This document shows positions 1-64,000 of a stretch of DNA of 64,000 nucleotides, piece after piece. The notes under the pieces are model-generated. The model was not told the origin of the DNA and did no database searches. It saw only the letters and a list, made by a program, of their open reading frames with translations. The position numbers and the translations under genes are program-made. Numbering within the stretch: the first letter of the stretch is position 1; each line of letters begins with the position of its first letter. This DNA is from an uncultured Tolumonas sp. (GTDB lineage: Bacteria; Pseudomonadota; Gammaproteobacteria; Enterobacterales; Aeromonadaceae). The stretch is taken from positions 2,205,501 to 2,269,500 of the forward strand of contig NZ_OY829944.1 in assembly GCF_963556105.2 (NCBI RefSeq), read 5' to 3'.

Positions 1-102
1 CACTGTTGAGCCTTCACCTTTTACTGGAATAAACGGTGCCGGAGCGAACATTGGAATAATATATTTATCAAAATCCTGACGATTAATCTGACCTGCTGTC
101 AT
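1..102 (-). CDS. astC: AstC/ArgD-type acetylornithine/succinylornithine aminotransferase, N-terminal fragment
   Basis: Only the first 34 codons lie in the window; the gene runs off the left edge. The translation starts [14 protein letters not shown] and continues with [13 protein letters not shown], which matches the N-terminus of PLP-dependent succinylornithine/acetylornithine transaminases (E. coli AstC has [13 protein letters not shown]). The ATG at 102 is preceded by GAGG at a 6-base spacing. The product would transaminate succinylornithine in arginine catabolism. It lies downstream of an ArgR-type activator gene and an arginine-type importer on the same strand, the arrangement expected for an ast/aru pathway. 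ArgD is the alternative name; the fragment cannot separate the two. Confidence 0.75.
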
Positions 103-144
103 ATCTGCCTCGATAGATTGCACTATGAAATTGGAATTAGCTTA

Positions 145-181
145 ACGACATTGCTTAAATTTTAATTATAGAAACACGACA
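145..181 (-). promoter_or_regulatory. Candidate ArgR (AraC/GlxA-type) half-sites upstream of astC
   Basis: On the minus strand two TGTCGT hexamers occur 31 bases apart (plus-strand ACGACA at 176-181 and 145-150). The upstream one is followed by eight bases and AA, as in the Pseudomonas ArgR half-site TGTCGC-N8-AA; the second lacks the AA. A TATAAT-like -10 overlaps the first. They sit in the 102-base gap between the regulator gene and astC. This is inference from a short consensus. Confidence 0.35.
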
Positions 182-204
182 ACGATTTACATTTAAAACC
201 CCTA

Positions 205-1194
205 TTATTTTTCATTAAGCTTAAATTTGTTATTTCTCTCTTCTCGTGGTGTTATCTCAAAAAATGCTTTATAGGCACTGGAGAAATGAGGCCCACTGGA
301 AAAACCACAACTTAAACCTATCTGGATAATCGATTTACTTGATGTTAATAAAAGTTGTCGCGCTTTCTTAAGTCTTAATTCTAGATAATACTTAGCGGGC
401 ATATTGCCAACGTAACGCTTAAATAATCGTTCTAACTGCCTACGAGATAAATTGACTAACTCAGCTATTTCATCAGTTGCCAACGGCTCTTCGGTATTTT
501 GCTCCATGAGCTCCATCGCGAGCGTCAATTTCGGCTGTGTTTCGCCACCTAAATTATGTAAAGGAATTCGTTGCCGCTCATCTGGCAAGCGGATCCGATC
601 TAAACACAAGATTTCTGCTATCTGAGCCACCAATTCACTATCTTCATTTTTTTCAATTAGATAGAGCATAAAATCAAGGTTAGCGGCTTTACCGGCACAG
701 CTAAATCGCAGCTCACTCGCCTCAAACAGATGATGCGTCACATTCACCTCTTGATAGGTTTCTGTGAATAGGTCTAACGCTTGCCAATGCACGGTAGCAG
801 GCTGCTCTCGAAATAAACCGGCGTCAGCAATCCAAAACGCCCCCATATCGATGCCCACTAAACTAATATCCGACTGACTGCATATTCGCTGCATAAATTT
901 TCGAATGCGGATATCAATTTTATTCTCAGGGTAACATTCACTTATTACCATAAGCATATTTAGAGCAGGTGAATCATCCACTGTAAAATCAGCATTTATA
1001 TGCATGCTTTCATTGAGGTGAATTATTTTATCCGCCTGATCGGAGATATAAATAAACTGATACCTTTCCTCACCGAGCAATTTATTTGCCTGAATAATAG
1101 GCTCCTGAATGGAGCCTATTGTAAACAGCGAGCAAGGTGGAATGATATACAAACCAATTTTAAATTTTGGTTGTATATGCAATTGACTTAACAT
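205..1194 (-). CDS. argR: GlxA-type AraC-family regulator, ArgR-like arginine regulator
   Basis: A 329-residue transcription regulator. Residues about 10-180 form a DJ-1/PfpI-like (class I amidotransferase-like) sensor domain, as in GlxA-family regulators. Residues about 225-320 form a double helix-turn-helix AraC domain, with NLSRRQLERLFKRY and IGLSCGFSSGPHFSSAYK as the two recognition regions. It is the last gene of an aotJ-aotQ-aotM-aotP-argR run, 43 bases after aotP, the same order as in Pseudomonas aeruginosa, where the homologous ArgR activates arginine uptake and catabolism. The downstream gene is astC-like, which supports that role. This is unrelated to E. coli hexameric ArgR. Confidence 0.8.
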   Translation of the reverse strand: MLSQLHIQPKFKIGLYIIPPCSLFTIGSIQEPIIQANKLLGEERYQFIYISDQADKIIHLNESMHINADFTVDDSPALNMLMVISECYPENKIDIRIRKFMQRICSQSDISLVGIDMGAFWIADAGLFREQPATVHWQALDLFTETYQEVNVTHHLFEASELRFSCAGKAANLDFMLYLIEKNEDSELVAQIAEILCLDRIRLPDERQRIPLHNLGGETQPKLTLAMELMEQNTEEPLATDEIAELVNLSRRQLERLFKRYVGNMPAKYYLELRLKKARQLLLTSSKSIIQIGLSCGFSSGPHFSSAYKAFFEITPREERNNKFKLNEK

Positions 1195-1237
1195 AATTTC
1201 ATTTTAACCAGCATGGTTAATTAACAAATTTGATTAA

Positions 1238-2011
1238 TTATTTCAAAGCACCCGATAAAAACTGTTTTAAGCGTTCACTTTTCGGACCACCAAATAATTG
1301 ATCAGGGTGCCCCTCTTCTTCGATCTTACCTTGGTGCAGAAAGATGACATGATTAGACACATGGCGGGCAAACCCCATTTCATGCGTTACCACGATCATG
1401 GTTTTTCCCTCTTCGGCCAGCTTTTGCATGATCTTAAGCACTTCCCCCACCAATTCAGGATCAAGCGCCGATGTCGGCTCGTCAAACAGAAGGACTTCTG
1501 GCTCCATCGCTAATGCACGCGCAATCGACACGCGTTGTTGCTGCCCGCCGGAAAGATGAGATGGGTATTTTTTGCGGGCTAATTCATCAATGCCCACTTT
1601 TTCCAGATACGTAACCGCTCGCGCTTCCGCTTCTTCTTTGCTGATACCTAACACCTGAACTGGTGCTGCCATGACGTTTTCCAGCACCGTCATGTGATTC
1701 CACAAATTGAAATGCTGGAAAACCATCGTCAACTTGGTGCGTAACAGTTGCAACTGCTTATGATCAACCACTTTCAATTGATCGTCTAAATCTCGCACCA
1801 TGCGGATCTCTTTACCATTAATGTAAATTGAGCCTTCGCTTGGTTTTTCCAAAAAGTTCATGCAGCGTAAAAATGTGCTTTTACCTGACCCTGACGAGCC
1901 GATGATACTGATCACATCACCAGCTTTGGCCTGTAACGAAACGCCTTTGATAACCTGATGATCACCATATTGTTTATGCAGCTCTTTCACTGCCAGTTTA
2001 CAGTTTTGCAT
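1238..2011 (-). CDS. aotP: Basic amino acid ABC transporter ATP-binding protein (HisP/AotP-like)
   Basis: A 257-residue cytoplasmic ATPase powering a polar amino acid importer. Walker A is GSSGSGKST near residue 37, the signature is LSGGQQQR, and Walker B is [13 protein letters not shown], followed by the H-loop in [10 protein letters not shown]. Length and the insert between Walker A and Q-loop ([15 protein letters not shown]) fit the HisP/ArtP/OccP subfamily for histidine, arginine and ornithine. It lies 17 bases after the aotM permease and 43 bases before argR, so the five genes probably form one transcript. Substrate is inferred as arginine/ornithine from the ArgR and astC neighbours. Confidence 0.85.
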
Positions 2012-2028
2012 ATCACTCTCTTTCTCTG

Positions 2029-2745
2029 TCAGTGAGACGAAACGGGTTTTAAGTGCCGCAACCAGTGCTTTTCTGCCCGTTTAAACAGTGCAACCAATAG
2101 AAATGAAATCAGCAGATAAATGACCGCTGCTAAACCGAATGCATGAAACGATTTATAGGTCGCTGCATTGACGTCACGCGCTATTTTTAAAATATCAGGC
2201 ACGGTGGCGGTAAATGCCAGTGAAGTGGCGTGCAACATCAAGATCACTTCATTGCTGTAAGTCGGTAAAGCACGACGCAATGCCGAAGGAATAATGATCG
2301 ATTGATACAATTTCCAGCCCGAAAAACCATACGCTCTGGCGGCTTCAACTTCGCCATAATTCATGCCCCGAATAGCACCGGCAAAAATTTCAGTGGTGTA
2401 AGCGCAGGTATTCAATATCAACGCCAGCAGTGTGCAGTTATAGCCGCTGCGGAAAAACCAATTCAGAAAATCAGTATTGCGTACCGCATCTAAGGTATAC
2501 ACGCCGGAATAAAGCACCAGCAACTGCACATAAAGCGGTGTGCCACGAAAAATGTAGGAGTAAATCCAAACCGGCATCCATAACCATTTTTGGGTTGATA
2601 CGCGCGCAATCGCCAGCGGGATCGAGATGAAAAATCCGCTCACGACTGATATCACCAAGAGCCACATCGTCACTGCAACGCCAGTGAAATGGTAACCATC
2701 AGACCAAAGGAATGCAGAGCCGTAACGTTCTAATATCTCAATCAT
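2029..2745 (-). CDS. aotM: Basic amino acid ABC transporter permease (HisM/AotM-like)
   Basis: A 238-residue inner-membrane permease with about five hydrophobic segments. The EAA cytoplasmic loop is visible as [31 protein letters not shown] near the middle, which contacts the ATPase. The start overlaps the aotQ stop by four bases (ATGA), indicating translational coupling. It would pair with AotQ as the heterodimeric channel of the importer. Confidence 0.85.
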
Positions 2746-3428
2746 AATGATGCTTTCCGATGCCCGACTTCATATCGACGTTCCAGCCACAACAACACCA
2801 GATTTGATATTGTGGTAAACAACAAATAAACAGCAGCGGCAACAATGGTAAATAAGAAGAAGTGATATGTTCCTTTACCCGCATTTTGGGTAGCCTTAAC
2901 CACATCAGCCAAACCGATAATTGAAACCAATGCCGTTGCTTTTAAGGTGACTTGCCAGTTATTTGCGATCCCAGGCAAGGCAAAGCGCATCATTTGTGGA
3001 AATAAAATAATCCGAAATATTTGCCAAGGTGAAAAACCATAGGCAACAGCTGCTTCAATTTGCCCTTTCGGCACAATAATAAAAGCGCCACGGAATGTTT
3101 CGGTAAAATAAGCACCGTAGATAAAACCAATTGTCAGCACACCAGCAACAAATGGATCGATATTGATTTGACTGACACCGATATATTCCGTTATTTCATT
3201 CAGCGATATTTGCAAACCATAAAAAATAAGTAGCATTAACACTAAATCGGGAATACCACGAATCAACGTTGTGTAAATATCAGTGATTGCTGACAGCCAA
3301 CGGTTGCCAAATATTTTAGCGCTTGCACCAGCCAACCCAAGAACAATTGAAACAATGACTGACAAAAGCGCCAGCTCGATGGTAATTAACGAGCCTTGAA
3401 GAATAATATCGCCATATCCATACAGCAT
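2742..3428 (-). CDS. aotQ: Basic amino acid ABC transporter permease (HisQ/AotQ-like)
   Basis: A 228-residue inner-membrane permease of the His/Glu/Gln/Arg/opine type. The EAA loop reads GQIEAAVAYGFSPWQIFRIILFP, followed by the conserved ALPGIANNW segment. It is 47 bases downstream of the binding-protein gene and overlaps aotM by four bases. Together with AotM, AotP and AotJ it makes a complete importer. Confidence 0.85.
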   Translation of the reverse strand: MLYGYGDIILQGSLITIELALLSVIVSIVLGLAGASAKIFGNRWLSAITDIYTTLIRGIPDLVLMLLIFYGLQISLNEITEYIGVSQINIDPFVAGVLTIGFIYGAYFTETFRGAFIIVPKGQIEAAVAYGFSPWQIFRIILFPQMMRFALPGIANNWQVTLKATALVSIIGLADVVKATQNAGKGTYHFFLFTIVAAAVYLLFTTISNLVLLWLERRYEVGHRKASL

Positions 3429-3475
3429 AATAACTTTCCTGATATAAGGCAGGATAAACTCCTGCCTTAAAACAC

Positions 3476-4246
3476 TTATTTACCATAGATATCGAAGTCG
3501 AAATATTTTTTCGCGATGGTTGCATAAGTACCATCTTTAATCATGTCAGCCAGTGCTTTATTCAATTGAGCTTTTAATGCAGTGTCGGCTTTACGTAAAC
3601 CGATACCAGCACCCACGCCAAAATATTTAACGTCTGTCACTTCCGGGCCTGCGAACGCAAAACCTTTACCTTGAGGCTGTTTGATAAACCCTTCGTTTGC
3701 TGCCACCGCATCCTGGAATGCGGCATCTAAACGGCCGTTAACCAGATCTGCATAAACTTGATCCTGTGATTGATAAGAAACCACATCAATACCTTTGGTG
3801 GCCCACAGCTCTTTCGCGTAAGTTTCAGCAGTTGTGCCTTGGAATACACCGACGTGTTTGCCTTGCAATGCACCTACGGTTGGCAGTAGTTTTGAGCCTG
3901 ATGCAGCAACTAATCGCGCTGGAGTACCATACATTTTATCTGTGAAATCAATCTCTTTCTGACGCTGTTCAGTAATAGACATCGAAGAGAGAATGGCATC
4001 AATTTTCTTTGCTTTTAGTGAAGGAATTAAACCGTCAAATTCGCCTTCCACCCAAGTGCAATTAGCAGCAATACGTTTGCAAAGCTCATTACCCAAATCG
4101 ATATCAAACCCAGCCAGTTTTCCTTCCGGTGTTTTCACTTCAAATGGCGCATAGCCCGGTTCGACACCTAGGCGCAGGTCTTGAGCATTTGCTGCAAATA
4201 CAGTCGATGCGGCCAGCATACAGGCAACTTTGAGCAGTTTATTCAT
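3476..4246 (-). CDS. aotJ: Periplasmic lysine/arginine/ornithine-binding protein (HisJ/AotJ-like)
   Basis: A 256-residue solute-binding protein of ABC family 3. It begins with a signal peptide ([21 protein letters not shown], cleavage near residue 21). The mature start [20 protein letters not shown] and the motif [16 protein letters not shown] are typical of LAO/histidine/arginine binding proteins. The two Cys residues near the first domain ([12 protein letters not shown]) match the conserved disulfide of LAO-binding proteins. It is the first gene of the operon and is preceded by a long regulatory region with a sigma54-like promoter. Confidence 0.88.
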
Positions 4247-4312
4247 AATAAGTGACTCTCTATTAATTGAAGGGTAATAACAGGTACTGACTTAACTAAT
4301 GACTTGCATAAC

Positions 4313-4331
4313 AAAGCAGGATGTATGCCAA
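4313..4331 (-). promoter_or_regulatory. Sigma54-like (-24/-12) promoter for the aot operon
   Basis: On the minus strand the region reads TTGGCAT, six bases, then TGCTTT, so GG and GC are separated by exactly ten bases, the invariant spacing of RpoN promoters (consensus TTGGCACG-N4-TTGC). Transcription would start near 4304, about 58 bases before the aotJ ATG. An NtrC-like palindrome lies about 300 bases upstream. Confidence 0.5.
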
Positions 4332-4496
4332 TTTTATTTAGCTATTTATTTTCTAGAGAGGATTTAAGTTTATGTATATTTAACAACTCAACTTGCATGA
4401 GTAATCAAATATCGCTTTTTAAGGTATTGTTTTATTCATTATCACTTAAATTCATTCATTGATCGTCACGACGGGCCTTAATATTTAATTAGATCA

Positions 4497-4506
4497 TTTT
4501 GGTGCA
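4497..4506. promoter_or_regulatory. NtrC-like half-site
   Basis: TTTTGGTGCA matches the right half of the NtrC consensus (TGCACCAAAATGGTGCA); the left half is poor. It lies between the full NtrC-like site at 4604 and the sigma54-like promoter. Confidence 0.25.
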
Positions 4507-4603
4507 ACACTCGTCCATAAAGATGCAAAAAATAATAATTTTTCTTTTTTACCGATAAAGCAGAAGATTCTTGCTTATGAATGACTAATAAAAAACAACA
4601 ATT

Positions 4604-4620
4604 AGCACCAAATGTGTGCC
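4604..4620. promoter_or_regulatory. NtrC-like enhancer site
   Basis: The 17-base sequence contains GCAC-N7-GTGC, the dyad core of NtrC sites. Its position far upstream of a sigma54-like promoter is normal for enhancer-binding activators. The rest of the 645-base gap (4247-4891) is AT-rich and holds no open frame that looks coding; one TGTCGC hexamer (minus strand, 4649-4654) could be a further ArgR half-site. Confidence 0.4.
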
Positions 4621-4806
4621 ATCAGGAATGCAAGATGACAATCAGTTTTGCGACACAAAGTTATATAATCAGGAATATTTAATGCAAATAGAGATGCTTT
4701 TTCTCTGTATTAAATTATGCATACAGCATTTTGTTTATGTCTAAATATTCAACTTTAAAAGCGACTTATTTATGCAGTATTACGGCATTTATAGGTGATC
4801 TTTTAG

Positions 4807-4843
4807 CAAAAAAAATCAGAAACAACGGATATTGTTTCTGATT
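4807..4843 (-). terminator. Rho-independent terminator of the esterase operon
   Basis: A perfect 12-base stem (4814-4825 with 4832-4843) around a 6-base loop, followed on the minus strand by a run of eight T. It lies 48 bases past the stop of the esterase gene that ends at 4892. Confidence 0.85.
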
Positions 4844-4891
4844 AAAACTACAGGGCAACTTATAAACGTTATTTTCATCACATCGCTGTTT

Positions 4892-5497
4892 TTATGAAAA
4901 ACATTGCTTAATAAACGTCAAAGCCAGAGCAACGCCAGCATTTGTGATGGTATGTACGGCACCAGACTCATAATGAGTTTTAACGTCAAACCCAAGTTCA
5001 ATCAACTTGTTCGCAGCTGCTTCGCTTTCCGTATAAGGGATCACCGGATCATTTTTCCCATGTATTAAAATCACGGGCGTAGCAATTTCCGATTTGATGA
5101 ATGGTTCTGGTGATGCTAATCGACCAGAATATGCCACTACACCAGCCAGTGGGAATCGAGCGCTAACCAGCGTATCTAACGCCATAATGGTGCCTTGGGA
5201 AAAACCGACAAACACCACACGATCACGATCAGGGTTAATGGCATGCTCACTGAAAAGACGATTAATGGTCGCGTCAAACTCTGAACGGGCAGCTCCAATA
5301 CGTGCCGCACGTGTTTCAGATGTTATCCCATTAACACTAAACCACTGGTAACCAAAACCTTGATCGAAACGAAATGGCGCATTAGGAGAAAGAAATACGG
5401 TGTCTGGTAATTCATGCGACCAATAGCGAGCCAGCGTTTGCAAATCATCACCGTTACTTCCAACACCATGCAATAAAATTACGACTTGTTTTGTCAT
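4892..5497 (-). CDS. Phospholipase/carboxylesterase-family serine hydrolase
   Basis: A 201-residue cytoplasmic alpha/beta hydrolase of the phospholipase/carboxylesterase (YpfH-like) family. The oxyanion region HGVGSNGDD is at the N-terminus, the nucleophile elbow GFSQG is near residue 98, the acid is in HGKNDPVIP, and the catalytic His is in AVHTI close to the C-terminus. Length is normal for the family. It is the third gene after doxX and yqjG, 12 bases downstream of the latter, and probably co-transcribed. The natural ester is unknown. Confidence 0.8.
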   Translation of the reverse strand: MTKQVVILLHGVGSNGDDLQTLARYWSHELPDTVFLSPNAPFRFDQGFGYQWFSVNGITSETRAARIGAARSEFDATINRLFSEHAINPDRDRVVFVGFSQGTIMALDTLVSARFPLAGVVAYSGRLASPEPFIKSEIATPVILIHGKNDPVIPYTESEAAANKLIELGFDVKTHYESGAVHTITNAGVALALTFIKQCFS

Positions 5498-5509
5498 CTC
5501 TTTGCTTCC

Positions 5510-6469
5510 TTAAAAGCCATATTCGCTCATATCAGGCCCTACTGGCACGATGCCTTTTGGATTCAGCGCCTTAATCGAATAGTAACCTTGTTTGATATGG
5601 TTAATATTCACAGTTTCGCGAATACCCGGTATGTCTAACATTTGTTTTACATAACGCGTAAGCAAAGGGTATTCCCTTAACTGACGCAGGTTACATTTAA
5701 ATAACCCGTGGTATGCGACATCAAATCGGATCAGCGTGACAAATAAACGAATATCCGCTTCTGTTAATACATCACCACAAAGAAAACGGCGATCATCATT
5801 AAGTCTTTGTTCAAGCGTATTCAACATGCTGAATACATCTTGAAAAGCCTCTTGATAACTCTCTTGTGTCGTTGCAAAACCAGCCCGATATACACCGTTA
5901 TTCAATTTCACATACACATCAGCATTCAATTCATCAATTTCATCTTTCAGCTGATTGGGATATAAATCAATTGAAGATGATGCCAGCGAACCAAACCCAC
6001 TATTCAGCATACGGATAATATCGGCAGATTCATTATTGACGATGGTTTGCGTCTTTTTATCCCATAAAACGGGCACCGTAGCTCGGCCTGTAAAATTAGG
6101 GGCTGCCTTGGTGTAAATTTGATGTAACCATTCCGCCTGGTTGAGCTCATCCCGATCTGCCCCCGGGTAATCACCAAAATGCCAGCCGTGATCCAGTATC
6201 CAAGGTTCTACGACTGATACGCTGATAATGTCTTCTAACCCCTTCAACTTTCGAGCTATCAGTGTTCTGGATGCCCAAGGACAAATCAGTGCAACATATA
6301 AATGGTATCGATCAGCTTCAGCTTGGAAACCACCCTCACCGGTGACACCCGGAGTTCCATCGGGTGTCACCCAGTGACGAAAACTGGATATCTGACGAAC
6401 AAAACCACCTTTATTATCCGTCGCCTGAACCGGATCCCAATTGGCTGTCCATTTTCCATTAACTAACAT
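5510..6469 (-). CDS. yqjG: Glutathionyl-hydroquinone reductase (Xi-class GST, YqjG-like)
   Basis: A 319-residue glutathione-dependent reductase that removes glutathione from glutathionyl-hydroquinones. The catalytic Cys63 lies in LICPWASR, typical of Xi-class transferases, and VPVLWDKKTQTIVNNESADIIR provides the glutathione-binding cis-Pro and ESA motif. The C-terminal helical domain has NNGVYRAGFATTQ and the RFDVAYHGLFKCN motif. It sits 13 bases after a DoxX gene; the same yqjF-yqjG pairing occurs in E. coli. A quinone or redox-stress role is inferred. Confidence 0.9.
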   Translation of the reverse strand: MLVNGKWTANWDPVQATDNKGGFVRQISSFRHWVTPDGTPGVTGEGGFQAEADRYHLYVALICPWASRTLIARKLKGLEDIISVSVVEPWILDHGWHFGDYPGADRDELNQAEWLHQIYTKAAPNFTGRATVPVLWDKKTQTIVNNESADIIRMLNSGFGSLASSSIDLYPNQLKDEIDELNADVYVKLNNGVYRAGFATTQESYQEAFQDVFSMLNTLEQRLNDDRRFLCGDVLTEADIRLFVTLIRFDVAYHGLFKCNLRQLREYPLLTRYVKQMLDIPGIRETVNINHIKQGYYSIKALNPKGIVPVGPDMSEYGF

Positions 6470-6482
6470 AATCAGTGTCCGA

Positions 6483-6890
6483 TTATTTCTTAGCGATAGA
6501 CGGTTTCAGTGCGAAAGCACCATCACCCACTAAGGCAAGAGCAAGCAAACCTATGATCCAAAAAGCAGGGAATTCCCAGCCACCGTTGGCATTAGAGAAG
6601 AAAAAGCCGGCGGACCAATGTACGGTCACAATAGCCCCCAACAAGATTGGAATAAGTGCAATAGCAACAAATCGCGTATAAACCCCGAGGATCAGCGCGA
6701 TAGCACCAAGCAATTCTGCCACCATTGTCAGGTAAGCCAAAGCGCCGGGCAAACCAAGTGACTGGAAGAATTGAGCGGTTCCTGCTGGTGTAAACACAAA
6801 AAATTTAAGGCCGAAGTGAGCCAGAAATAGAACGCCTAAAGAAATGCGTAGAATAAATGCAGCATAAGGTGCAGTGCGAGTATCGATCAT
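6483..6890 (-). CDS. yqjF: DoxX-family inner-membrane protein (YqjF-like)
   Basis: A 135-residue protein with four hydrophobic segments, including LRISLGVLFLAHFGLKFF, which fits the DoxX N-terminus, and the second-helix motif MVAELLGAIALILGVYTR. It is the first gene of a three-gene minus-strand operon with yqjG and an esterase, and lies about 100 bases downstream of a LysR regulator gene on the same strand. DoxX proteins are often linked to thiol and redox stress, but no reaction is established for this one. Confidence 0.8.
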   Translation of the reverse strand: MIDTRTAPYAAFILRISLGVLFLAHFGLKFFVFTPAGTAQFFQSLGLPGALAYLTMVAELLGAIALILGVYTRFVAIALIPILLGAIVTVHWSAGFFFSNANGGWEFPAFWIIGLLALALVGDGAFALKPSIAKK

Positions 6891-6991
6891 GATGTTTACC
6901 TCTCTGTTGTTGATGAGAGATAAGGTATCTTAATATTTACTCGCTGATTACCCCACTAAAAAAGGGATATTTATTTCCATTTTGGAAATAA

Positions 6992-7903
6992 TCACCAACC
7001 GGTATCCCACACAACATCACCAGAAAATGCTGTTGCCAGAAAATCGATCACCGTACGGGATTTTCTGGCCAGATGTTTTGCCGCAGGATAAAGCACATAC
7101 AGGCCCAATGGGTCAGGCTCATAGGCAGTTAATATGGGTACGACTCGTTTCTCTCTGAGTGCATCAGCAGCAACAAAGGTCGGTAGATTGGCGATACCGA
7201 GGTCTGCACAAGCCGCCTGAAGACAGACCTCCGCGTTCGAAAATCGTAATCGACCGCTAATTGGTGACTGCTGGATAACCCCTTTGGCATCTTTAAATGA
7301 CCAGTGGAACGGATCGCGAAAATTGGTATCCACAATACATTCGTGCTGAGACAACTCATCCCAGTGAGCAGGAATACCCATTTCTTTAAGATATTGCGGC
7401 GATGCGAGGATGATAGTGCGAATGTCACAAAGTTTTCGTGCCATCAGGCTACTATCTGTTAGTTTTCCGATACGCAGTGCGAGATCAAACCCCTCATCAA
7501 CCACATTCACCAGCCGGTCTGAAAAACTGACATCTAAATCTATCTGCTGATAATGTTGTGCAAAACGAATCAAGTGCGAAGAAAGGCGCATTGAACCAAA
7601 AGTAACTGGCGCGGAAAGTCGAACCCGGCCTGATGGCGAACCTGATACATTTTTTACCGAATCGTTTAATGCATCATAACCATCTAATAAGGTTTTCACT
7701 TTTTCAAAATAGGCTAAACCGACATCCGTCGGCGATAGTGAGCGGGTGCTCCGCTTAAACAGTTGCACACCTAGATCGCGCTCTAACTTTGATATTAACT
7801 TTGAGGCTTGACCACCGCTCATGCCCAGCCGTTGAGCTGCACCGGAAAAACTACCAATCTCCATGACAGCTACAAACATCCGGTCGCATTCCAGCCTTTC
7901 CAT
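6992..7903 (-). CDS. LysR-family transcriptional regulator
   Basis: A 303-residue regulator. The winged HTH occupies residues about 1-60 (GSFSGAAQRLGMSGGQASKLISKLERDLGVQLFKRSTRS) and the effector-binding domain the rest. SDRLVNVVDEGFDLALRIGKL places it in the CrgA/AaeR-like group. It ends 101 bases before doxX on the same strand and might control the doxX-yqjG-esterase operon; this is inference from position. Confidence 0.82.
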   Translation of the reverse strand: MERLECDRMFVAVMEIGSFSGAAQRLGMSGGQASKLISKLERDLGVQLFKRSTRSLSPTDVGLAYFEKVKTLLDGYDALNDSVKNVSGSPSGRVRLSAPVTFGSMRLSSHLIRFAQHYQQIDLDVSFSDRLVNVVDEGFDLALRIGKLTDSSLMARKLCDIRTIILASPQYLKEMGIPAHWDELSQHECIVDTNFRDPFHWSFKDAKGVIQQSPISGRLRFSNAEVCLQAACADLGIANLPTFVAADALREKRVVPILTAYEPDPLGLYVLYPAAKHLARKSRTVIDFLATAFSGDVVWDTGW

Positions 7904-8114
7904 TTCACTCTCGCTTTTTTAGCTCTGCTCTTTGGTTTTATATAACATTAAATTGGATAGGAGAATCGTGATTTTTATCTATGTGGTGGTCAAGTTAATT
8001 GAATTACGCTTTTTGATATGTGGGTTAAAGCCATTATCTGAGGGCTTCAATACTTAGTTAAAAATACGGGATGCATAGGCATGCTTGGCACCGATCTGGT
8101 GCCAAGCAACAGGT

Positions 8115-9737
8115 TTAACGCAGCGCAGTCTGAGAAGGTATTTTAGAATGAGAAATAAAAGGATCCTGCGGTAATTTATAGTAATCGATCCGACTCGGGG
8201 TGAAGTTGGTGACATAGGCGGGCGGAGCCAGCTGTTCTGAAATAAAGTGATATTTCGGCACAACCTCACGGCTACGGATCCCACTCCATTCAGCAAATAA
8301 TGACATAAAATCGTTAGCTGAACGCACTGCCTTAACTACCCGATGGCGAGTTTCTTCACTGGAGGTAATAAACATCGGCACTTGATAGTTTTGTCGAAAC
8401 TGGTCGTTATGTGACAAATATTCAGACTTTGAACCACGCTCTTTAAAAGCTAAACCATGATCGGAAAAATAGATCATCGAAAAACTTTTGCCACTGTCTT
8501 GCAGCTGTTGGTGCAGTGAGGCTAGGAAATTATCCGTCTGCGTAATGCTGTACAGGTAACAAGAGACCTCCTTGTTATCAACAAACGTTTCATATTTATT
8601 GTGTGTACGTTCGCAAGCTTTCGGATGAGACCCCATCAGATGATAAACAATTAGCTTCGGCGCTGCCGAGTTTTCGTTCAACGCAGCATCAGTAAATTTC
8701 AAAAGATCCATATCCTGAGTATCTTGAGAAATGAAATTACCGTTTTTCAGGAACTGAACGTTATCTGCCCGCTTAGCGATGCTAGCAATTGCAGTATCGT
8801 AATGCCCCAGTTGTCCTTGGTTAGAGAACCAGTAGGTGTGAAATCCAGCCCGTTTCGCCAGTGTCACGATATTGTTCTGATACTGTGGTTGCTCGTCCTT
8901 ACCCACTAGTGTCAACGTAAGCCCTAAAGATTGCTGGGTTGATGAAGCCGCAGACAGATAATTCTGGAACAATACGCCATTTGCATGGCTCATGAATGGC
9001 GTGTTATCCCAATGACCACCAAACGCTCCCAAGGCATCACGCCGCGCACTTTCACCGATAACGACGACATACACCTGATGCGTAGGTTTTGCTGCAACTA
9101 CATGCCAGTTGTCCTGCAAAGTAGCCAGTTCCTGCAAACGCTGGTGTTCTGCATTCACGGTCATGTTAATTAAAGTCAGGTCTTTTACAAAACTGAATAC
9201 CGGATAGCTGATATTCAACAAAGAAAATGTGCCTTCGGTATAAAAAACATTCAACGGTGCGACTAGCGAAATAGATAAGAATACCGTTAGCAACGAAGAG
9301 TGATGACCCGACCAACGTGGGAAAACCCGAGCCGGGCTTTGTAGCACCAGCGTAGCAAACCCTAGAATGCCTAAGGAAACCAGATAGTACCAAAGAGGGA
9401 AAACGCGCAATATCTCGCCAGCCTCTTCAGGATTCGAGGAATAAAGCGAAAGAATGCTATTGAAGTTCGGGGCTCCGTAAGTACGACCAAACGGAAAATA
9501 GCCGGCAGCCAGCAAAGAGCTGACAATCAGCATATATTTAAATGCTCGCCGAGACAGTCTTTCCAGCAAACACAAAAAGCAAAAAAAGCCCACCGCATCG
9601 AGCGCGTGCAATTCATAGCCAAGCGAGATATTAATCAGCAAAGCCAACAGAAATAAAATTCCTGAGTTCCAGCTCAAAAATCCCTGCACACGGGAATATG
9701 AGACAGCCTGTCGTAACGTTAAATTTATAAAATTCAT
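8115..9737 (-). CDS. Phosphoethanolamine transferase (EptA/OpgE-type)
   Basis: A 540-residue inner-membrane enzyme. The first 190 residues hold about five membrane segments; the rest is a periplasmic sulfatase-fold domain. VVVIGESARRDALGAFGG carries the metal-binding Glu, SSTQQS the likely Thr nucleophile, and SDHGLAF with LSHNDQ further metal ligands. Such enzymes move phosphoethanolamine from phosphatidylethanolamine onto lipid A, core LPS or osmoregulated glucans; which acceptor is used here cannot be read from the sequence. It is monocistronic. Confidence 0.85.
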   Translation of the reverse strand: MNFINLTLRQAVSYSRVQGFLSWNSGILFLLALLINISLGYELHALDAVGFFCFLCLLERLSRRAFKYMLIVSSLLAAGYFPFGRTYGAPNFNSILSLYSSNPEEAGEILRVFPLWYYLVSLGILGFATLVLQSPARVFPRWSGHHSSLLTVFLSISLVAPLNVFYTEGTFSLLNISYPVFSFVKDLTLINMTVNAEHQRLQELATLQDNWHVVAAKPTHQVYVVVIGESARRDALGAFGGHWDNTPFMSHANGVLFQNYLSAASSTQQSLGLTLTLVGKDEQPQYQNNIVTLAKRAGFHTYWFSNQGQLGHYDTAIASIAKRADNVQFLKNGNFISQDTQDMDLLKFTDAALNENSAAPKLIVYHLMGSHPKACERTHNKYETFVDNKEVSCYLYSITQTDNFLASLHQQLQDSGKSFSMIYFSDHGLAFKERGSKSEYLSHNDQFRQNYQVPMFITSSEETRHRVVKAVRSANDFMSLFAEWSGIRSREVVPKYHFISEQLAPPAYVTNFTPSRIDYYKLPQDPFISHSKIPSQTALR

Positions 9738-12056
<2,319 letters not shown>

Positions 12057-12060
<4 letters not shown>

Positions 12061-12329
12061 ACAATAAACGATGGCAACAAGATGTAGATCGAGACAGTAA
12101 ACGGTTTAAAGAAGCAGAACGAGGCCGTCGTTCCATTTTAGTTCATACGATATTTTTGGGCAGTTTGTCGGTGTTGTTTCTCGTTCCGTTATTAGTAGGT
12201 GCTTATTTAGGTAGCTGGATTGATAGCCAAGGCGAAGGTTACACCGTCAGATGGACGGTCAACCTGATCATTCTTGGCATCGCGGTTGGGGTGTTCAATG
12301 TTTATTTCTTTATCAGGAAGTATTGGTAA
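12057..12329 (+). CDS. atpQ: N-type ATPase accessory membrane protein AtpQ (AtpI/AtpZ-like)
   Basis: A 90-residue protein with a charged N-terminus ([14 protein letters not shown]) and two membrane segments. [12 protein letters not shown] is the AtpI/AtpZ family motif. The ATG at 12057 overlaps the epsilon stop as ATGA; the GTG nine bases earlier is less likely. In other N-ATPase operons an atpR gene follows; here the stop overlaps the subunit a start by one base, so atpR is absent. Confidence 0.8.
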
Positions 12330-13036
12330 TGAACGGAGAAATGATCATTTTCAGTCTGGGTATCTTTCATATCACCTCAACAGTGGTGACGACTTGGGGC
12401 CTCTTACTGTTTTTCGCACTGAGTTGTTGGCTAGCAACGAGACATCTGTCTGTCAATGAACCCGGTTTAATACAAACAGCACTGGAAGGTATTATTCAGT
12501 CTATTGAAACTGCCATCGACGAAGTGTTACCAAGCAAAGCTACTTTGTTATTGCCATTTATTGGCACTCTCTGGTTATTCATTGCAGCGGCCAACCTAAC
12601 AGGCCTCATTCCTGAACTGCATTCGCCAACCGGTGATCTATCAACTACTGCTGCACTGGCAATTTTAGTTTTTCTTTCTGTGCATTGGTACGGCATTCGC
12701 ACCTCTGGTCTGAAACGGTATCTTGCACATTACCTAACTCCCAGCCCCATATTATTACCCTTCCATCTGCTGGGAGAATTATCACGCACAATTGCGCTGG
12801 CTATGCGTCTCTTCGGCAACATTATGAGCTTAGAAATGGCGGCATTATTGGTGTTGATGGTTGCTGGGCTGTTGGTGCCCGTTCCTGTTCTGATGCTGCA
12901 TATCGTCGAAGCTCTGGTTCAGGCTTATATCTTCGGCACGCTAGCGCTGATTTATATCGCTGGTGGCATGCAATCCCACGAAACTGACGCTATTCAGGAA
13001 GCATCACCACCAAACAATAAAGGAGATAAAACATGA
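12329..13036 (+). CDS. atpB: N-type F1Fo ATPase subunit a
   Basis: A 235-residue integral membrane protein forming the ion half-channels. The start at 12329 overlaps the AtpQ stop (TAATG); the longer frame to 12251 would lie inside AtpQ. The essential Arg160 is present in ALAMRLFGN, and the preceding LLGELSRTI and the last helix [22 protein letters not shown] match the family. The gene overlaps atpE as ATGA. Confidence 0.9.
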
Positions 13037-13299
13037 GTGACATGCATTTATTTGTGCTGATCTCGACAGTTGCTGCGGCACTGGCTATCGCAATTGGCAT
13101 CATCTTTCCCGCTATTGCCATGGGCCGGGCAATTACACAAGCGTTGGAAGCGTTAGCTCGCCAGCCGGAAGCAGAAAAATCAATCAGCCGAACGCTGTTT
13201 ATTGGTCTTGCCATGATTGAGTCGCTGGCAATTTATGTACTGGTTATTGTGCTGATCATTCTGTTCCGTAACCCACTGCTTGAATACCTGTTGAAATAG
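13033..13299 (+). CDS. atpE: N-type F1Fo ATPase subunit c, with altered Na+ site
   Basis: An 88-residue hairpin of two membrane helices joined by the polar loop ARQPEA. The ion-carrying Glu63 with Ser64 and Tyr68 (ESLAIY) aligns with the Na+ motif ESTGIY of Ilyobacter. In helix 1 the usual GPGxGQG/GPAxGEG becomes FPAIAMG: the Gln/Glu ligand is Met30. The Thr after Ser is Leu65. Two ligand positions of the Na+ site are therefore lost. AGGAG lies just upstream of the ATG. Confidence 0.9.
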
Positions 13300-13308
13300 G
13301 AGGTAGTC

Positions 13309-14055
13309 ATGGCATTTGACTGGTCGACCTTTGTTCTTGAAATTATCAACTTCTTAGCATTGGTATGGATATTAAAACGATTTCTCTATCAGCCAGTATT
13401 AACCACGTTGGCTGAACGTCGCGCCGGAGTGGAGCGTACATTGCGTGAAGCGCAGGGAAAAGAGAACAGCGCGTCAGCATTGAAAACGCAATATGAAAGC
13501 CGCCTTGCCGATTGGGAACAAGAAAAAACGACAGCCCGAGCCCTCTTTGCCACCGAAATAGCAGCAGAGCGTCAGCGACAAATGGAATCGCTCAATAAAG
13601 AACTACTTGTAGAACGGGAACGAAATGTAGCTCAAGAAACCCATCGACAGGAAGTTTTGAGACAAGAGTTAGCCGCCGAATGCAATTTGCAAGCACGTCA
13701 ATTCGCCAGCAAACTCTTAGCTAAACTGGCCAGCCCTGAACTGGAGGCCCGTCTTATTGAACTCTTTATTGAAGAGATCAAAGTAATACCAGCAGAGCAA
13801 TCTAGGCTGATTCAGATTGGCTTGGATGGCCATGGAAATGGCGTAGTTACAAGCGCTTACCCTCTATCTGTTGCGCAAAGAAAACAGATCAGCACAGTCA
13901 TTGATGATCAACTTGAACTCCATAGTCAGCTCGAATATATACAAGATGCAAATTTGCTGGCGGGCTTAAGAATCTCTCTCGGCGCATGGCAGCTAGATTT
14001 AAGTCTTGCTGGAGAATTGAGCGTTTATGCGGAGGCATCTGGCTTTGGACAGTGA
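13309..14055 (+). CDS. atpF: N-type F1Fo ATPase subunit b, extended (b/delta-like)
   Basis: A 248-residue peripheral stalk protein. One N-terminal membrane helix (residues about 8-28) is followed by a long charged coiled coil (about 40-150). The C-terminal 100 residues resemble the delta-like extension of alternate b subunits. No separate delta gene is present, as in other N-ATPase operons. AGGAGG precedes the ATG. Confidence 0.88.
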
Positions 14056-15544
14056 TTTGTCAGGCCTGAATGCAGGCCTCAATAGACATCAGCAATTTGA
14101 TATATATCGTCCGCAACTACGGATCAGTGAGATTGGTAAAGTTGCTGCGATTGGTGATGGTATTGTCTGGGTTGAAGGGTTACCTTCAGCGGCCATGGAT
14201 GAAATTCTGCGCTTCGAAAACGGAAGTGAAGCACAAGTATTCTATTTAGGCCGAAAACGTATCGGCGCCATATTACTCAGTCAGAACGATAGTTTAGTTG
14301 CGGGAACATCCGCTCATCTGACTGGGCATCGGCTGGATATTGGTGTGGGTAATGATTTTCTCGGTCGAGTTGTTGATCCGCTAGGGCGCCCTTTAGATGG
14401 CAGAGCACCGCCTCTATTTAGTCGTCGCCGTTTATTAGAGGTTTCTTCACCGCCGATCCCAGCCAGAGATTTTGTTGCACGACCATTACTCAGTGGTATC
14501 AAAATGGTAGATACCATGATCCCTATTGGTAAAGGGCAACGGCAGCTGATTATTGGTGATGCCGGAACAGGAAAAAGCTCGCTGGCAATCGATACCATCA
14601 TTGCGCAAAAAGGGCGTAATGTACTCTGCGTTTATGTATTAATCAGCCAAAAGCGCTCATCCGTTGTCGCCACCATAGAGACTTTACGACAGGCTGGAGT
14701 GCTTGATATTACTTGCGTAGTCGTAGCTGAAGCCACTACAACCCCAGGGCTTAAATTTCTTGCCCCTTTTGCGGGATGCACGCTGGCTGAGGAATGGATG
14801 TGGTCTGGTCGGGATGTACTGATCGTTTATGATGATCTGACCACACATGCACGGGCTTACCGAGAGTTATCCTTACTGCTAAGACGGCCTCCGGGCCGAG
14901 AAGCATATCCTGGGGATATTTTTTATCTTCATTCTCGCTTGTTGGAACGTTCAACTGCCCTCGCCTCACATTTTGGTGGCGGCAGCATGACCGCGCTCCC
15001 TATAGTGGAAACCGAACAAGGAGAAATAGCCGCTTACATTCCAACCAATTTAATTTCGATCACGGATGGTCAGATATATCTCGACACCTCATTGTATGCG
15101 CGAGGCTTTCTGCCCGCGATTGACATTACCCGCTCCGTCTCACGCATTGGCGGTAAGGCTCAATTACCCGTGATTAAAGTCGAAGCAGGCCGAATGAAAT
15201 TGGATTACCTGCAATTTCTGGAACTCGAAGTATTCACACGTTTTGGTGCCCGCCTGGAAGCGGGTGTGGAAGTAAAAATCCGGCGTGGGCGGCTATTAAG
15301 AGAATTGCTTAAACAAGAGCGCTTGTCGCCGCTATCCCCAGAGCAGCACATGGCTTGGCTTGTTGCCTATAACGAAGGTTTTTTAGATCACTTTGATACC
15401 AGCAAGATAACCACTGTATTCGCACAACTCTTACAGAAAGTTGCAGAAAACAGCCCTGAATTGCAGGAAACCCGTGATAGTTGGCGCAGGCTCATTGAAA
15501 GCTGGATGCTGGAAATAAATCATGAGCCGCCGACGGGAAATTAA
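14027..15544 (+). CDS. atpA: N-type F1Fo ATPase subunit alpha
   Basis: A 505-residue non-catalytic nucleotide-binding subunit. The P-loop reads GDAGTGKSS, where the family usually has [26 protein letters not shown] and the arginine-finger region [13 protein letters not shown] are conserved. The ATG at 14027 overlaps atpF by 29 bases; a TTG at 14045, nine bases after GGAGG, is an alternative start. The C-terminus overlaps atpG by 23 bases, so the operon is tightly coupled. Confidence 0.9.
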
Positions 15545-16370
15545 TAAAAAGCTTGATGCATTATCTGACATTGCGGGGATCATGTCCGCGATGAAAGGGT
15601 TAGCCCTCATGGAAATACGCATACTGATGGATTTTATTATCTGCCAGCAACGTATGGTAACCAGTATTGAACAAACAGCGGCTGAATTTTTTGCCACGCA
15701 CAGAACACTGGCGAATAGTCCAACCGTAGAGCGAATGATCTATATCGTCATCGGTTCAGAACAAAGTTTTTGCGGCGATTTTAATGAGACATTGCTGGTC
15801 GAAATGAACACTATCTCTTTGCAACAGACCAAGCCCGTCTCCTGGCTCATCGTCGGGCGACGATTGGCTAATCGAATAGACGAACATGATCCAACAATAA
15901 GTCTTCTACCGGGCGCAATTGTTAGCGATGAAATACCCAATGTCCTGTTACAGCTAACTCAGCAATTAAACTCATTGCTCGCTCAGGAACAAATACCAAG
16001 TTGCGGGATTTCAGTGCTCTATCACTGCGATACATCCGATATTATCCGTTCACGTCACCTGCTGCCGCTAAGCAATTTACCGGAGCCAGTAAAGATGAAG
16101 GCATATCCTGCAGAGTTAAATATTTTGCCGGAAGAACTCCTACAAAGCCTAACAGATCATTATCTTTATGCAGTGCTCAATGAGGTACTCTACAGTTCAC
16201 TGATGGCTGAAAATCGCCAACGCCAAATTCATATGGATCGTGCATTACAACGATTGGATGAAGACAAGCTGCGTCTCAAATTTGCTTATAACACCCAACG
16301 ACAGGAAGATATTACAGAAGAGATTGAAACGATCTTATTATCAAGTGACATGGCAACAATCATCAAATAG
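15522..16370 (+). CDS. atpG: N-type F1Fo ATPase subunit gamma
   Basis: A 282-residue central rotor shaft. It begins [28 protein letters not shown], the N-terminal helix of gamma, and ends with a helix carrying [18 protein letters not shown], the C-terminal partner of the coiled coil. The Rossmann-like core contains [13 protein letters not shown]. It is the last gene of the operon; no strong terminator is visible in the 120 bases that follow. Confidence 0.88.
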
Positions 16371-16489
16371 TTTTTTCAAAAATGTTTTGTAAATCAAGAT
16401 AAAACAGGTCTAAATACCCTCCGACCACATATACTCGAATAACATATAACTTGCTTCATATAATCAATAACAGCTGATATGGATATAAT

Positions 16490-19021
16490 ATGAGACTGCT
16501 AACGATTGCTGTTCTTACACTGTTTTGTTTGTATAACAATTATCTTGAAGCATCTGAGTATCACCCAGATCCATATTCTGTACAGCGATGGGAGCAAGGA
16601 TATCGTTACCCAAATGCAGGCTGGATTGTGGTTCATATTGAAGGTGAACCTTATGAGCGAGGCATACAACATGGTCGGCTTTTAGCACCGGAAATAGCTC
16701 GTTACACCCAAGCACTTGCCTCATTTACCGACCCTAAATCACCAGTCAAAGCGTGGAAAACCACACGTAATCTGGTTAAAAGGTTCTTCCTGCATGGTTT
16801 CAATCAAGAACAATTAGATGAAATGAAAGGCATTGCTGATGGTGCCAGTGCCGCAGGAGCAAGGTTTAATCGCCGACCGCTCGACATAATTGATATTGCA
16901 GCACTTAATCTCGCTAATGAACTACATACTTTTGATACTGCAATAACAGCAACACCCTCAACATTAACAACTCAACACCATCTTTCCACACAATTTACAG
17001 CACTAAATTCAAGTAGTAGAAAAGCCTTTCAAGGCCCAGTGCGATGTAATGCATTTGCCGCGGTTGGCCCGGCAACTAAAGATGGAAAAATAGTTTTTGG
17101 GCACCTCACTATGTTTGCGTTATATCCCGCCAATTTTTATAACGTATGGTTGGATATAAAACCCAGTAAAGGCCACCGGTTTGTTATGCAAACGACGCCT
17201 GGCAATATACAAAGCGGCATGGATTACTCTATTAATGATGCCGGTATCTTGATGAGTGAAACCACCGTAGAACAAACTGGCTTTAATCCAAAAGGGATCC
17301 CTTTAGCAGCCAGAACACGTGAAGCCGAACAATATGCAGAAACTATTGAACAAGCGGCAGATATTTTACGAAAAAATAATAACGGATTATCGAGCACAGA
17401 ATGGATATTAGCGGATATCCATAAAAATGAAATTGCATTACTAGAGCTTGGTACTCACCGAAGTAAATTATACCGCAGTAGCCAAAAGGAATGGATTGCG
17501 GGCGCTGAAGGATTCTATTGGAGCAACAATAACACCAAAGACAGAGATATTCGTTTAGAAACTGTTCCTAGTGCAATCGCCAGACCTTCATCGATCGCAG
17601 CCTTTAGAACCGATCCCAGAGATGCCATTTGGTTACGTATGTACGATCAACATAAAGGCCAAATTGATGGCGAATTTGCAAAAAAACTCCTGACAACACC
17701 TGAAATTGTTTTATCAACTTCCGTCGATGCAAAATACACCACCTCTGATTTAGCGACTCGCTTACAAACTTGGGCAACGTATGGGCCTCCGTTGGGTGTC
17801 GTCCGATATCCTTCAACAAAAGAACAGCAAGATTTCCCTGCGATTAAGCCATTAATCAGCAACCCTTGGCAAATCCTGAACTCTGAACCGCCAGCAAAAA
17901 ATAACCCGCACAAGCTAGCCGCGGTGGACCTTCACAACCCGAATAATTCGGTTATGTCTTCGCCCGTGAAAAACAAAGTCGTTTCCGATACGCAGCCAGC
18001 ATGGCGTGGAACGTTGTTACCTCAATCAGACGCAGATATCTGGCTAACGACGGCATTTGCCAACCTCGAACGAATTGTGGCCTATGAAAAAGCATTACAG
18101 AAGCAAAACAAGAATCAGCAATTAAAACCAGCAGATCGCGATTTGATTATTAATAAGTTATTTTACTATCGCTCCATGTATGAACTTGCAGCCCGAGCTG
18201 GTAATGATTTCCCGCTTAATAGCACAAAAATCAATCTCAGAAATGCTAAATGGTATGACATTGTAACTGGTAAAGGTGTTTTACTGTTGTATGCCTTACG
18301 CAGTCAGTTAGGAAATGATGAATTTGATGTATTAATGGATAAATTTGGCACAAAAAATTCGCTTCATGAAATCAGTGCAACTCAATTTCAGAATTTTTTA
18401 CAAAGCCAAACTCGAAAAGATCTTTCTGAATTTTTCAATTTGTGGCTAAACAACACCGACATTCCACAAATAAAAATGACTAATACCGACACAGAAAATG
18501 TGTTGACTGCACCACCATATACAATTTTTTCATTTGATGCGGAAATTGAAAATACCATTATTGTTTTTGGAACAAAAGATGAAGAGTTAGCAAATCGAGA
18601 GGCGGCTAATGTTCTTCAACAGGCATTGAAGCGGCGCAAACACAATATCGCACCACCGATAAAGGCTGATACTGAACTCAGCGAAAATGATATTAAATCG
18701 AATCACTTGATATTAATAGGTCGGCCAGATAGCAATCTTCTGATAAACAAGTTAAAAAACAATTTTCCTATAAATTTTGGACTACGATCATTCCAAGCTC
18801 GCGATAAAATTTATGCTCACCCAGAAAGCGGGATAATATTTTCTTTTGAAAACCCTGATAATGCTCGTTTTTCGATTGTTGTTGTGTCCGGTCTAAGTGC
18901 TCTTACAACGCTAAACATTACACAACCATTTGGTGAAGGAACATTGCCGAATGCGCGAGCAGTGATAATTCCATTTAATCGGGAAATTCTGGGATTGAGC
19001 AATTATTTAAACAAATTGTAA
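16490..19021 (+). CDS. Secreted C45-family (phospholipase B-like) hydrolase with M1-peptidase-like C-terminal region
   Basis: An 843-residue protein with a signal peptide (cleavage near residue 21). Residues about 30-440 are a C45 autoproteolytic acyltransferase/phospholipase B-like domain; Cys186 in VRCNAFAAVG would become the N-terminal nucleophile after self-cleavage. Residues about 530-665 resemble the C-terminal half of M1 aminopeptidases (GKGVLLLYALRSQLG, then RKDLSEFFNLWLNNTDIP) but no HEXXH zinc site exists. Residues about 680-843 are unassigned. The gene stands alone between the ATPase operon and an Lrp regulator. The substrate is unknown; an amide or ester bond is likely. Confidence 0.75.
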   Translation: MRLLTIAVLTLFCLYNNYLEASEYHPDPYSVQRWEQGYRYPNAGWIVVHIEGEPYERGIQHGRLLAPEIARYTQALASFTDPKSPVKAWKTTRNLVKRFFLHGFNQEQLDEMKGIADGASAAGARFNRRPLDIIDIAALNLANELHTFDTAITATPSTLTTQHHLSTQFTALNSSSRKAFQGPVRCNAFAAVGPATKDGKIVFGHLTMFALYPANFYNVWLDIKPSKGHRFVMQTTPGNIQSGMDYSINDAGILMSETTVEQTGFNPKGIPLAARTREAEQYAETIEQAADILRKNNNGLSSTEWILADIHKNEIALLELGTHRSKLYRSSQKEWIAGAEGFYWSNNNTKDRDIRLETVPSAIARPSSIAAFRTDPRDAIWLRMYDQHKGQIDGEFAKKLLTTPEIVLSTSVDAKYTTSDLATRLQTWATYGPPLGVVRYPSTKEQQDFPAIKPLISNPWQILNSEPPAKNNPHKLAAVDLHNPNNSVMSSPVKNKVVSDTQPAWRGTLLPQSDADIWLTTAFANLERIVAYEKALQKQNKNQQLKPADRDLIINKLFYYRSMYELAARAGNDFPLNSTKINLRNAKWYDIVTGKGVLLLYALRSQLGNDEFDVLMDKFGTKNSLHEISATQFQNFLQSQTRKDLSEFFNLWLNNTDIPQIKMTNTDTENVLTAPPYTIFSFDAEIENTIIVFGTKDEELANREAANVLQQALKRRKHNIAPPIKADTELSENDIKSNHLILIGRPDSNLLINKLKNNFPINFGLRSFQARDKIYAHPESGIIFSFENPDNARFSIVVVSGLSALTTLNITQPFGEGTLPNARAVIIPFNREILGLSNYLNKL

Positions 19022-19093
19022 TTCTTAACACTTAAATTCATGTTCTGATTTTTGAGCAAACTTGGCCAAGTGAACCCAATACCTTCCCACTAT

Positions 19094-19546
19094 TCACAGT
19101 GGCAGCGGTCGATCCTGCACGACATTTTTCATTACCAACGTAGAAGTGAGACGCTGAACACTCGGCAACGCAGAAAGTTGCTCATCGTATAGCAGTTGAA
19201 ACGCTGACAGATCACGGGAGACAACATGAAGCAAATAGTCTGGATCACCGAACAGACGTTGTGCCTGAATAATTTGTGGTACGTCTTTAACGGCTGTTTC
19301 AAACGCTTCAACAGCCTGTCGATCTCCTTCACGAAGCGTAACAAAAACAAGCGCTGAAAAACTAAAACCCAGATTAGCCGGATCAAGCTGTGCTCTGTAA
19401 CCGCGGATCACACCCGATTGTTCCAGAGCTCTAACCCGTCGATGACAGGGTGACAAACTGAGCCCAATGCGATCAGCCAAGTCAGTAACTGAAAGTCGTC
19501 CATCAGATTGAAGTTCAGCAAGGATCTTGCGATCAATGTTATCCAT
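19094..19546 (-). CDS. Lrp/AsnC-family transcriptional regulator
   Basis: A 150-residue regulator. The N-terminal HTH spans residues about 5-60 (DRKILAELQSDGRLSVTDLADRIGLS, then CHRRVRALEQSGVI) and the RAM/ligand domain about 65-145, with GDPDYLLHVVSRD as the effector loop. It is divergent from a LysE-type exporter gene and probably controls it in response to an amino acid, the usual arrangement. Confidence 0.9.
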   Translation of the reverse strand: MDNIDRKILAELQSDGRLSVTDLADRIGLSLSPCHRRVRALEQSGVIRGYRAQLDPANLGFSFSALVFVTLREGDRQAVEAFETAVKDVPQIIQAQRLFGDPDYLLHVVSRDLSAFQLLYDEQLSALPSVQRLTSTLVMKNVVQDRPLPL

Positions 19547-19686
19547 TTAGAAAATCCTTCTAATCTAATCTATTTTATAGCAAGCATTTGAGAGCACATT
19601 CTAATGCCTTAGGAATATTATTTCCAATATTGGCTGAGGATTGGAATTTCCTTCTTCATAGAAAAAGAGTAGCAAGAGGTAAAGAT

Positions 19687-20301
19687 ATGGCGATCGGCTT
19701 ATTCGCTGCATTCTGGGCAGTTTCCATTCTGTTTGTGATCACCCCTGGCATGGATTGGGCTTATGCAATTTCAGCAGGTATGCAAGGACGAGTGGTGATA
19801 CCTGCGGTATCTGGATTATTGCTGGGGCATTTTGTAGCGATCATGCTTGTTGCTGCAGGGATCGGTGCTTTGGTGGCAAGCAACCCCGTTGCACTTACTG
19901 TCTTAACCGTGATCGGGGCAACCTATTTATTGTGGCTTGGCTTCAACATGTTTACTCATCCATCTGTGCCAAACGCCGGCCAGGTTCAGGAAAGTAACTC
20001 CTGGCGTCATTGGACAATCAAAGGCGCTTGTGTGAGCGGGTTGAATCCCAAAGTATTCCTGTTATTTCTTGCATTATTACCACAATTTACCGACCCAACA
20101 GGTTCATGGTCTATTCCAGTTCAAATTATCGCATTAGGTGTAATGCATATATTAAGCTGTGGTACGGTCTATTTTTTAGTTGGTTTTTGTGCTCAGACGG
20201 TATTACGCACACGCCCAAAAGCCGCACAATATGTCAGTCAAATATCCGGATTAGCAATGATAGTGATCGCGTTACTGTTGTTGGTAGAACAACTTTTTTA
20301 A
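19687..20301 (+). CDS. LysE/RhtB-family amino acid exporter
   Basis: A 204-residue inner-membrane exporter with about six hydrophobic segments. The frame is open from 19588, but the ATG at 19687 has AGAGG six bases upstream and gives the standard N-terminus (MAIGLFAAFWAVSILFVITPG), containing the TPGxD motif. GLNPKVFLLFLALLPQF is the conserved second-half motif. It faces the Lrp/AsnC regulator gene across a 140-base gap. The amino acid exported is not known. Confidence 0.88.
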   Translation: MAIGLFAAFWAVSILFVITPGMDWAYAISAGMQGRVVIPAVSGLLLGHFVAIMLVAAGIGALVASNPVALTVLTVIGATYLLWLGFNMFTHPSVPNAGQVQESNSWRHWTIKGACVSGLNPKVFLLFLALLPQFTDPTGSWSIPVQIIALGVMHILSCGTVYFLVGFCAQTVLRTRPKAAQYVSQISGLAMIVIALLLLVEQLF

Positions 20302-20330
20302 TAGTCGCTGAACCACTATTTTTGTGCATT

Positions 20331-20364
20331 CAATAGGGGAAACACTTAAATGTTTCCCCTATTG
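20331..20364. terminator. Strong convergent hairpin
   Basis: A perfect 14-base stem (20331-20344 with 20351-20364) with a 6-base loop lies between the convergent exporter gene and the hypothetical membrane protein gene. There is no long T run on either side, so a bidirectional terminator is likely but not certain. Confidence 0.6.
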
Positions 20365-20376
20365 GGGATAGAGATT

Positions 20377-21087
20377 TTAGTCTTGCCCGACAGTTTTTCG
20401 ACTACAAATACGACTCAGGGTTGTCATAAATACGATTGATAAAACAACACAGGAATATAACCACAGAGATGAACTAAAGGTAAACCCCTTTAATACACAA
20501 AGTAATGGCATAAATAGCAATAAATAACCAATAGTAGCCACATACTCAGCAATACTATTAACTATTGATTTAGTAATATAGGCAACAGAAATTAACCCAG
20601 CGGTAATGAGTGCGAATTCAGCCCAAAAATAAGGCCATTTCGGCAGTATTCCCAACATTGCGTCTTTATTAAAACTATCTTTATTTAGATATAAAGATAG
20701 TAAAACTACACTTAATGAAACAAAACAAATCAACCAACTATGAGCCGAATTAGGTGTTTTTTCTTCAATGAACTCATCTTCAGATTCAACCTCTTCTATA
20801 TCATGATCTTCTTCATGATCGCTTTCTTCATCATCATCGGCTACTACGATTGGAACGCCACAAATCAGATCGAGCTGCTCAAGAAAAGATCTTGAGTAGT
20901 TTAAATCATCAAAACTACCGGAGATCATACTTTTTAACGCTGAATTTAAATAGACACGCTCTTCATCATCAACAGTCCATAAAACATTCAGCACAACTGA
21001 CATATCTAAATCGTCATAATCAGTATCAGTCACCTGATTAATGACTCTAATTAACTCTTGTTTTCGATGTAACCAAATGTCAGCCAT
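20377..21087 (-). CDS. Hypothetical membrane protein with acidic linker
   Basis: A 236-residue protein not recognised as a known family. Residues 1-85 are soluble and rich in acidic residues. Residues about 84-110 form a strongly acidic stretch (DDDEESDHEEDHD and on to EDEFIEE). Four hydrophobic segments follow at about 117-135, 150-170, 180-200 and 205-222. The C-terminus is basic. It stands alone between two converging or separate units. A cytoplasmic acidic domain attached to a small membrane domain is all that can be said. Confidence 0.6.
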   Translation of the reverse strand: MADIWLHRKQELIRVINQVTDTDYDDLDMSVVLNVLWTVDDEERVYLNSALKSMISGSFDDLNYSRSFLEQLDLICGVPIVVADDDEESDHEEDHDIEEVESEDEFIEEKTPNSAHSWLICFVSLSVVLLSLYLNKDSFNKDAMLGILPKWPYFWAEFALITAGLISVAYITKSIVNSIAEYVATIGYLLLFMPLLCVLKGFTFSSSLWLYSCVVLSIVFMTTLSRICSRKTVGQD

Positions 21088-21199
21088 GACAATCCATTCG
21101 TTTTGCGCCTAATCTGGTGATTTTAAACCTATTTATGTCTTTTGTTACAAAAAACTGATTCATTAGACATGCAACGGCTACAAATGAAGACAAAATCAC

Positions 21200-22027
21200 T
21201 CATTGGTTAAATATAAATTTCTCGATTAACTCAGCAATGACACCCTCATTGTTATCCGCTTTGGTCGTGTAATCACACACGGCTTTTATATCTTGAGTTG
21301 CGTTCTGCGCTGCGACGGATAAACCAGCCACTTTAAGCATTGCTAAGTCATTATAGTTATCACCAACGGCAATGGTGTCTTTGATATCCAAACCCAATAT
21401 ATTTACTAAATCACAAAGCCCCTGCCCTTTATCAACACCTAACGCATTAAATTCCATATATCTATTTGAAGAGTAAGTGACACTGCAATGACCATCAGTA
21501 ATTGATTTCATATTATGTTTAAGCTCTTTCAGATATGGGATATCAAGGTTCTGATATAATATCTTGGCTATTGGTTCATCGGCCAAAAAGTCGACGTTAT
21601 TTTCGCTCATAATGTTGCAGGGCACTTTGAGGCTATTGATCCTTATAGCTTCTGATTCTGAGAGATTAAAAACAAAAATCTGATCTTTGGTATAAACACG
21701 AATGCAGACATCTTTATCAAGGCCGTATTCAAAAATCTCCTTCATTTTCAGAAAGTCTAAGCCTTTAAATTGAATTAGATTATTGCCTCTGTTTTCAGTT
21801 AAAGCACCACCATTGAAAGAGAGCACATACTCATTAGCTTCATCATATAAACCGAGTGTTTTTAAGTTGTGCTGAATAGACAGATAGCCTCGACCTGTCG
21901 CGGGAACAAATTTGACGCCAAATTCTTTTTTAGCTCTTATGATCGCATCAACGTTTCTTTGACAAATTTCATGTTGATCATTTAAGAGTGTTTCATCCAT
22001 GTCACAAGCTATTAATACATAAGACAT
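21200..22027 (-). CDS. Cof-type HAD-superfamily phosphatase
   Basis: A 275-residue cytoplasmic phosphatase of HAD subclass IIB. Motif I is ACDMDETLLN near residues 7-16 (Asp9 nucleophile), motif II is VPATGRG, motif III includes the Lys in the LGVDKGQGL region, and motif IV is AVGDNYNDLAML. Such enzymes dephosphorylate small phosphorylated metabolites such as sugar phosphates or FMN. The start is 60 bases downstream of a PAP2 phosphatase gene on the same strand, so the two may be co-transcribed. Confidence 0.88.
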   Translation of the reverse strand: MSYVLIACDMDETLLNDQHEICQRNVDAIIRAKKEFGVKFVPATGRGYLSIQHNLKTLGLYDEANEYVLSFNGGALTENRGNNLIQFKGLDFLKMKEIFEYGLDKDVCIRVYTKDQIFVFNLSESEAIRINSLKVPCNIMSENNVDFLADEPIAKILYQNLDIPYLKELKHNMKSITDGHCSVTYSSNRYMEFNALGVDKGQGLCDLVNILGLDIKDTIAVGDNYNDLAMLKVAGLSVAAQNATQDIKAVCDYTTKADNNEGVIAELIEKFIFNQ

Positions 22028-22087
22028 TTTTCATTCCCAATATCAGTGCTTGATTTAGCCTAAACAAATAGAGGGAATGGCGCAATT

Positions 22088-22684
22088 TTATTTCAACCAA
22101 CCGCGTTGAATAGCGGGAGAAAACACCCATTCATACAGCGATGAGACAATTTTAAACACAGGTTCAATGAGCATTTTTTGCTGATACTGAATTAACCATG
22201 CACATGACGCTGTCACTAACATTGCGCCTATCATGTCGAGCGGGAAATGCACGCCTAGGTATATTCTTGCCCAGGCAACTGGCAAAGAAAGACATAACAA
22301 CATGCAGCCCAGTTTGCGTAATGCCGGATGCCACAGCAATGAAAAAGCCACAGCACAAATCAACGTCATGTGGTCACTAGGAAATGATGAGTCAGCAACA
22401 TGCGAGATCAATGTATGTCCCAGCCCCATCATAAATGGACGTGGATGTTGCCAGAAAAAACCAATGATTTGGTTGACTGATAATGCAATAACAGCAGTTA
22501 AAGCCGCTGCTAAAAATCCTTGTCGAATAGCGTTATCACCTCTTAACCAGCCGATAATGAGCAACGATGGAACTAGCCAGATTGGCAAGTCGGCCATCAA
22601 TTTAGCCAACATTACAATCAGCGCATTAGGCTGAATATCAGCATTTATGAGTAAAAATAAAGTTTGGTTAAAAAGTTCCACCAT
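22088..22684 (-). CDS. PAP2-family phosphatase, probable undecaprenyl-diphosphatase
   Basis: A 198-residue membrane phosphatase with about five or six hydrophobic segments. The three acid-phosphatase motifs are visible: HPRPF (motif 1), SSFPSDHMT (motif 2) and ARIYLGVHFPLD (motif 3). Size and motifs fit the BcrC/YbjG group, which recycles undecaprenyl diphosphate on the periplasmic side for cell-wall synthesis. Lipid A or phosphatidylglycerol phosphate activity is a possible alternative. Confidence 0.8.
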   Translation of the reverse strand: MVELFNQTLFLLINADIQPNALIVMLAKLMADLPIWLVPSLLIIGWLRGDNAIRQGFLAAALTAVIALSVNQIIGFFWQHPRPFMMGLGHTLISHVADSSFPSDHMTLICAVAFSLLWHPALRKLGCMLLCLSLPVAWARIYLGVHFPLDMIGAMLVTASCAWLIQYQQKMLIEPVFKIVSSLYEWVFSPAIQRGWLK

Positions 22685-22831
22685 CTATTCCATTCGATAA
22701 TCAAAGCACGACAACAGACTACCGAATAAAACTTAGCTAAAGCTTAAATCACCACAGTTTTACGTTTTAATGCAATAAATAGAATCATATGAATCACAAA
22801 CACCACCCGTGGTTTGAGATCTATATACCTT

Positions 22832-23665
22832 TTATTTCAGTGCAGAAAAAGTAACTTGCACATCTTTCGGTTCCGCATGATACGGCGCAGATGTCACCAA
22901 TAAGCCCGCACCTGCAGAAACATAATCTGCAGCATTATTCGCATTCACGCCTCCGGCAACCGCAAGAATCACTGGTAAGTTATTTTCTTGACAATAAGTA
23001 TGGCAAGCACGCACATCAGCTAAAGAAAATTTATCCATTTGCAACACTTCTGCACCCGCTAAGGCCCAATTTTTCGCATCATTCAAGTCGTGCACTTCGA
23101 CAACCCGCCGATGCTCTGGTGCTTTGATTTTTAATTGCTGCAAAATAACTTCTGGGGATTCCGTTAAAAATTGCCGATGTTCCGCAAATAGTAAAATCGT
23201 TTCTGATAACCCCAACCGATGCATGACTCCCCCGCCAGCTTTAACCGCTTTTACTGACAAAGCCTTAGTACCCGGACTCTGTTTTCGCGTGCACGCCACA
23301 GGTACATGACCCGCAGCATCGACTAATGTACGAGTTGCGCTCGCGATACCACTCGCCCACTCAACTAAGATCTGCGTGACTTTCCAAGCTGCAAATATCG
23401 CATCAGAACTTCCGTTCGCTTTTAATAATAAGGCGCCTTTAATTACACGATCGCCCGAAGAAACTGATAATTCACATTCTGCTCCACATAAATGAAATAG
23501 CCGGGCAGCCTCTTCGATACAGCAGACCGTCATATCTTGCCGAGCAGTAAAAATAATTTGGACTGGTTTATTTGGTGCCAGCAATAACTCTGTAGTGAGA
23601 TCGCCAAACGGGACATCATCGTGTAACAACTTCAACAATTGTTCATCAGTAAGTACACAACGCAT
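22832..23665 (-). CDS. modD: ModD, molybdenum utilisation protein (quinolinate phosphoribosyltransferase fold)
   Basis: A 277-residue protein related to nicotinate-nucleotide pyrophosphorylase. The N-terminus carries DDVPFGDLTTELL, the core has ACTRKQSPGTKALSVKAVKAGGG, and HRLGLSETILLFAEH and the glycine-rich VAGGVNANNAADYVSAG complete the barrel. The ACTRKxxPG motif with missing NadC residues is typical of ModD. Its exact reaction is not established; it is found with molybdate transport genes, and other mod genes occur here at 48.9-52.7 kb. Confidence 0.85.
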   Translation of the reverse strand: MRCVLTDEQLLKLLHDDVPFGDLTTELLLAPNKPVQIIFTARQDMTVCCIEEAARLFHLCGAECELSVSSGDRVIKGALLLKANGSSDAIFAAWKVTQILVEWASGIASATRTLVDAAGHVPVACTRKQSPGTKALSVKAVKAGGGVMHRLGLSETILLFAEHRQFLTESPEVILQQLKIKAPEHRRVVEVHDLNDAKNWALAGAEVLQMDKFSLADVRACHTYCQENNLPVILAVAGGVNANNAADYVSAGAGLLVTSAPYHAEPKDVQVTFSALK

Positions 23666-24000
23666 ATAAATTCCTTTTCATATCACTGCTATTCATGAAA
23701 AATAAACTATATAAATCATTATGTTATAGTATAAAATTATGATTTATATCCGGTAAATAACAACAAGATAGATGCCAACTCGTAGCGCTGGCTAATGAGC
23801 GACTATTCCATGTAATAGTAAATATTCCACATTCATCACAGAACCAAATTTCTTCATACACTTAGAGAAAAAACGAATATTTCGGGCAATTTTTTCATAC
23901 TCATCTGTCTCTATTAATTATACTTTAGTTAAATGTTACTTCTATATTTCCATGCAATTCATGTGGTTATTTAATAATAATTAACTTCCGGAGATTTCAG
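23666..24000. other. Divergent intergenic region, modD and RsbQ-like hydrolase
   Basis: About 335 AT-rich bases between divergent genes. CCGGAG lies eight bases before the ATG at 24001. No clear ModE box, terminator or open frame was found here. Confidence 0.4.
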
Positions 24001-24822
24001 ATGAGGAACTTGATTCATTCCTTTGATGTAACTCAGTGGGGGCACAGTGATAAAACCATCGTCTTAGGACACGGCTTTGGTACAGATCAAACCTGCTGGA
24101 AACCTCAAATAAAGATGTTGTTGGATGAGGGATACCAGGTTATTATGCTTGATTTTGCTGGTGCTACCGCTAAAACAACTGAAGTGTTTGATCCATTACG
24201 CCATCAATCGCTATATGGTTTTGCTGAAGACCTAATCATGCTGATAGAATCACTCAATGTACATTCAGCGGTTTACATTGGTCATTCTATGGGCGGCATG
24301 GCTGGCGTATTAGCTCAAAATGGCAGCAAAGATATTTTTGATGCCCTCATTTTATTGGGTTCATCTGCTTGTTATGTAGACCATATTTCTGCTGATTATA
24401 TTGGTGGATTCAGCGACACAGACATTAATGGTCTGCTACACGCTATGCAGGAAAACTATGCGGTGTGGGCTAATGGCTTTGCTCCTTTAGTCGTCGGCCA
24501 ATCTAACCCTTATCTCAGTTATTCAGATTTTACTCAAAACCTACTGAAACTCCGGCCTGATGTCGCTCATTCAGTACTGAAAGCTGCATTTTTATCTGAC
24601 CATCGAGCCGATATAGATCAATTAGATACTACGTTATATGTTTTACAAACTAGCATTGATCATGCAGTCCCAATGGCGGCAGCTCAGTGGTTGGCAAATC
24701 ATGGGAAAGCACAAGAGTTGCTTGAAATTTCGACCCACGGCCATTTACCACACATCACGGCACCTCAGTTGGTCAACGATGCAATCCTTAAATGCTTGAG
24801 AACTTATGAAGAAACCTGTTGA
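24001..24822 (+). CDS. RsbQ/KAI2-like alpha/beta hydrolase
   Basis: A 273-residue hydrolase closely resembling Bacillus RsbQ along its length. The catalytic triad is Ser96 (GHSMGG), Asp220 (SIDHAVP) and His248 (HGHLPH), nearly the RsbQ numbering. GHGFGTDQTCW and SSACYVDHISADYIGGF match the RsbQ oxyanion and lid regions. RsbQ acts with the PAS domain of the phosphatase RsbP in energy-stress signalling, presumably by making or delivering a small hydrophobic ligand. Here the next gene, overlapping by 17 bases, encodes a GAF/PAS protein leading to GGDEF and EAL domains, so the hydrolase probably feeds a c-di-GMP sensor. Confidence 0.88.
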   Translation: MRNLIHSFDVTQWGHSDKTIVLGHGFGTDQTCWKPQIKMLLDEGYQVIMLDFAGATAKTTEVFDPLRHQSLYGFAEDLIMLIESLNVHSAVYIGHSMGGMAGVLAQNGSKDIFDALILLGSSACYVDHISADYIGGFSDTDINGLLHAMQENYAVWANGFAPLVVGQSNPYLSYSDFTQNLLKLRPDVAHSVLKAAFLSDHRADIDQLDTTLYVLQTSIDHAVPMAAAQWLANHGKAQELLEISTHGHLPHITAPQLVNDAILKCLRTYEETC

Positions 24823-25594
24823 TTTAGCGGCATGCATAGAAGCACTGGGTGCGCTCATTCATGCAGATGCGGTTTGTTTGTGGAAAACAGTAAACGAACA
24901 AATTGTTGCGCCGTTGGCTTGCTATCCGCAGGGATGGTTAGACATCCCTTTTGTTATGTCACCTATGCGCGATAACGTGGCATTTTATGTTGAAACTGCA
25001 GATATTCTGTCTCAGTTGCCTTTATCTATGCGGGCAAAATTAACGAATAATCCGCCTAAAGCATTAATGAAAATCCAAAACGCGTTAGGAAATGACACAT
25101 GTGTAGGTGTTATCGCTATTTGGAATGACCCACAACAAATAACCCAGCAGATAGATATCGTCAGCCAATTGATTGAACTCACGTTGGAGCGGTCATTTAA
25201 ATCTGATCACCAGATATCTCACAGCCATGAAGCCAATCAACAAATGCGGGCTTTAGCTGATGTGCTACCACACGGCGTTATTATTGTGCCGATGGATAGC
25301 AGGATGGGATATGTAAATCATGTAGCTGCACTTCTGCTCGGGTTTAATAAAAATGAAGTGTCATCGCAAGAATTGTCGGCCGCAATGCAATCTTTTCTCG
25401 CTAACACCACGAATGCAGAACAGTTAAAAAACTATATAGAAGCTATAATATCTGACCGCTGGAGAGCTGCAGAAAATCATAGCCAGATATGGCGCTTTAA
25501 AACGCAACCCAAAGCACTAAGAGTCACAATATCACCTATTAAAACAACACGTATCCATGGTTGGGTATGGCTGATGGAAGATGTCAGCAAATAA
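24806..25594 (+). CDS. GAF/PAS sensor segment, N-terminal part of an interrupted GGDEF-EAL protein
   Basis: A 262-residue product. Residues about 1-140 look like a GAF-type domain (CIEALGALIHADAVCLWKT, then GVIAIWNDPQQ), and about 150-262 like a PAS domain ending GWVWLMEDVSK, a typical PAS C-terminus. It ends at a TAA (25592-25594), and the same frame continues without break for 687 codons (IEYQDQLITQEQKFRSFYQNM), the usual PAS-to-PAS linker. So this is the front of one 950-residue sensor cut by a single stop codon. It overlaps the RsbQ-like gene by 17 bases. Confidence 0.8.
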   Translation: MKKPVDLAACIEALGALIHADAVCLWKTVNEQIVAPLACYPQGWLDIPFVMSPMRDNVAFYVETADILSQLPLSMRAKLTNNPPKALMKIQNALGNDTCVGVIAIWNDPQQITQQIDIVSQLIELTLERSFKSDHQISHSHEANQQMRALADVLPHGVIIVPMDSRMGYVNHVAALLLGFNKNEVSSQELSAAMQSFLANTTNAEQLKNYIEAIISDRWRAAENHSQIWRFKTQPKALRVTISPIKTTRIHGWVWLMEDVSK

Positions 25595-27658
25595 ATAGAA
25601 TATCAGGATCAACTGATCACCCAGGAACAAAAATTCCGAAGTTTTTACCAGAACATGCAAGAAGCCGTTGTTGGCTATGACATGCAGGGTAAGGTTGTCG
25701 AATCCAATTTTCTTCTCAAACAACTATTGCATATCTCCGACGATGAGCATGCCGATAATGGATTAACTATTCATAATCAAATGTTTGGCTGGAATGAAGC
25801 GTTATGGAAAACGGTATTTGCTGATTGCTTAACAACCAGTGTAGCCGGCCCTTATGAAAAACAAATGTATTCAAATGCGGGTCTATTGATTGAAGTCGAA
25901 GCTCTCGCCTTTTTACGAAAAGATGAAGCAGGTAATGTCCTAGGCATTTGGGAAGTTATTCGTGATATTACACAAAGAAAACAAGCGAATGCTCAACTCA
26001 TTCTTTCAGCAGAGGCGTTTGCAAGATACAGTGATAGCGTCATATTAACCGATGAAAATGAGATTATTCTTACCGCTAACGATGCTTTTACTGCATCAAT
26101 AGGGTTTACACGTGATGAACTACGTGGCAGTCGACCCAATTTGTTTAAATCTGGTCGCCATGATGAGATATTTTTTCAAAACATGCGTGATGAAATTAAA
26201 TCTCATGGTTGGTGGCAAGGTGGAATTTGGAACCGCACAAAAAATGGTGATCTTATTTTTAAATGGTTAACTATTAATGCAATAAAAGATACAAACAACT
26301 CGTTAACTCATTATATTGGTGTCTATCGCGATCCATCAGCCGTTAAAGATGCCCAAGAGCGAGTTTCTTATCTGGCCACCCATGATGAATTAACAAAATT
26401 ACCCAATAAGATGTTGTTTCAAGATAGATTGGATTTTTCTATTAAAAAAACACGGAAAGACAACACGCTTATTGCCGTCATTATGCTTGGCTTGGATGGT
26501 TTTCAAAATATAAATAATGTTATGGGCTATCAAACTGGGGATGTTATTTTACAAGAAGTTGCCTCACGCCTATTAAATGAAGTAAAAGATGAAGACACTG
26601 TATCTCGCTTTGGTGGTGACCTTTTTGCAGTCTTGATCGACGTATCTCAATTTGATGAGGTAATCTTGTATTGTGATCAACTATTGTCAACTATAAATAA
26701 ACCGCACTATATAGATGGTATACCTACCGTTGTTTCAGCGTCATTTGGTGTTAGTGTATTCCCAACTGATGGTGATAATGCTGAAACGTTGTTGCTGAAA
26801 GCTGACACTGCTTTACATGAAGCAAAAAAACTAGATAAAAATTCATATCGTTTTTTCACTTCTGATTTGATGGATAAATATAATCGGCAATTTAAAATCG
26901 AGAATGGTCTTCGTTTGGCGTTGAAGAACAATGAGTTTTTCTTACAGTATCAACCGCAGATATTGTCAAATGAAAAACACCTTCATGGATGTGAAGCATT
27001 AATCAGATGGAACCAATCAGGAAATATTATATCCCCTGCTGCATTTATTCCTATAGCTGAGGAATCAGGTTTAATTATTCCGATCACTGAATGGGTATTA
27101 CGGGAAGTATGTAGGCAATTGACCATATGGGATGCACTCGGCTTAAATATTCCAATTGTCAGTGTGAATATTTCTGCTCGGCATTTTCAGCGTGAAAATA
27201 TGATTAATAATATTAAAACCATACTAGCAGAGGAATCTACTAGCCCAAATCGTATCTGCCTTGAAATTACAGAAGGCACATTAATAGATGCCTCTCAATG
27301 TGAAGAAAAACTTAAAGAACTGAAAGGTATGGGTTTTAGTATTAGTGTTGATGATTTTGGTACTGGTTTTTCATCACTTTCTTATCTTAAACGGTTTCAT
27401 CTTGATGAACTTAAAATTGATAAAAGTTTTGTCGATGGAATAGAAAAAGATGAAAGCGATCGCGCGATTGTATCCGCTACGTTGTCGATGGCGCATAGTT
27501 TAGATATGCATGTAGTAGCCGAAGGTGTTGAAACATTAATGCAACTTAGTTATCTCAAAGATAAGGGATGCGAAACAATACAAGGTTATTATTTCAGCAA
27601 GCCTCTCTCAGCTGCCGATTTTGAGAACTTCGTAAATAATTGGAATAAATCCACTTAA
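25595..27658 (+). CDS. PAS-PAS-GGDEF-EAL c-di-GMP signalling protein, C-terminal part of the interrupted gene
   Basis: The frame is open from 25595, directly after the in-frame TAA; the first ATG is at 25655 and has no ribosome binding site, so independent translation is doubtful. From that ATG: PAS about 1-105, PAS about 110-235, GGDEF about 240-400, EAL about 410-660. The GGDEF signature is GGDLF, lacking the catalytic Glu, and no RxxD inhibitory site is visible, so cyclase activity is unlikely. The EAL domain keeps EALIRW, NISARHF, EITEG, DDFGTG and VAEGVE, so c-di-GMP hydrolysis is likely. It is the output of a module begun by the RsbQ-like hydrolase. Confidence 0.85.
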   Translation: MEYQDQLITQEQKFRSFYQNMQEAVVGYDMQGKVVESNFLLKQLLHISDDEHADNGLTIHNQMFGWNEALWKTVFADCLTTSVAGPYEKQMYSNAGLLIEVEALAFLRKDEAGNVLGIWEVIRDITQRKQANAQLILSAEAFARYSDSVILTDENEIILTANDAFTASIGFTRDELRGSRPNLFKSGRHDEIFFQNMRDEIKSHGWWQGGIWNRTKNGDLIFKWLTINAIKDTNNSLTHYIGVYRDPSAVKDAQERVSYLATHDELTKLPNKMLFQDRLDFSIKKTRKDNTLIAVIMLGLDGFQNINNVMGYQTGDVILQEVASRLLNEVKDEDTVSRFGGDLFAVLIDVSQFDEVILYCDQLLSTINKPHYIDGIPTVVSASFGVSVFPTDGDNAETLLLKADTALHEAKKLDKNSYRFFTSDLMDKYNRQFKIENGLRLALKNNEFFLQYQPQILSNEKHLHGCEALIRWNQSGNIISPAAFIPIAEESGLIIPITEWVLREVCRQLTIWDALGLNIPIVSVNISARHFQRENMINNIKTILAEESTSPNRICLEITEGTLIDASQCEEKLKELKGMGFSISVDDFGTGFSSLSYLKRFHLDELKIDKSFVDGIEKDESDRAIVSATLSMAHSLDMHVVAEGVETLMQLSYLKDKGCETIQGYYFSKPLSAADFENFVNNWNKST

Positions 27659-27906
27659 TAAACACTGACACACCACATGATTTATATAATCAAATCAGAA
27701 GGTTACTGCTTAGTTTTTGGTGGTTTATTGCCACAATTTTGCAAAAGCAACGCTCTAATCCAACATACGTAAAAGTAGAATTTTCTTTAGATTGTTCCGA
27801 TTTTTGAAATTGTTAATTACTTTTATTGTGCTTTATCGCAGGAGAAGAAATCAATAGAGTGCAAACACACCAACGGAAGATGGTTACATGATTACAACAA
27901 TCATGC

Positions 27907-27922
27907 AGTGATGGATATCACA
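27907..27922. promoter_or_regulatory. CRP-like site upstream of the CusF-like gene
   Basis: AGTGA-N6-TCACA, one mismatch from the CRP core TGTGA-N6-TCACA, lies about 39 bases before the ATG at 27961. That is close to the start, so it could repress, or activate from a promoter further upstream. The rest of the 302-base gap 27659-27960 shows no other feature. Confidence 0.35.
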
Positions 27923-27960
27923 ATAAATAATCGAACATTGATTCACTGGAGATTGAAAAA

Positions 27961-28272
27961 ATGAAAGCATCTTTAACTCGCATCGCTGCTGTAGCCGCAT
28001 TTTCTTTAATTGCTGTTTCTGCCGCTCACGCTGATATCAACACTTACCGGACTCACGGCACAGTACAACAAGTTGATGCCAGCAACCACAAAATCACTTT
28101 ATCACAAGACGCAGTAACTGAATTAGGCTGGCCAGCTCGCACCATCACCTACAACGTGGATGGCAGCAATATTTTAACCGGTATCAAAGCCGGCCAGAAA
28201 GTAGACGCTACATTCACTGCTGAATCAGCTTATCAACCATCTGTGCACTTTGTTACCCCTACTGCTTATTGA
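27961..28272 (+). CDS. Small periplasmic CusF-fold protein lacking copper ligands
   Basis: A 103-residue protein with a signal peptide (cleavage after residue 24, SAAHA). The mature part follows the CusF pattern: HGTVQQVDASNHKITLS, LGWPARTITYNV and IKAGQKVDATFTAES. In CusF the Cu(I)/Ag(I) ligands are a His and two Met around the Trp; here the Trp of GWPA is kept, but the His position is Gln or Ser and the Met pair is Arg and Ile. A periplasmic OB-fold protein is supported; copper binding in the usual way is not. It is followed by a terminator, so it is monocistronic. Confidence 0.7.
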   Translation: MKASLTRIAAVAAFSLIAVSAAHADINTYRTHGTVQQVDASNHKITLSQDAVTELGWPARTITYNVDGSNILTGIKAGQKVDATFTAESAYQPSVHFVTPTAY

Positions 28273-28284
28273 TTTTGTTATCTC

Positions 28285-28311
28285 GGTCGGCTAAATGCCG
28301 ACCCGTTTTTT
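28285..28311 (+). terminator. Rho-independent terminator of the CusF-like gene
   Basis: GC-rich 7-base stem GGTCGGC/GCCGACC with a TAAAT loop, followed after two bases by six T, 13 bases past the stop codon. Confidence 0.9.
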
Positions 28312-28377
28312 CTTTGCCTTATTTATACATGTGATTAATGAGTCATATGCGCTTTCTGTCTTACTTGGAGATTTATC

Positions 28378-28599
28378 ATGCGTAATTTATTTATCAAATC
28401 AATTTTAGTAACTTTAGCATTTACTGCTGCATTCTCGATTTCAGCACAAGAACAAACTAATTCAGGCAATCATAATGGTGGATTAATGAAGCAGATGATG
28501 AATGAACAGTATCAAATTAAAAGCATTAACGACCCAGTCGCACAACAGCGATTAAATCAAATCGACCTAGGTGATACTAATCATGAGGGCAATCATTAA
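28378..28599 (+). CDS. Small secreted protein of unknown function
   Basis: A 73-residue protein with a signal peptide (cleavage near SISA, residue 23) and a short mature part rich in Asn, Gln, His and Met (NSGNHNGGLMKQMMNEQYQ). TTGGAG lies eight bases before the ATG. It follows the CusF-like gene after a terminator. The His/Met content hints at metal contact, but this is a guess. Confidence 0.6.
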   Translation: MRNLFIKSILVTLAFTAAFSISAQEQTNSGNHNGGLMKQMMNEQYQIKSINDPVAQQRLNQIDLGDTNHEGNH

Positions 28600-29139
28600 T
28601 AACCTTAATGATATTAAATAAGTATTTAAAAACTTCTTAATTTACATATTTCGAATACAACAGCATCTTCTCTTCATTTCGATTCAAGAAATAGCCAGAA
28701 GGGGGATGCTGTCATTTTCTATTTTAATTTTTCTTCGTAAACTTATTATCTCATTTTCTGGGATGCCAAAATCCAGCATTGCTCATATATGCACAATACC
28801 TCGAACTCATTGATAAAAATAAAATCATACACATCATTACCGTGAGGAGACATCGACAAACTCACATGAGCTCGATCAGCGTTCTTGATAAAAATCTCCT
28901 GCCCTCACAGCAATCTCTTTCCTACAGGCCCATATAGCTCACAAAATTCACTACACGAATATCGTAGGTAGACTATAGTGTGGCAAAGGGTAAACCGTTT
29001 TTATCACGTTGACGAATAAGTACTTTTACTAAAAATGAGCTGTTGTCTCATCTTGCTGAAAAGCAACAGATATCATATTAGTAAAAATGTATTTATAATC
29101 TCACTTATCATTGGAATGCTTACTTAACAGGGTTGTTTA
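28600..29139. other. 540-base intergenic region upstream of mqo
   Basis: Downstream of the small secreted protein an 8-base stem ACAGCATC/GATGCTGT (28660-28667 with 28705-28712) precedes a T-rich stretch and may be its terminator. The remaining 400 bases before mqo hold no coding frame of note and no recognised regulatory motif. Confidence 0.4.
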
Positions 29140-30633
29140 ATGGCTTCAATTCATGCAGATGTTACGTTAGTTGGCGGTGGGATCATGAGTGCAACACTGG
29201 CGATGTTGATACACCGCCTAGACCCTTCATTGCATATCTGTATGATTGAACAATTACCCGAAATCGCCCTTGAAAGCTCTGGCGCACTGAACAATGCCGG
29301 AACTGGCCACGCCGGCTATTGTGAACTGAACTACACTCCTCACGACAAAAATGGCAACGTACAAATTCAACGAGCATTAGAAATTAATGCTGCATTTGAG
29401 GTTTCTTTGCAATTTTGGTCGCATTTGGTCAATGCCGACAGTCGAAACATCCAATCTAAATCGTTCATTAATCGGGTTCCTCACCTCAGCGCAGTTTGGG
29501 GCGAAAACAATATCGATTACCTCAAAGCCAGATACTCATTGCTGAAATCGCATCATCTGTTTGCAGAAATGCAGTGGAGTGAAGACAACCAGACTCTGCT
29601 TGATTGGATGCCTTTAATGATGAATGGACGGTCAGCGGAACCGCGTTTAGCCGCTACGCGTGTTGAGCATGGCGCAGATGTGAATTTTGGTGCACTCACT
29701 CGAACTCTGGTCAGTTATCTGCAGAAAAATGCCAATTTTGAGTTATTAACCAATACCAAGGTTATTGATTTACATCGTGGGCATGGTGCTAAAAAACCTT
29801 GGACGATTAAAGTCAAAAATCGAAACAATGCGGCCAAACAAGCTATCGAAAGCCCGTTTGTCTTCTTAGGTGCCGGTGGAATAGCGCTGCATCTGTTACA
29901 ACAATCCGGTATTGAAGAAGCGGCGGGTTATGGCGGTTTTCCAGTAAGCGGACAGTGGTTAATTTGCCAAAACCAGGACCTCATTCAACAACACCATGCC
30001 AAGGTATATAGCCTAGCCACTGTTGGCGCGCCACCGATGTCAGTTCCCCACTTAGATACCCGAATTATTGATGGCAAAATGAGTTTGTTATTTGGGCCAT
30101 ACGCCGGGTTTACGACTAAATTTTTGAAACATGGTTCACGCTTAGATTTGGTTAAATCGGTAAAACCCAACAATCTGAAAAGTTTGATTGGAGCCGGTGC
30201 TAACAACTTTGATTTAACTAAATATCTGGTAAAAGAGGTTTTTCAAAACCAAAACCAGCGTATGCAATCATTGCAGGCGTTTATTCCCAATGCCCGCACC
30301 GAAGATTGGACCTTAGCTCACGCAGGTAAACGAGTACAAATTATCAAACGCTGCCATCACAAATGGGGCAAATTGGAATTCGGTACTGAGATTGTTGCCG
30401 CTGCAGATGGCAGCCTGGCAGCACTGCTTGGCGCGTCTCCAGGCGCATCTGTCAGCGTTAAAACCATGTTAGAAGTGCTTGAGCGGTGCTTCCCACAGCA
30501 GATGCAATCTGCAGCATGGCAAGACAAACTCAAGACAATGATCCCATCATATGGTCGCTCATTAATTACCGATGCGAATTTATTAGCCAGCGTCAGAAAA
30601 CAAACACTGACGACGCTAAATTTGGCTTCTTAA
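29140..30633 (+). CDS. mqo: Malate:quinone oxidoreductase
   Basis: A 497-residue FAD-dependent membrane-associated enzyme that oxidises malate to oxaloacetate and passes electrons to quinone. The FAD motif VTLVGGGIMSATLA is at the N-terminus. ESSGALNNAGTGHAGYCELNYTP, VPHLSAVWG and EFGTEIVAAADGSLAALLGASPGASVSV are diagnostic of Mqo. Length is normal. It is monocistronic and closed by a strong hairpin. Confidence 0.95.
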   Translation: MASIHADVTLVGGGIMSATLAMLIHRLDPSLHICMIEQLPEIALESSGALNNAGTGHAGYCELNYTPHDKNGNVQIQRALEINAAFEVSLQFWSHLVNADSRNIQSKSFINRVPHLSAVWGENNIDYLKARYSLLKSHHLFAEMQWSEDNQTLLDWMPLMMNGRSAEPRLAATRVEHGADVNFGALTRTLVSYLQKNANFELLTNTKVIDLHRGHGAKKPWTIKVKNRNNAAKQAIESPFVFLGAGGIALHLLQQSGIEEAAGYGGFPVSGQWLICQNQDLIQQHHAKVYSLATVGAPPMSVPHLDTRIIDGKMSLLFGPYAGFTTKFLKHGSRLDLVKSVKPNNLKSLIGAGANNFDLTKYLVKEVFQNQNQRMQSLQAFIPNARTEDWTLAHAGKRVQIIKRCHHKWGKLEFGTEIVAAADGSLAALLGASPGASVSVKTMLEVLERCFPQQMQSAAWQDKLKTMIPSYGRSLITDANLLASVRKQTLTTLNLAS

Positions 30634-30642
30634 TATATTTCC

Positions 30643-30674
30643 TGAGGTGTTCAACAATATACTTGAACACCTCA
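30643..30674. terminator. Hairpin terminator after mqo
   Basis: Perfect 12-base stem (30643-30654 with 30663-30674) with an 8-base loop, followed by TTGTTTT after a short spacer. It separates convergent mqo and an oxidoreductase gene and may serve both. Confidence 0.75.
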
Positions 30675-30727
30675 GCTGCTTTGTTTTGAATACCCTACAT
30701 TTCAAGCAGTTAAATGAAAAATAATAC

Positions 30728-31723
30728 TTATAAACTGTGACTATCAGAAAGAAAATGAATACCCGCCTGTTTTCTGGCTTCATTCAATACATTTAAAACA
30801 ATTAATGAATGGTCCAGGTTTTTATAACAATGCGTATAATCATTTTGCATGAACATAGCTTCGAAATTCATAAACTCATAGACCATATGATTTTCATATT
30901 TGTTGTTATCAACTATCGATAATTCATTATCAAAGCAACACTCCACCGATCTGGCCGTATTTGGCGCACTGGTCAGCTTTAAATAACCTTTTGTTCCTTG
31001 CACTGTTGCATAACTAGGGCTTTGCGAATCTTTCGCGCCACAGCAAACGGCAATAAAATTGGCGTAGGTTAAAAGCAGTACACCCGAAGTATCAATACCG
31101 TTAAACCCTATATTGGCATGATACGCAACAGACAGTGGCGCACCAAACAACGCACAGGTGAAATGTAAGTTATAGATATTGATATCATAAAGCGCCCCCC
31201 CAGACATGGCAGGGTCGAATGCCGGTAATACCGTACCAGCCAGATATTGCGAATAACGGCTGGAATATTGAGAGTAATTACATTGTACTAATTTTATATC
31301 ACCAAGCTTGCCGATGTTTTCTTGAATAAATTGAACATTAGGTGAATATAAAGTCGTGATTGCCTCAAACAAGAATAAATTATTCTTTCTTGCCAACGAT
31401 GACAAAGTTAACAACTCTGCATAATTAGATGTAAATGGCTTTTCACAGATCACATGCTTATTGGCATTCAATGCTGCTAGCGTATATTCATAATGCAGAT
31501 TATTAGTGATCCCGATGTAAACAATATCAATAGTTGGATCAGACAGAAATGCGGCATAGTCGGTATAAAGCTTATTGATGCCGAACTCTTGAACTAAGGA
31601 TTCTCCCTTGGCCCGACTGCTTTCCCGCACCACTACCGCTTCACACGAGATCGATGGGATCTGAGCAATGGCGTCAAGGCATGTTCTGACAATATTACCT
31701 GAACCTACGATTCCAATTTTCAT
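30728..31723 (-). CDS. Gfo/Idh/MocA-family oxidoreductase
   Basis: A 331-residue NAD(P)-dependent dehydrogenase. The Rossmann fold begins MKIGIVGSGNIVRTCLDAI, and NKHVICEKPFTSN holds the conserved EKP motif. GGALYDINIYNLH in the C-terminal domain is the usual catalytic-site sequence. The family oxidises or reduces sugars, inositols and biliverdin; the substrate here is unknown. It is monocistronic. Confidence 0.85.
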   Translation of the reverse strand: MKIGIVGSGNIVRTCLDAIAQIPSISCEAVVVRESSRAKGESLVQEFGINKLYTDYAAFLSDPTIDIVYIGITNNLHYEYTLAALNANKHVICEKPFTSNYAELLTLSSLARKNNLFLFEAITTLYSPNVQFIQENIGKLGDIKLVQCNYSQYSSRYSQYLAGTVLPAFDPAMSGGALYDINIYNLHFTCALFGAPLSVAYHANIGFNGIDTSGVLLLTYANFIAVCCGAKDSQSPSYATVQGTKGYLKLTSAPNTARSVECCFDNELSIVDNNKYENHMVYEFMNFEAMFMQNDYTHCYKNLDHSLIVLNVLNEARKQAGIHFLSDSHSL

Positions 31724-31905
31724 GCAGCATCCTTTGAGTCAATAACAATAAGATTGCCATCATGCTGTTCAATTTTATACCCGATGGTATTGGGTGCTCA
31801 GATCAGTGATGGTGCAATCAATGCGGTCAAACAATATCACATCCGTGATTTTTCGATATCAAAGCAACATCCATTAAGCATAATGTGTGTATAAACATTC
31901 CATTG

Positions 31906-32010
31906 ACCGGCTTTCGGCGGTAAAGTCACGATCCCTGTCTTGAGGCATCAGCCCCAACCGGTAAGGACAGGGCGCCTTATTCAGTTTTCACGCCGGAGAT
32001 ACGGAAATTC
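31906..32010 (+). other. GC-rich structured leader of the mltB-like gene
   Basis: The 100 bases before the MltB start are richer in G and C than the flanks and can form two stems: ACCG/CGGT near 31909-31922 and CCCTGTC paired with GACAGGG further on. It does not match a riboswitch class I can recall. It could be a 5' untranslated regulatory element or a short RNA. Confidence 0.3.
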
Positions 32011-32011
32011 C

Positions 32012-33133
32012 ATGCGCACTTTAATTCCTTTATTAGCTCTGATCCCTCTGCTTTCCGCCTGCAGCAGTCATGATAGCGACACGAACCAATCGTCTTCTCA
32101 GAACAACAGCAATGTCACAATGACCACCCCACATTCAGACAATCTGTCTGATGGCGCAGCACTTACTGGCGGCGATTTTGCGCACAACGAAAATGCACTT
32201 CGTTTTATCGATTATATGGTGGATAAACACCATTATGACCGCAACCAGCTTGAATACTGGATCAGCCACGCAAAACGTTTGGATTCGGTGATCAGTTTAA
32301 TGGACCGTCAGGCACCAACCCCCAGTTCACGCCCGTCTGGTCCAACCGGTGCCTGGCTACGTTACCGCAAACAATTCATTACACCGGATAATATCAAGAA
32401 TGGTGTCGCTTTCTGGCAACAGCATGCAGCAGCACTTGATCGCGCCTATCAGTTATATGGCGTACCGCCGGAAATCATCGTTGGTATTATTGGTGTAGAA
32501 ACCCGTTGGGGTCGTGTGCTTGGAAAAACACGTTTGCTTGATGCTCTCGCTACCCTCTCCTTCGACTATCCTCGCCGTTCGGAATATTTCAGTCGTGAGC
32601 TGGAAACCTTCCTGCTGATGGCACGAGATGAGCACGTTGATGCACATGAACTGCGCGGCTCATTCGCTGGCGCTATGGGGTATTGCCAGTTTATGCCATC
32701 GTCCTACAAATCGTTTGCCGTCGATTTTAACCATGACGGCCATATCAATTTGTGGGATCCAGAAGATGCAATCGGTAGTGTTGCCCATTATTTCCAGGCA
32801 AATGGCTGGACACCAGGTGATGCCATCGCCATTCGCGGTAATGGTCAGGCATTAGGTCTCAAATACGGCTTTGAAAATCGCTATCCCGTGCAAGCTTTGA
32901 CGGCCGCAGGTCTGAAACCAACTAAGAGCCTCGGTACACATACCGAAGCCAGCGTATTGCGTTTGGATGTCGGAACAAATTACGAATATTGGTACGGGCT
33001 GTCTAACTTCTACACCATCACGCGTTACAACAAGAGTGTGCACTACTCCATGGCAGTCTGGCAGTTAGGTGACGCAGTCAAACATGCCGTTGGCGAGTCT
33101 GAAATGCCGACTCGTGTAGCCAGTAGCAACTGA
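32012..33133 (+). CDS. mltB: Membrane-bound lytic murein transglycosylase B
   Basis: A 373-residue lipoprotein that cleaves peptidoglycan to 1,6-anhydro products. The ATG at 32012 is chosen because it exposes the signal sequence MRTLIPLLALIPLLSAC with lipidated Cys17; the longer frame to 31940 would bury it. Ser at +2 predicts outer-membrane sorting. The SLT family 3 domain carries the catalytic Glu in GVETRWGRVLG and the motif GSFAGAMGYCQFMPSSY. Length matches MltB. Confidence 0.92.
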   Translation: MRTLIPLLALIPLLSACSSHDSDTNQSSSQNNSNVTMTTPHSDNLSDGAALTGGDFAHNENALRFIDYMVDKHHYDRNQLEYWISHAKRLDSVISLMDRQAPTPSSRPSGPTGAWLRYRKQFITPDNIKNGVAFWQQHAAALDRAYQLYGVPPEIIVGIIGVETRWGRVLGKTRLLDALATLSFDYPRRSEYFSRELETFLLMARDEHVDAHELRGSFAGAMGYCQFMPSSYKSFAVDFNHDGHINLWDPEDAIGSVAHYFQANGWTPGDAIAIRGNGQALGLKYGFENRYPVQALTAAGLKPTKSLGTHTEASVLRLDVGTNYEYWYGLSNFYTITRYNKSVHYSMAVWQLGDAVKHAVGESEMPTRVASSN

Positions 33134-33406
33134 GATACCACACTATTAAAGTTGATGGTGATGAGTGTTCATTTACGGTCGACACAAGTTTAATAATTCA
33201 GTTAAGAAAGGTCTGGGACAATACGTTGAATATCTGATCTGGGTATTCAAAATTGTCCTAAACCTCTCGCGCTTAACGCCTTCATCGAGTAACGTTAATT
33301 GTGGCCGAAAGTCATGTATGAGTTTTCTTACTTCTCGCTTCACGACCTTACTTCCATTTGATGGATGAGCAAACCCTCCTGTTGCTATAAAGAACGGAAA
33401 GAGAAA

Positions 33407-34045
33407 ATGACTAATTTATTGAAAGATTTAGAGTGGCGTTACGCAACTAAAAAAATGGATGCTTCTTTGCCAGTAGAAGATGAAAAAGTAGATTTCATTC
33501 TGGAAGCAATTCGTCTGACCGCCAGCTCTAGTGGCTTGCAGCCTTACCAAGTTATTGTTGTGACTAACCCGGAATTGAAAGCGCAAATTCAACCTCACGC
33601 CTGGGAACAAAGCCAAATCACCGATAGTTCACATTTGTTGGTTTTTGCTGCTTGGGATAATTACACCGCAGAACGGATCAATATGATGTTCGATCTGGTA
33701 AATGAAGAACGCGGTTTCAAAAACGAAGGTTGGGAAAACTATCGCAATATGTTGCTGGCTAACTACACGCGACGTGATGCAGAAACCAACTATCAACATG
33801 CCGCCCGCCAAGCTTATATTGGTTTAGGAACCGCACTCATCGCAGCTGCGGAAGTAAAAGTTGATTGCACGCCGATGGAAGGTTTTGACCCTGCTAAAGT
33901 CGACGAAATACTCGGTTTGAGCAAACTAGGCTTACGTTCTGTCATTCTGCTTCCTCTTGGATACCGCGCTACCGAAGGCGATTGGCTGGTTAATCTAAAG
34001 AAAGTACGCCGGACAAAAGAACAATTTGTTATTGAGATGAAGTAA
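33407..34045 (+). CDS. Nitroreductase-family NAD(P)H-dependent flavoprotein
   Basis: A 212-residue FMN enzyme of the NfsB/MhqN type. GGAAAGAG precedes the ATG at 33407; the longer frame to 33365 is less likely. RYATKKMD at the N-terminus, SSSGLQPYQVIVV and the C-terminal LRSVILLPLGYRATEGDW are family motifs. Probable substrates are quinones or nitro compounds. It is monocistronic and ends at a strong terminator. Confidence 0.88.
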   Translation: MTNLLKDLEWRYATKKMDASLPVEDEKVDFILEAIRLTASSSGLQPYQVIVVTNPELKAQIQPHAWEQSQITDSSHLLVFAAWDNYTAERINMMFDLVNEERGFKNEGWENYRNMLLANYTRRDAETNYQHAARQAYIGLGTALIAAAEVKVDCTPMEGFDPAKVDEILGLSKLGLRSVILLPLGYRATEGDWLVNLKKVRRTKEQFVIEMK

Positions 34046-34064
34046 TTACTCGATAGCACTGAAA

Positions 34065-34089
34065 GGAGGAGCTTATGCTCCTCTTTTTT
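34065..34089 (+). terminator. Rho-independent terminator of the nitroreductase gene
   Basis: Stem GAGGAGC/GCTCCTC with a TTAT loop, followed directly by six T, 20 bases after the stop codon. Confidence 0.92.
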
Positions 34090-34120
34090 ATATGTAGATC
34101 AACGATGAAGCTGGGAATAA

Positions 34121-34588
34121 CTAATAGGTATACGTCAGGCCGTAAAAAATATTCTTGGGGGTTATATCGTTGACCAAACAAAACCTGGAAGTAACGTTAT
34201 ATTTCATCCGTAATCCCAAATAAGGCACTAAATCTTTTGGTATCAGCTTATATACCCGTGAATTCTGAAAAGAGTAAGGCTGATTTTTTTCAGAGATATA
34301 ATCGTTTAGTGGCGAATCAAGCATTTCCGGATAATCAAAATTGAACTGCCCGCTTTGTATTGCTGCATTTTCAAAATTGAGCGGTTTATCCTTTATTATG
34401 CCGTCAAATAAAGAGGGACTATCGAGTCTGTTTTTTTCCTGATAAGACCGGAAGATATCTTGCGTATTATTTCGCCAGCTTTCATTAAAGCCAAATGCAG
34501 TGTCATTTGAAAAAGAATTCTCAGCACAAGCCATGATCGGTGTTAGCAGCATGAGCAGGGTAAAGATCGTATTTTGAGGTTTATCCAA
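34121..34588 (-). CDS. Hypothetical secreted protein
   Basis: A 155-residue protein with a probable signal peptide (hydrophobic residues about 7-21, cleavage near ACA-EN). The mature part is rich in Asn, Asp, Ser and aromatic residues, and ends in alternating residues (FYGLTYTY) with a terminal Tyr, which is compatible with an outer-membrane strand. No family is recognised. It is on the minus strand, 58 bases after the DUF4337 gene on the same strand. Confidence 0.55.
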   Translation of the reverse strand: MDKPQNTIFTLLMLLTPIMACAENSFSNDTAFGFNESWRNNTQDIFRSYQEKNRLDSPSLFDGIIKDKPLNFENAAIQSGQFNFDYPEMLDSPLNDYISEKNQPYSFQNSRVYKLIPKDLVPYLGLRMKYNVTSRFCLVNDITPKNIFYGLTYTY

Positions 34589-34646
34589 TGCTATTTCCTT
34601 CGAACGGCCTTTATCACTAAGCTAAGACTCTATTGAATTCACCTAG

Positions 34647-35222
34647 TTAGATTTGCAATATTGCGAAGATCCCGGAAATAACGCCGACACCGGATAACCC
34701 CCACATCAACCATTCTAACCAACGTTTTCGGGTAAGTAACGAGATCGCAGCCATAGAAATAGCGACCTGTATCACAGTCGTGGCTTGTGCCCAGCGATGA
34801 TGCAGGTGCATTTGTTCATCGCTACGGTGATTCCATTCAACCGATTCTTTTTCCAACGCTTCTGCTTTGGCTTTTATCTCTTCTTTTTCTTGCTCATAAC
34901 GACCAGCCATTTTTTCATAACTGCTACGTTTATTTTCTGGCAATAGATCTAGCGCCAGTAGATTCAAATTCTGCCGGTTATTTTTTGCCTGATAATAATT
35001 CCACTGATCGGATGCCTCAGTTTTTGCAATCGCGGCATTATTCTTATAGAGCATGGAGTTCGCTTGCGTAGCACCACCCATATAGGAATAGAGAGCACCA
35101 ATAGTGGCTAAAATAGCCGTCGTTACGGCAATTTGATTCGCAAATGAATGCGAACTGTTGTGATGACTGACATGTTCTAACTCATGGTCATGCGGGCCGT
35201 GAACGTGAAAATCATCTGACAT
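34647..35222 (-). CDS. DUF4337 family membrane protein
   Basis: A 191-residue protein. A His-rich N-terminus (HVHGPHDHELEHVSHH) is followed by a membrane segment at about 30-48, a conserved region typical of DUF4337 (ASDQWNYYQAKNNRQN), a coiled coil at about 100-135, and two C-terminal membrane segments at about 148-165 and 172-190. The function of the family is not known. It is divergent from the hydrogenase operon. Confidence 0.8.
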   Translation of the reverse strand: MSDDFHVHGPHDHELEHVSHHNSSHSFANQIAVTTAILATIGALYSYMGGATQANSMLYKNNAAIAKTEASDQWNYYQAKNNRQNLNLLALDLLPENKRSSYEKMAGRYEQEKEEIKAKAEALEKESVEWNHRSDEQMHLHHRWAQATTVIQVAISMAAISLLTRKRWLEWLMWGLSGVGVISGIFAILQI

Positions 35223-35500
35223 AGCGTATTCTCTGACAAAGGGATAGCGATTTAATTGTGGAATATATGTTTAAGATATTAATTTTTCATTAAATATCCC
35301 TGAATGGGCAAAACTTGCGACAGTGTGTAAATTAATTTTTAACTTCACGCTCTCAGCACATCCAAACTAGCTATGATCAATGAAGAGAGATCAAAGCGAT
35401 AACTCAAACAACAACCGAGCAGTAACGCTGAATATATAAAGACAGCTCCCTGTACCAGAAGCCCAATATATTTAGGCATAGGAATGGAGGAAGCAGAGAT

Positions 35501-37243
35501 ATGTTGTTAACTGAACAGGCAAAAGTACAGGCGTATATCTCAGCACTAGTGGGAAAGCATACCAATGAGCGTTCCGCGTTACTGTCTATACTTTTGGCGA
35601 TTCAAACAAAATATGGCTATCTGTCCGAATTTGCTATGCACTGTGTCGGTGAGTTATTGGGCATTCCCGCATCAAAGGTTTATAGCGTCGCTACCTTCTA
35701 CCGTTTTCTGAACACCAAGCCACAAGGTAAATTCATTATCCGCCTCAGCCGTGATATCAACGCAATGATGAAAGGAGCAAAGCTCGTTGCCCAACGGCTC
35801 GAAGAATCGCTTGGTATCAAATTTGGCGAAACGACCGCGGATGGGATGTTTTCTTTACAATGGATCGGTTGTCTTGGCATGGATGATCAAGCCCCCGCCA
35901 TGATGATCAACGAGGTAGTATTTTCCAATCTGACGCCAAACAAAATTCAACCAATTATCCAACAATGTATTGAAGCAACAGAAACGCATCGAACCATCGC
36001 CAGCGATTTTATACCTACTGTAACTAACGCTCTCACCTATGCACATCATCACACCAATGCAGGGATAAAAAATGCGCTGGCCATGACGCCAAAGCACGTG
36101 ATCGAGGAAATCACCAATGCCGGTTTATGCGGCCGCGGTGGTGCGGGTTTCCCAACCGGCCGTAAATGGCAACTGGCAACAGATGCCCATGGCGATATGA
36201 AATATGTCATTTGTAATGCTGACGAGGGAGAACCCGGCACCTTCAAAGATCGCGTCATTCTTACTAAATTTGCTGAGTTGGTTTTTGAAGGCATGACTAT
36301 AGCGGCTTACGCTATTGGTGCCCGACATGGAATTATCTATCTGCGCGCCGAATATGCTTATCTTCAACCGCACCTGCAGCAAATATTACAAAACAGGTAT
36401 GAGAGCGGATTATTAGGTCAAAATATTCTGGGCAAAAATAATTTTAATTTCGATATCCGTATCCAGATGGGCGCTGGCGCGTATATCTGCGGTGAAGAAA
36501 CCGCACTCATAGAATCATTAGAGGGGAATCGGGGCGAACCTCGGAACCGCCCGCCCTATCCCGTCGAAATTGGCCTCCACAACCAGCCCACGGTATTAAA
36601 CAATGTCGAAACCTTGGCAACAGCCAGCGTTATTTTTGAACAAGGTGCAACATGGTTTTCCGGCATAGGAACCCAGCGTTCTAAAGGTTTTAAATTATTC
36701 AGTGTTTCGGGGGATTGTTCCCGCCCGGGCCTGTATGAATTACCTTGGGGCGCGAGTGTTTCGGAGCTGTTAGCGCTGGTCGGTGGAGAAAAGGCTAAAG
36801 CCGTTCAGATCGGCGGTTATTCCGGAAGATTAGTGCCCTACACCGCCTTTAGCCGTCAGTTAGCTTACGAAGATCTTGGCCCTGGCAGTTCCGTCATTAT
36901 CTATAGCTTCGCTCGAGATCTTATTGAGGTAGCAGAAAATTATCTGGAATTTTTTGTCGATGAATCGTGCGGACAATGCACGCCATGTCGTGACGGCAAT
37001 GTGGTGTTACTTAACGGTGTCAGGGCTTTACTAAATGGGCAATGTTCATGTCGTTATTGGGATGAATTGCTTAGCCTCAGTAAAACAATTCAACTGACAT
37101 CGCGATGTGGTCTTGGTCAATCCAGCCCGAAAATATTGCTGGCGATCAATGAATATTTCCGCGACGAAATTGAGGCCCATTTATCTGCAGAAATAGTCGA
37201 TGACAGCGTTCATATCGCTAAGCGCGTAGAAAGGAGCACATAA
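35501..37243 (+). CDS. HydB-like diaphorase subunit of NADH-linked [FeFe] hydrogenase (NuoE-NuoF fusion)
   Basis: A 580-residue cytoplasmic subunit. Residues about 1-155 are a NuoE-like thioredoxin-fold domain; about 190-580 are NuoF-like. The NuoF part keeps the FMN/NADH motifs GRGGAGFPTGRKW and NADEGEPGTFKDR and the [4Fe-4S] motif SCGQCTPCR with Cys in SRCGLGQ. In the NuoE part three of four [2Fe-2S] ligands are gone: the equivalents are Ser83, Ala88 and Asp128, with only Cys124 kept. GGAGG precedes the ATG. It is directly upstream of the HydA gene with no gap, so electrons from NADH would pass through it to HydA. Confidence 0.88.
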   Translation: MLLTEQAKVQAYISALVGKHTNERSALLSILLAIQTKYGYLSEFAMHCVGELLGIPASKVYSVATFYRFLNTKPQGKFIIRLSRDINAMMKGAKLVAQRLEESLGIKFGETTADGMFSLQWIGCLGMDDQAPAMMINEVVFSNLTPNKIQPIIQQCIEATETHRTIASDFIPTVTNALTYAHHHTNAGIKNALAMTPKHVIEEITNAGLCGRGGAGFPTGRKWQLATDAHGDMKYVICNADEGEPGTFKDRVILTKFAELVFEGMTIAAYAIGARHGIIYLRAEYAYLQPHLQQILQNRYESGLLGQNILGKNNFNFDIRIQMGAGAYICGEETALIESLEGNRGEPRNRPPYPVEIGLHNQPTVLNNVETLATASVIFEQGATWFSGIGTQRSKGFKLFSVSGDCSRPGLYELPWGASVSELLALVGGEKAKAVQIGGYSGRLVPYTAFSRQLAYEDLGPGSSVIIYSFARDLIEVAENYLEFFVDESCGQCTPCRDGNVVLLNGVRALLNGQCSCRYWDELLSLSKTIQLTSRCGLGQSSPKILLAINEYFRDEIEAHLSAEIVDDSVHIAKRVERST

Positions 37244-39142
37244 ATGTCTACCTCTACTGAAGCGGCTGGTGCTTCGACTGATAAGGATAATGGCGCTGCG
37301 GCTGAAAAACCGCAGGTTCAGCTCATTACTATTACGATCGACGCCATTGAGATCACCGTGCCATCAGGGACCACAATACTGGCAGCCGCCAAAATGGCGG
37401 GGCTGCATATTCCCACCTTATGTGACCACCCAGATCTAACCCCTATCGGAGCCTGCCGCCTGTGTATGATCGAAATAGATGGCCAGCCAGATCTGCAGAT
37501 CGCCTGTACTTATCCGATCACCAAACCACTGAAAATAACGACGACAAGTGCCGCTATCCGTACCGCACGACGTCACATTATTGATCTGTTATTAACTGAT
37601 CATTACGGCCAGTGTTATACCTGTAAACGCAACAATAATTGTGAACTGCAGTGTTTAGCCGCGGAATATGGTATCGATCTGCTTCGTTTTGGCCAGACAG
37701 ATTCACAAAAATACCCTGTCGATCATTCAGGTTCTTTAGTGTTCGACATGAACAAATGCATACTCTGCCGTCGTTGCATGCGCGCCTGTAACGAACTGCA
37801 AAATATAGGTTGCCTCACCATCACAGGGCGTGGAGATCAATCCCGGATCGCCACTTTTGCTGACAAACCGCTCACACTGTCTGCATGTATTGAATGCGGC
37901 CAATGCATTATTCGCTGCCCAACCGGAGCACTGACTGAAGTCGATCAAACTGATGAAGTCTGGGCGTTATTGGATGATCCGACCAAGCATGTGGTGATCC
38001 AAACTGCGCCCGCTCCCAGAGCGGCTATTGGTGAATGTTTTGGCCTAGAACCAGGCACGCCACTCACCTTTGAAATGAATACCGCGATCAAACGGATGGG
38101 ATTTAATGCGGTGTTTGATACTAATTTCTCCGCCGACCTGACCATTCTTGAGGAAGGAACCGAACTGCTGCTTCGTCTGCAACAGGCTCTGGCTTACAAG
38201 AATCCTAAGGCAAATCTGCCGCTGCTGACCAGCTGTTCACCCGGTTGGATCAAATACATCGAATACTTTTACCCCGACATGCTCGATCTGTTGTCGACAG
38301 CAAAAAGTCCGCAACAAATGTTTGGCACTATCATCAAAACCTATTACGCAGAAAAAAAAGGGCTTGATCCCAAGAACATCGTTTCAGTAGCCCTAATGCC
38401 CTGTACAGCCAAAAAATTCGAATGTAATCGGCCTGAGATGAAAGCCTCCGGTTTTCAGGATGTGGATTTTGCACTGACTACCCGGGAACTGGCGAAAATG
38501 ATGCACGAATCAGGTCTTGATCTGCCCAAACTACCTAAAACGGTATTTGATGACCCTTTTGAAACACCCACTGGGTCTGGCGTCATTTTTGGCGCTACAG
38601 GTGGCGTAATGGAAGCAGCCTTACGCACTGTGATTGAATTGGTGACCAGCAAAAAAGTTGAGGACTTTTACGCGCACGCCGATATCATTCCGGTTCGGGG
38701 ATTTGAAGGGATCCGCTTGCTTGAAATACCCATCACCGAAGTCGGGCCTGTTCCGGAATTGCTCCAGCATCTATTCGCTGATTTTGAATGGCTAAAAGGC
38801 GTTACGCTGCGGGTGGCGGTCGCGCATGGCACAGTCCATATTCGCAAAGTTATGGAAGATATTAAAATTGGCGGCCTTTTCAGCAGCTGCCATTTTATAG
38901 AAATGATGGCCTGCCCCGGTGGTTGTCTGGGCGGTGGTGGGCAACCGATCCCAACCAGCCCGGAAATCCGAGCTAAGCGAGCAGAAGCGATTTACAGCGA
39001 GGATGCCAGCTATGCGATCCGTAAATCGCATGAAAACCCGCAAGTGTTGCAGATCTACCGCGAGTTTCTAAAAGATGGGCCCTGCGGTCACAAAGCGCAT
39101 GCGTTATTACACACTACTTATACTCCTCGTAGTAAGCAGTAA
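37244..39142 (+). CDS. HydA-like catalytic subunit of [FeFe] hydrogenase
   Basis: A 632-residue hydrogenase. N-terminal [2Fe-2S] ferredoxin domain about 25-105 (Cys60, 71, 74, 88); His-Cys3 cluster at about 111-145 (HYGQCYTC, NNCELQC); two [4Fe-4S] clusters at about 170-230 (CILCRRCMRAC, CIECGQCIIRC); H-domain about 245-630. The H-cluster motifs are TSCSPGW (329-335), MPCTAKKFE (385-393) and MMACPGGC (554-561). The usual first motif is TSCCPGW, so one of the two adjacent Cys is Ser332. GGGGQP follows, as in NAD-linked enzymes. It likely evolves H2 from NADH. Maturases HydEFG are not in the window. Confidence 0.92.
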   Translation: MSTSTEAAGASTDKDNGAAAEKPQVQLITITIDAIEITVPSGTTILAAAKMAGLHIPTLCDHPDLTPIGACRLCMIEIDGQPDLQIACTYPITKPLKITTTSAAIRTARRHIIDLLLTDHYGQCYTCKRNNNCELQCLAAEYGIDLLRFGQTDSQKYPVDHSGSLVFDMNKCILCRRCMRACNELQNIGCLTITGRGDQSRIATFADKPLTLSACIECGQCIIRCPTGALTEVDQTDEVWALLDDPTKHVVIQTAPAPRAAIGECFGLEPGTPLTFEMNTAIKRMGFNAVFDTNFSADLTILEEGTELLLRLQQALAYKNPKANLPLLTSCSPGWIKYIEYFYPDMLDLLSTAKSPQQMFGTIIKTYYAEKKGLDPKNIVSVALMPCTAKKFECNRPEMKASGFQDVDFALTTRELAKMMHESGLDLPKLPKTVFDDPFETPTGSGVIFGATGGVMEAALRTVIELVTSKKVEDFYAHADIIPVRGFEGIRLLEIPITEVGPVPELLQHLFADFEWLKGVTLRVAVAHGTVHIRKVMEDIKIGGLFSSCHFIEMMACPGGCLGGGGQPIPTSPEIRAKRAEAIYSEDASYAIRKSHENPQVLQIYREFLKDGPCGHKAHALLHTTYTPRSKQ

Positions 39143-39145
39143 ATT

Positions 39146-39781
39146 ATGGCGAATTTATCGATTAGTAATAAACAACAAAGCATCGCTACGATAGCGGCAT
39201 TGGCCGCACAAGGAGATTTAGATAATCTGGAAAAAAGCCTGCATACTGGGCTTGATGCGAAATTAACAATTAATGAAATAAAAGAAATTCTCATCCAACT
39301 GTATGCCTATGTTGGGTTTCCGCGCAGTATTAACGCCATTAACACCTTTATCCGCGTATTAGCATCTCGACAATCTAGTGGCATTATTGATGAAACAGGC
39401 AAAGAACCCAGCCCGCGACCAGAGCAGAAAAGCAAATTTGAATTGGGTTGTGAAATGCAAATGGCATTACTTGGTGCGCTGGAAACAGGGCCTGCATTAT
39501 CATTTATACCCACAATTGATACCTTCATTAAAGAGCATCTTTTTGCAGATATTTGGAGTCGTGACAATCTTGATTTTCAATCCCGTGAGATTGTAACCAT
39601 TGCTGCATTAACCAGTTTAAAGGGCCTGAACATGCAGTTAAACCGTCATCTGCAAATAGCGTTAAATATTGGTTTCCAACCCAGACAGTTGACCGATTTG
39701 ATTACATTATTAGCTTCCCTGCTTGAAAAAAATGAAGCTGATAATGCCAGTGAGGTTTTAAGTCGAATATTAAATAAATAA
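39146..39781 (+). CDS. Tandem carboxymuconolactone decarboxylase (CMD)-domain protein
   Basis: A 211-residue protein with two CMD-like helical repeats, residues about 14-90 (IKEILIQLYAYVGFPRSINAINTF) and about 130-205 (LDFQSREIVTIAALTS, then NRHLQIALNIGF). The AhpD CxxC site is absent, so peroxidase activity is unlikely. It starts three bases after hydA, so it is likely co-transcribed with the hydrogenase. Its role there is unknown. Confidence 0.82.
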   Translation: MANLSISNKQQSIATIAALAAQGDLDNLEKSLHTGLDAKLTINEIKEILIQLYAYVGFPRSINAINTFIRVLASRQSSGIIDETGKEPSPRPEQKSKFELGCEMQMALLGALETGPALSFIPTIDTFIKEHLFADIWSRDNLDFQSREIVTIAALTSLKGLNMQLNRHLQIALNIGFQPRQLTDLITLLASLLEKNEADNASEVLSRILNK

Positions 39782-39937
39782 CATTAAGGCCGCATTTGTA
39801 AAACTTTATTCCTGCACCACAACGAAAATACACCTCCGAGTCTCTACAAGAAACATCATGCATCTGGAAATTGTCACCAAAATGCTTGAAGATTAGCCAT
39901 CTGAATTTTTTCTTCTAACATTACGACGGTTGTGGAT

Positions 39938-40351
39938 ATGAAACTAAAAACATCGCTTTCCGGGTTACTATTGTTAAGTTTAACCTGCATGGCGGAAACT
40001 GCGCCGACTGAACCACCAAAGTTTACCCATGGGTTTTCCATGATCGGTGCGGGTGGGCAAACTTGCACTGAATATAACAAAAGCCGTAGTAAAAGCTTTT
40101 CTCATGTGATGGATATGCACTGGATTGCTGGTTTTGTCAGCGCGTACAGTCTGATCCACGATATTCAATATACCACCATGTCAGCCGACGATTTCTTCCG
40201 TCGATTTGATGACTATTGTAATAAGCCCAATTATGCCAATACGCAAATCTCAAACGTAGCTCATGCCATGATGTTTGATTTAGACAAAGAGCTGGGTGTC
40301 CCTGCTGATTTTGGTAATGACTTTAAAGAAATGAGCAAAGAGGCTAAGTGA
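39938..40351 (+). CDS. Hypothetical secreted protein
   Basis: A 137-residue protein from the ATG at 39938; a GTG two codons earlier is possible. It has a signal peptide (MKLKTSLSGLLLLSLTCMA, cleavage near residue 19). The mature part has QTCTEYNKS, then a WIAGFVSAYSLI helix, and RRFDDYCNKP, so one disulfide between two Cys about 50 residues apart is likely. This resembles small periplasmic C-x-Y/W-GF-SAY/D-YC proteins, possibly Rap1a/Tai- or HdeA-like; the match is weak. Confidence 0.6.
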   Translation: MKLKTSLSGLLLLSLTCMAETAPTEPPKFTHGFSMIGAGGQTCTEYNKSRSKSFSHVMDMHWIAGFVSAYSLIHDIQYTTMSADDFFRRFDDYCNKPNYANTQISNVAHAMMFDLDKELGVPADFGNDFKEMSKEAK

Positions 40352-40459
40352 GTCGATTGATACTACACACGGGGCATTCAATAATTAACAGAATGCCTTG
40401 TGTGGTTGTTTTACTAATGGGAATATATTATCAATGAACCGGATATTTGCAGATTAGTT

Positions 40460-40897
40460 ATGATTAACGAACAAGAGTCATCAAACCCTATCTTCACTTA
40501 TTTAAAAAAACAGCACGTATTATCGTTATGCTGCTCATTCGATGATGAGATCTGGTGTGCCAACTGTTTTTATGTGTTTGACGAAAAAGAAGTTGCATTT
40601 TATTTAATGACATCAGCCGAAAGTCGACATAGCAAATTAATGTTAAACAATCATCTTGTAGCAGGAACTGTAAACGGACAGCCTAAAAACATCTCATTAA
40701 TTAAAGGTATTCAGTATAAAGGGGTTATTTCACTCTTAGCTGAAGAAAATAAAAATGACGTTCTATTTTTATACACCAAGCGATTCCCTATCGCTAAAAT
40801 AAAATCACAGCCTCTTTGGAAAATTGAAATTTCAGAATTAAAGTTCACAAATAACATTCTTGGTTTTGGTAATAAATCAGATTGGCATCGAGAATAA
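40460..40897 (+). CDS. yhbP: YhbP-like UPF0306 protein (PNPOx-like split-barrel)
   Basis: A 145-residue protein. The sequence LKKQHVLSLCCSFDDEIWCANCFYVFD, followed by AGTVNGQPKNISLIKGIQYKG and RRFP-like TKRFPIAKI, and ending with LKFTNNILGFGNKSDW, matches E. coli YhbP along its length. The family has a flavin-binding pyridoxamine-phosphate-oxidase-like barrel with no known substrate. The stop codon lies inside a hairpin. Confidence 0.88.
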   Translation: MINEQESSNPIFTYLKKQHVLSLCCSFDDEIWCANCFYVFDEKEVAFYLMTSAESRHSKLMLNNHLVAGTVNGQPKNISLIKGIQYKGVISLLAEENKNDVLFLYTKRFPIAKIKSQPLWKIEISELKFTNNILGFGNKSDWHRE

Positions 40898-40930
40898 AGA
40901 GCACTGAGTCATAATATACCGTGCTCTTTA
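40895..40930. terminator. Convergent hairpin terminator
   Basis: A 10-base stem TAAAGAGCAC/GTGCTCTTTA with a 16-base loop overlaps the yhbP stop and lies 15 bases before the end of the RND gene on the other strand. It probably ends both transcripts. Confidence 0.7.
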
Positions 40931-40945
40931 TAATTTACGCGTTTA

Positions 40946-43900
40946 TCATTCAGATGCGCAAATATTTTTTCTATTGTCAGTATTATCTTCCCTTTTCGTC
41001 AATTCATGCTTAATCATCAAACTTAACGCGGCAGGTAACACGATCAAGGTAAAAATGGTTGCGATAATCAAACCGCCAATGATCGCATATGCCATTGGCC
41101 CCCAAAAAATCTGATGTGCAATTGGGATCATGCCAAGAATTGCGGCTAGCGCCGTTAACAATATTGGCCGGGAGCGATGATGTGATGCTCGTGTAATTGC
41201 CAATTTTGCATCCATTCCTTGTTGAATATTTGAATCAACTTCACTAATTAAAATCACAGCATTCCGGATAATCATCCCCGCCAGAGCGATGACACCAAGT
41301 AATGCCACAAACCCCATTGGCGTTCCCGTTGGAAGCATGGCTGCCACGACACCAATCAGGCCAAATGGGGCCGTGAAAAAAGCCAACAACATACGAGAAA
41401 TACGTTGTAACTGGATCATCAGTAAAATCAACATCACCAATACAGTGACCGGTAAAACGCTATACACGGAGCCATTACCTTTTTCTGATTCAACAGCTAC
41501 CCCACCCTCGACGATCTGATATCCATCGGGTAATTCAGCACGAAAACGTTCAACATCAGGAGCCAATTTAGCTGAAACCATTTGGGCTTTTGTTCCGGGC
41601 GCGACATCCATTTGCACACTGATAAATGGTTCCCGCTGTCGACGCCAGACGATTGGTTGTTCTACACCATATGAAACTGTTGCGATTTGGCGCAATGGTA
41701 TATTCCCTGCGTTGCTGGTTGTGATTTGCAGGTTTGCAACAGCATCAATATCTTGTCGGGTTGTGGAAGTGCCACGCGCGATAACATCGACTAGACGGTT
41801 ACCATCACGAACAGTTGTTATCGTGAAACCAGAGAATATGGTTGCCAGCGAATTAGCAACATCTTGTGAGGTAAGACCAACGACTCGGGCTTCGGTTTGC
41901 TTCACATCGACATTGACGCTGCGTTGCGGCTCGCCAGAGGTCAAGTTGATATCCCGGGTATCCGGATTTTTAGCCACCAGATTTGCCAATTTCTGTGCAA
42001 TTGAGCTGACCTGAACCAGATCCGGCCCTGTCACCCGATATTTCAGTGGCCACCCAACCGGAGGGCCCAATTCTAAAGGTGATACCCGTGATACAAATGC
42101 GCTGAATTCGGTATCCATTAAACGGTCTAATTTGGCCTTCAGTACATCACGTTGTTGCAGGCTTTTCGCGACGATGACTAATTGCGCAATATTTTCATGG
42201 TTTAACAGAACATCCATTGGCAAATAGAAACGGATAGCACCGGAGCCAATATAGGTTGAAAAGCGATCAATATTGGGGTCATTACTCAGAATTTTTTCTA
42301 ATTTTTGAACTTGTCTTAGGGTCGTGCTTTGCTCCACATTTTGTGGCAAATTCAGACTCACCAGTAATTCTGGACGATCTGATGATGGAAAGAACTCCCC
42401 TTCCAAATGCGATGCGCCAATCACTGAGGCTATCAGTGTGATAACAGCAATAGAAAGTGTCAGTTTACGATTCTGTAAGACTCGTTGCAGGGTCTTTTCA
42501 TAGCAACGACTAATTAGACCAGGTTCACCTTGGTGCAGACGTTGTGTTATTGGCAATAACCAGACGCCAAGCAATGGCGAAAATAAAATCGCGACAATCC
42601 ATGAACTGATCAAGGCAATCAGCACAACCATAAACAAAGAAAAACAATACTCACCCGCACTGGATGAAGCAAAACCTACCGGAATAAATCCAGCGATCAT
42701 GACCAGCGTTCCAGTCAGCATCGGAAAAGCCGTACTTTCATACGCCCAGGCCGCGGCACGTTTACGATCCCAGCCTTCTTCAAGTTTGGAGACCATCGCT
42801 TCTACCGTGATCATAGCGTCATCAACCAACAAGCCCAAAGCAATGATCAGGGCTCCCAGCGAAATACGCTGTAAGCCGATACCCGCAATTTCCATTCCCA
42901 CAAATGTCATCGCCAGTACAATCGGAATTGATGCAGCAACAACCAATCCGGCACGGGTACCCAGTGACAAAAATGAAACGGCTAAAACGATAGCGATTGC
43001 TTCAATCAGCACACGAATAAAACCACTGACAGCATCTTTCACAACAGCCGATTGGTCTGCCACTTTAACAACATCGATCCCGTAAGGCAGTTTCGCTGAA
43101 ACCGCCTCCATCCGCGTTTTTATCGCCCGACCAAAATCCAGCATATTGCCTGTCGGCGCCATTGAAATGGCCAGCCCCAATGCTTTTTTCCCATTCACTT
43201 TAAAGATGGGCACGAGTGGTTCAGCCGTTTCCCGGCTAATAGTCGCAATATCAGTCAATCGAATAAACCGTTTTCCCAGATGTAAGGTAATATTTTTCAG
43301 ACTCTGTTCCGACGTATATGCCCCACTGACTCGTAACGCTATTTTCTCCCCATTCGTACGGATCATCCCGGTTGGTGTGACTGCATTCTGCGCCTTGATC
43401 GTATCAATGACCTGCTGCATATCAAGACCGAACCCGGCGAGTTTTGCTGGTGAGAATGCGATAACAATTTGCTCTTCTTCCGCACCTAATACCTCGATCT
43501 TGCTGACATCAGGCACAGTTAATAATTCGGCGCGGATATCATCCACTTTGTCTCGCAATTCCCGCGTTGAAAATCCGTCAGCCGTAAACCCGTAAATCGT
43601 ACCGAACGTATCATCAAATTCGTCATTGACGACCGGCGTGCTTACCCCATCGGGTAAGGTTGACGCAATATCGGTCATTTTTTTCCGGACGGTATACCAG
43701 ATATGTTGCACCTGATCGGGTGGTGTATCGTCACGTAAATTGACGAAAATAACCGATTCGCCAGCACGGGTGTAGCTTTCCACATAATCCAGATACGGGG
43801 TCTCCTGCAGTTTTTTCTCCAACTTATCCGTCACAAAATTGACCGTATCAGTCGCAGTCGCACCAGGCCATGCCGCAGAGACAACCGCTGTCTTGATGGT

Positions 43901-44059
43901 AAATGCAGGATCTTCATTACGCGGTAAACGTTCATAACTCAGAATACCGGCTACGACTATGACCAACATAAAAAATGCGATCATCTGCTGATGGGCCAGA
44001 GCCCAGGCGGATAAATTAAACCGTGATTTACCTGCAGAATGGATAAGTTCTTTCATCAA
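40946..44059 (-). CDS. RND-family multidrug efflux transporter, inner-membrane subunit
   Basis: A 1037-residue proton-driven exporter with the usual 12 membrane segments and two large periplasmic loops. The proton relay Asp pair is in LLVDDAMITVE (helix 4), and GFIPVGFASSSAGEY and TALAAILGMIPIA are other conserved segments. It overlaps the membrane-fusion gene by four bases. With the upstream two-component genes on the same strand this forms a four-gene regulated efflux locus. No outer-membrane factor gene is nearby, so TolC is probably shared. Confidence 0.93.
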   Translation of the reverse strand: MMKELIHSAGKSRFNLSAWALAHQQMIAFFMLVIVVAGILSYERLPRNEDPAFTIKTAVVSAAWPGATATDTVNFVTDKLEKKLQETPYLDYVESYTRAGESVIFVNLRDDTPPDQVQHIWYTVRKKMTDIASTLPDGVSTPVVNDEFDDTFGTIYGFTADGFSTRELRDKVDDIRAELLTVPDVSKIEVLGAEEEQIVIAFSPAKLAGFGLDMQQVIDTIKAQNAVTPTGMIRTNGEKIALRVSGAYTSEQSLKNITLHLGKRFIRLTDIATISRETAEPLVPIFKVNGKKALGLAISMAPTGNMLDFGRAIKTRMEAVSAKLPYGIDVVKVADQSAVVKDAVSGFIRVLIEAIAIVLAVSFLSLGTRAGLVVAASIPIVLAMTFVGMEIAGIGLQRISLGALIIALGLLVDDAMITVEAMVSKLEEGWDRKRAAAWAYESTAFPMLTGTLVMIAGFIPVGFASSSAGEYCFSLFMVVLIALISSWIVAILFSPLLGVWLLPITQRLHQGEPGLISRCYEKTLQRVLQNRKLTLSIAVITLIASVIGASHLEGEFFPSSDRPELLVSLNLPQNVEQSTTLRQVQKLEKILSNDPNIDRFSTYIGSGAIRFYLPMDVLLNHENIAQLVIVAKSLQQRDVLKAKLDRLMDTEFSAFVSRVSPLELGPPVGWPLKYRVTGPDLVQVSSIAQKLANLVAKNPDTRDINLTSGEPQRSVNVDVKQTEARVVGLTSQDVANSLATIFSGFTITTVRDGNRLVDVIARGTSTTRQDIDAVANLQITTSNAGNIPLRQIATVSYGVEQPIVWRRQREPFISVQMDVAPGTKAQMVSAKLAPDVERFRAELPDGYQIVEGGVAVESEKGNGSVYSVLPVTVLVMLILLMIQLQRISRMLLAFFTAPFGLIGVVAAMLPTGTPMGFVALLGVIALAGMIIRNAVILISEVDSNIQQGMDAKLAITRASHHRSRPILLTALAAILGMIPIAHQIFWGPMAYAIIGGLIIATIFTLIVLPAALSLMIKHELTKREDNTDNRKNICASE

Positions 44060-45141
44060 TTTTGCTCCTTATCCAGTGCAACTTTCATGTCTGGTCTGAG
44101 CTTATTAACACCCGCCACCACCACCCTATCGCCTGATTTCAACCCCGCAGAAACATAGATATCAGTCGTGGTATAACGCACGACATGGATAGGAACAACG
44201 TGTAATGTCAATGTCACTGGGTCAACGAGATAAACGGCTGCTTGCCCATTGGCACTTGTCAGAGAGGAAGCAGGGAGTTTGACACTATCTACGTCGGGTA
44301 ACTGGACAGTTCCTAACACGCTGGCCCCGAGGATAAACGCATCAGGCGGGTTTTCGAGTGCAATCCGGATCCGGAAGGTTCGGGTTGTTGCATCTGCTTG
44401 CGGGCTGATCTCGCGAATATGTCCCACCGTTTTCACGGCTGGATCAGACAAGAGAGAAACAGTGACGATCGGATCAGTATTCTTCTGATTCAATAATTGC
44501 TCTGGTACATCAAACACGGCATCACGTTCAGCAACTGAAGCCAGTTTGACAACTTCCTGCCCGGCATTCAAAACCTGTCCGGGGTTTGCACTGACCGTCG
44601 TAATGACACCCGATTCGACAGCGGTTAAACGCGTATAACTAAGACGTTCTTTGGCACTTTTTACGGCAATCTGTGCATTTTCCCGGCGTGACACGGCTGA
44701 TTCCCAATTCGATTTCGCCTGATCAAGTTCTATTGGTGCAATCGCTTTACCGGGAGTAAGCGATTGCATACGCGTTAAATTACTTTTCGCCAGTCGTTCA
44801 GCAGAGATAGCACTGGTTAAATCGGCCTGAGCATTGCTGAGCTGGTTCTCACTATCGCGGGGATCTAATGTGCCAATGACATCACCCGCCTTGATTTGTG
44901 CTCCCACATCGACCGAACGAGTCAGCATGCGTCCATCCAACCGGAAACTCAGTGATGTTTCTGTGTGTGGACGAATTTCCCCGGTTTGAACAATCTTGTT
45001 TTTACTCTGTTGAAAGTCCACGACCACGGTTTTCACTGGGCGTGGGGGGGGTGATGTTTGGGCGCGCTGATCATCACATCCCATCAGTAAAAACAGGATG
45101 CCTGAAAAAATAACACTACTTCTTACAATGCGATGAAACAT
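44056..45141 (-). CDS. RND efflux periplasmic membrane-fusion lipoprotein
   Basis: A 361-residue HlyD/AcrA-type adaptor. The signal sequence ends LLMGC, with lipidated Cys22 and Asp23 at +2, the inner-membrane retention signal. A lipoyl/barrel-sandwich region, an alpha-hairpin at about 95-165, and a beta-barrel follow. It precedes the RND gene with a four-base overlap and is about 100 bases downstream of a histidine kinase gene. Confidence 0.92.
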   Translation of the reverse strand: MFHRIVRSSVIFSGILFLLMGCDDQRAQTSPPPRPVKTVVVDFQQSKNKIVQTGEIRPHTETSLSFRLDGRMLTRSVDVGAQIKAGDVIGTLDPRDSENQLSNAQADLTSAISAERLAKSNLTRMQSLTPGKAIAPIELDQAKSNWESAVSRRENAQIAVKSAKERLSYTRLTAVESGVITTVSANPGQVLNAGQEVVKLASVAERDAVFDVPEQLLNQKNTDPIVTVSLLSDPAVKTVGHIREISPQADATTRTFRIRIALENPPDAFILGASVLGTVQLPDVDSVKLPASSLTSANGQAAVYLVDPVTLTLHVVPIHVVRYTTTDIYVSAGLKSGDRVVVAGVNKLRPDMKVALDKEQN

Positions 45142-45242
45142 AACGATGCTTTTCCTGATAACTGATTGGCTCAGCCCAGTATCAACGCCGTATGTCGAGA
45201 TTTGTTTTAGTAATTATCAAGAAATCGTCAAGATGAGAAAAA

Positions 45243-46415
45243 TCAACTCGCAGGCAAAGAGATTTCAAAACACATGCCCACATCAGAAAGATTTCTGGCT
45301 TCGATCGTTCCGCCATGTGCTTCACAGATTGCTTTGGCTATCGATAAACCAAGCCCGCTTCCGCCAAAATGTCTTGCTCGTGATGTTTCAGCCCGGGAAA
45401 ATCGCGCAAATATCTGAGGTAAAAAATCTGCAGCAACACCGGGGCCAAAATCCCGAAATTCAATCTGGAATGAACGATCCATCGGAATGATATTGATCTG
45501 AAGTAACTTTCCCTCTGACGCATAACGCAACGCATTTTCCATCAGGATCGAAAAAACCTGCCCCAGACGATATGGGTCAGCCTGACAATAACAAGCCTCT
45601 CGCTGTAGAAACGTGATCTCAAAATTAGCGGCTTCAATATGCGGTTTCATCCAGGCAATTCTATCCCGCACGATATCGCATAGATTTACAGCGGTTTTAT
45701 CCAGAGTGAGTTGTCCGGCATTGGCAAGTGATAATAAGTGCAAATCCTCGATCAGCCGGTTTAAATGAGATAACTGTTTCATTACTAGCTGTAGCTGTTG
45801 TTCGTCCGGAACAAACACGCCATCCAACATTCCCTGTAATCGCCCGATCGCTGCCGTCAATGGTGAACGTAATTCATGAGCCATAGCCACACTGGATGCC
45901 CGTAACTCACGCTCATAATTCTCCAATTGTCGGGTCATCGCATTGAAATCACGCGCAAGCCCAGCCAATTCGATAGGCGCATCAGGTTCCACTCCAGCAT
46001 GAGCATAAAATTGTCGTTGTGCCACTGAACGTGCAGCCACAGCAATTTGAGAAAACTGCCTAGACAACGGGCGTGCAACCCACAAACCAAGCATCACAAT
46101 CAATGGAATCGCAACGAGCACCAACGTCACAAGGACCAGCCAGTCTCTGGTTGCAATAGATGGATCGGAAAATGAAAGGCCAAAATATGTATCAATGAGC
46201 TCATGATACCGCGCCAAATTCAACGTTGGATTGTCGCGTAATATCCCAAATTCTGTTCGGACAGATTCCGGCATATGCTCAACCACCCAGATATTCCATA
46301 TGGCAAATCGCAACCACATGCAAACGGCAATCACTACAACGGTACCAATGGCCAGCGATAGAATACGCAGGCAGATCCATCGCCAGAGAGAATGATGTGA
46401 TTCAGTTTGTATCAT
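45243..46415 (-). CDS. Sensor histidine kinase
   Basis: A 390-residue membrane kinase from the ATG at 46415, two bases after the response-regulator stop; the longer frame to 46475 would overlap that gene. Two membrane segments (about 13-35 and 110-135) flank a periplasmic sensor. HAMP about 135-190, HisKA with MAHELRSPLTAA, and HATPase with FSILMENALRYA (N box), FRDFGPGV and GSGLGLSIAKAICEAHGG follow. It is paired with an OmpR-family regulator and the efflux genes, which it likely controls. Confidence 0.9.
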   Translation of the reverse strand: MIQTESHHSLWRWICLRILSLAIGTVVVIAVCMWLRFAIWNIWVVEHMPESVRTEFGILRDNPTLNLARYHELIDTYFGLSFSDPSIATRDWLVLVTLVLVAIPLIVMLGLWVARPLSRQFSQIAVAARSVAQRQFYAHAGVEPDAPIELAGLARDFNAMTRQLENYERELRASSVAMAHELRSPLTAAIGRLQGMLDGVFVPDEQQLQLVMKQLSHLNRLIEDLHLLSLANAGQLTLDKTAVNLCDIVRDRIAWMKPHIEAANFEITFLQREACYCQADPYRLGQVFSILMENALRYASEGKLLQINIIPMDRSFQIEFRDFGPGVAADFLPQIFARFSRAETSRARHFGGSGLGLSIAKAICEAHGGTIEARNLSDVGMCFEISLPAS

Positions 46416-46417
46416 TA

Positions 46418-47107
46418 TTATTTGAACCTGTAGCCAAATGAACGGACCGTTAAAAGAATACCGGTTAGACCGCAAACCTCGAGTTTTTTTCTGAGATTGT
46501 AAATATGCGTATCAACAACCCTTTCCAAGGCTTCACTTTCGGGTAAACAAGCTTCCAGCAATTCCTGACGGGAAAAAGCTTTGGTCGGTACTTTCAGTAA
46601 AGTTGCTAACAAATTAAATTCTGTGGGAGTCAGGTCGACCAGCTCGCGCCCCCCTGAAGCATTCAATACTGTTGCATTAAATGCTGACAAATCCAGCATT
46701 AGTGATTGATAACACAATTTATCCTGAATCGTCTGGTTGCTCTGGGTGCGTCTCAATACAGCCTGCACTCTGGCAACAACCTCTCTGGGATTATAAGGTT
46801 TTACCACATAATCATCGGCACCATATTTGAGGGCGCCAATCTTGTCGATGTCATCCCCCATCGCTGTCACCATGATGACAGGAACATTACTGTTACGACG
46901 TAATGCGACCAACACGTCGTTTCCGTTCAAGCCTGGCAACATAACATCTAACAAAATTAGATGTGGTTGCCATTGTGTGGCTAGTTCGAGCCCTCGCAAT
47001 CCATCCCCAGCGATTGCGACCTGAAACTTATCCCGCATCAGATAAGCTTCGAGCACATTGGCCGCATCCATATCATCTTCAATTACTAAAATCCGCTTCT
47101 CAAACAT
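46418..47107 (-). CDS. OmpR-family response regulator
   Basis: A 229-residue regulator from the ATG at 47107, which has AAGAG upstream; a GTG at 47140 gives 11 extra residues. The receiver has VIEDDMDAA and the phosphoacceptor Asp in LILLDVMLPG; the DNA-binding winged helix carries TPTEFNLLATLL and VDTHIYNLRKKLE. It is the first gene of RR-HK-MFP-RND on the minus strand and is divergent from a MipA/OmpV gene. Confidence 0.92.
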   Translation of the reverse strand: MFEKRILVIEDDMDAANVLEAYLMRDKFQVAIAGDGLRGLELATQWQPHLILLDVMLPGLNGNDVLVALRRNSNVPVIMVTAMGDDIDKIGALKYGADDYVVKPYNPREVVARVQAVLRRTQSNQTIQDKLCYQSLMLDLSAFNATVLNASGGRELVDLTPTEFNLLATLLKVPTKAFSRQELLEACLPESEALERVVDTHIYNLRKKLEVCGLTGILLTVRSFGYRFK

Positions 47108-47245
47108 GCTGCCACTCTTGATGGTTTCTTGATAATTCACTGACGCAACATTGATATTGCCTGATTATTATCGTTCCAGAACTCAACCTCATTGCGAACA
47201 AACCTTCGTTTCACAAGTCATTTTATATAGCCAAGGATTCATCAC

Positions 47246-48040
47246 ATGATATGTCGTTTTACCGTTTTCTATACAACATTACTGCTGAGCAGCAGTTTTT
47301 TTTCTGCTTATGCTGACGAAATTGCGAATGCAACAACATCAATAAACTCTCTGACTGTGGGGGCTGTAACTCAGGTAGCTCCCAGTTACAGCGGCAGTAA
47401 TCATAGTAAATTATCCATGCTACCCGTCATTCAGGCACATCATGGCGAATTCTTTTTCGACTCAGTCAAAGGTATTGGATATGACCTGCAAGGGCCTGCA
47501 GGATTCTATATAGAACAAACGATTGGCTATGATCTTGGCCGTGCAGATATAAACTCTGAATGGCGAGATGGAGACAATCAACTGAAAGGTTTGGGTACCA
47601 TTAAATCAACAGTCAATACCTCGTTAACTATCGGATATCAAACCACTGATTGGCTAGCCGCTGAGGCGATGATGACAGCGCCACTTACCGATTCCCAAGG
47701 TGCTCGTTATCAAACTACGTTTAAAGGCGGACTATGGCAAAACACTAACAATACGATTTCCTTTGAAGCAGATCTGCTATTTGGCAGCCATACATACATG
47801 AATACGTTCTACGGTGTAAATTCCCAACAAAGTCAAAAATCAGCATTTCGGGAATATACAGCAGCAGGCGGTATGTATGCCCAATCCGCTTATATTGATT
47901 GGACACATAAATTAACCGAGCATTGGGGTACTGACTGGAGTGTCGGCTATACCTATCTAAATGATAAAGCAGCTGATAGTCCAATTGTGAATCAACGTAA
48001 TGACATATCTACGATATTTGTAATTACATATACTTTCTAA
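47246..48040 (+). CDS. MipA/OmpV-family outer-membrane protein
   Basis: A 264-residue protein with a signal peptide (cleavage near SAYA, residue 23) and alternating beta-strand pattern ending in a C-terminal Phe (IFVITYTF). VGAVTQVAPSYSGSNHSKLSMLPVIQA and the later strands match the MipA/OmpV family, some of which link murein transglycosylases to the outer membrane. It is divergent from the two-component genes across a 105- to 140-base gap and may belong to the same regulon. Confidence 0.85.
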   Translation: MICRFTVFYTTLLLSSSFFSAYADEIANATTSINSLTVGAVTQVAPSYSGSNHSKLSMLPVIQAHHGEFFFDSVKGIGYDLQGPAGFYIEQTIGYDLGRADINSEWRDGDNQLKGLGTIKSTVNTSLTIGYQTTDWLAAEAMMTAPLTDSQGARYQTTFKGGLWQNTNNTISFEADLLFGSHTYMNTFYGVNSQQSQKSAFREYTAAGGMYAQSAYIDWTHKLTEHWGTDWSVGYTYLNDKAADSPIVNQRNDISTIFVITYTF

Positions 48041-48353
48041 AGAATTAATTACTAATAATATGTTCAAGTATGGCAACAAAAAATGGCATTCAATATCAGA
48101 TAATTTCATCTGACAGCCGGTAACAAACTTTGATACACAAAATACTTACCTGGTATTTTTACCCTTGATGACGCTGATAATTAGAATATCGCAGGTTCTA
48201 CCTCTTCTGAGTAATCAGCTTTAGTCGATTCCGCATTTATCTATTCAATAACTTTTACGTTCATGTTTAACCTGCGAAGTTGCATGTGCTTTGTGTAAGG
48301 CTCCGTCTTTACAGTCTTTTACACCTTGGAACTATCATTCATTTGATGCTATT

Positions 48354-48361
48354 GCCGATAG
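48354..48361 (+). promoter_or_regulatory. Sigma28 (FliA)-like -10 element
   Basis: GCCGATAG matches the FliA -10 consensus GCCGATAA at seven of eight bases. The -35 region 11 bases upstream does not match TAAAGTTT well. It lies about 67 bases before the FlxA-like gene; FlxA is FliA-controlled in E. coli. The rest of the 387-base gap 48041-48427 holds nothing else recognised. Confidence 0.35.
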
Positions 48362-48427
48362 CCATGATGAAGGAATTGGTACTGGATATTTCATTCAGTA
48401 AATTTATAAATCGGGAAGGAAAGCATC

Positions 48428-48790
48428 ATGACTTCAATTAGTTTATCGTCTCTGACACAGTCTCAAACCAGCAGTTCGAGTAATAACAGCAGCTCATCAA
48501 AAATTCAGACATTACAAAAACAGCTGACCACGCTGCAAAAAGAACTCGCTACCGCACAAAAAACCGCATCAACAACTGATGGAGCAAAAGAAGTTCAGCA
48601 ACTCACCGCTCAGATCGCAGCCATTGAGGCTCAGATCGCGCAGCTTCAAGCACAAGAACAGGCAAAACAAAGCCAATCCTCAAACAATTCATCAACGTCT
48701 ACTGCCAGCGATCAAACTGCAAATCAAACAACAACAACCACGAATAATGCAGATACCAATGCAGGAAATAACGTCGATACCTATGTTTAA
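48428..48790 (+). CDS. FlxA-like coiled-coil protein
   Basis: A 120-residue protein of low complexity: Ser/Gln/Asn-rich ends (residues 1-24 and 85-118) around a coiled coil at about 25-80 (KIQTLQKQLTTLQKEL, then IAAIEAQIAQLQAQ). This architecture fits the FlxA family. GGAAGGAAAG precedes the ATG. A FliA-like -10 element upstream agrees with a flagellar-regulon role, but no flagellar gene is nearby. Confidence 0.75.
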   Translation: MTSISLSSLTQSQTSSSSNNSSSSKIQTLQKQLTTLQKELATAQKTASTTDGAKEVQQLTAQIAAIEAQIAQLQAQEQAKQSQSSNNSSTSTASDQTANQTTTTTNNADTNAGNNVDTYV

Positions 48791-48817
48791 TACAATGGTT
48801 TAATACATAAATAATGA

Positions 48818-48841
48818 AACTCCCGCCTTTCGACGGGAGTT
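48818..48841. terminator. Convergent hairpin between flxA-like and modG genes
   Basis: 8-base stem AACTCCCG/CGGGAGTT with an 8-base loop between two converging genes. There is no long T run. Confidence 0.65.
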
Positions 48842-48857
48842 AAGACAAAGCGGCTTT

Positions 48858-49286
48858 TTAAGCAGTAACACCCAGAATCACACTGCCTGCTTTGAATAAA
48901 ACGCTGGCGGTTGAACCTACAGCCAAACCCAGATCGGTAACAGCATCGTTGGTGATGATCGCTTTAACTTCACTACCACCAGCCAACTTCACAACAACTT
49001 CGCTGTTCACTGCACCAGTTTTCAGTTCTGAAACCAACCCTTTCAGATGATTACGGGCACTGTAACGAACAGAATCATCGCCTGTAACAACCATCACGGA
49101 AGGTGCTTTAACAAACGCAGTCACTGCTTTACCAACTGTCAACCCGAGGGATTTCAGACTGTCTAAAGTCAGGGTAGCAACAATAACATCACCTCCGGCA
49201 ACAGACAGAGAGACTTCAGCATTCACCGCCCCTTCACGAACTTCACTTACGGTGCCTGCAAATACATTACGAGCGCTGATAGCCAT
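48858..49286 (-). CDS. modG: Di-TOBE molybdate-binding protein (ModG)
   Basis: A 142-residue protein of two Mop/TOBE repeats, residues about 1-68 (SARNVFAGTVSEVREGAVNAEV) and 72-140 (SARNHLKGLVSELKTGAVNSEV). The ATG at 49286 has AAGGAG seven bases upstream; the longer frame adds six residues. ModG binds several molybdate ions as a trimer in Azotobacter and is thought to buffer intracellular molybdate. It shares repeats with the C-terminus of the ModE protein encoded at 51.9 kb. Confidence 0.92.
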   Translation of the reverse strand: MAISARNVFAGTVSEVREGAVNAEVSLSVAGGDVIVATLTLDSLKSLGLTVGKAVTAFVKAPSVMVVTGDDSVRYSARNHLKGLVSELKTGAVNSEVVVKLAGGSEVKAIITNDAVTDLGLAVGSTASVLFKAGSVILGVTA

Positions 49287-49417
49287 ATAAATCTCCTTAT
49301 CCAATATCTGATGTATTTATAATTAATCTTTAAAGCTACTGCTATACGCTGAGGTAGCGTTATAACCTTACTTTTCAGCGTGATATAAATACCAGCACAA
49401 CCGGAATATCTTTAGTA

Positions 49418-50590
49418 TTAGAAATCGTATTTTACTGCCAATTGGAAATCATTCGCCGCATCTACCGCCAAACCTGTCGCAGCATCTTTCACCGGAATGA
49501 ATGCATCAGCTTCTTTGTTGTTCACGCGATATTCACCTAACACACTCAGTCGACGATTAAATTTATAACTCGCACCCAACGTGTAGTAATTAACGGTATT
49601 TGTTTTTGCACCAGCACTATTTTCTGCAATTTGCTTATTCCAAGTGCTCATTAAACCAACACCATTTAGGAAGTTATAACCCAAAGCAGCTTCGTAACCA
49701 GTGTGGTCATATAATGTTGTTGTCGTTGTCGTGGCAGTTGTTAAAGTTGTACCCGTTAACGTAGTTGCTGTTGTGCTTTTTGATGTAGAAAGCCAGTTAT
49801 TGCCTTTGCCGTAATTGAAGGCGGCATACCAAGATTTATCATCAAATTTCAGGCCGGTTGTCCACAACGATGCATCGTCCAAACTGCCCTGTTTACCCAC
49901 AGTGTAAGATGCTCCCGCACTGATCAATGGCGTCAATTTGTAAGCCAACGCAGTTCCATAAGCAGCATTATCTTTATCGACCACTGTCTCAGCACCACCT
50001 TTACTGTCACAAGGTGTTGATGCACAGGTATCTTGCGCATTACGGAATTTATAATCCGCATCCAGCTGCGCGTTACCAAAGGTGGCGGAATATTTCAGTA
50101 CATCGGATGCCCGTTTGGTGGCAAATTTATCCACGCCAACACCTAAGCCGTTGTTACCATAACCGTCGGCTAAAGCCACATCAGTCCAGGCAGTGACCAG
50201 ATTAGCAGCGCCATTCTGACGACCAAAAGTCACAGTACCCCAATCGCTGTTACTCACGCCACCGTAGGCCAGGCGGGTTGCCAGACTGTCATTTTTTTCT
50301 GTGTCGTTGGTTGGAACAGTAGAAGAAGAAGCTTTATCGCCGACATTCAGCTGGGCTTCATAGGCACCAACTGCGGTAAATTGATCGTCGATTTTACTTT
50401 TGCCTTTTAAGCCTAACCGCGCAAAGGTATCCGAGCCATATAACTCACTTTTACGGTCATCACCAAACACGTGTCCAGCATAGGCACGACCCGCCATATC
50501 AATAGCGCCATATTGGTTATTCATTACTGATACCGCGTTAGCTTGAGTCGCAGACAGTACACAAATTGCCACCAGAGTGAGTTTTTTCAT
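49418..50590 (-). CDS. Gram-negative general porin with Thr-rich loop
   Basis: A 390-residue trimeric-type porin. The start at 50590 (AAAGGAT upstream) gives a clean signal peptide ending TQANA; the longer frame is not used. Mature start VSVMNNQYGAIDMAGRAY, the loop-3 region and the C-terminal Phe (LAVKYDF) are typical. A low-complexity Thr-rich loop is coded at about 49712-49790. The gene lies between modA and modG in the place where modBC would be expected, and follows two hairpins, so it may be expressed separately. Confidence 0.88.
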   Translation of the reverse strand: MKKLTLVAICVLSATQANAVSVMNNQYGAIDMAGRAYAGHVFGDDRKSELYGSDTFARLGLKGKSKIDDQFTAVGAYEAQLNVGDKASSSTVPTNDTEKNDSLATRLAYGGVSNSDWGTVTFGRQNGAANLVTAWTDVALADGYGNNGLGVGVDKFATKRASDVLKYSATFGNAQLDADYKFRNAQDTCASTPCDSKGGAETVVDKDNAAYGTALAYKLTPLISAGASYTVGKQGSLDDASLWTTGLKFDDKSWYAAFNYGKGNNWLSTSKSTTATTLTGTTLTTATTTTTTLYDHTGYEAALGYNFLNGVGLMSTWNKQIAENSAGAKTNTVNYYTLGASYKFNRRLSVLGEYRVNNKEADAFIPVKDAATGLAVDAANDFQLAVKYDF

Positions 50591-50612
50591 GCTAAATATC
50601 CTTTTTATAGGC

Positions 50613-50641
50613 AAAAAAATCCCTTGAGCTAAATAGCCCAA
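50613..50641 (-). terminator. Terminator-like hairpin in the porin leader
   Basis: On the minus strand TTGGGCT/AGCTCAA (one G-T pair) with an ATTT loop is followed by GGGA and seven T. It lies only 23 bases before the porin ATG, so it is either a terminator for modA or an attenuator in the porin leader. Confidence 0.6.
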
Positions 50642-50652
50642 ACATGAGTCTT

Positions 50653-50673
50653 AAAAGGTGGCTGAGCCACCCC
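50653..50673 (-). terminator. Terminator after modA
   Basis: Minus-strand stem GGTGGC/GCCACC with a three-base loop, then TTTT, starting 14 bases past the modA stop. Confidence 0.65.
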
Positions 50674-50686
50674 AAATCAATTGAAA

Positions 50687-51442
50687 TTAATCGATATAGC
50701 CGTAGCTATGAATGATGGTTTTTGCTTTATCACCCTTCAGGTAATTCAGCAACGCAACCGCGGCTGGGTTGTCTTCACCTTTCTTCAGCAATACGGCATC
50801 TTGTGTTAGCGGGCTGTATAAAGAAGTTGGCACTTCCCATGCGGAACCTTTGATGAGTTTGCCATCTTTATACACCTGTGAAGTGGCAACAAACCCCAGC
50901 TCTGCATTACCGGTATCAACAAACTGTTTTACCTGATTAATGTTTTCACCCTGTACCAGCTTTGAACTAAGAGAAGCGGTCAAACCCAGTTTATCCAATG
51001 CTTCATACGCAGCAGTGCCATAAGGTGCAGTTTTCGGGTTCCCGACAGCCAAATGGGTATATTTACCAGTTTTGAGCACATCGCCTTTACTGTCGACGGT
51101 ATTCGCATCAGCAGACCACAACACCAATTTCCCTTTTGCATAAGTAAATTGGGTATCAGCCAGTGCTAATTCGGCTTTCACCAGTTTCTTCGGTGTTTTG
51201 CTGTCAGCACTGATCATGACTTCAAAAGGGGCGCCATTTTGAATTTGAGTAAATAACTTCCCTGTCGCGCCAGAAGAAATCAGCAATGTATTACCGGTGT
51301 CTTTTTGGAACGCTTTACCAATGTCTTCCAATGGTTGAGCAAAGTTGGCGGCCACCGCGACTTTTACCTCATCAGCGAAAGACAAACATGGTGTTAATAA
51401 CAATAAAGCAATGGTGATTGGGTTTTGACGTAATGACAACAT
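50687..51442 (-). CDS. modA: Molybdate ABC transporter periplasmic binding protein
   Basis: A 251-residue binding protein. The ATG at 51442 has AAGGAG five bases upstream and gives a signal peptide (IALLLLTPCLSFA, cleavage before DEVKVAVAANF); the longer frame to 51523 would add 27 residues. GATGKLFTQIQNGAPFEVMISAD and VGNPKTAPYGTAAYEAL carry the molybdate-contacting residues. modB and modC are not adjacent; a porin gene follows instead. Confidence 0.93.
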   Translation of the reverse strand: MLSLRQNPITIALLLLTPCLSFADEVKVAVAANFAQPLEDIGKAFQKDTGNTLLISSGATGKLFTQIQNGAPFEVMISADSKTPKKLVKAELALADTQFTYAKGKLVLWSADANTVDSKGDVLKTGKYTHLAVGNPKTAPYGTAAYEALDKLGLTASLSSKLVQGENINQVKQFVDTGNAELGFVATSQVYKDGKLIKGSAWEVPTSLYSPLTQDAVLLKKGEDNPAAVALLNYLKGDKAKTIIHSYGYID

Positions 51443-51682
51443 GGGCACTCCTTGGCTCATTGACTTGGCGTTATGCAGTAATAAGCACAAAGCTTGCCTG
51501 AATGCATAACGCATCAGCCACAATCAGATGCCGTCACTCAAAAAATGAGCGCAAATAACAGTAAACAGCTGATATATAAATAATATTTTTATACAAACTC
51601 GATTATGCAAGTTGTCGCACTCACCAACGATTGGATGAATATCGTTGTGCATTTTGTTGCACAACAATGCGTGAATAATGAC

Positions 51683-51704
51683 AAATGTGACAATTCTCAC
51701 ATTA
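51683..51704. promoter_or_regulatory. CRP binding site, perfect core
   Basis: AAATGTGA-N6-TCACATTA: both five-base half-sites TGTGA and TCACA are intact with the correct six-base spacer and matching flanks. It lies in the modA-modE divergent region, 150 bases before modE and 240 before modA. Two 7-base dyads (CAACGAT/ATCGTTG and TTGTGCA/TGCACAA) lie just to its left at about 51626-51665. Confidence 0.7.
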
Positions 51705-51817
51705 TAAGTGCGACAAAATAGGACTCATTAACCCGCCAAATAACGCTTTTACCCTGTTTTACTGGGTAAATTGATTGAAGTTTAATCGATTTTGGCTTCG
51801 GGTATGTATTTTGCTCT

Positions 51818-51843
51818 TCGCTGTATAAGTTAATACATATCGA
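51818..51843. promoter_or_regulatory. ModE box
   Basis: TCGCTGTATA, six bases, TACATATCGA: each half differs from the E. coli ModE consensus (TCGYTATATA / TAYATAACGA) at one position, with the expected spacing. It ends 9 bases before the modE ATG, which predicts autorepression when molybdate is present. Confidence 0.7.
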
Positions 51844-51852
51844 GGGTTCGGA

Positions 51853-52716
51853 ATGTCTAAACATTCACATCACATGACCGGTGCTTTATTAGGTGAACTA
51901 AAGCTGTGCACGGAAGTAGGGCCATCACTAGGCGATACGCGCATCCACCTGCTCGAAGCAATCGATCGTTTGGGCTCACTAACACAAGCCGCAAAGTCGA
52001 TTCCACTCTCTTACCGCGCAGCCTGGGATGCCTTGGATGAGATGAATAATTTGGCAGAGCAACCATTGGTGGTAAGAACGACGGGTGGGAAAAATGGCGG
52101 GGGGACGTTACTTACCGCCTATGGCAAGCAAACCGTCGCGCTCTACCGAGCTTTACAGGCGGAATATCAGTTAGCTTTATCCAAGATCCATGAGCAATTA
52201 CAACATTCATCCTGTCAGGGGAAATCAGACGGCTGTGGTGAGCAGTATGATGTACCACGGTTTCGACGTTTATTACGTCGGATATCCATGCGCAGTAGCG
52301 CCCGCAATCAATTTATGGGCACTGTTACTGCGATACGTCCGGGCCCGGTGGAATTTGAGATCACACTAAAGTTAGATGAAAAAGTACACCTGATTGCGGT
52401 TATTACTCGAGAATCAGCAGGCAGTTTAGACATATTTCCTGGGCAAGAGTTGTATGCGTTGATTAAGTCATCGTCTGTAATGTTAGTCACAGACCAACAG
52501 CTCAAGCTATCAACCCGCAACCAACTCTGGGGCGTAATTAGTCATATTTATCGCGGGCCAATTAATAGTGAAGTGGTGATCAGCTTACCGGGAGACAAAA
52601 CCGTCTGTGCTGTCGTTACGACAGAAAGTGTACAAACTATGCAGTTAGCCGAAGGACAAGAAGCCTGCGCGGCATTTAAAGCTTCTGCGGTTTTGTTATG
52701 CAGCTATCAGGGGTGA
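51853..52716 (+). CDS. modE: Molybdate-responsive transcriptional regulator ModE
   Basis: A 287-residue regulator. The N-terminal winged HTH (about 25-125) has ALDEMNNLAEQPLVVRTTGGKNGGGTLLT, the classic ModE signature, and the C-terminus has two Mop/TOBE repeats (about 155-220 and 225-287; SARNQFMGTVTAIRPGPVEFEI, STRNQLWGVISHIYRGPINSEV). It represses molybdate uptake genes when molybdate is bound. It is divergent from modA, with a ModE box just before its own start. Confidence 0.95.
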   Translation: MSKHSHHMTGALLGELKLCTEVGPSLGDTRIHLLEAIDRLGSLTQAAKSIPLSYRAAWDALDEMNNLAEQPLVVRTTGGKNGGGTLLTAYGKQTVALYRALQAEYQLALSKIHEQLQHSSCQGKSDGCGEQYDVPRFRRLLRRISMRSSARNQFMGTVTAIRPGPVEFEITLKLDEKVHLIAVITRESAGSLDIFPGQELYALIKSSSVMLVTDQQLKLSTRNQLWGVISHIYRGPINSEVVISLPGDKTVCAVVTTESVQTMQLAEGQEACAAFKASAVLLCSYQG

Positions 52717-52728
52717 ATGTAAATTTAA

Positions 52729-52777
52729 TAAAAAAGCTAATGCGGTTGTCGGATAATTCGAACAATCAGCATTAGCT
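52729..52777 (-). terminator. Rho-independent terminator of the CMD gene
   Basis: A 9-base outer stem AGCTAATGC/GCATTAGCT with further inner pairing, followed on the minus strand by six T. It lies 57 bases past the CMD stop and also separates it from modE. Confidence 0.8.
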
Positions 52778-52833
52778 ATTCCCAACCAGAAAAACTGGCT
52801 TTTAACATTCATGAAATTAACATGAGGCAGTTA

Positions 52834-53217
52834 TCACTTCTGCCGTTCGGCGAACACTTCTTTTGCAGCAAACATTCCATTCAGCGCGGCAGGAAAACCC
52901 GCATACACCGCCATTTGTATGATCACTTCGACGATCTCAGTTTCTGTACAACCAACATTTAATGCACCATGAATATGAACTTTCAATTGTGGTGCAGCGT
53001 TGCCAAGGGCTGTTAATGCGGCAACGGTCGCGATCTCGCGCGATTTCAGATCTAAGCCGAGTCTGGTATAGATATCACCAAATGGAAATTCAATAACATA
53101 ACGAGCTAAATCCGGTGCGATATCCTGCAAAGCAGCGATGACTTTTTCACCCGCTTCGCCATCAATCTCATTCAATTTCGCTAAACCTTGCTGGTATCGT
53201 AAATTTTCAGTTTTCAT
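52834..53217 (-). CDS. Carboxymuconolactone decarboxylase-family protein
   Basis: A 127-residue single-domain CMD protein from the ATG at 53217 (GGAG eight bases upstream); the longer frame starts inside the promoter spacer region. [35 protein letters not shown] is the family core, and no CxxC redox pair is present. It is 31-67 bases downstream of a MerR regulator and its promoter has the MerR geometry, so it is the regulator's likely target. The substrate is unknown. Confidence 0.85.
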
Positions 53218-53257
53218 CTTTATGCTCCGGTTATGAATATTGGGTTTATTCATACCG

Positions 53258-53288
53258 AGCTTACAACTTAGAGTTAACTCTCAGTCAA
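53258..53288 (-). promoter_or_regulatory. MerR-type promoter with 19-base spacer and dyad
   Basis: On the minus strand TTGACT (-35, 53288-53283) and TAAGCT (-10, 53263-53258) are exactly 19 bases apart. The spacer contains the palindrome AGAGTTAACTCT. A 19-base spacer filled by a dyad is the hallmark of MerR-activated promoters. It lies at the end of the merR-like gene and drives the CMD gene. Confidence 0.75.
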
Positions 53289-53653
53289 GCCATGTTTTGG
53301 CGTGTTTTCGCATTGGCGTAAAAGGCAATTTTTTCATTCAATTTTTCAAGATGTTGCTGTTGTTGCTCAATGGTCGATTTCAGTACAGCCGCATGTTTTT
53401 CCAGTAATTTTTGACGTTCCCGCATAGTCCCGTCACCTGTTGCACGTAATGCGGCATACACCAAGATTTGGTTTAACGGCATTCCGGTTTCTTTCAAACG
53501 CTGAACAAAGGCAATCCAACCAACTTCCTGTTCAGTAAAAATGCGATGGCCATTATCCAAACGGGCAACACCACCGAACAAACCAATTTTGTCGTAATAA
53601 CGGATAGTGTGAGCACTCAACCCTACCCGTTCAGCAAACTGTTTAACGTTCAT
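53285..53653 (-). CDS. MerR-family transcriptional regulator
   Basis: A 122-residue regulator from the ATG at 53653 (MNVKQFAERVGLSAHTIRYYDKIGLFG); the longer frame to 53692 adds a non-conserved extension. The HTH is at residues 1-70 and the dimerisation coiled coil at 75-115. There is no Cys, so it is not a metal or thiol sensor of the classical type; the YyaN/AdhR group is the closest guess. It sits directly upstream of the CMD gene and its promoter. Confidence 0.85.
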   Translation of the reverse strand: MNVKQFAERVGLSAHTIRYYDKIGLFGGVARLDNGHRIFTEQEVGWIAFVQRLKETGMPLNQILVYAALRATGDGTMRERQKLLEKHAAVLKSTIEQQQQHLEKLNEKIAFYANAKTRQNMA

Positions 53654-53767
53654 AACAAATCTCAGGGAGCTTTTACTTAACCGAATAATCATATTCGGCC
53701 GAAGATTATATCGATGGTTGCGGTGCCATGTTCTTGTGTATGAAAAACCAAAACTATTTTTTATTCG

Positions 53768-54463
53768 TTAATCAAGAATAAATCGATAGCCAATTCCTGT
53801 CTCTGTTTGTAAATAACGAGGCTGAGTCGCGTCTTTTTCAAGCTTTTGTCTTAAATGCCCCATATAAATACGGATGTATTGTGTTTGTTCAATATATGAA
53901 GGCCCCCACACCGTATTTAAAAGTTGCCGATGCGTCAACACTCGCCCTGGTTGAGCTAATAACGCCATTAATAGCCGATATTCCAGTTGTGTGAGGTGTA
54001 CTTCTTCATTATTCCTGAAAACTCGCCTTTTGGTACGATCAACTCGGACATCACCAAAACAAATCTCCGGTGATTCGGATTCCTTGTCTGTCATTCGACG
54101 ACGTAAATTAGCTCTGACTCGCGCCAATAATTCAGCCATACCAAACGGTTTACTGAGATAATCATCCGCACCGGCATTCAACGCTCGGACTTTATCAGTT
54201 TCATCACTGCGTGCAGATAACACAATAATAGGTAGTTGGCTCCACTGGCGCACTTCTTCAATAAACTGATTACCATCACCGTCAGGTAAACCCAAATCCA
54301 AGATCACCAAGTCAGGTTTACGGGTCGCAACTTCTATCAATCCGCGTTGTAATGTATCCGCGTCAAACACACGGAATCCTTCGGACTGTAATGCTGTTCC
54401 GAGAAACCGTCGAATCTGATGTTCATCTTCCACGATGAGAATATTGGCTGTATGGTCATTCAC
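53768..54463 (-). CDS. kdpE: KdpE response regulator
   Basis: A 231-residue OmpR-type regulator. The receiver has VEDEHQIRRFL and the phosphoacceptor in LVILDLGLPDGDG; the winged helix has LTQLEYRLLMALLAQPG and QYIRIYMGHLRQKLE. It overlaps kdpD by four bases. It would bind the T-rich repeat upstream of kdpF when potassium is limiting. Confidence 0.93.
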   Translation of the reverse strand: MNDHTANILIVEDEHQIRRFLGTALQSEGFRVFDADTLQRGLIEVATRKPDLVILDLGLPDGDGNQFIEEVRQWSQLPIIVLSARSDETDKVRALNAGADDYLSKPFGMAELLARVRANLRRRMTDKESESPEICFGDVRVDRTKRRVFRNNEEVHLTQLEYRLLMALLAQPGRVLTHRQLLNTVWGPSYIEQTQYIRIYMGHLRQKLEKDATQPRYLQTETGIGYRFILD

Positions 54464-57150
54464 GATTCGCTAATAAGCTCCGGCTCTAATTCAGGTAAAG
54501 GTTGTAATGGCAAAGTGAAATAAAAATTCACCCCTCCGCCACTGCGATTTTCAGCCCAGATTCGTCCACCATGTGTTTCAATAATGGCTCGACAGATAGC
54601 AAGACCCAGACCAACTCCGGGGGTTGTTGATTCTTTTTCACCACGGGCAAATTTTTCAAATATTAATTTTTCTTGTCCGATCGGTAATTCTGGCCCCAGA
54701 TTCCAGACTGTAATCAATACTTCTATTTCTAATACCTCAACGTCAATACCAATAGTGACGCCATCACCTGCATATTTACAACCATTTTCCAATAAATTAA
54801 CCAGTACCCGTTCTATCAATACACCATCACAAAATAACAACGGTAAATCTGGTGGAATTTGAATATTCAGAGGATGACCGGTTAAAGGAATATTCAATGA
54901 CGTTAACGCACTGCCAACCATTTCTTGTAAAGATTGCCATTCTTTACGCAGATGCACCCCTTCTGATTCCAGACGGGCCATATCCAATAAATTATTAACC
55001 AGACGTGTTGTACCAAGAACCTGAGCCCGAATGGCATTCGCCTGTTGGGTATGGGGAGATTTATCGATAGTTAACGATTGCATCAGCATTTCCGCTTGTG
55101 CAAACAACACCGTCAACGGTGTACGCAAATCGTGTGATAATGCGGCCAATAAAGCATTACGCAAACGTTCAGTTTCACTGTGTAATTTTGCTTCTTCGGC
55201 AACGTGAGCTAACCGAAGACGTTCTAAAGCAACCGCAATCAACAACGCGTATGTATCCAGCAATCGTTGCTGCTCTGGGATCATCAACATTCGCAAATTA
55301 GCCGGTTCCAGAACTAAAATACCTAATGTTTGTAATGGGGTAATTAAAGGCACATAACGCTGAGTCGCAGCTGGTAATGTGTCGGTTCCCATCCCCGCAT
55401 GTTCGTTACGGTCAAAACACCACTGTGCAATCGCTTGATCTACCTGTAGTTGTCTGCGCCCCATTATATGTAAGTGTTGTTGCTCATCAGGCAGTAATAA
55501 TGCGGAGGTTGCACGAAAACTTCGCTTCAAAAAATGCTCGGCAATTCGAGCTACATCTTCCGCAGTAAGTACAGAACTCAATGCCTTAGCCATTTCAAAT
55601 AAATTACGCGCTCTCTCTTCTCGGTATTGTGCAACCCGGGCCTGATAGCGAGCCCATGCAGTGAGTTGTCCGATTAACAAACCAATCAGTAACATCACAC
55701 CAAATGTCAGTAAATACTGGACATCACTGACAGCAAAAGAAAAACGAGGAGTAACAAAGAAAAAATCGAAACTAGCCACATTAATAATTGCAGAGACGCT
55801 GGAACTAACACGTCCATATAGCAAAGCAACGAACACAACCCCCAATAAATAGAGCATGACAATATTAAGTGGCGCCAAAAAATTAATGAGCAGCGACGAT
55901 ATCAACGTGATAACAACACAGCTCAACAGCGCAAACCCGACACCGGAAAACTGGCGTTGCCATTTCTCATCTTTATGACGAATATCTGCAGGTAAAACTG
56001 GGATGGGGATGGTGTCACTCTCTGTCAGAGAAACAATCAATAAGTCAAGCTCTGGCCCCTGAGTCCCTAGCCTGTGAGCGAAACTGCCCTTCCACCAGTT
56101 GTGCCAGAGCTTCTTGGTATGCCGCCCGATCAGAATTTTGCCTAGATTGTGCTCACGCGCATAATGCAAAACTGCCTCAGCCTCATCTTGTGCCGGCAAT
56201 GTTGACGTTTCGGCCCCCAATTCCTGCGCCAGATGTAAAGTCGCTAGAATACTGCGACGCTCCTGTTCTGGTCGCCGGTGTAATCGTGGGGTTTCGACGT
56301 AAACAGCATGCCAGACACATCCCAACCTTCCGGCAAGGCGAGCAGCGACCCGAACTAATTTTTCATTTCCCCCACCGGGACCAATACAAACCAGAATAGC
56401 ATCTCGAGTGTGCCAAACCGGTTCACCTCCGTGCCGAAGAGCCTGCATTTGCTCATCAACTCGGTCAGCTGTACAACGCAGTGCCAGTTCTCGCAATGCG
56501 GTCAGATTTTCTTTACGGAAAAAATGCTCGATGGCACGTTCCGCTTGTTGTGGTAAATAAACCTTACCCTCATGAAGACGCCGCCGAAGATCGTCCGGCG
56601 GTAAATCCACCAGCACGACCTCATCAGCTTCTTCATATAACCGATCCGGCACTGTTTCCCGCACTCTGATCCCAGTAATACTACCGACAATGTCATTCAG
56701 ACTTTCTAAATGCTGAACATTCAAGGTAGTCAATACGTTGATCCCAGCAGCCAGTAACTCTTCAACATCTTGCCAGCGTTTGGGATGACGAGAACCGGGC
56801 ATGTTGGAATGAGCCAGCTCATCCATCAAGATCAATGCTGGCGCACGTGATAGTGCGCCATCAATATCAAATTCATGAAAAGTATGCTTCCGATAATGCA
56901 CTTGCTTTAGCGGAAGCTGCGTCAACCCATCCAGTAACGCAGCTGTTTCACTCCGGCCATGTGTTTCAACCACACCAATCAAAACATCCAACCCTTCAGC
57001 CCGTAGGCGCCTAGCTTCCTGCAACATGGCGTAGGTTTTCCCTACGCCAGCACATGCGCCAAAAAATACTTTAAGATGTCCACGGGGTGGCCGCGTTTCA
57101 GCCAACAGCGCATCCGGGTCTGGCCGCAGATCATCGTTATCGAGTGGCAT
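54460..57150 (-). CDS. kdpD: KdpD sensor histidine kinase
   Basis: An 896-residue kinase from the ATG at 57150, chosen because AGGA lies eight bases upstream; an ATG at 57159 adds three residues. N-terminal KdpD domain with FFGACAGVGKTYAML (Walker A), USP domain about 250-370, four membrane helices about 395-500, GAF-like region about 520-640, HisKA with LSHDLRTPLT and a HATPase with GVGLGLAICRAIIETHGG. It senses low potassium. The start overlaps kdpC. Confidence 0.94.
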   Translation of the reverse strand: MPLDNDDLRPDPDALLAETRPPRGHLKVFFGACAGVGKTYAMLQEARRLRAEGLDVLIGVVETHGRSETAALLDGLTQLPLKQVHYRKHTFHEFDIDGALSRAPALILMDELAHSNMPGSRHPKRWQDVEELLAAGINVLTTLNVQHLESLNDIVGSITGIRVRETVPDRLYEEADEVVLVDLPPDDLRRRLHEGKVYLPQQAERAIEHFFRKENLTALRELALRCTADRVDEQMQALRHGGEPVWHTRDAILVCIGPGGGNEKLVRVAARLAGRLGCVWHAVYVETPRLHRRPEQERRSILATLHLAQELGAETSTLPAQDEAEAVLHYAREHNLGKILIGRHTKKLWHNWWKGSFAHRLGTQGPELDLLIVSLTESDTIPIPVLPADIRHKDEKWQRQFSGVGFALLSCVVITLISSLLINFLAPLNIVMLYLLGVVFVALLYGRVSSSVSAIINVASFDFFFVTPRFSFAVSDVQYLLTFGVMLLIGLLIGQLTAWARYQARVAQYREERARNLFEMAKALSSVLTAEDVARIAEHFLKRSFRATSALLLPDEQQHLHIMGRRQLQVDQAIAQWCFDRNEHAGMGTDTLPAATQRYVPLITPLQTLGILVLEPANLRMLMIPEQQRLLDTYALLIAVALERLRLAHVAEEAKLHSETERLRNALLAALSHDLRTPLTVLFAQAEMLMQSLTIDKSPHTQQANAIRAQVLGTTRLVNNLLDMARLESEGVHLRKEWQSLQEMVGSALTSLNIPLTGHPLNIQIPPDLPLLFCDGVLIERVLVNLLENGCKYAGDGVTIGIDVEVLEIEVLITVWNLGPELPIGQEKLIFEKFARGEKESTTPGVGLGLAICRAIIETHGGRIWAENRSGGGVNFYFTLPLQPLPELEPELISES

Positions 57151-57709
57151 GTGAAACATCCTGTTGATCTAAAGCTAAGTTTAAAATCATTACATTCACC
57201 ATCGGCACACCAGTAAACCAACCCGAACGGTCAACATACTGCGCCAGTATTTGTCTGACTTGCTTTTCTTCCAGCCCTCGGCTTTTCGCAACCCGACTGA
57301 GTTGATAGTTAGCCGCAGCCAGACTAATTTGAGGGTCTAAGCCACTGGCAGATGCTTGAATCAACTCAACTGGCACAGGTTTCGTTGGATCAGTTGATTG
57401 TTGCCATTGCGTTATACGCGTTTTCCATTGTTGCATTAAGTCTAGGCTGCTCTGCCCGTAATTACTCCCGCCTGAGGCCATGCCATCAAAATTACCGGCA
57501 GATGGTCGCGGCCAGAAATAACGAGGGTCAGTCATGTTTTGCGCCAGCAGCGCCGAGGCAACAGGTTTATTATCACGATATAATAATGACCCATTTGCCT
57601 GTGCAGGAAAAATGACCTGGGCAACCCCCGTAACGAGAAGGGGATAAGCCACACCAGTCAGCAGCGTCATTAACAGCAGCATTTGCAATGCAGTTCGAAA
57701 AATTTTCAT
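57137..57709 (-). CDS. kdpC: K+-transporting ATPase subunit KdpC
   Basis: A 190-residue single-span membrane subunit that stabilises the KdpB ATP site. An N-terminal membrane helix (residues 5-27) is followed by DPRYFWPRPSA and SASGLDPQISLAAANYQLSRVA, both diagnostic. It lies one base after kdpB and overlaps kdpD. Confidence 0.94.
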   Translation of the reverse strand: MKIFRTALQMLLLMTLLTGVAYPLLVTGVAQVIFPAQANGSLLYRDNKPVASALLAQNMTDPRYFWPRPSAGNFDGMASGGSNYGQSSLDLMQQWKTRITQWQQSTDPTKPVPVELIQASASGLDPQISLAAANYQLSRVAKSRGLEEKQVRQILAQYVDRSGWFTGVPMVNVMILNLALDQQDVSHATR

Positions 57710-57710
57710 A

Positions 57711-59777
57711 TTAAATCCAACCCATCAGCGTCAGAAACAGATCAATGATTTTTATTCCAATGAACGGCAATACAATTCCACCCAGACCGTAAAAGAATAA
57801 ATTACGGCGCAACAATGACTTGGCTGAGAGAGGTTGATAATTAACCCCTCGCAGTGCCAGCGGAATCAAAGCGATAATAATCAAAGCATTAAAGATGACC
57901 GCAGATAAAATGGCTGATTGCGGGGAAGCCAAATGCATCAAATTCAGTGCACCTAATTGCGGATAAGTTGCAATAAATGCTGCCGGTAAAATGGCGAAGT
58001 ATTTCGCTAGATCGTTGGCCAGACTAAACGTAGTCAAAGAACCTCTCGTCATCAGCATCTGCTTACCGATATGAACGACCTCAATAAGTTTTGTCGGGTT
58101 CGAATCGAGATCGACCATATTCCCGGCTTCTTTGGCAGCCTGCGTACCGCTGTTCATCGCAACCGCAACATCTGCCTGAGCCAGAGCAGGCGCATCATTG
58201 GTGCCATCCCCCGTCATAGCAACCAATCGGCCCTCTGCCTGATACTGGCGGATCAATGCCAATTTAGCCTCTGGCGTTGCTTCAGCCAGAAAATCATCAA
58301 CCCCTGCTTCAGCGGCAATGGCAGCCGCGGTCAATCGGTTATCACCCGTGATCATCACCGTTTTGATACCCATTCGACGCAGTTCAGCGAAACGCTCTTT
58401 AATACCGCCTTTCACGATATCTTTCAGAGCTACAACACCTAAAACACGAGCGCCTTCTGATACAACCAGAGGAGTACCTCCAGTTTTCGCGACATCCTCG
58501 ACCAGTTTTTCTACCTCATGTGGAAAATGCCCTTGATTTGACGCTACATGACGGCGCAATGCATCTACCGACCCTTTACGGATCATCCGATCATGAATGT
58601 TGACACCACTCATTCGAGTTTGAGCAGAGAAAGGAACAAACGTAGCACCTAACGCGTGTATATCGTGCTCGCGCAAGTTAAACCGCTGTTTTGCCAACAC
58701 GACGATACTACGCCCTTCTGGCGTTTCATCAGCCAACGATGCTAGTTGTGCGACACTAGCTAACTCTTGTTCGCTAACACCGGGAGCCGGCAAAAAGGCA
58801 GCCGCCTGACGATTCCCTAATGTGATGGTGCCGGTTTTATCCAGTAACAAAACATCAATATCACCCGCAGCTTCAACTGCACGGCCAGATGTGGCAATAA
58901 CATTCGCAGCCAACATTCGGCTCATACCCGCGACACCAATTGCAGAGAGTAAACCCCCGATTGTTGTTGGGATCAGACAAACGAGCAGAGCCACCAAAAC
59001 GGTTACCGATATGGGTTCACCGTGACCAATGGCATTCACGCTATATTGTGAAAACGGCATCAAGGTGACAACAGCCAATAGAAAAACCAACGTCAAAGCC
59101 ACCAACAAGATTGAAAGTGCAATTTCATTCGGCGTTTTCCGGCGTTTAGCATTTTCCACCATTGAGATCATGCGATCGAGAAAGGTTTCACCGGGATTGA
59201 CCGTACAACAGATCACCAACCAGTCGGATAAAACGCGCGTGCCACCAGTTACAGCAGAAAAATCGCCGCCTGATTCTCTGATCACAGGAGCTGATTCACC
59301 AGTGATCGCACTTTCATCGACAGAGGCTACCCCTTCGACGACATCACCATCACAAGGGATCACTTCACCAGCAGATACATAGACATAATCACCTTTTCGC
59401 AAACTATCAGCCGAAACTGGCTGGCTTGCGGCATCATGATCTGCTGTCGCCAGTTTATGGGCAGTTACAGTTTTCTTTAACCCTCGCAGACTTGCCGCCT
59501 GTGCTTTACTGCGGCCTTCAGCCAAGGCCTCAGCCAGATTAGCAAAAAGCAGGGTGAACCATAGCCATACCGCAACACCAATAGAGAAGGCTGTTTCTGA
59601 CGATGAATGACTCGCTAACTGCACACCACAAACAATCGTGAGTAATACACAGCAACACCAGAGCACCATCATTACCGGATTATGCCACTGCGCCCGTGGA
59701 TCAAGTTTTATTACCGCATGCCACAAGGCTGGTTTCAGTAATTCAGGATCAAATAGCGAAAATTGTTTACGAGACAT
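57711..59777 (-). CDS. kdpB: K+-transporting P-type ATPase subunit KdpB
   Basis: A 688-residue P-type ATPase. The phosphorylated Asp is in [19 protein letters not shown] is the actuator motif, RKGSVDAL with MIRKGSVD the nucleotide-domain site, and [17 protein letters not shown] the hinge. Seven membrane segments are expected. It is 12 bases downstream of kdpA. Confidence 0.96.
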
Positions 59778-59789
59778 ATACGTAATTCC

Positions 59790-61490
59790 TTAATGGATCT
59801 GCCACAGTGTCAGATGCTCTACGACTGGACCTAATGCCAGAGCAGGAATAAATGTCAGAGCACCTATCAGTAACACCACACCAATCAACATGCCCACGAA
59901 CAAAGGGCCATGACAGGCGAGACTTCCTGCGCCTGAGGGTTGATGACGTTTTTCAATTAATGCACCCGCTATCGCTAATACGGGAACCATGACACCGAAG
60001 CGCCCCACAAACATCAGCACTGCCAGCGTGATATTCATAAATGGCGTATTACCATTAAGCCCAGCGAAGGCGCTGCCATTGTTATTAGCGGCAGAAGAAA
60101 AGGCATACAAGATTTCTGAAAAACCATGCGGCCCAGATTCATGCAGGCTAACTAACCCCTGTGGCAACATTACTGCAAGAGCAGTTCCTAAAAGAACCAA
60201 TGCAGGGGGAATGAGGATCGCGATGGTGACCATCTTCATCTCATAAATTTCGATCTTTTTCCCCAGATATTCCGGCGTCCGGCCGATCATTAAACCTGCC
60301 AGAAATACGGTCAGGAAAACGAACAACATCATGCCGTACCAGCCGCTACCGACACCACCAAAGACCACTTCACCCAATTGCATCAGTACCATTGGAATCA
60401 GACCGCCCAGTGGCGTAAATGAATCATGCATCGCATTGACGGCGCCACATGATGCAGCCGTCGTGATCGTAGCAAACAGCGAGGAAGCCCATATCCCAAA
60501 CCGGGTTTCCTTACCTTCCATGTTGCCACCACTTTGTAAAGCCGACATTTGCTGATCAATCGGTAAATGCGCCAACAAAGGATGTCCCTGACTTTCAGCC
60601 CACATGATCACCAAAGCAGCGCCAACCAGCATGATCCCCATGGTCCATAACAATGCGGAACCAACCCGGTTATCGCCAGCGATACGACCAAAGCAGATAC
60701 ATAATGCAGCCGGAATCAATAGGATCGAAATCATCTGTACGAAATTGGTTAATGCAGTTGGGTTTTCAAAAGGATGTGCAGAATTGGCATTAAAATAACC
60801 GCCTCCATTGGTACCCAGCATTTTTATTGCTTCCTGAGAAGCAACTGGCCCCAACGGGATATGTTGTTCAATTCCATTCAGACCTGGCACGCTGATTTGT
60901 GCCATAAATGTTTGCACCACACCTTGCTGAGATAAAAACAAAGCATAAACAATGCTGATAGGTAACAGCAGATAAACCGTAATGCGCCAGATATCAGTCC
61001 ACGCATTACCTAACTGTTTTCCTCCCGTTCTGGCGAATGCCCGCATCAACACAAACGCGACAGCAATCCCATTTGCGGCAGAAAGAAAGTTGTGCACAGT
61101 CAAACCCATCATCTGGGTTAACGGAGATAACGTTGTTTCACCGGCATAAGCTTGCCAGTTGGTGTTGGTAATAAAACTAATTGCCGTATTCATAGCAAGT
61201 AACGGTTCAACCGCCGGAAGATGCATAGGGTTCAAGGGTAAAACCCCTTGGAATAGCATCATCAAAAACAGAACTGCAGCACCGAGTATATTGAAGACCA
61301 AAATAGCAGCCGCATATGTCTGCCAATTCATAGGGCTGTTATCTAAAATTTTCATTCGTGATTCAAAACGAAGTAGCCCTAGCGGTAAACGATCATCCAC
61401 CAAACGCGTTAACGCGATACCAAGAGGCCACGCTAAAAGCAATAACACCACCATGTAACTGGTAAGTAGCAGAATACCTGAACTGAACAT
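59790..61490 (-). CDS. kdpA: K+-transporting ATPase channel subunit KdpA
   Basis: A 566-residue potassium channel-like subunit from the ATG at 61490, one base after the kdpF stop; the longer frame to 61520 would overlap kdpF. Four filter-like segments are visible, including [40 protein letters not shown] and [13 protein letters not shown]. Confidence 0.95.
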
Positions 61491-61491
61491 G

Positions 61492-61581
61492 TCAGAACTC
61501 CTCTGCCCGAATGAGCGCATAAATCAAATAGACGAATAAAGCCGCAGCCATCAACCCGGCTAACCACAACACAAATACCAT
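61492..61581 (-). CDS. kdpF: KdpF, small stabilising subunit
   Basis: A 29-residue single-span membrane peptide, start [20 protein letters not shown], end LIRAEEF. AAGGAG lies nine bases upstream of the ATG, and the stop is one base before the kdpA start. Size, position and sequence pattern are those of KdpF, which stabilises the KdpABC complex. Confidence 0.9.
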
Positions 61582-61725
61582 CGAGTTTATCTCCTTTTAG
61601 ACGAGCAATTTCGTCAGTGAAACCCAGCACAAATAGTATGAAAAACATACCAATCCATATGCGGAGTTCTCATTAATAAGCTTAAGAAAGAAGAGATAAA
61701 GAAGGGATAAAAATACAGAGGCTGA

Positions 61726-61746
61726 GTATAAAAATTGTATAAAAAT
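61726..61746 (-). promoter_or_regulatory. KdpE-like binding site, direct repeat
   Basis: On the minus strand TTTTTATAC occurs twice, separated by two A bases. This matches the T-rich KdpE site of E. coli (TTTTTATAC followed by T-rich sequence). It lies about 145-165 bases before kdpF. A TATTAAT -10 at about 61671-61678, about 60 bases downstream, would fit an activated promoter. Confidence 0.6.
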
Positions 61747-61787
61747 GGCGGCGTAAACCAACGCCGTAAATAGCGCGTTAGATTCTA

Positions 61788-62684
61788 TTAATCCCAATAC
61801 GGGTTTTCGCCAAAGCGTGTTACCAGAAAATCAATCATGGTTCGCATGGCTTGTGACATCTGTTTTCTCGACGCATAAACCGCATAGATCCCCATATCGG
61901 CCATCTTATAATCAGGCAACAACGACACCAATTTACCCTGTTTGATCAACTCACTGGCGGCGAAGGTCGGCAACATTGTTACTCCGCATCCGGTTACCGC
62001 TGCCTGTTGCAAAACCAGTGCTTCATTCGCACTAAAATTTCCTTGAACCGGAACAGAGATAGGATGCCCGGCATGCTCAAACTGCCACAAACTCTGGCCA
62101 AAATAGGCATAGGTTAAACAGTTGTGTTGCGTGAGATCTTGAGGGGAAAGCGGCACACCCCGTTTATGTAAATAATCCGGTGAGGCGCAGATAACAGAAC
62201 GACACATACCAATCTTGCGGGCAATAAGATTGGGGTCAAGATTGTTGGTGATCCGAATAGCGAGATCGATACGTTCCTCAATGAGGTTCACGGTGCGATC
62301 GACCACCTGCAAATCTACGCTCGTCGCCAGATATCGCGCCAGATAAGCCATCACAGCGTCCGTCATGTGGGGATGCGCAAACACCGCACTGGTAGTAATG
62401 CGCAACTGCCCACGAGGTTCCCCTTCCCGCTCAGCAACTGTGGCTTCCATATTTTCAGCCAGTTTCAGCATTTCACGACAAAGTGGCAGCATCTGCGTAC
62501 CCGCCGTAGTGAGGGTGAGTTTGCGCGTAGTTCGGTGCAATAACCGCGCGCCGGCCCACTCCTCCATATACGCCACATAACGCGACGCCATCGCCCGCGA
62601 CATATCCAGATGTTCTGATGCCGCAGACACACTGCCGCGCGCTACCGTTTCAAGAAATACCTTAATGGCAGTGAACTTATCCAT
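61788..62684 (-). CDS. LysR-family transcriptional regulator
   Basis: A 298-residue regulator. The HTH is at residues 1-60 (GSVSAASEHLDMSRAMASRYVAYMEEWAGARLLHRTTRK), and VVDRTVNLIEERIDLAIRIT in the effector domain places it in the AaeR/CrgA-like group. It is divergent from a DsbA-family gene across 108 bases and probably regulates it and the following oxidoreductase. Confidence 0.88.
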   Translation of the reverse strand: MDKFTAIKVFLETVARGSVSAASEHLDMSRAMASRYVAYMEEWAGARLLHRTTRKLTLTTAGTQMLPLCREMLKLAENMEATVAEREGEPRGQLRITTSAVFAHPHMTDAVMAYLARYLATSVDLQVVDRTVNLIEERIDLAIRITNNLDPNLIARKIGMCRSVICASPDYLHKRGVPLSPQDLTQHNCLTYAYFGQSLWQFEHAGHPISVPVQGNFSANEALVLQQAAVTGCGVTMLPTFAASELIKQGKLVSLLPDYKMADMGIYAVYASRKQMSQAMRTMIDFLVTRFGENPYWD

Positions 62685-62792
62685 ATATGCTCAATTAATG
62701 CAACAAACTGTCAACTATACCCCTCTATTTGCTCATTTCAATATCCAATAGACTTCATTCCATCAGGTCAGGCTGCTGTCAGGAAAACCAAT

Positions 62793-63470
62793 ATGAACGC
62801 ATTAAAACTTTATTACTTCTTCGACCCGCTATGTGGCTGGTGCTACGCAAGTGCACCGGCACTAACCGGGTTAGCAGAAGCATTCCCAGACACATTAACG
62901 TTAATGCCTTCCGGTCTATTTGCGGAAGAAAATTCACGCGACATCTCGCCGGAATGGGCGGCGTATGCCTGGCGTAATGACCAGCGCATTGAACAGATAA
63001 CCGGTCAGCAATTCAGTACGGCTTATTACAACCACGTATTGCACGGTGACCATTTGCGTTTTGATTCCGGCCCGGCAACACGCGCAATGACGCTGATCAG
63101 AACGATTGCTCCGGCTTTGGAACATGCGTTTTTGAATGCAGCGCAACAGGCGCGTTATATCCAAGGGTTAGATACCGCAAATCCGCAGGTGTTAGGTCTA
63201 GTTGCAGAAACGATTGCCGCAAAAAAAGGTATTGAGATCGCAGCCGGTCAATTTTCTGCGCAAATTGTAAATGATCAGCAACTAGCAAAAACGACCAAAG
63301 AAAGAATAACGCTGACGCAGCAACTGATGCAGCGCCTGAATATCTCAGGTGTTCCGTTATTGCTGGTCAGCATCAATGGACAAGAGTTCATTTTACACGG
63401 CGCAGATCTTTATAGCGGCCCAAACAAATTGATTAACTCGATTCAACAGATCGTTAGTTCCCAAAAATAG
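62793..63470 (+). CDS. DsbA-family thioredoxin-fold protein (COG3531-like)
   Basis: A 225-residue protein with the active-site motif CGWC (DPLCGWCYASAP, residues about 12-23) and a cis-Pro in ISGVPLLLVSINGQ. The helical insert (about 60-180) matches DsbA/FrnE-type oxidoreductases. There is no signal peptide, so it is cytoplasmic. AGGA precedes the ATG. It is followed after 31 bases by an NmrA-type oxidoreductase. Confidence 0.85.
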   Translation: MNALKLYYFFDPLCGWCYASAPALTGLAEAFPDTLTLMPSGLFAEENSRDISPEWAAYAWRNDQRIEQITGQQFSTAYYNHVLHGDHLRFDSGPATRAMTLIRTIAPALEHAFLNAAQQARYIQGLDTANPQVLGLVAETIAAKKGIEIAAGQFSAQIVNDQQLAKTTKERITLTQQLMQRLNISGVPLLLVSINGQEFILHGADLYSGPNKLINSIQQIVSSQK

Positions 63471-63501
63471 TGAATCACTTATTAAATAAACGGAGTTCAT
63501 C

Positions 63502-64000
63502 ATGACAAACAAAATTCTGGTTCTGGGCGCAACAGGCAACATTGGCAAACCACTGACTGAAGCATTAGTAGCAAAAGGTGAAACAGTAAAAGCCGCTTCC
63601 CGTACTGGTAAAGCCGTGGCTGGTGCCGAAAGCGTAGTGTTTGACTTCACTAATCTGTCGACCATTGATAATGCATTTGAAGGGGTAGACCGTGTTTATG
63701 TCATGGTGCCAACCGGTCATATCGATGTAGTTTCTTTAGTAACTCCAGTCTTAGATGCCGCCATTAAAAAAGGCGTAAAAATTGTACTGCAATCGGTGCT
63801 GGGGGTTGATGCAGATGACAGCATTCCTTACCGTCAGCTGGAATTAAAAGTTGAACGTTCAGGTGTGCCGTTTGTGATCCTGCGCCCGAACTGGTTCTCT
63901 GACAATTTCCATACTTTCTGGCTGGCCGGGATCAAACAAGGCGTTATCGCCGTGCCCGCTGCACAAGGTAAATCCAGTTTCATTGATGTACGTGATATTG
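63502..64000 (+). CDS. NmrA/SDR-type NAD(P)-binding oxidoreductase, 3' truncated
   Basis: The first 166 codons are present; the gene runs off the right edge. It begins MTNKILVLGATGNIGKPLTEAL, an NAD(P)-binding Rossmann motif (GATGNIG), followed by VKIVLQSVLGVDAD and VPFVILRPNWFSDNF, characteristic of NmrA-like and YtfG/QorB-like quinone oxidoreductases. CGGAG precedes the ATG. It is probably co-transcribed with the DsbA-family gene. Confidence 0.85.
   Translation, partial: MTNKILVLGATGNIGKPLTEALVAKGETVKAASRTGKAVAGAESVVFDFTNLSTIDNAFEGVDRVYVMVPTGHIDVVSLVTPVLDAAIKKGVKIVLQSVLGVDADDSIPYRQLELKVERSGVPFVILRPNWFSDNFHTFWLAGIKQGVIAVPAAQGKSSFIDVRDI

Follow-up and report, generated by a model that had tools for sequence, protein, structure and literature searches.

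A KAI2-like hydrolase upstream of a PAS sensor in Tolumonas: probably part of a rare second type of hydrolase-PAS module

Does the alpha/beta hydrolase gene found directly in front of a PAS sensor in Tolumonas belong to the known RsbQ/RsbP-PAS signalling system, or to another one of similar design? Nadezhdin, Brody and Price listed 45 RsbQ/RsbP-PAS pairs in 2011, among them diguanylate cyclases and three proteins with a C-terminal phosphodiesterase domain, and reported that direct contact between RsbQ and PAS had been shown in B. subtilis (PMC3183031; statements on this source refer to part of its text). In the first of two models the PAS domain binds a product that the hydrolase has made or brought to it; in the second the hydrolase itself is the receptor (PMC3183031). 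The initial annotation of the present locus, which connected a hydrolase and a PAS sensor with the turnover of c-di-GMP, was right in kind but not new, as such an arrangement is contained in the same paper of 2011.

The window, i.e. the whole stretch of 64,000 nucleotides that was analysed, contains the hydrolase gene (273 aa) at 24001..24822. This and all other features described here are on the + strand, apart from the intergenic region (23666..24000) that lies between the hydrolase and a divergent modD-like gene. By eye, a GGAG ribosome-binding-like site could be seen at 23990-23993 ahead of the hydrolase. A promoter scan listed no + strand promoter-like site in the intergenic region and was uninformative overall (7 sites, 17.9 expected). 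The sensor ORF starts at 24806, and the two ORFs thus overlap by 17 bases (24806..24822), as had been annotated. What had been taken for a single sensor gene consists, however, of two ORFs in the same frame, separated by a TAA at 25592..25594 that had been missed. The N-terminal part (262 aa and stop, 24806..25594) comprises an N-domain of about 140 aa (24806..25225) and the first PAS (25241..25588). The C-terminal part (667 aa, 25655..27658) has the structure PAS-PAS-GGDEF-EAL. In the sister genome (G003) the sensor is an uninterrupted ORF of 950 aa, and the gene order modD-hydrolase-sensor-CusF is kept in both genomes of the genus that possess the pair.

The PAS, GGDEF and EAL domains said to follow the hydrolase were found by Pfam, with the exception of the PAS of the first ORF, which remained below Pfam's cut-off. 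A PAS_9 domain, the third PAS, lies at 26033..26332; from the three PAS_9 stretches that Pfam found in the G003 protein, a further PAS would be expected ahead of it. The GGDEF domain (26375..26842) carries the motif GGDLF at 26612-26626, in the window as in G003, and not the GG(D/E)EF expected of a diguanylate cyclase. With GGDLF in place of GGDEF the domain should not make c-di-GMP. The EAL domain (26909..27604, EAL motif at 26993-27001) possesses a complete set of active-site residues by eye comparison with MorA and is a predicted c-di-GMP phosphodiesterase. The C-terminal half is an ordinary PAS-GGDEF-EAL protein like the MorA/DosP-type phosphodiesterases, from which the sensor differs by its GGDLF motif and its N-terminal input part. 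For the N-domain (residues 1-140) no Pfam family exceeded its cut-off (best was Diacid_rec with 14.6 bits, cut-off 23.6) and a PDB profile search gave chance matches alone, from E 0.15, so that the earlier GAF label has no profile support and was dropped. AlphaFold2 applied to the N-part alone gave a pLDDT of 34, and we consequently claim no fold for this domain.

The hydrolase aligns with the RsbQ/KAI2 family at the catalytic triad, which it keeps as had been noted: Ser96 (24286..24288, motif GHSMGG), Asp220 (24658..24660) and His248 (24742..24744, motif GHLPH). In a homology search PpKAI2-like E scored 197 bits (38% identity) and RsbQ (1wom) 146 bits. Foldseek placed KAI2 structures at the top, an order which rests on sequence since RsbQ was equal by TM-score (0.92 versus 0.91). 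The hydrolase of genome G1310 is 42% identical and thereby nearer than any plant chain compared. In a first tree, since superseded by better sampling, the window pair grouped with plant KAI2 and its branch was very long. In the better-sampled tree it joined G1310, in a position intermediate between the RsbQ side and the group that contains the plants. A branch with an 18|58 split (support 100/100, the bootstrap not being fully settled) places the hydrolase outside the RsbQ side; the window trio (window pair and G1310) lies on the plant side of this branch and next to the RsbQ side (15|61 split, 99/92). When five distant hydrolases served as outgroup, the trio was sister to the RsbQ side (98/91), whose own clade was supported by 100/99 without it; long branches make this root doubtful. 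An AU test did not reject a grouping of the plants with the RsbQ side (p 0.21). A kinship of the window's hydrolase with plant KAI2 is possible on these sequences, the AU test being undecided and the rooted tree placing the trio beside the RsbQ side. With plant KAI2 and D14, the karrikin and strigolactone receptors, it shares the fold, the triad and KAI2-type residues at four tested positions separating KAI2 from the RsbQ side (28, 121, 185 and 249); it differs in being bacterial and encoded beside a PAS sensor. No relative of the hydrolase was found in a search of phages.

If the hydrolase is not an RsbQ, is the sensor nevertheless of the RsbP type? Against an RsbP-PAS profile it scored 11.5-14.1 bits, whereas 90 held-out seeds reached at least 72.3. 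An F-alpha pattern, written here for the RsbP-PAS class, was present in 84 of the 90 seeds and in none of eight sensors of the kind found in the window (the one from L143 being cut short). A DIT-type motif at the end of the PAS (EDVS in the window) was seen in seven of these eight and in 3 of the 90 seeds; the eighth, again L143, is cut before the motif, which is present in L165, the rest of that sensor. Nor is the PAS the most N-terminal domain, as the N-domain precedes it. An RsbP-PAS reading of the sensor was rejected because of the low score, the missing F-alpha pattern and the DIT-type motif. The initial annotation had seen the same pairing as in RsbQ-RsbP; this did not hold for either partner, the hydrolase being outside the RsbQ clade and the sensor without RsbP-PAS. 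Among 124 other loci that possess such a hydrolase, 110 have an RsbP-PAS just downstream. Of the partner ORFs not included in the 90 seeds, those of L118 and L101 scored 69.2 and 85.9, and those of L039, L097, L006 and L009 below 0. L039 and L097 nevertheless have an RsbP-PAS at the locus, in another ORF than the one scored; at L006 and L009 none was found.

The subfamily to which the window's first PAS belongs also occurs immediately behind such hydrolases in six further lineages, the two named ones being alphaproteobacterial. Sphingosinicella sp. BN140058 and Novosphingobium sp. P6W are examples of strains in which the pair is intact. The lineages are distinct, their hydrolases being 41-62% identical to each other. 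Two of the six were found blind from the sensor side: a search of 397 genomes with nothing but the sensor profile gave two matches at E<=1e-10, both with the hydrolase directly upstream. A PAS profile trained without the window's genus recognised the genus with 65.1 bits (E 4e-18). When all members were included in the training, those of full length scored at least 131 bits and the L143 sensor, in two halves, 84 and 45, while the best true non-member scored 17.8; L165, which carries the remainder of the L143 sensor beyond the origin of the record, was not counted as a non-member. In two small orders (7 and 4 genomes) the sensor profile found the seed genomes alone. Its weaker matches in G1218, G1357, G1358 and G1359 (1.7e-7 for G1359), like one at another position in G1310, were discarded as generic PAS of at most 17.8 bits, and no hydrolase was found in the stretches examined there. 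Plasmid searches with the sensor N-parts of the window and of G1310 found nothing, and one with the L144 sensor found only itself. The hydrolase-sensor pair is rare, in large genome searches that scored about 6 to 8 candidates per genome and may have missed some. Conservation outside this genome, which had been proposed as a check, could be confirmed in the six further lineages and the sister genome. The pairing is above chance, as the same 2 of 11 genomes of the genus carry both genes (the other nine, four of them less than 90% complete, have neither) and the pair recurs in the six lineages. It is not obligatory, since five hydrolases in the same region of the tree are without such a sensor.

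What is shared, then, is a KAI2-like hydrolase gene and, directly behind it, a sensor whose N-domain is poorly conserved and whose PAS belongs to a separate subfamily. At residue 28 all eight module hydrolases and all five plant chains have T, but 123 of 126 RsbQ-side rows have C; the KAI2-type residues of the module hydrolases may be ancestral. An AU test neither fixed nor excluded monophyly of the eight (p 0.26). Conservation of the N-domain is supported among L167, L143, L182, L183 and L169. The window's N-domain showed no significant homology to the N-domains of the other lineages (hhalign P 0.12, against 0.71 for the reversed control; leave-one-out E 0.73, exceeded in score by a chance ORF), and the same was true for L144. 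The outputs differ by lineage: one histidine kinase and five GGDEF domains (motif GGEEF) in the six other lineages and, in the window's genus, a complete EAL behind a degenerate GGDEF.

In our view the locus probably belongs to a rare second type of hydrolase-PAS module for signalling, which is analogous to RsbQ/RsbP-PAS but distinct from it. Both have an upstream hydrolase of the RsbQ/KAI2 family with an intact triad, a PAS sensor directly downstream, tight gene linkage and outputs swapped between kinase and c-di-GMP enzymes. The module in the window differs in its hydrolase clade, its PAS subfamily with the DIT-type motif and its extra N-domain, and no PPM phosphatase output was seen among the eight module sensors. 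A literature search found, among the papers listed, no work joining KAI2-like hydrolases to such sensors and no paper on 'KAI2' together with 'diguanylate cyclase', which is weak evidence given its incomplete coverage.

By analogy with the RsbQ-PAS contact, the hydrolase might bind, and perhaps slowly cleave, a small molecule of hydrophobic character; in its loaded or spent state the hydrolase would dock on the N-domain and PAS of the sensor, and the PAS would relay this change to the output, so that in the present case c-di-GMP breakdown would rise or fall. We incline somewhat against the possibility, proposed in the initial annotation and as model 1 in PMC3183031, that the PAS binds a product made or delivered by the hydrolase and that the hydrolase is not itself the receptor of model 2. 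Such a product would be in keeping with the triad, of which Ser and Asp are present in all eight module hydrolases and His in all but the frameshifted G003 (seven of eight). Ligands are frequently held by PAS folds; on the other hand plant KAI2 and D14 act as receptors and their turnover is slow. Nothing in the sequences favours either model.

Each of the two genomes of the genus with the pair has one broken partner. The sensor is split by the stop here, and the hydrolase of G003 is frameshifted at the catalytic-His motif. Could both genes be decaying remnants without present function in the genus? The two lesions and the failure to find the pair in nine of the 11 genomes would fit. We nevertheless think this unlikely, as dN/dS was 0.04-0.18 over all parts (hydrolase 0.063, sensor N part 0.117, sensor C part 0.059, first PAS 0.044), including 0.054, from 4 changes, in the 20 codons behind the stop, and as the neighbourhood is kept in both genomes. 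Strong purifying selection on both genes implies that each of the lesions either arose recently or reflects an error in the sequence, the latter being possible for both. Until recently, selection on the module was strong in the genus. The window's own copy, its sensor being split, probably does not signal as built. A broken partner in each genome also fits a system that is being lost.

It is very unlikely that the split sensor still functions here as two polypeptides from two starts: the second ORF is open over 667 aa, strongly selected and provided with an ATG at 25655, but no good ribosome-binding site precedes it by eye, and the sensors of other members, where seen whole, are one chain. Least probable is an ordinary, diverged RsbQ/RsbP-PAS module with GGDEF-EAL output comparable to A1SX34 of Psychromonas ingrahamii, for which the like gene order and output kind (PMC3183031), the RsbP-PAS neighbours of the 110 other loci and the sister position of the trio can be cited, but which is already contradicted, so far as sequences can tell, by a hydrolase outside the RsbQ clade and by a sensor whose PAS is no RsbP-PAS, is not the most N-terminal domain, lacks the F-alpha pattern and ends in a motif foreign to that class.

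The proposed second module may also bear on the origin of the plant receptors. One may speculate, with considerable doubt, that the bacterial hydrolases ancestral to the karrikin and strigolactone receptors were already ligand receptors docking on a PAS sensor with interchangeable outputs (kinase, cyclase or phosphodiesterase), and that in the plant lineage the receptor was retained while another partner took the place of the sensor. When the RsbQ-PAS module was described in 2011 its signal was unknown, and a second module, recognisable independently of it, offers an outside comparison for communication between hydrolase and PAS. Its hydrolases, with their KAI2-type residues, provide bacterial partners for asking which signals KAI2-like hydrolases perceived before there were plants. 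The lineages form a natural set (one with a kinase, five with cyclase-type and one with phosphodiesterase-type output), in which this question could be tested by output swaps with simple reporters.

The initial annotation took everything behind the hydrolase (273 aa, 24001-24822) to be one gene. Instead there are two open reading frames. The first (262 aa, 24806-25594) overlaps the hydrolase frame by 17 bases and carries a PAS domain towards its end (Pfam, below cut-off). The second (667 aa, 25655-27658) lies in the same frame behind an in-frame TAA (25592-25594) and contains PAS, GGDEF and EAL domains (Pfam). The motif of the GGDEF domain is GGDLF, and the EAL residues match those of MorA in an alignment judged by eye. 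The proposed pairing of a hydrolase with a c-di-GMP sensor is real but built otherwise than described: the sensor gene is split in the window genome, the principle has already been published, and the pair is a second variety of it.

The available text of Nadezhdin, Brody and Price (PMC3183031) describes 45 RsbQ homologues that adjoin RsbP-PAS proteins, whose outputs are PPM phosphatases, histidine kinases or diguanylate cyclases. Three of these cyclases have a C-terminal phosphodiesterase domain, and A1SX34 of Psychromonas ingrahamii has cyclase and phosphodiesterase domains in tandem. In B. subtilis, RsbQ contacts the PAS domain of RsbP and the RsbQ triad is required. Because such pairs were described there, the general idea of a hydrolase-PAS sensor with c-di-GMP output is already known. 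No paper on a second variety was found in a search of the open-access literature, mostly at the level of titles and listings.

Among the matches listed, an RsbP-PAS (profile, >60 bits) was found no more than 700 bases downstream of the hydrolase in 110 of 124 related loci, counted after removal of the window and of duplicates. RsbQ types are over-represented among the matches listed, since they supplied three of the five queries in one scan, and two of the 14 exceptions (L066 and L143) have less than 700 bases of downstream sequence. For the profile, 99 domains were excised by motif from 113 partner open reading frames and nine were removed by hand, which left 90 seeds. In two-fold cross-validation (45 seeds each) the lowest held-out score was 99.1 bits in one half and 72.3 bits in the other, with medians of 149.7 and 143.5. 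The window sensor reached 14.0/11.5 bits in its N-part (the 262-aa frame) and 14.0/12.9 bits in its C-part (the 667-aa frame), that of the sister genome G003 32.5/25.2 bits summed across its PAS domains, and the first PAS of any of the eight sensors treated below at most 12.3 bits. With 11.5-14.0 bits against at least 72.3 for held-out seeds, the window sensor was rejected as an RsbP-PAS protein. Separately, the RsbQ-side hydrolases of Pontibacter/Hymenobacter (L034, L041, L061, L066, L076 and L087) form one group. No RsbP-PAS was found downstream of them (only 662 bases in L066), and these RsbQ-type hydrolases may have swapped their partner.

Two of the 14 exceptions without RsbP-PAS are plasmid loci, L143 of Novosphingobium sp. 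P6W and L144 of Sphingosinicella sp. BN140058; their hydrolases are the top plasmid matches to that of the window (37% identity). When the L144 hydrolase was searched in 289 genomes of the class of G892, probably Alphaproteobacteria, 14 had a match at E<=1e-20, including G1310 and G1337. The G1310 hydrolase scores 240 bits with that of the window (best PDB chain, 197 bits), and the open reading frame directly 3' of it matches the N-part of the window sensor with E 5e-9. The same N-part gave 2.5e-4 for G1337, 0.009 for L143 and 0.03 for L144; an RsbP-type partner followed at 0.1. Six sensor N-parts were aligned (alignment A2) for a genome search blind to the hydrolase. Among 397 genomes from the same order as G892 it yielded two matches at <=1e-10 (G1398, 8.6e-60; G1403, 2.4e-51), both with a hydrolase of the same kind directly 5' (197 and 185 bits). 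In two small orders (7 and 4 genomes) only the seed genomes matched convincingly, and no hydrolase was found in the stretches examined around weaker matches. Across the six other lineages the hydrolases share 41-62% identity with one another and 36-42% with that of the window.

The frame of the Sphingosinicella diguanylate cyclase (L144:4767-6050) is open upstream to a start with a 17-base hydrolase overlap, as in the window; its annotated start (5073) is probably too late. The sensor on the Novosphingobium plasmid pP6W2 spans the record origin (L143:4717-5394 and L165:2-682) and is missing from the gene table. Five hydrolases outside the RsbQ side (L161, L162, L146, L148 and L152, two of them on Azospirillum plasmids and the others in three genomes) have no adjoining sensor of this type among the neighbouring genes checked; the neighbour in L152 is an anthranilate-synthase-like gene.

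Judged by sequence, the first PAS domains of the eight sensors are one subfamily. Leave-one-lineage-out profiles gave held-out scores of 44 to 125 bits, with 65.1 bits (E 4e-18) for the window's genus, and the best true non-member among the open reading frames of all loci scored 17.8 bits with the full profile. The preceding N-domain, in which no Pfam family exceeded its cut-off, is plainly common to G1337, L143, G1398 and G1403 (leave-one-out E <=2.1e-22) and also to G1310 (hhalign 4.5e-6; leave-one-out E 0.077). Its homology is not significant for L144 (P 0.44) or for the window's genus (P 0.12, with 9.0 bits in leave-one-out against 11.8 for a chance open reading frame). The output is a histidine kinase in G1310, GGDEF in G1337, L144, G1398, G1403 and L143 (the last from a GGEEF motif, its sensor end lying across the record origin), and GGDLF-EAL in the window's genus.

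A 76-row tree separated 58 RsbQ-side rows from 18 others (100/100), namely the eight hydrolases of these pairs, five plant KAI2-family chains and five hydrolases without such a sensor. The hydrolases of the window, G003 and G1310 cluster (99/97) and branch closest to the RsbQ side (15 against 61 rows, 99/92), and the plant chains stand beside four of the eight (94/81). Neither a placement of the plants with the RsbQ side (p 0.21) nor monophyly of the eight (p 0.26) was rejected in AU tests. Rooting with five distant hydrolases makes a clade of the RsbQ side (100/99), with the window trio as its sister (98/91), and the plants remain with the same four (91/84). KAI2 was possibly derived from bacterial RsbQ by horizontal transfer (available text of PMC10504578, citing Wang et al. 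2022).

Residues were compared independently of the trees in 145 rows, with one locus, L160, excluded from the groups. At position 28 all eight hydrolases and all five plant chains have Thr, and 123 of the 126 RsbQ-side rows have Cys. At position 121 Ala, Ser or Gly contrasts with Pro (125 of the 126), and at position 185 Arg (seven of the eight, all five plants) contrasts with Asp (103 of the 126). Position 249 holds Leu or Phe, one Phe being that of the frameshifted G003, where 115 of the 126 have Cys. The five sensor-less hydrolases vary more (Thr28 in 3/5). Since these four residues may be ancestral, they mark the window hydrolase as not RsbQ-type and are not proof of a plant-type receptor. 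An AlphaFold2 model of the hydrolase (pLDDT 94, 33 rows) retrieved KAI2 structures first by E-value and RsbQ at rank 34, with equal TM-score.

The hydrolase is present in two of 11 genomes of the genus, and the sensor N-part in the same two. In G003 the sensor is a single frame of 950 aa, and the hydrolase is frameshifted at GH(L)PH, the motif with the catalytic His. Between the window and G003 the hydrolase has a dN/dS of 0.063 (to codon 247). In the sensor dN/dS is 0.117 over codons 1-262, 0.054 over the 20 codons from the stop to the next ATG (three synonymous changes and one other) and 0.059 over the remainder; by domain it ranges from 0.044 in the first and third PAS to 0.179 in the N-domain. 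From one lesion per genome and these values it follows that one member of a pair selected until lately is defective in each genome, unless one of the lesions or both are sequence errors. The neighbourhood is mostly alike in both (hypothetical, HAD-type by eye, modD-like, hydrolase, sensor and CusF-like genes, and others past these). A counterpart of the window gene 22088-22684 was not found in the G003 neighbourhood, and genes for a LysR-type regulator and a small SRPBCC-like protein (L004:1905-3503, both by eye) lie there between sensor and CusF-like gene, a place where the window has neither. G007, a further member of the genus, has a second modD-like copy with an internal TAA (L142:8574-9404), which keeps the window's AsnC-type, LysE-type (by eye) and hypothetical neighbours; the 15 kb examined around it yielded no hydrolase and no sensor.

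By analogy with B. subtilis RsbQ/RsbP (available text of PMC3183031), the hydrolase would take up a small molecule in its lidded pocket and contact the sensor at its input part. It may itself be the receptor or may supply a product. The PAS domain, with a DIT-type exit, would relay the change to the output. The result would be altered c-di-GMP breakdown in the window's genus, and altered c-di-GMP synthesis or phosphorylation in the other lineages.
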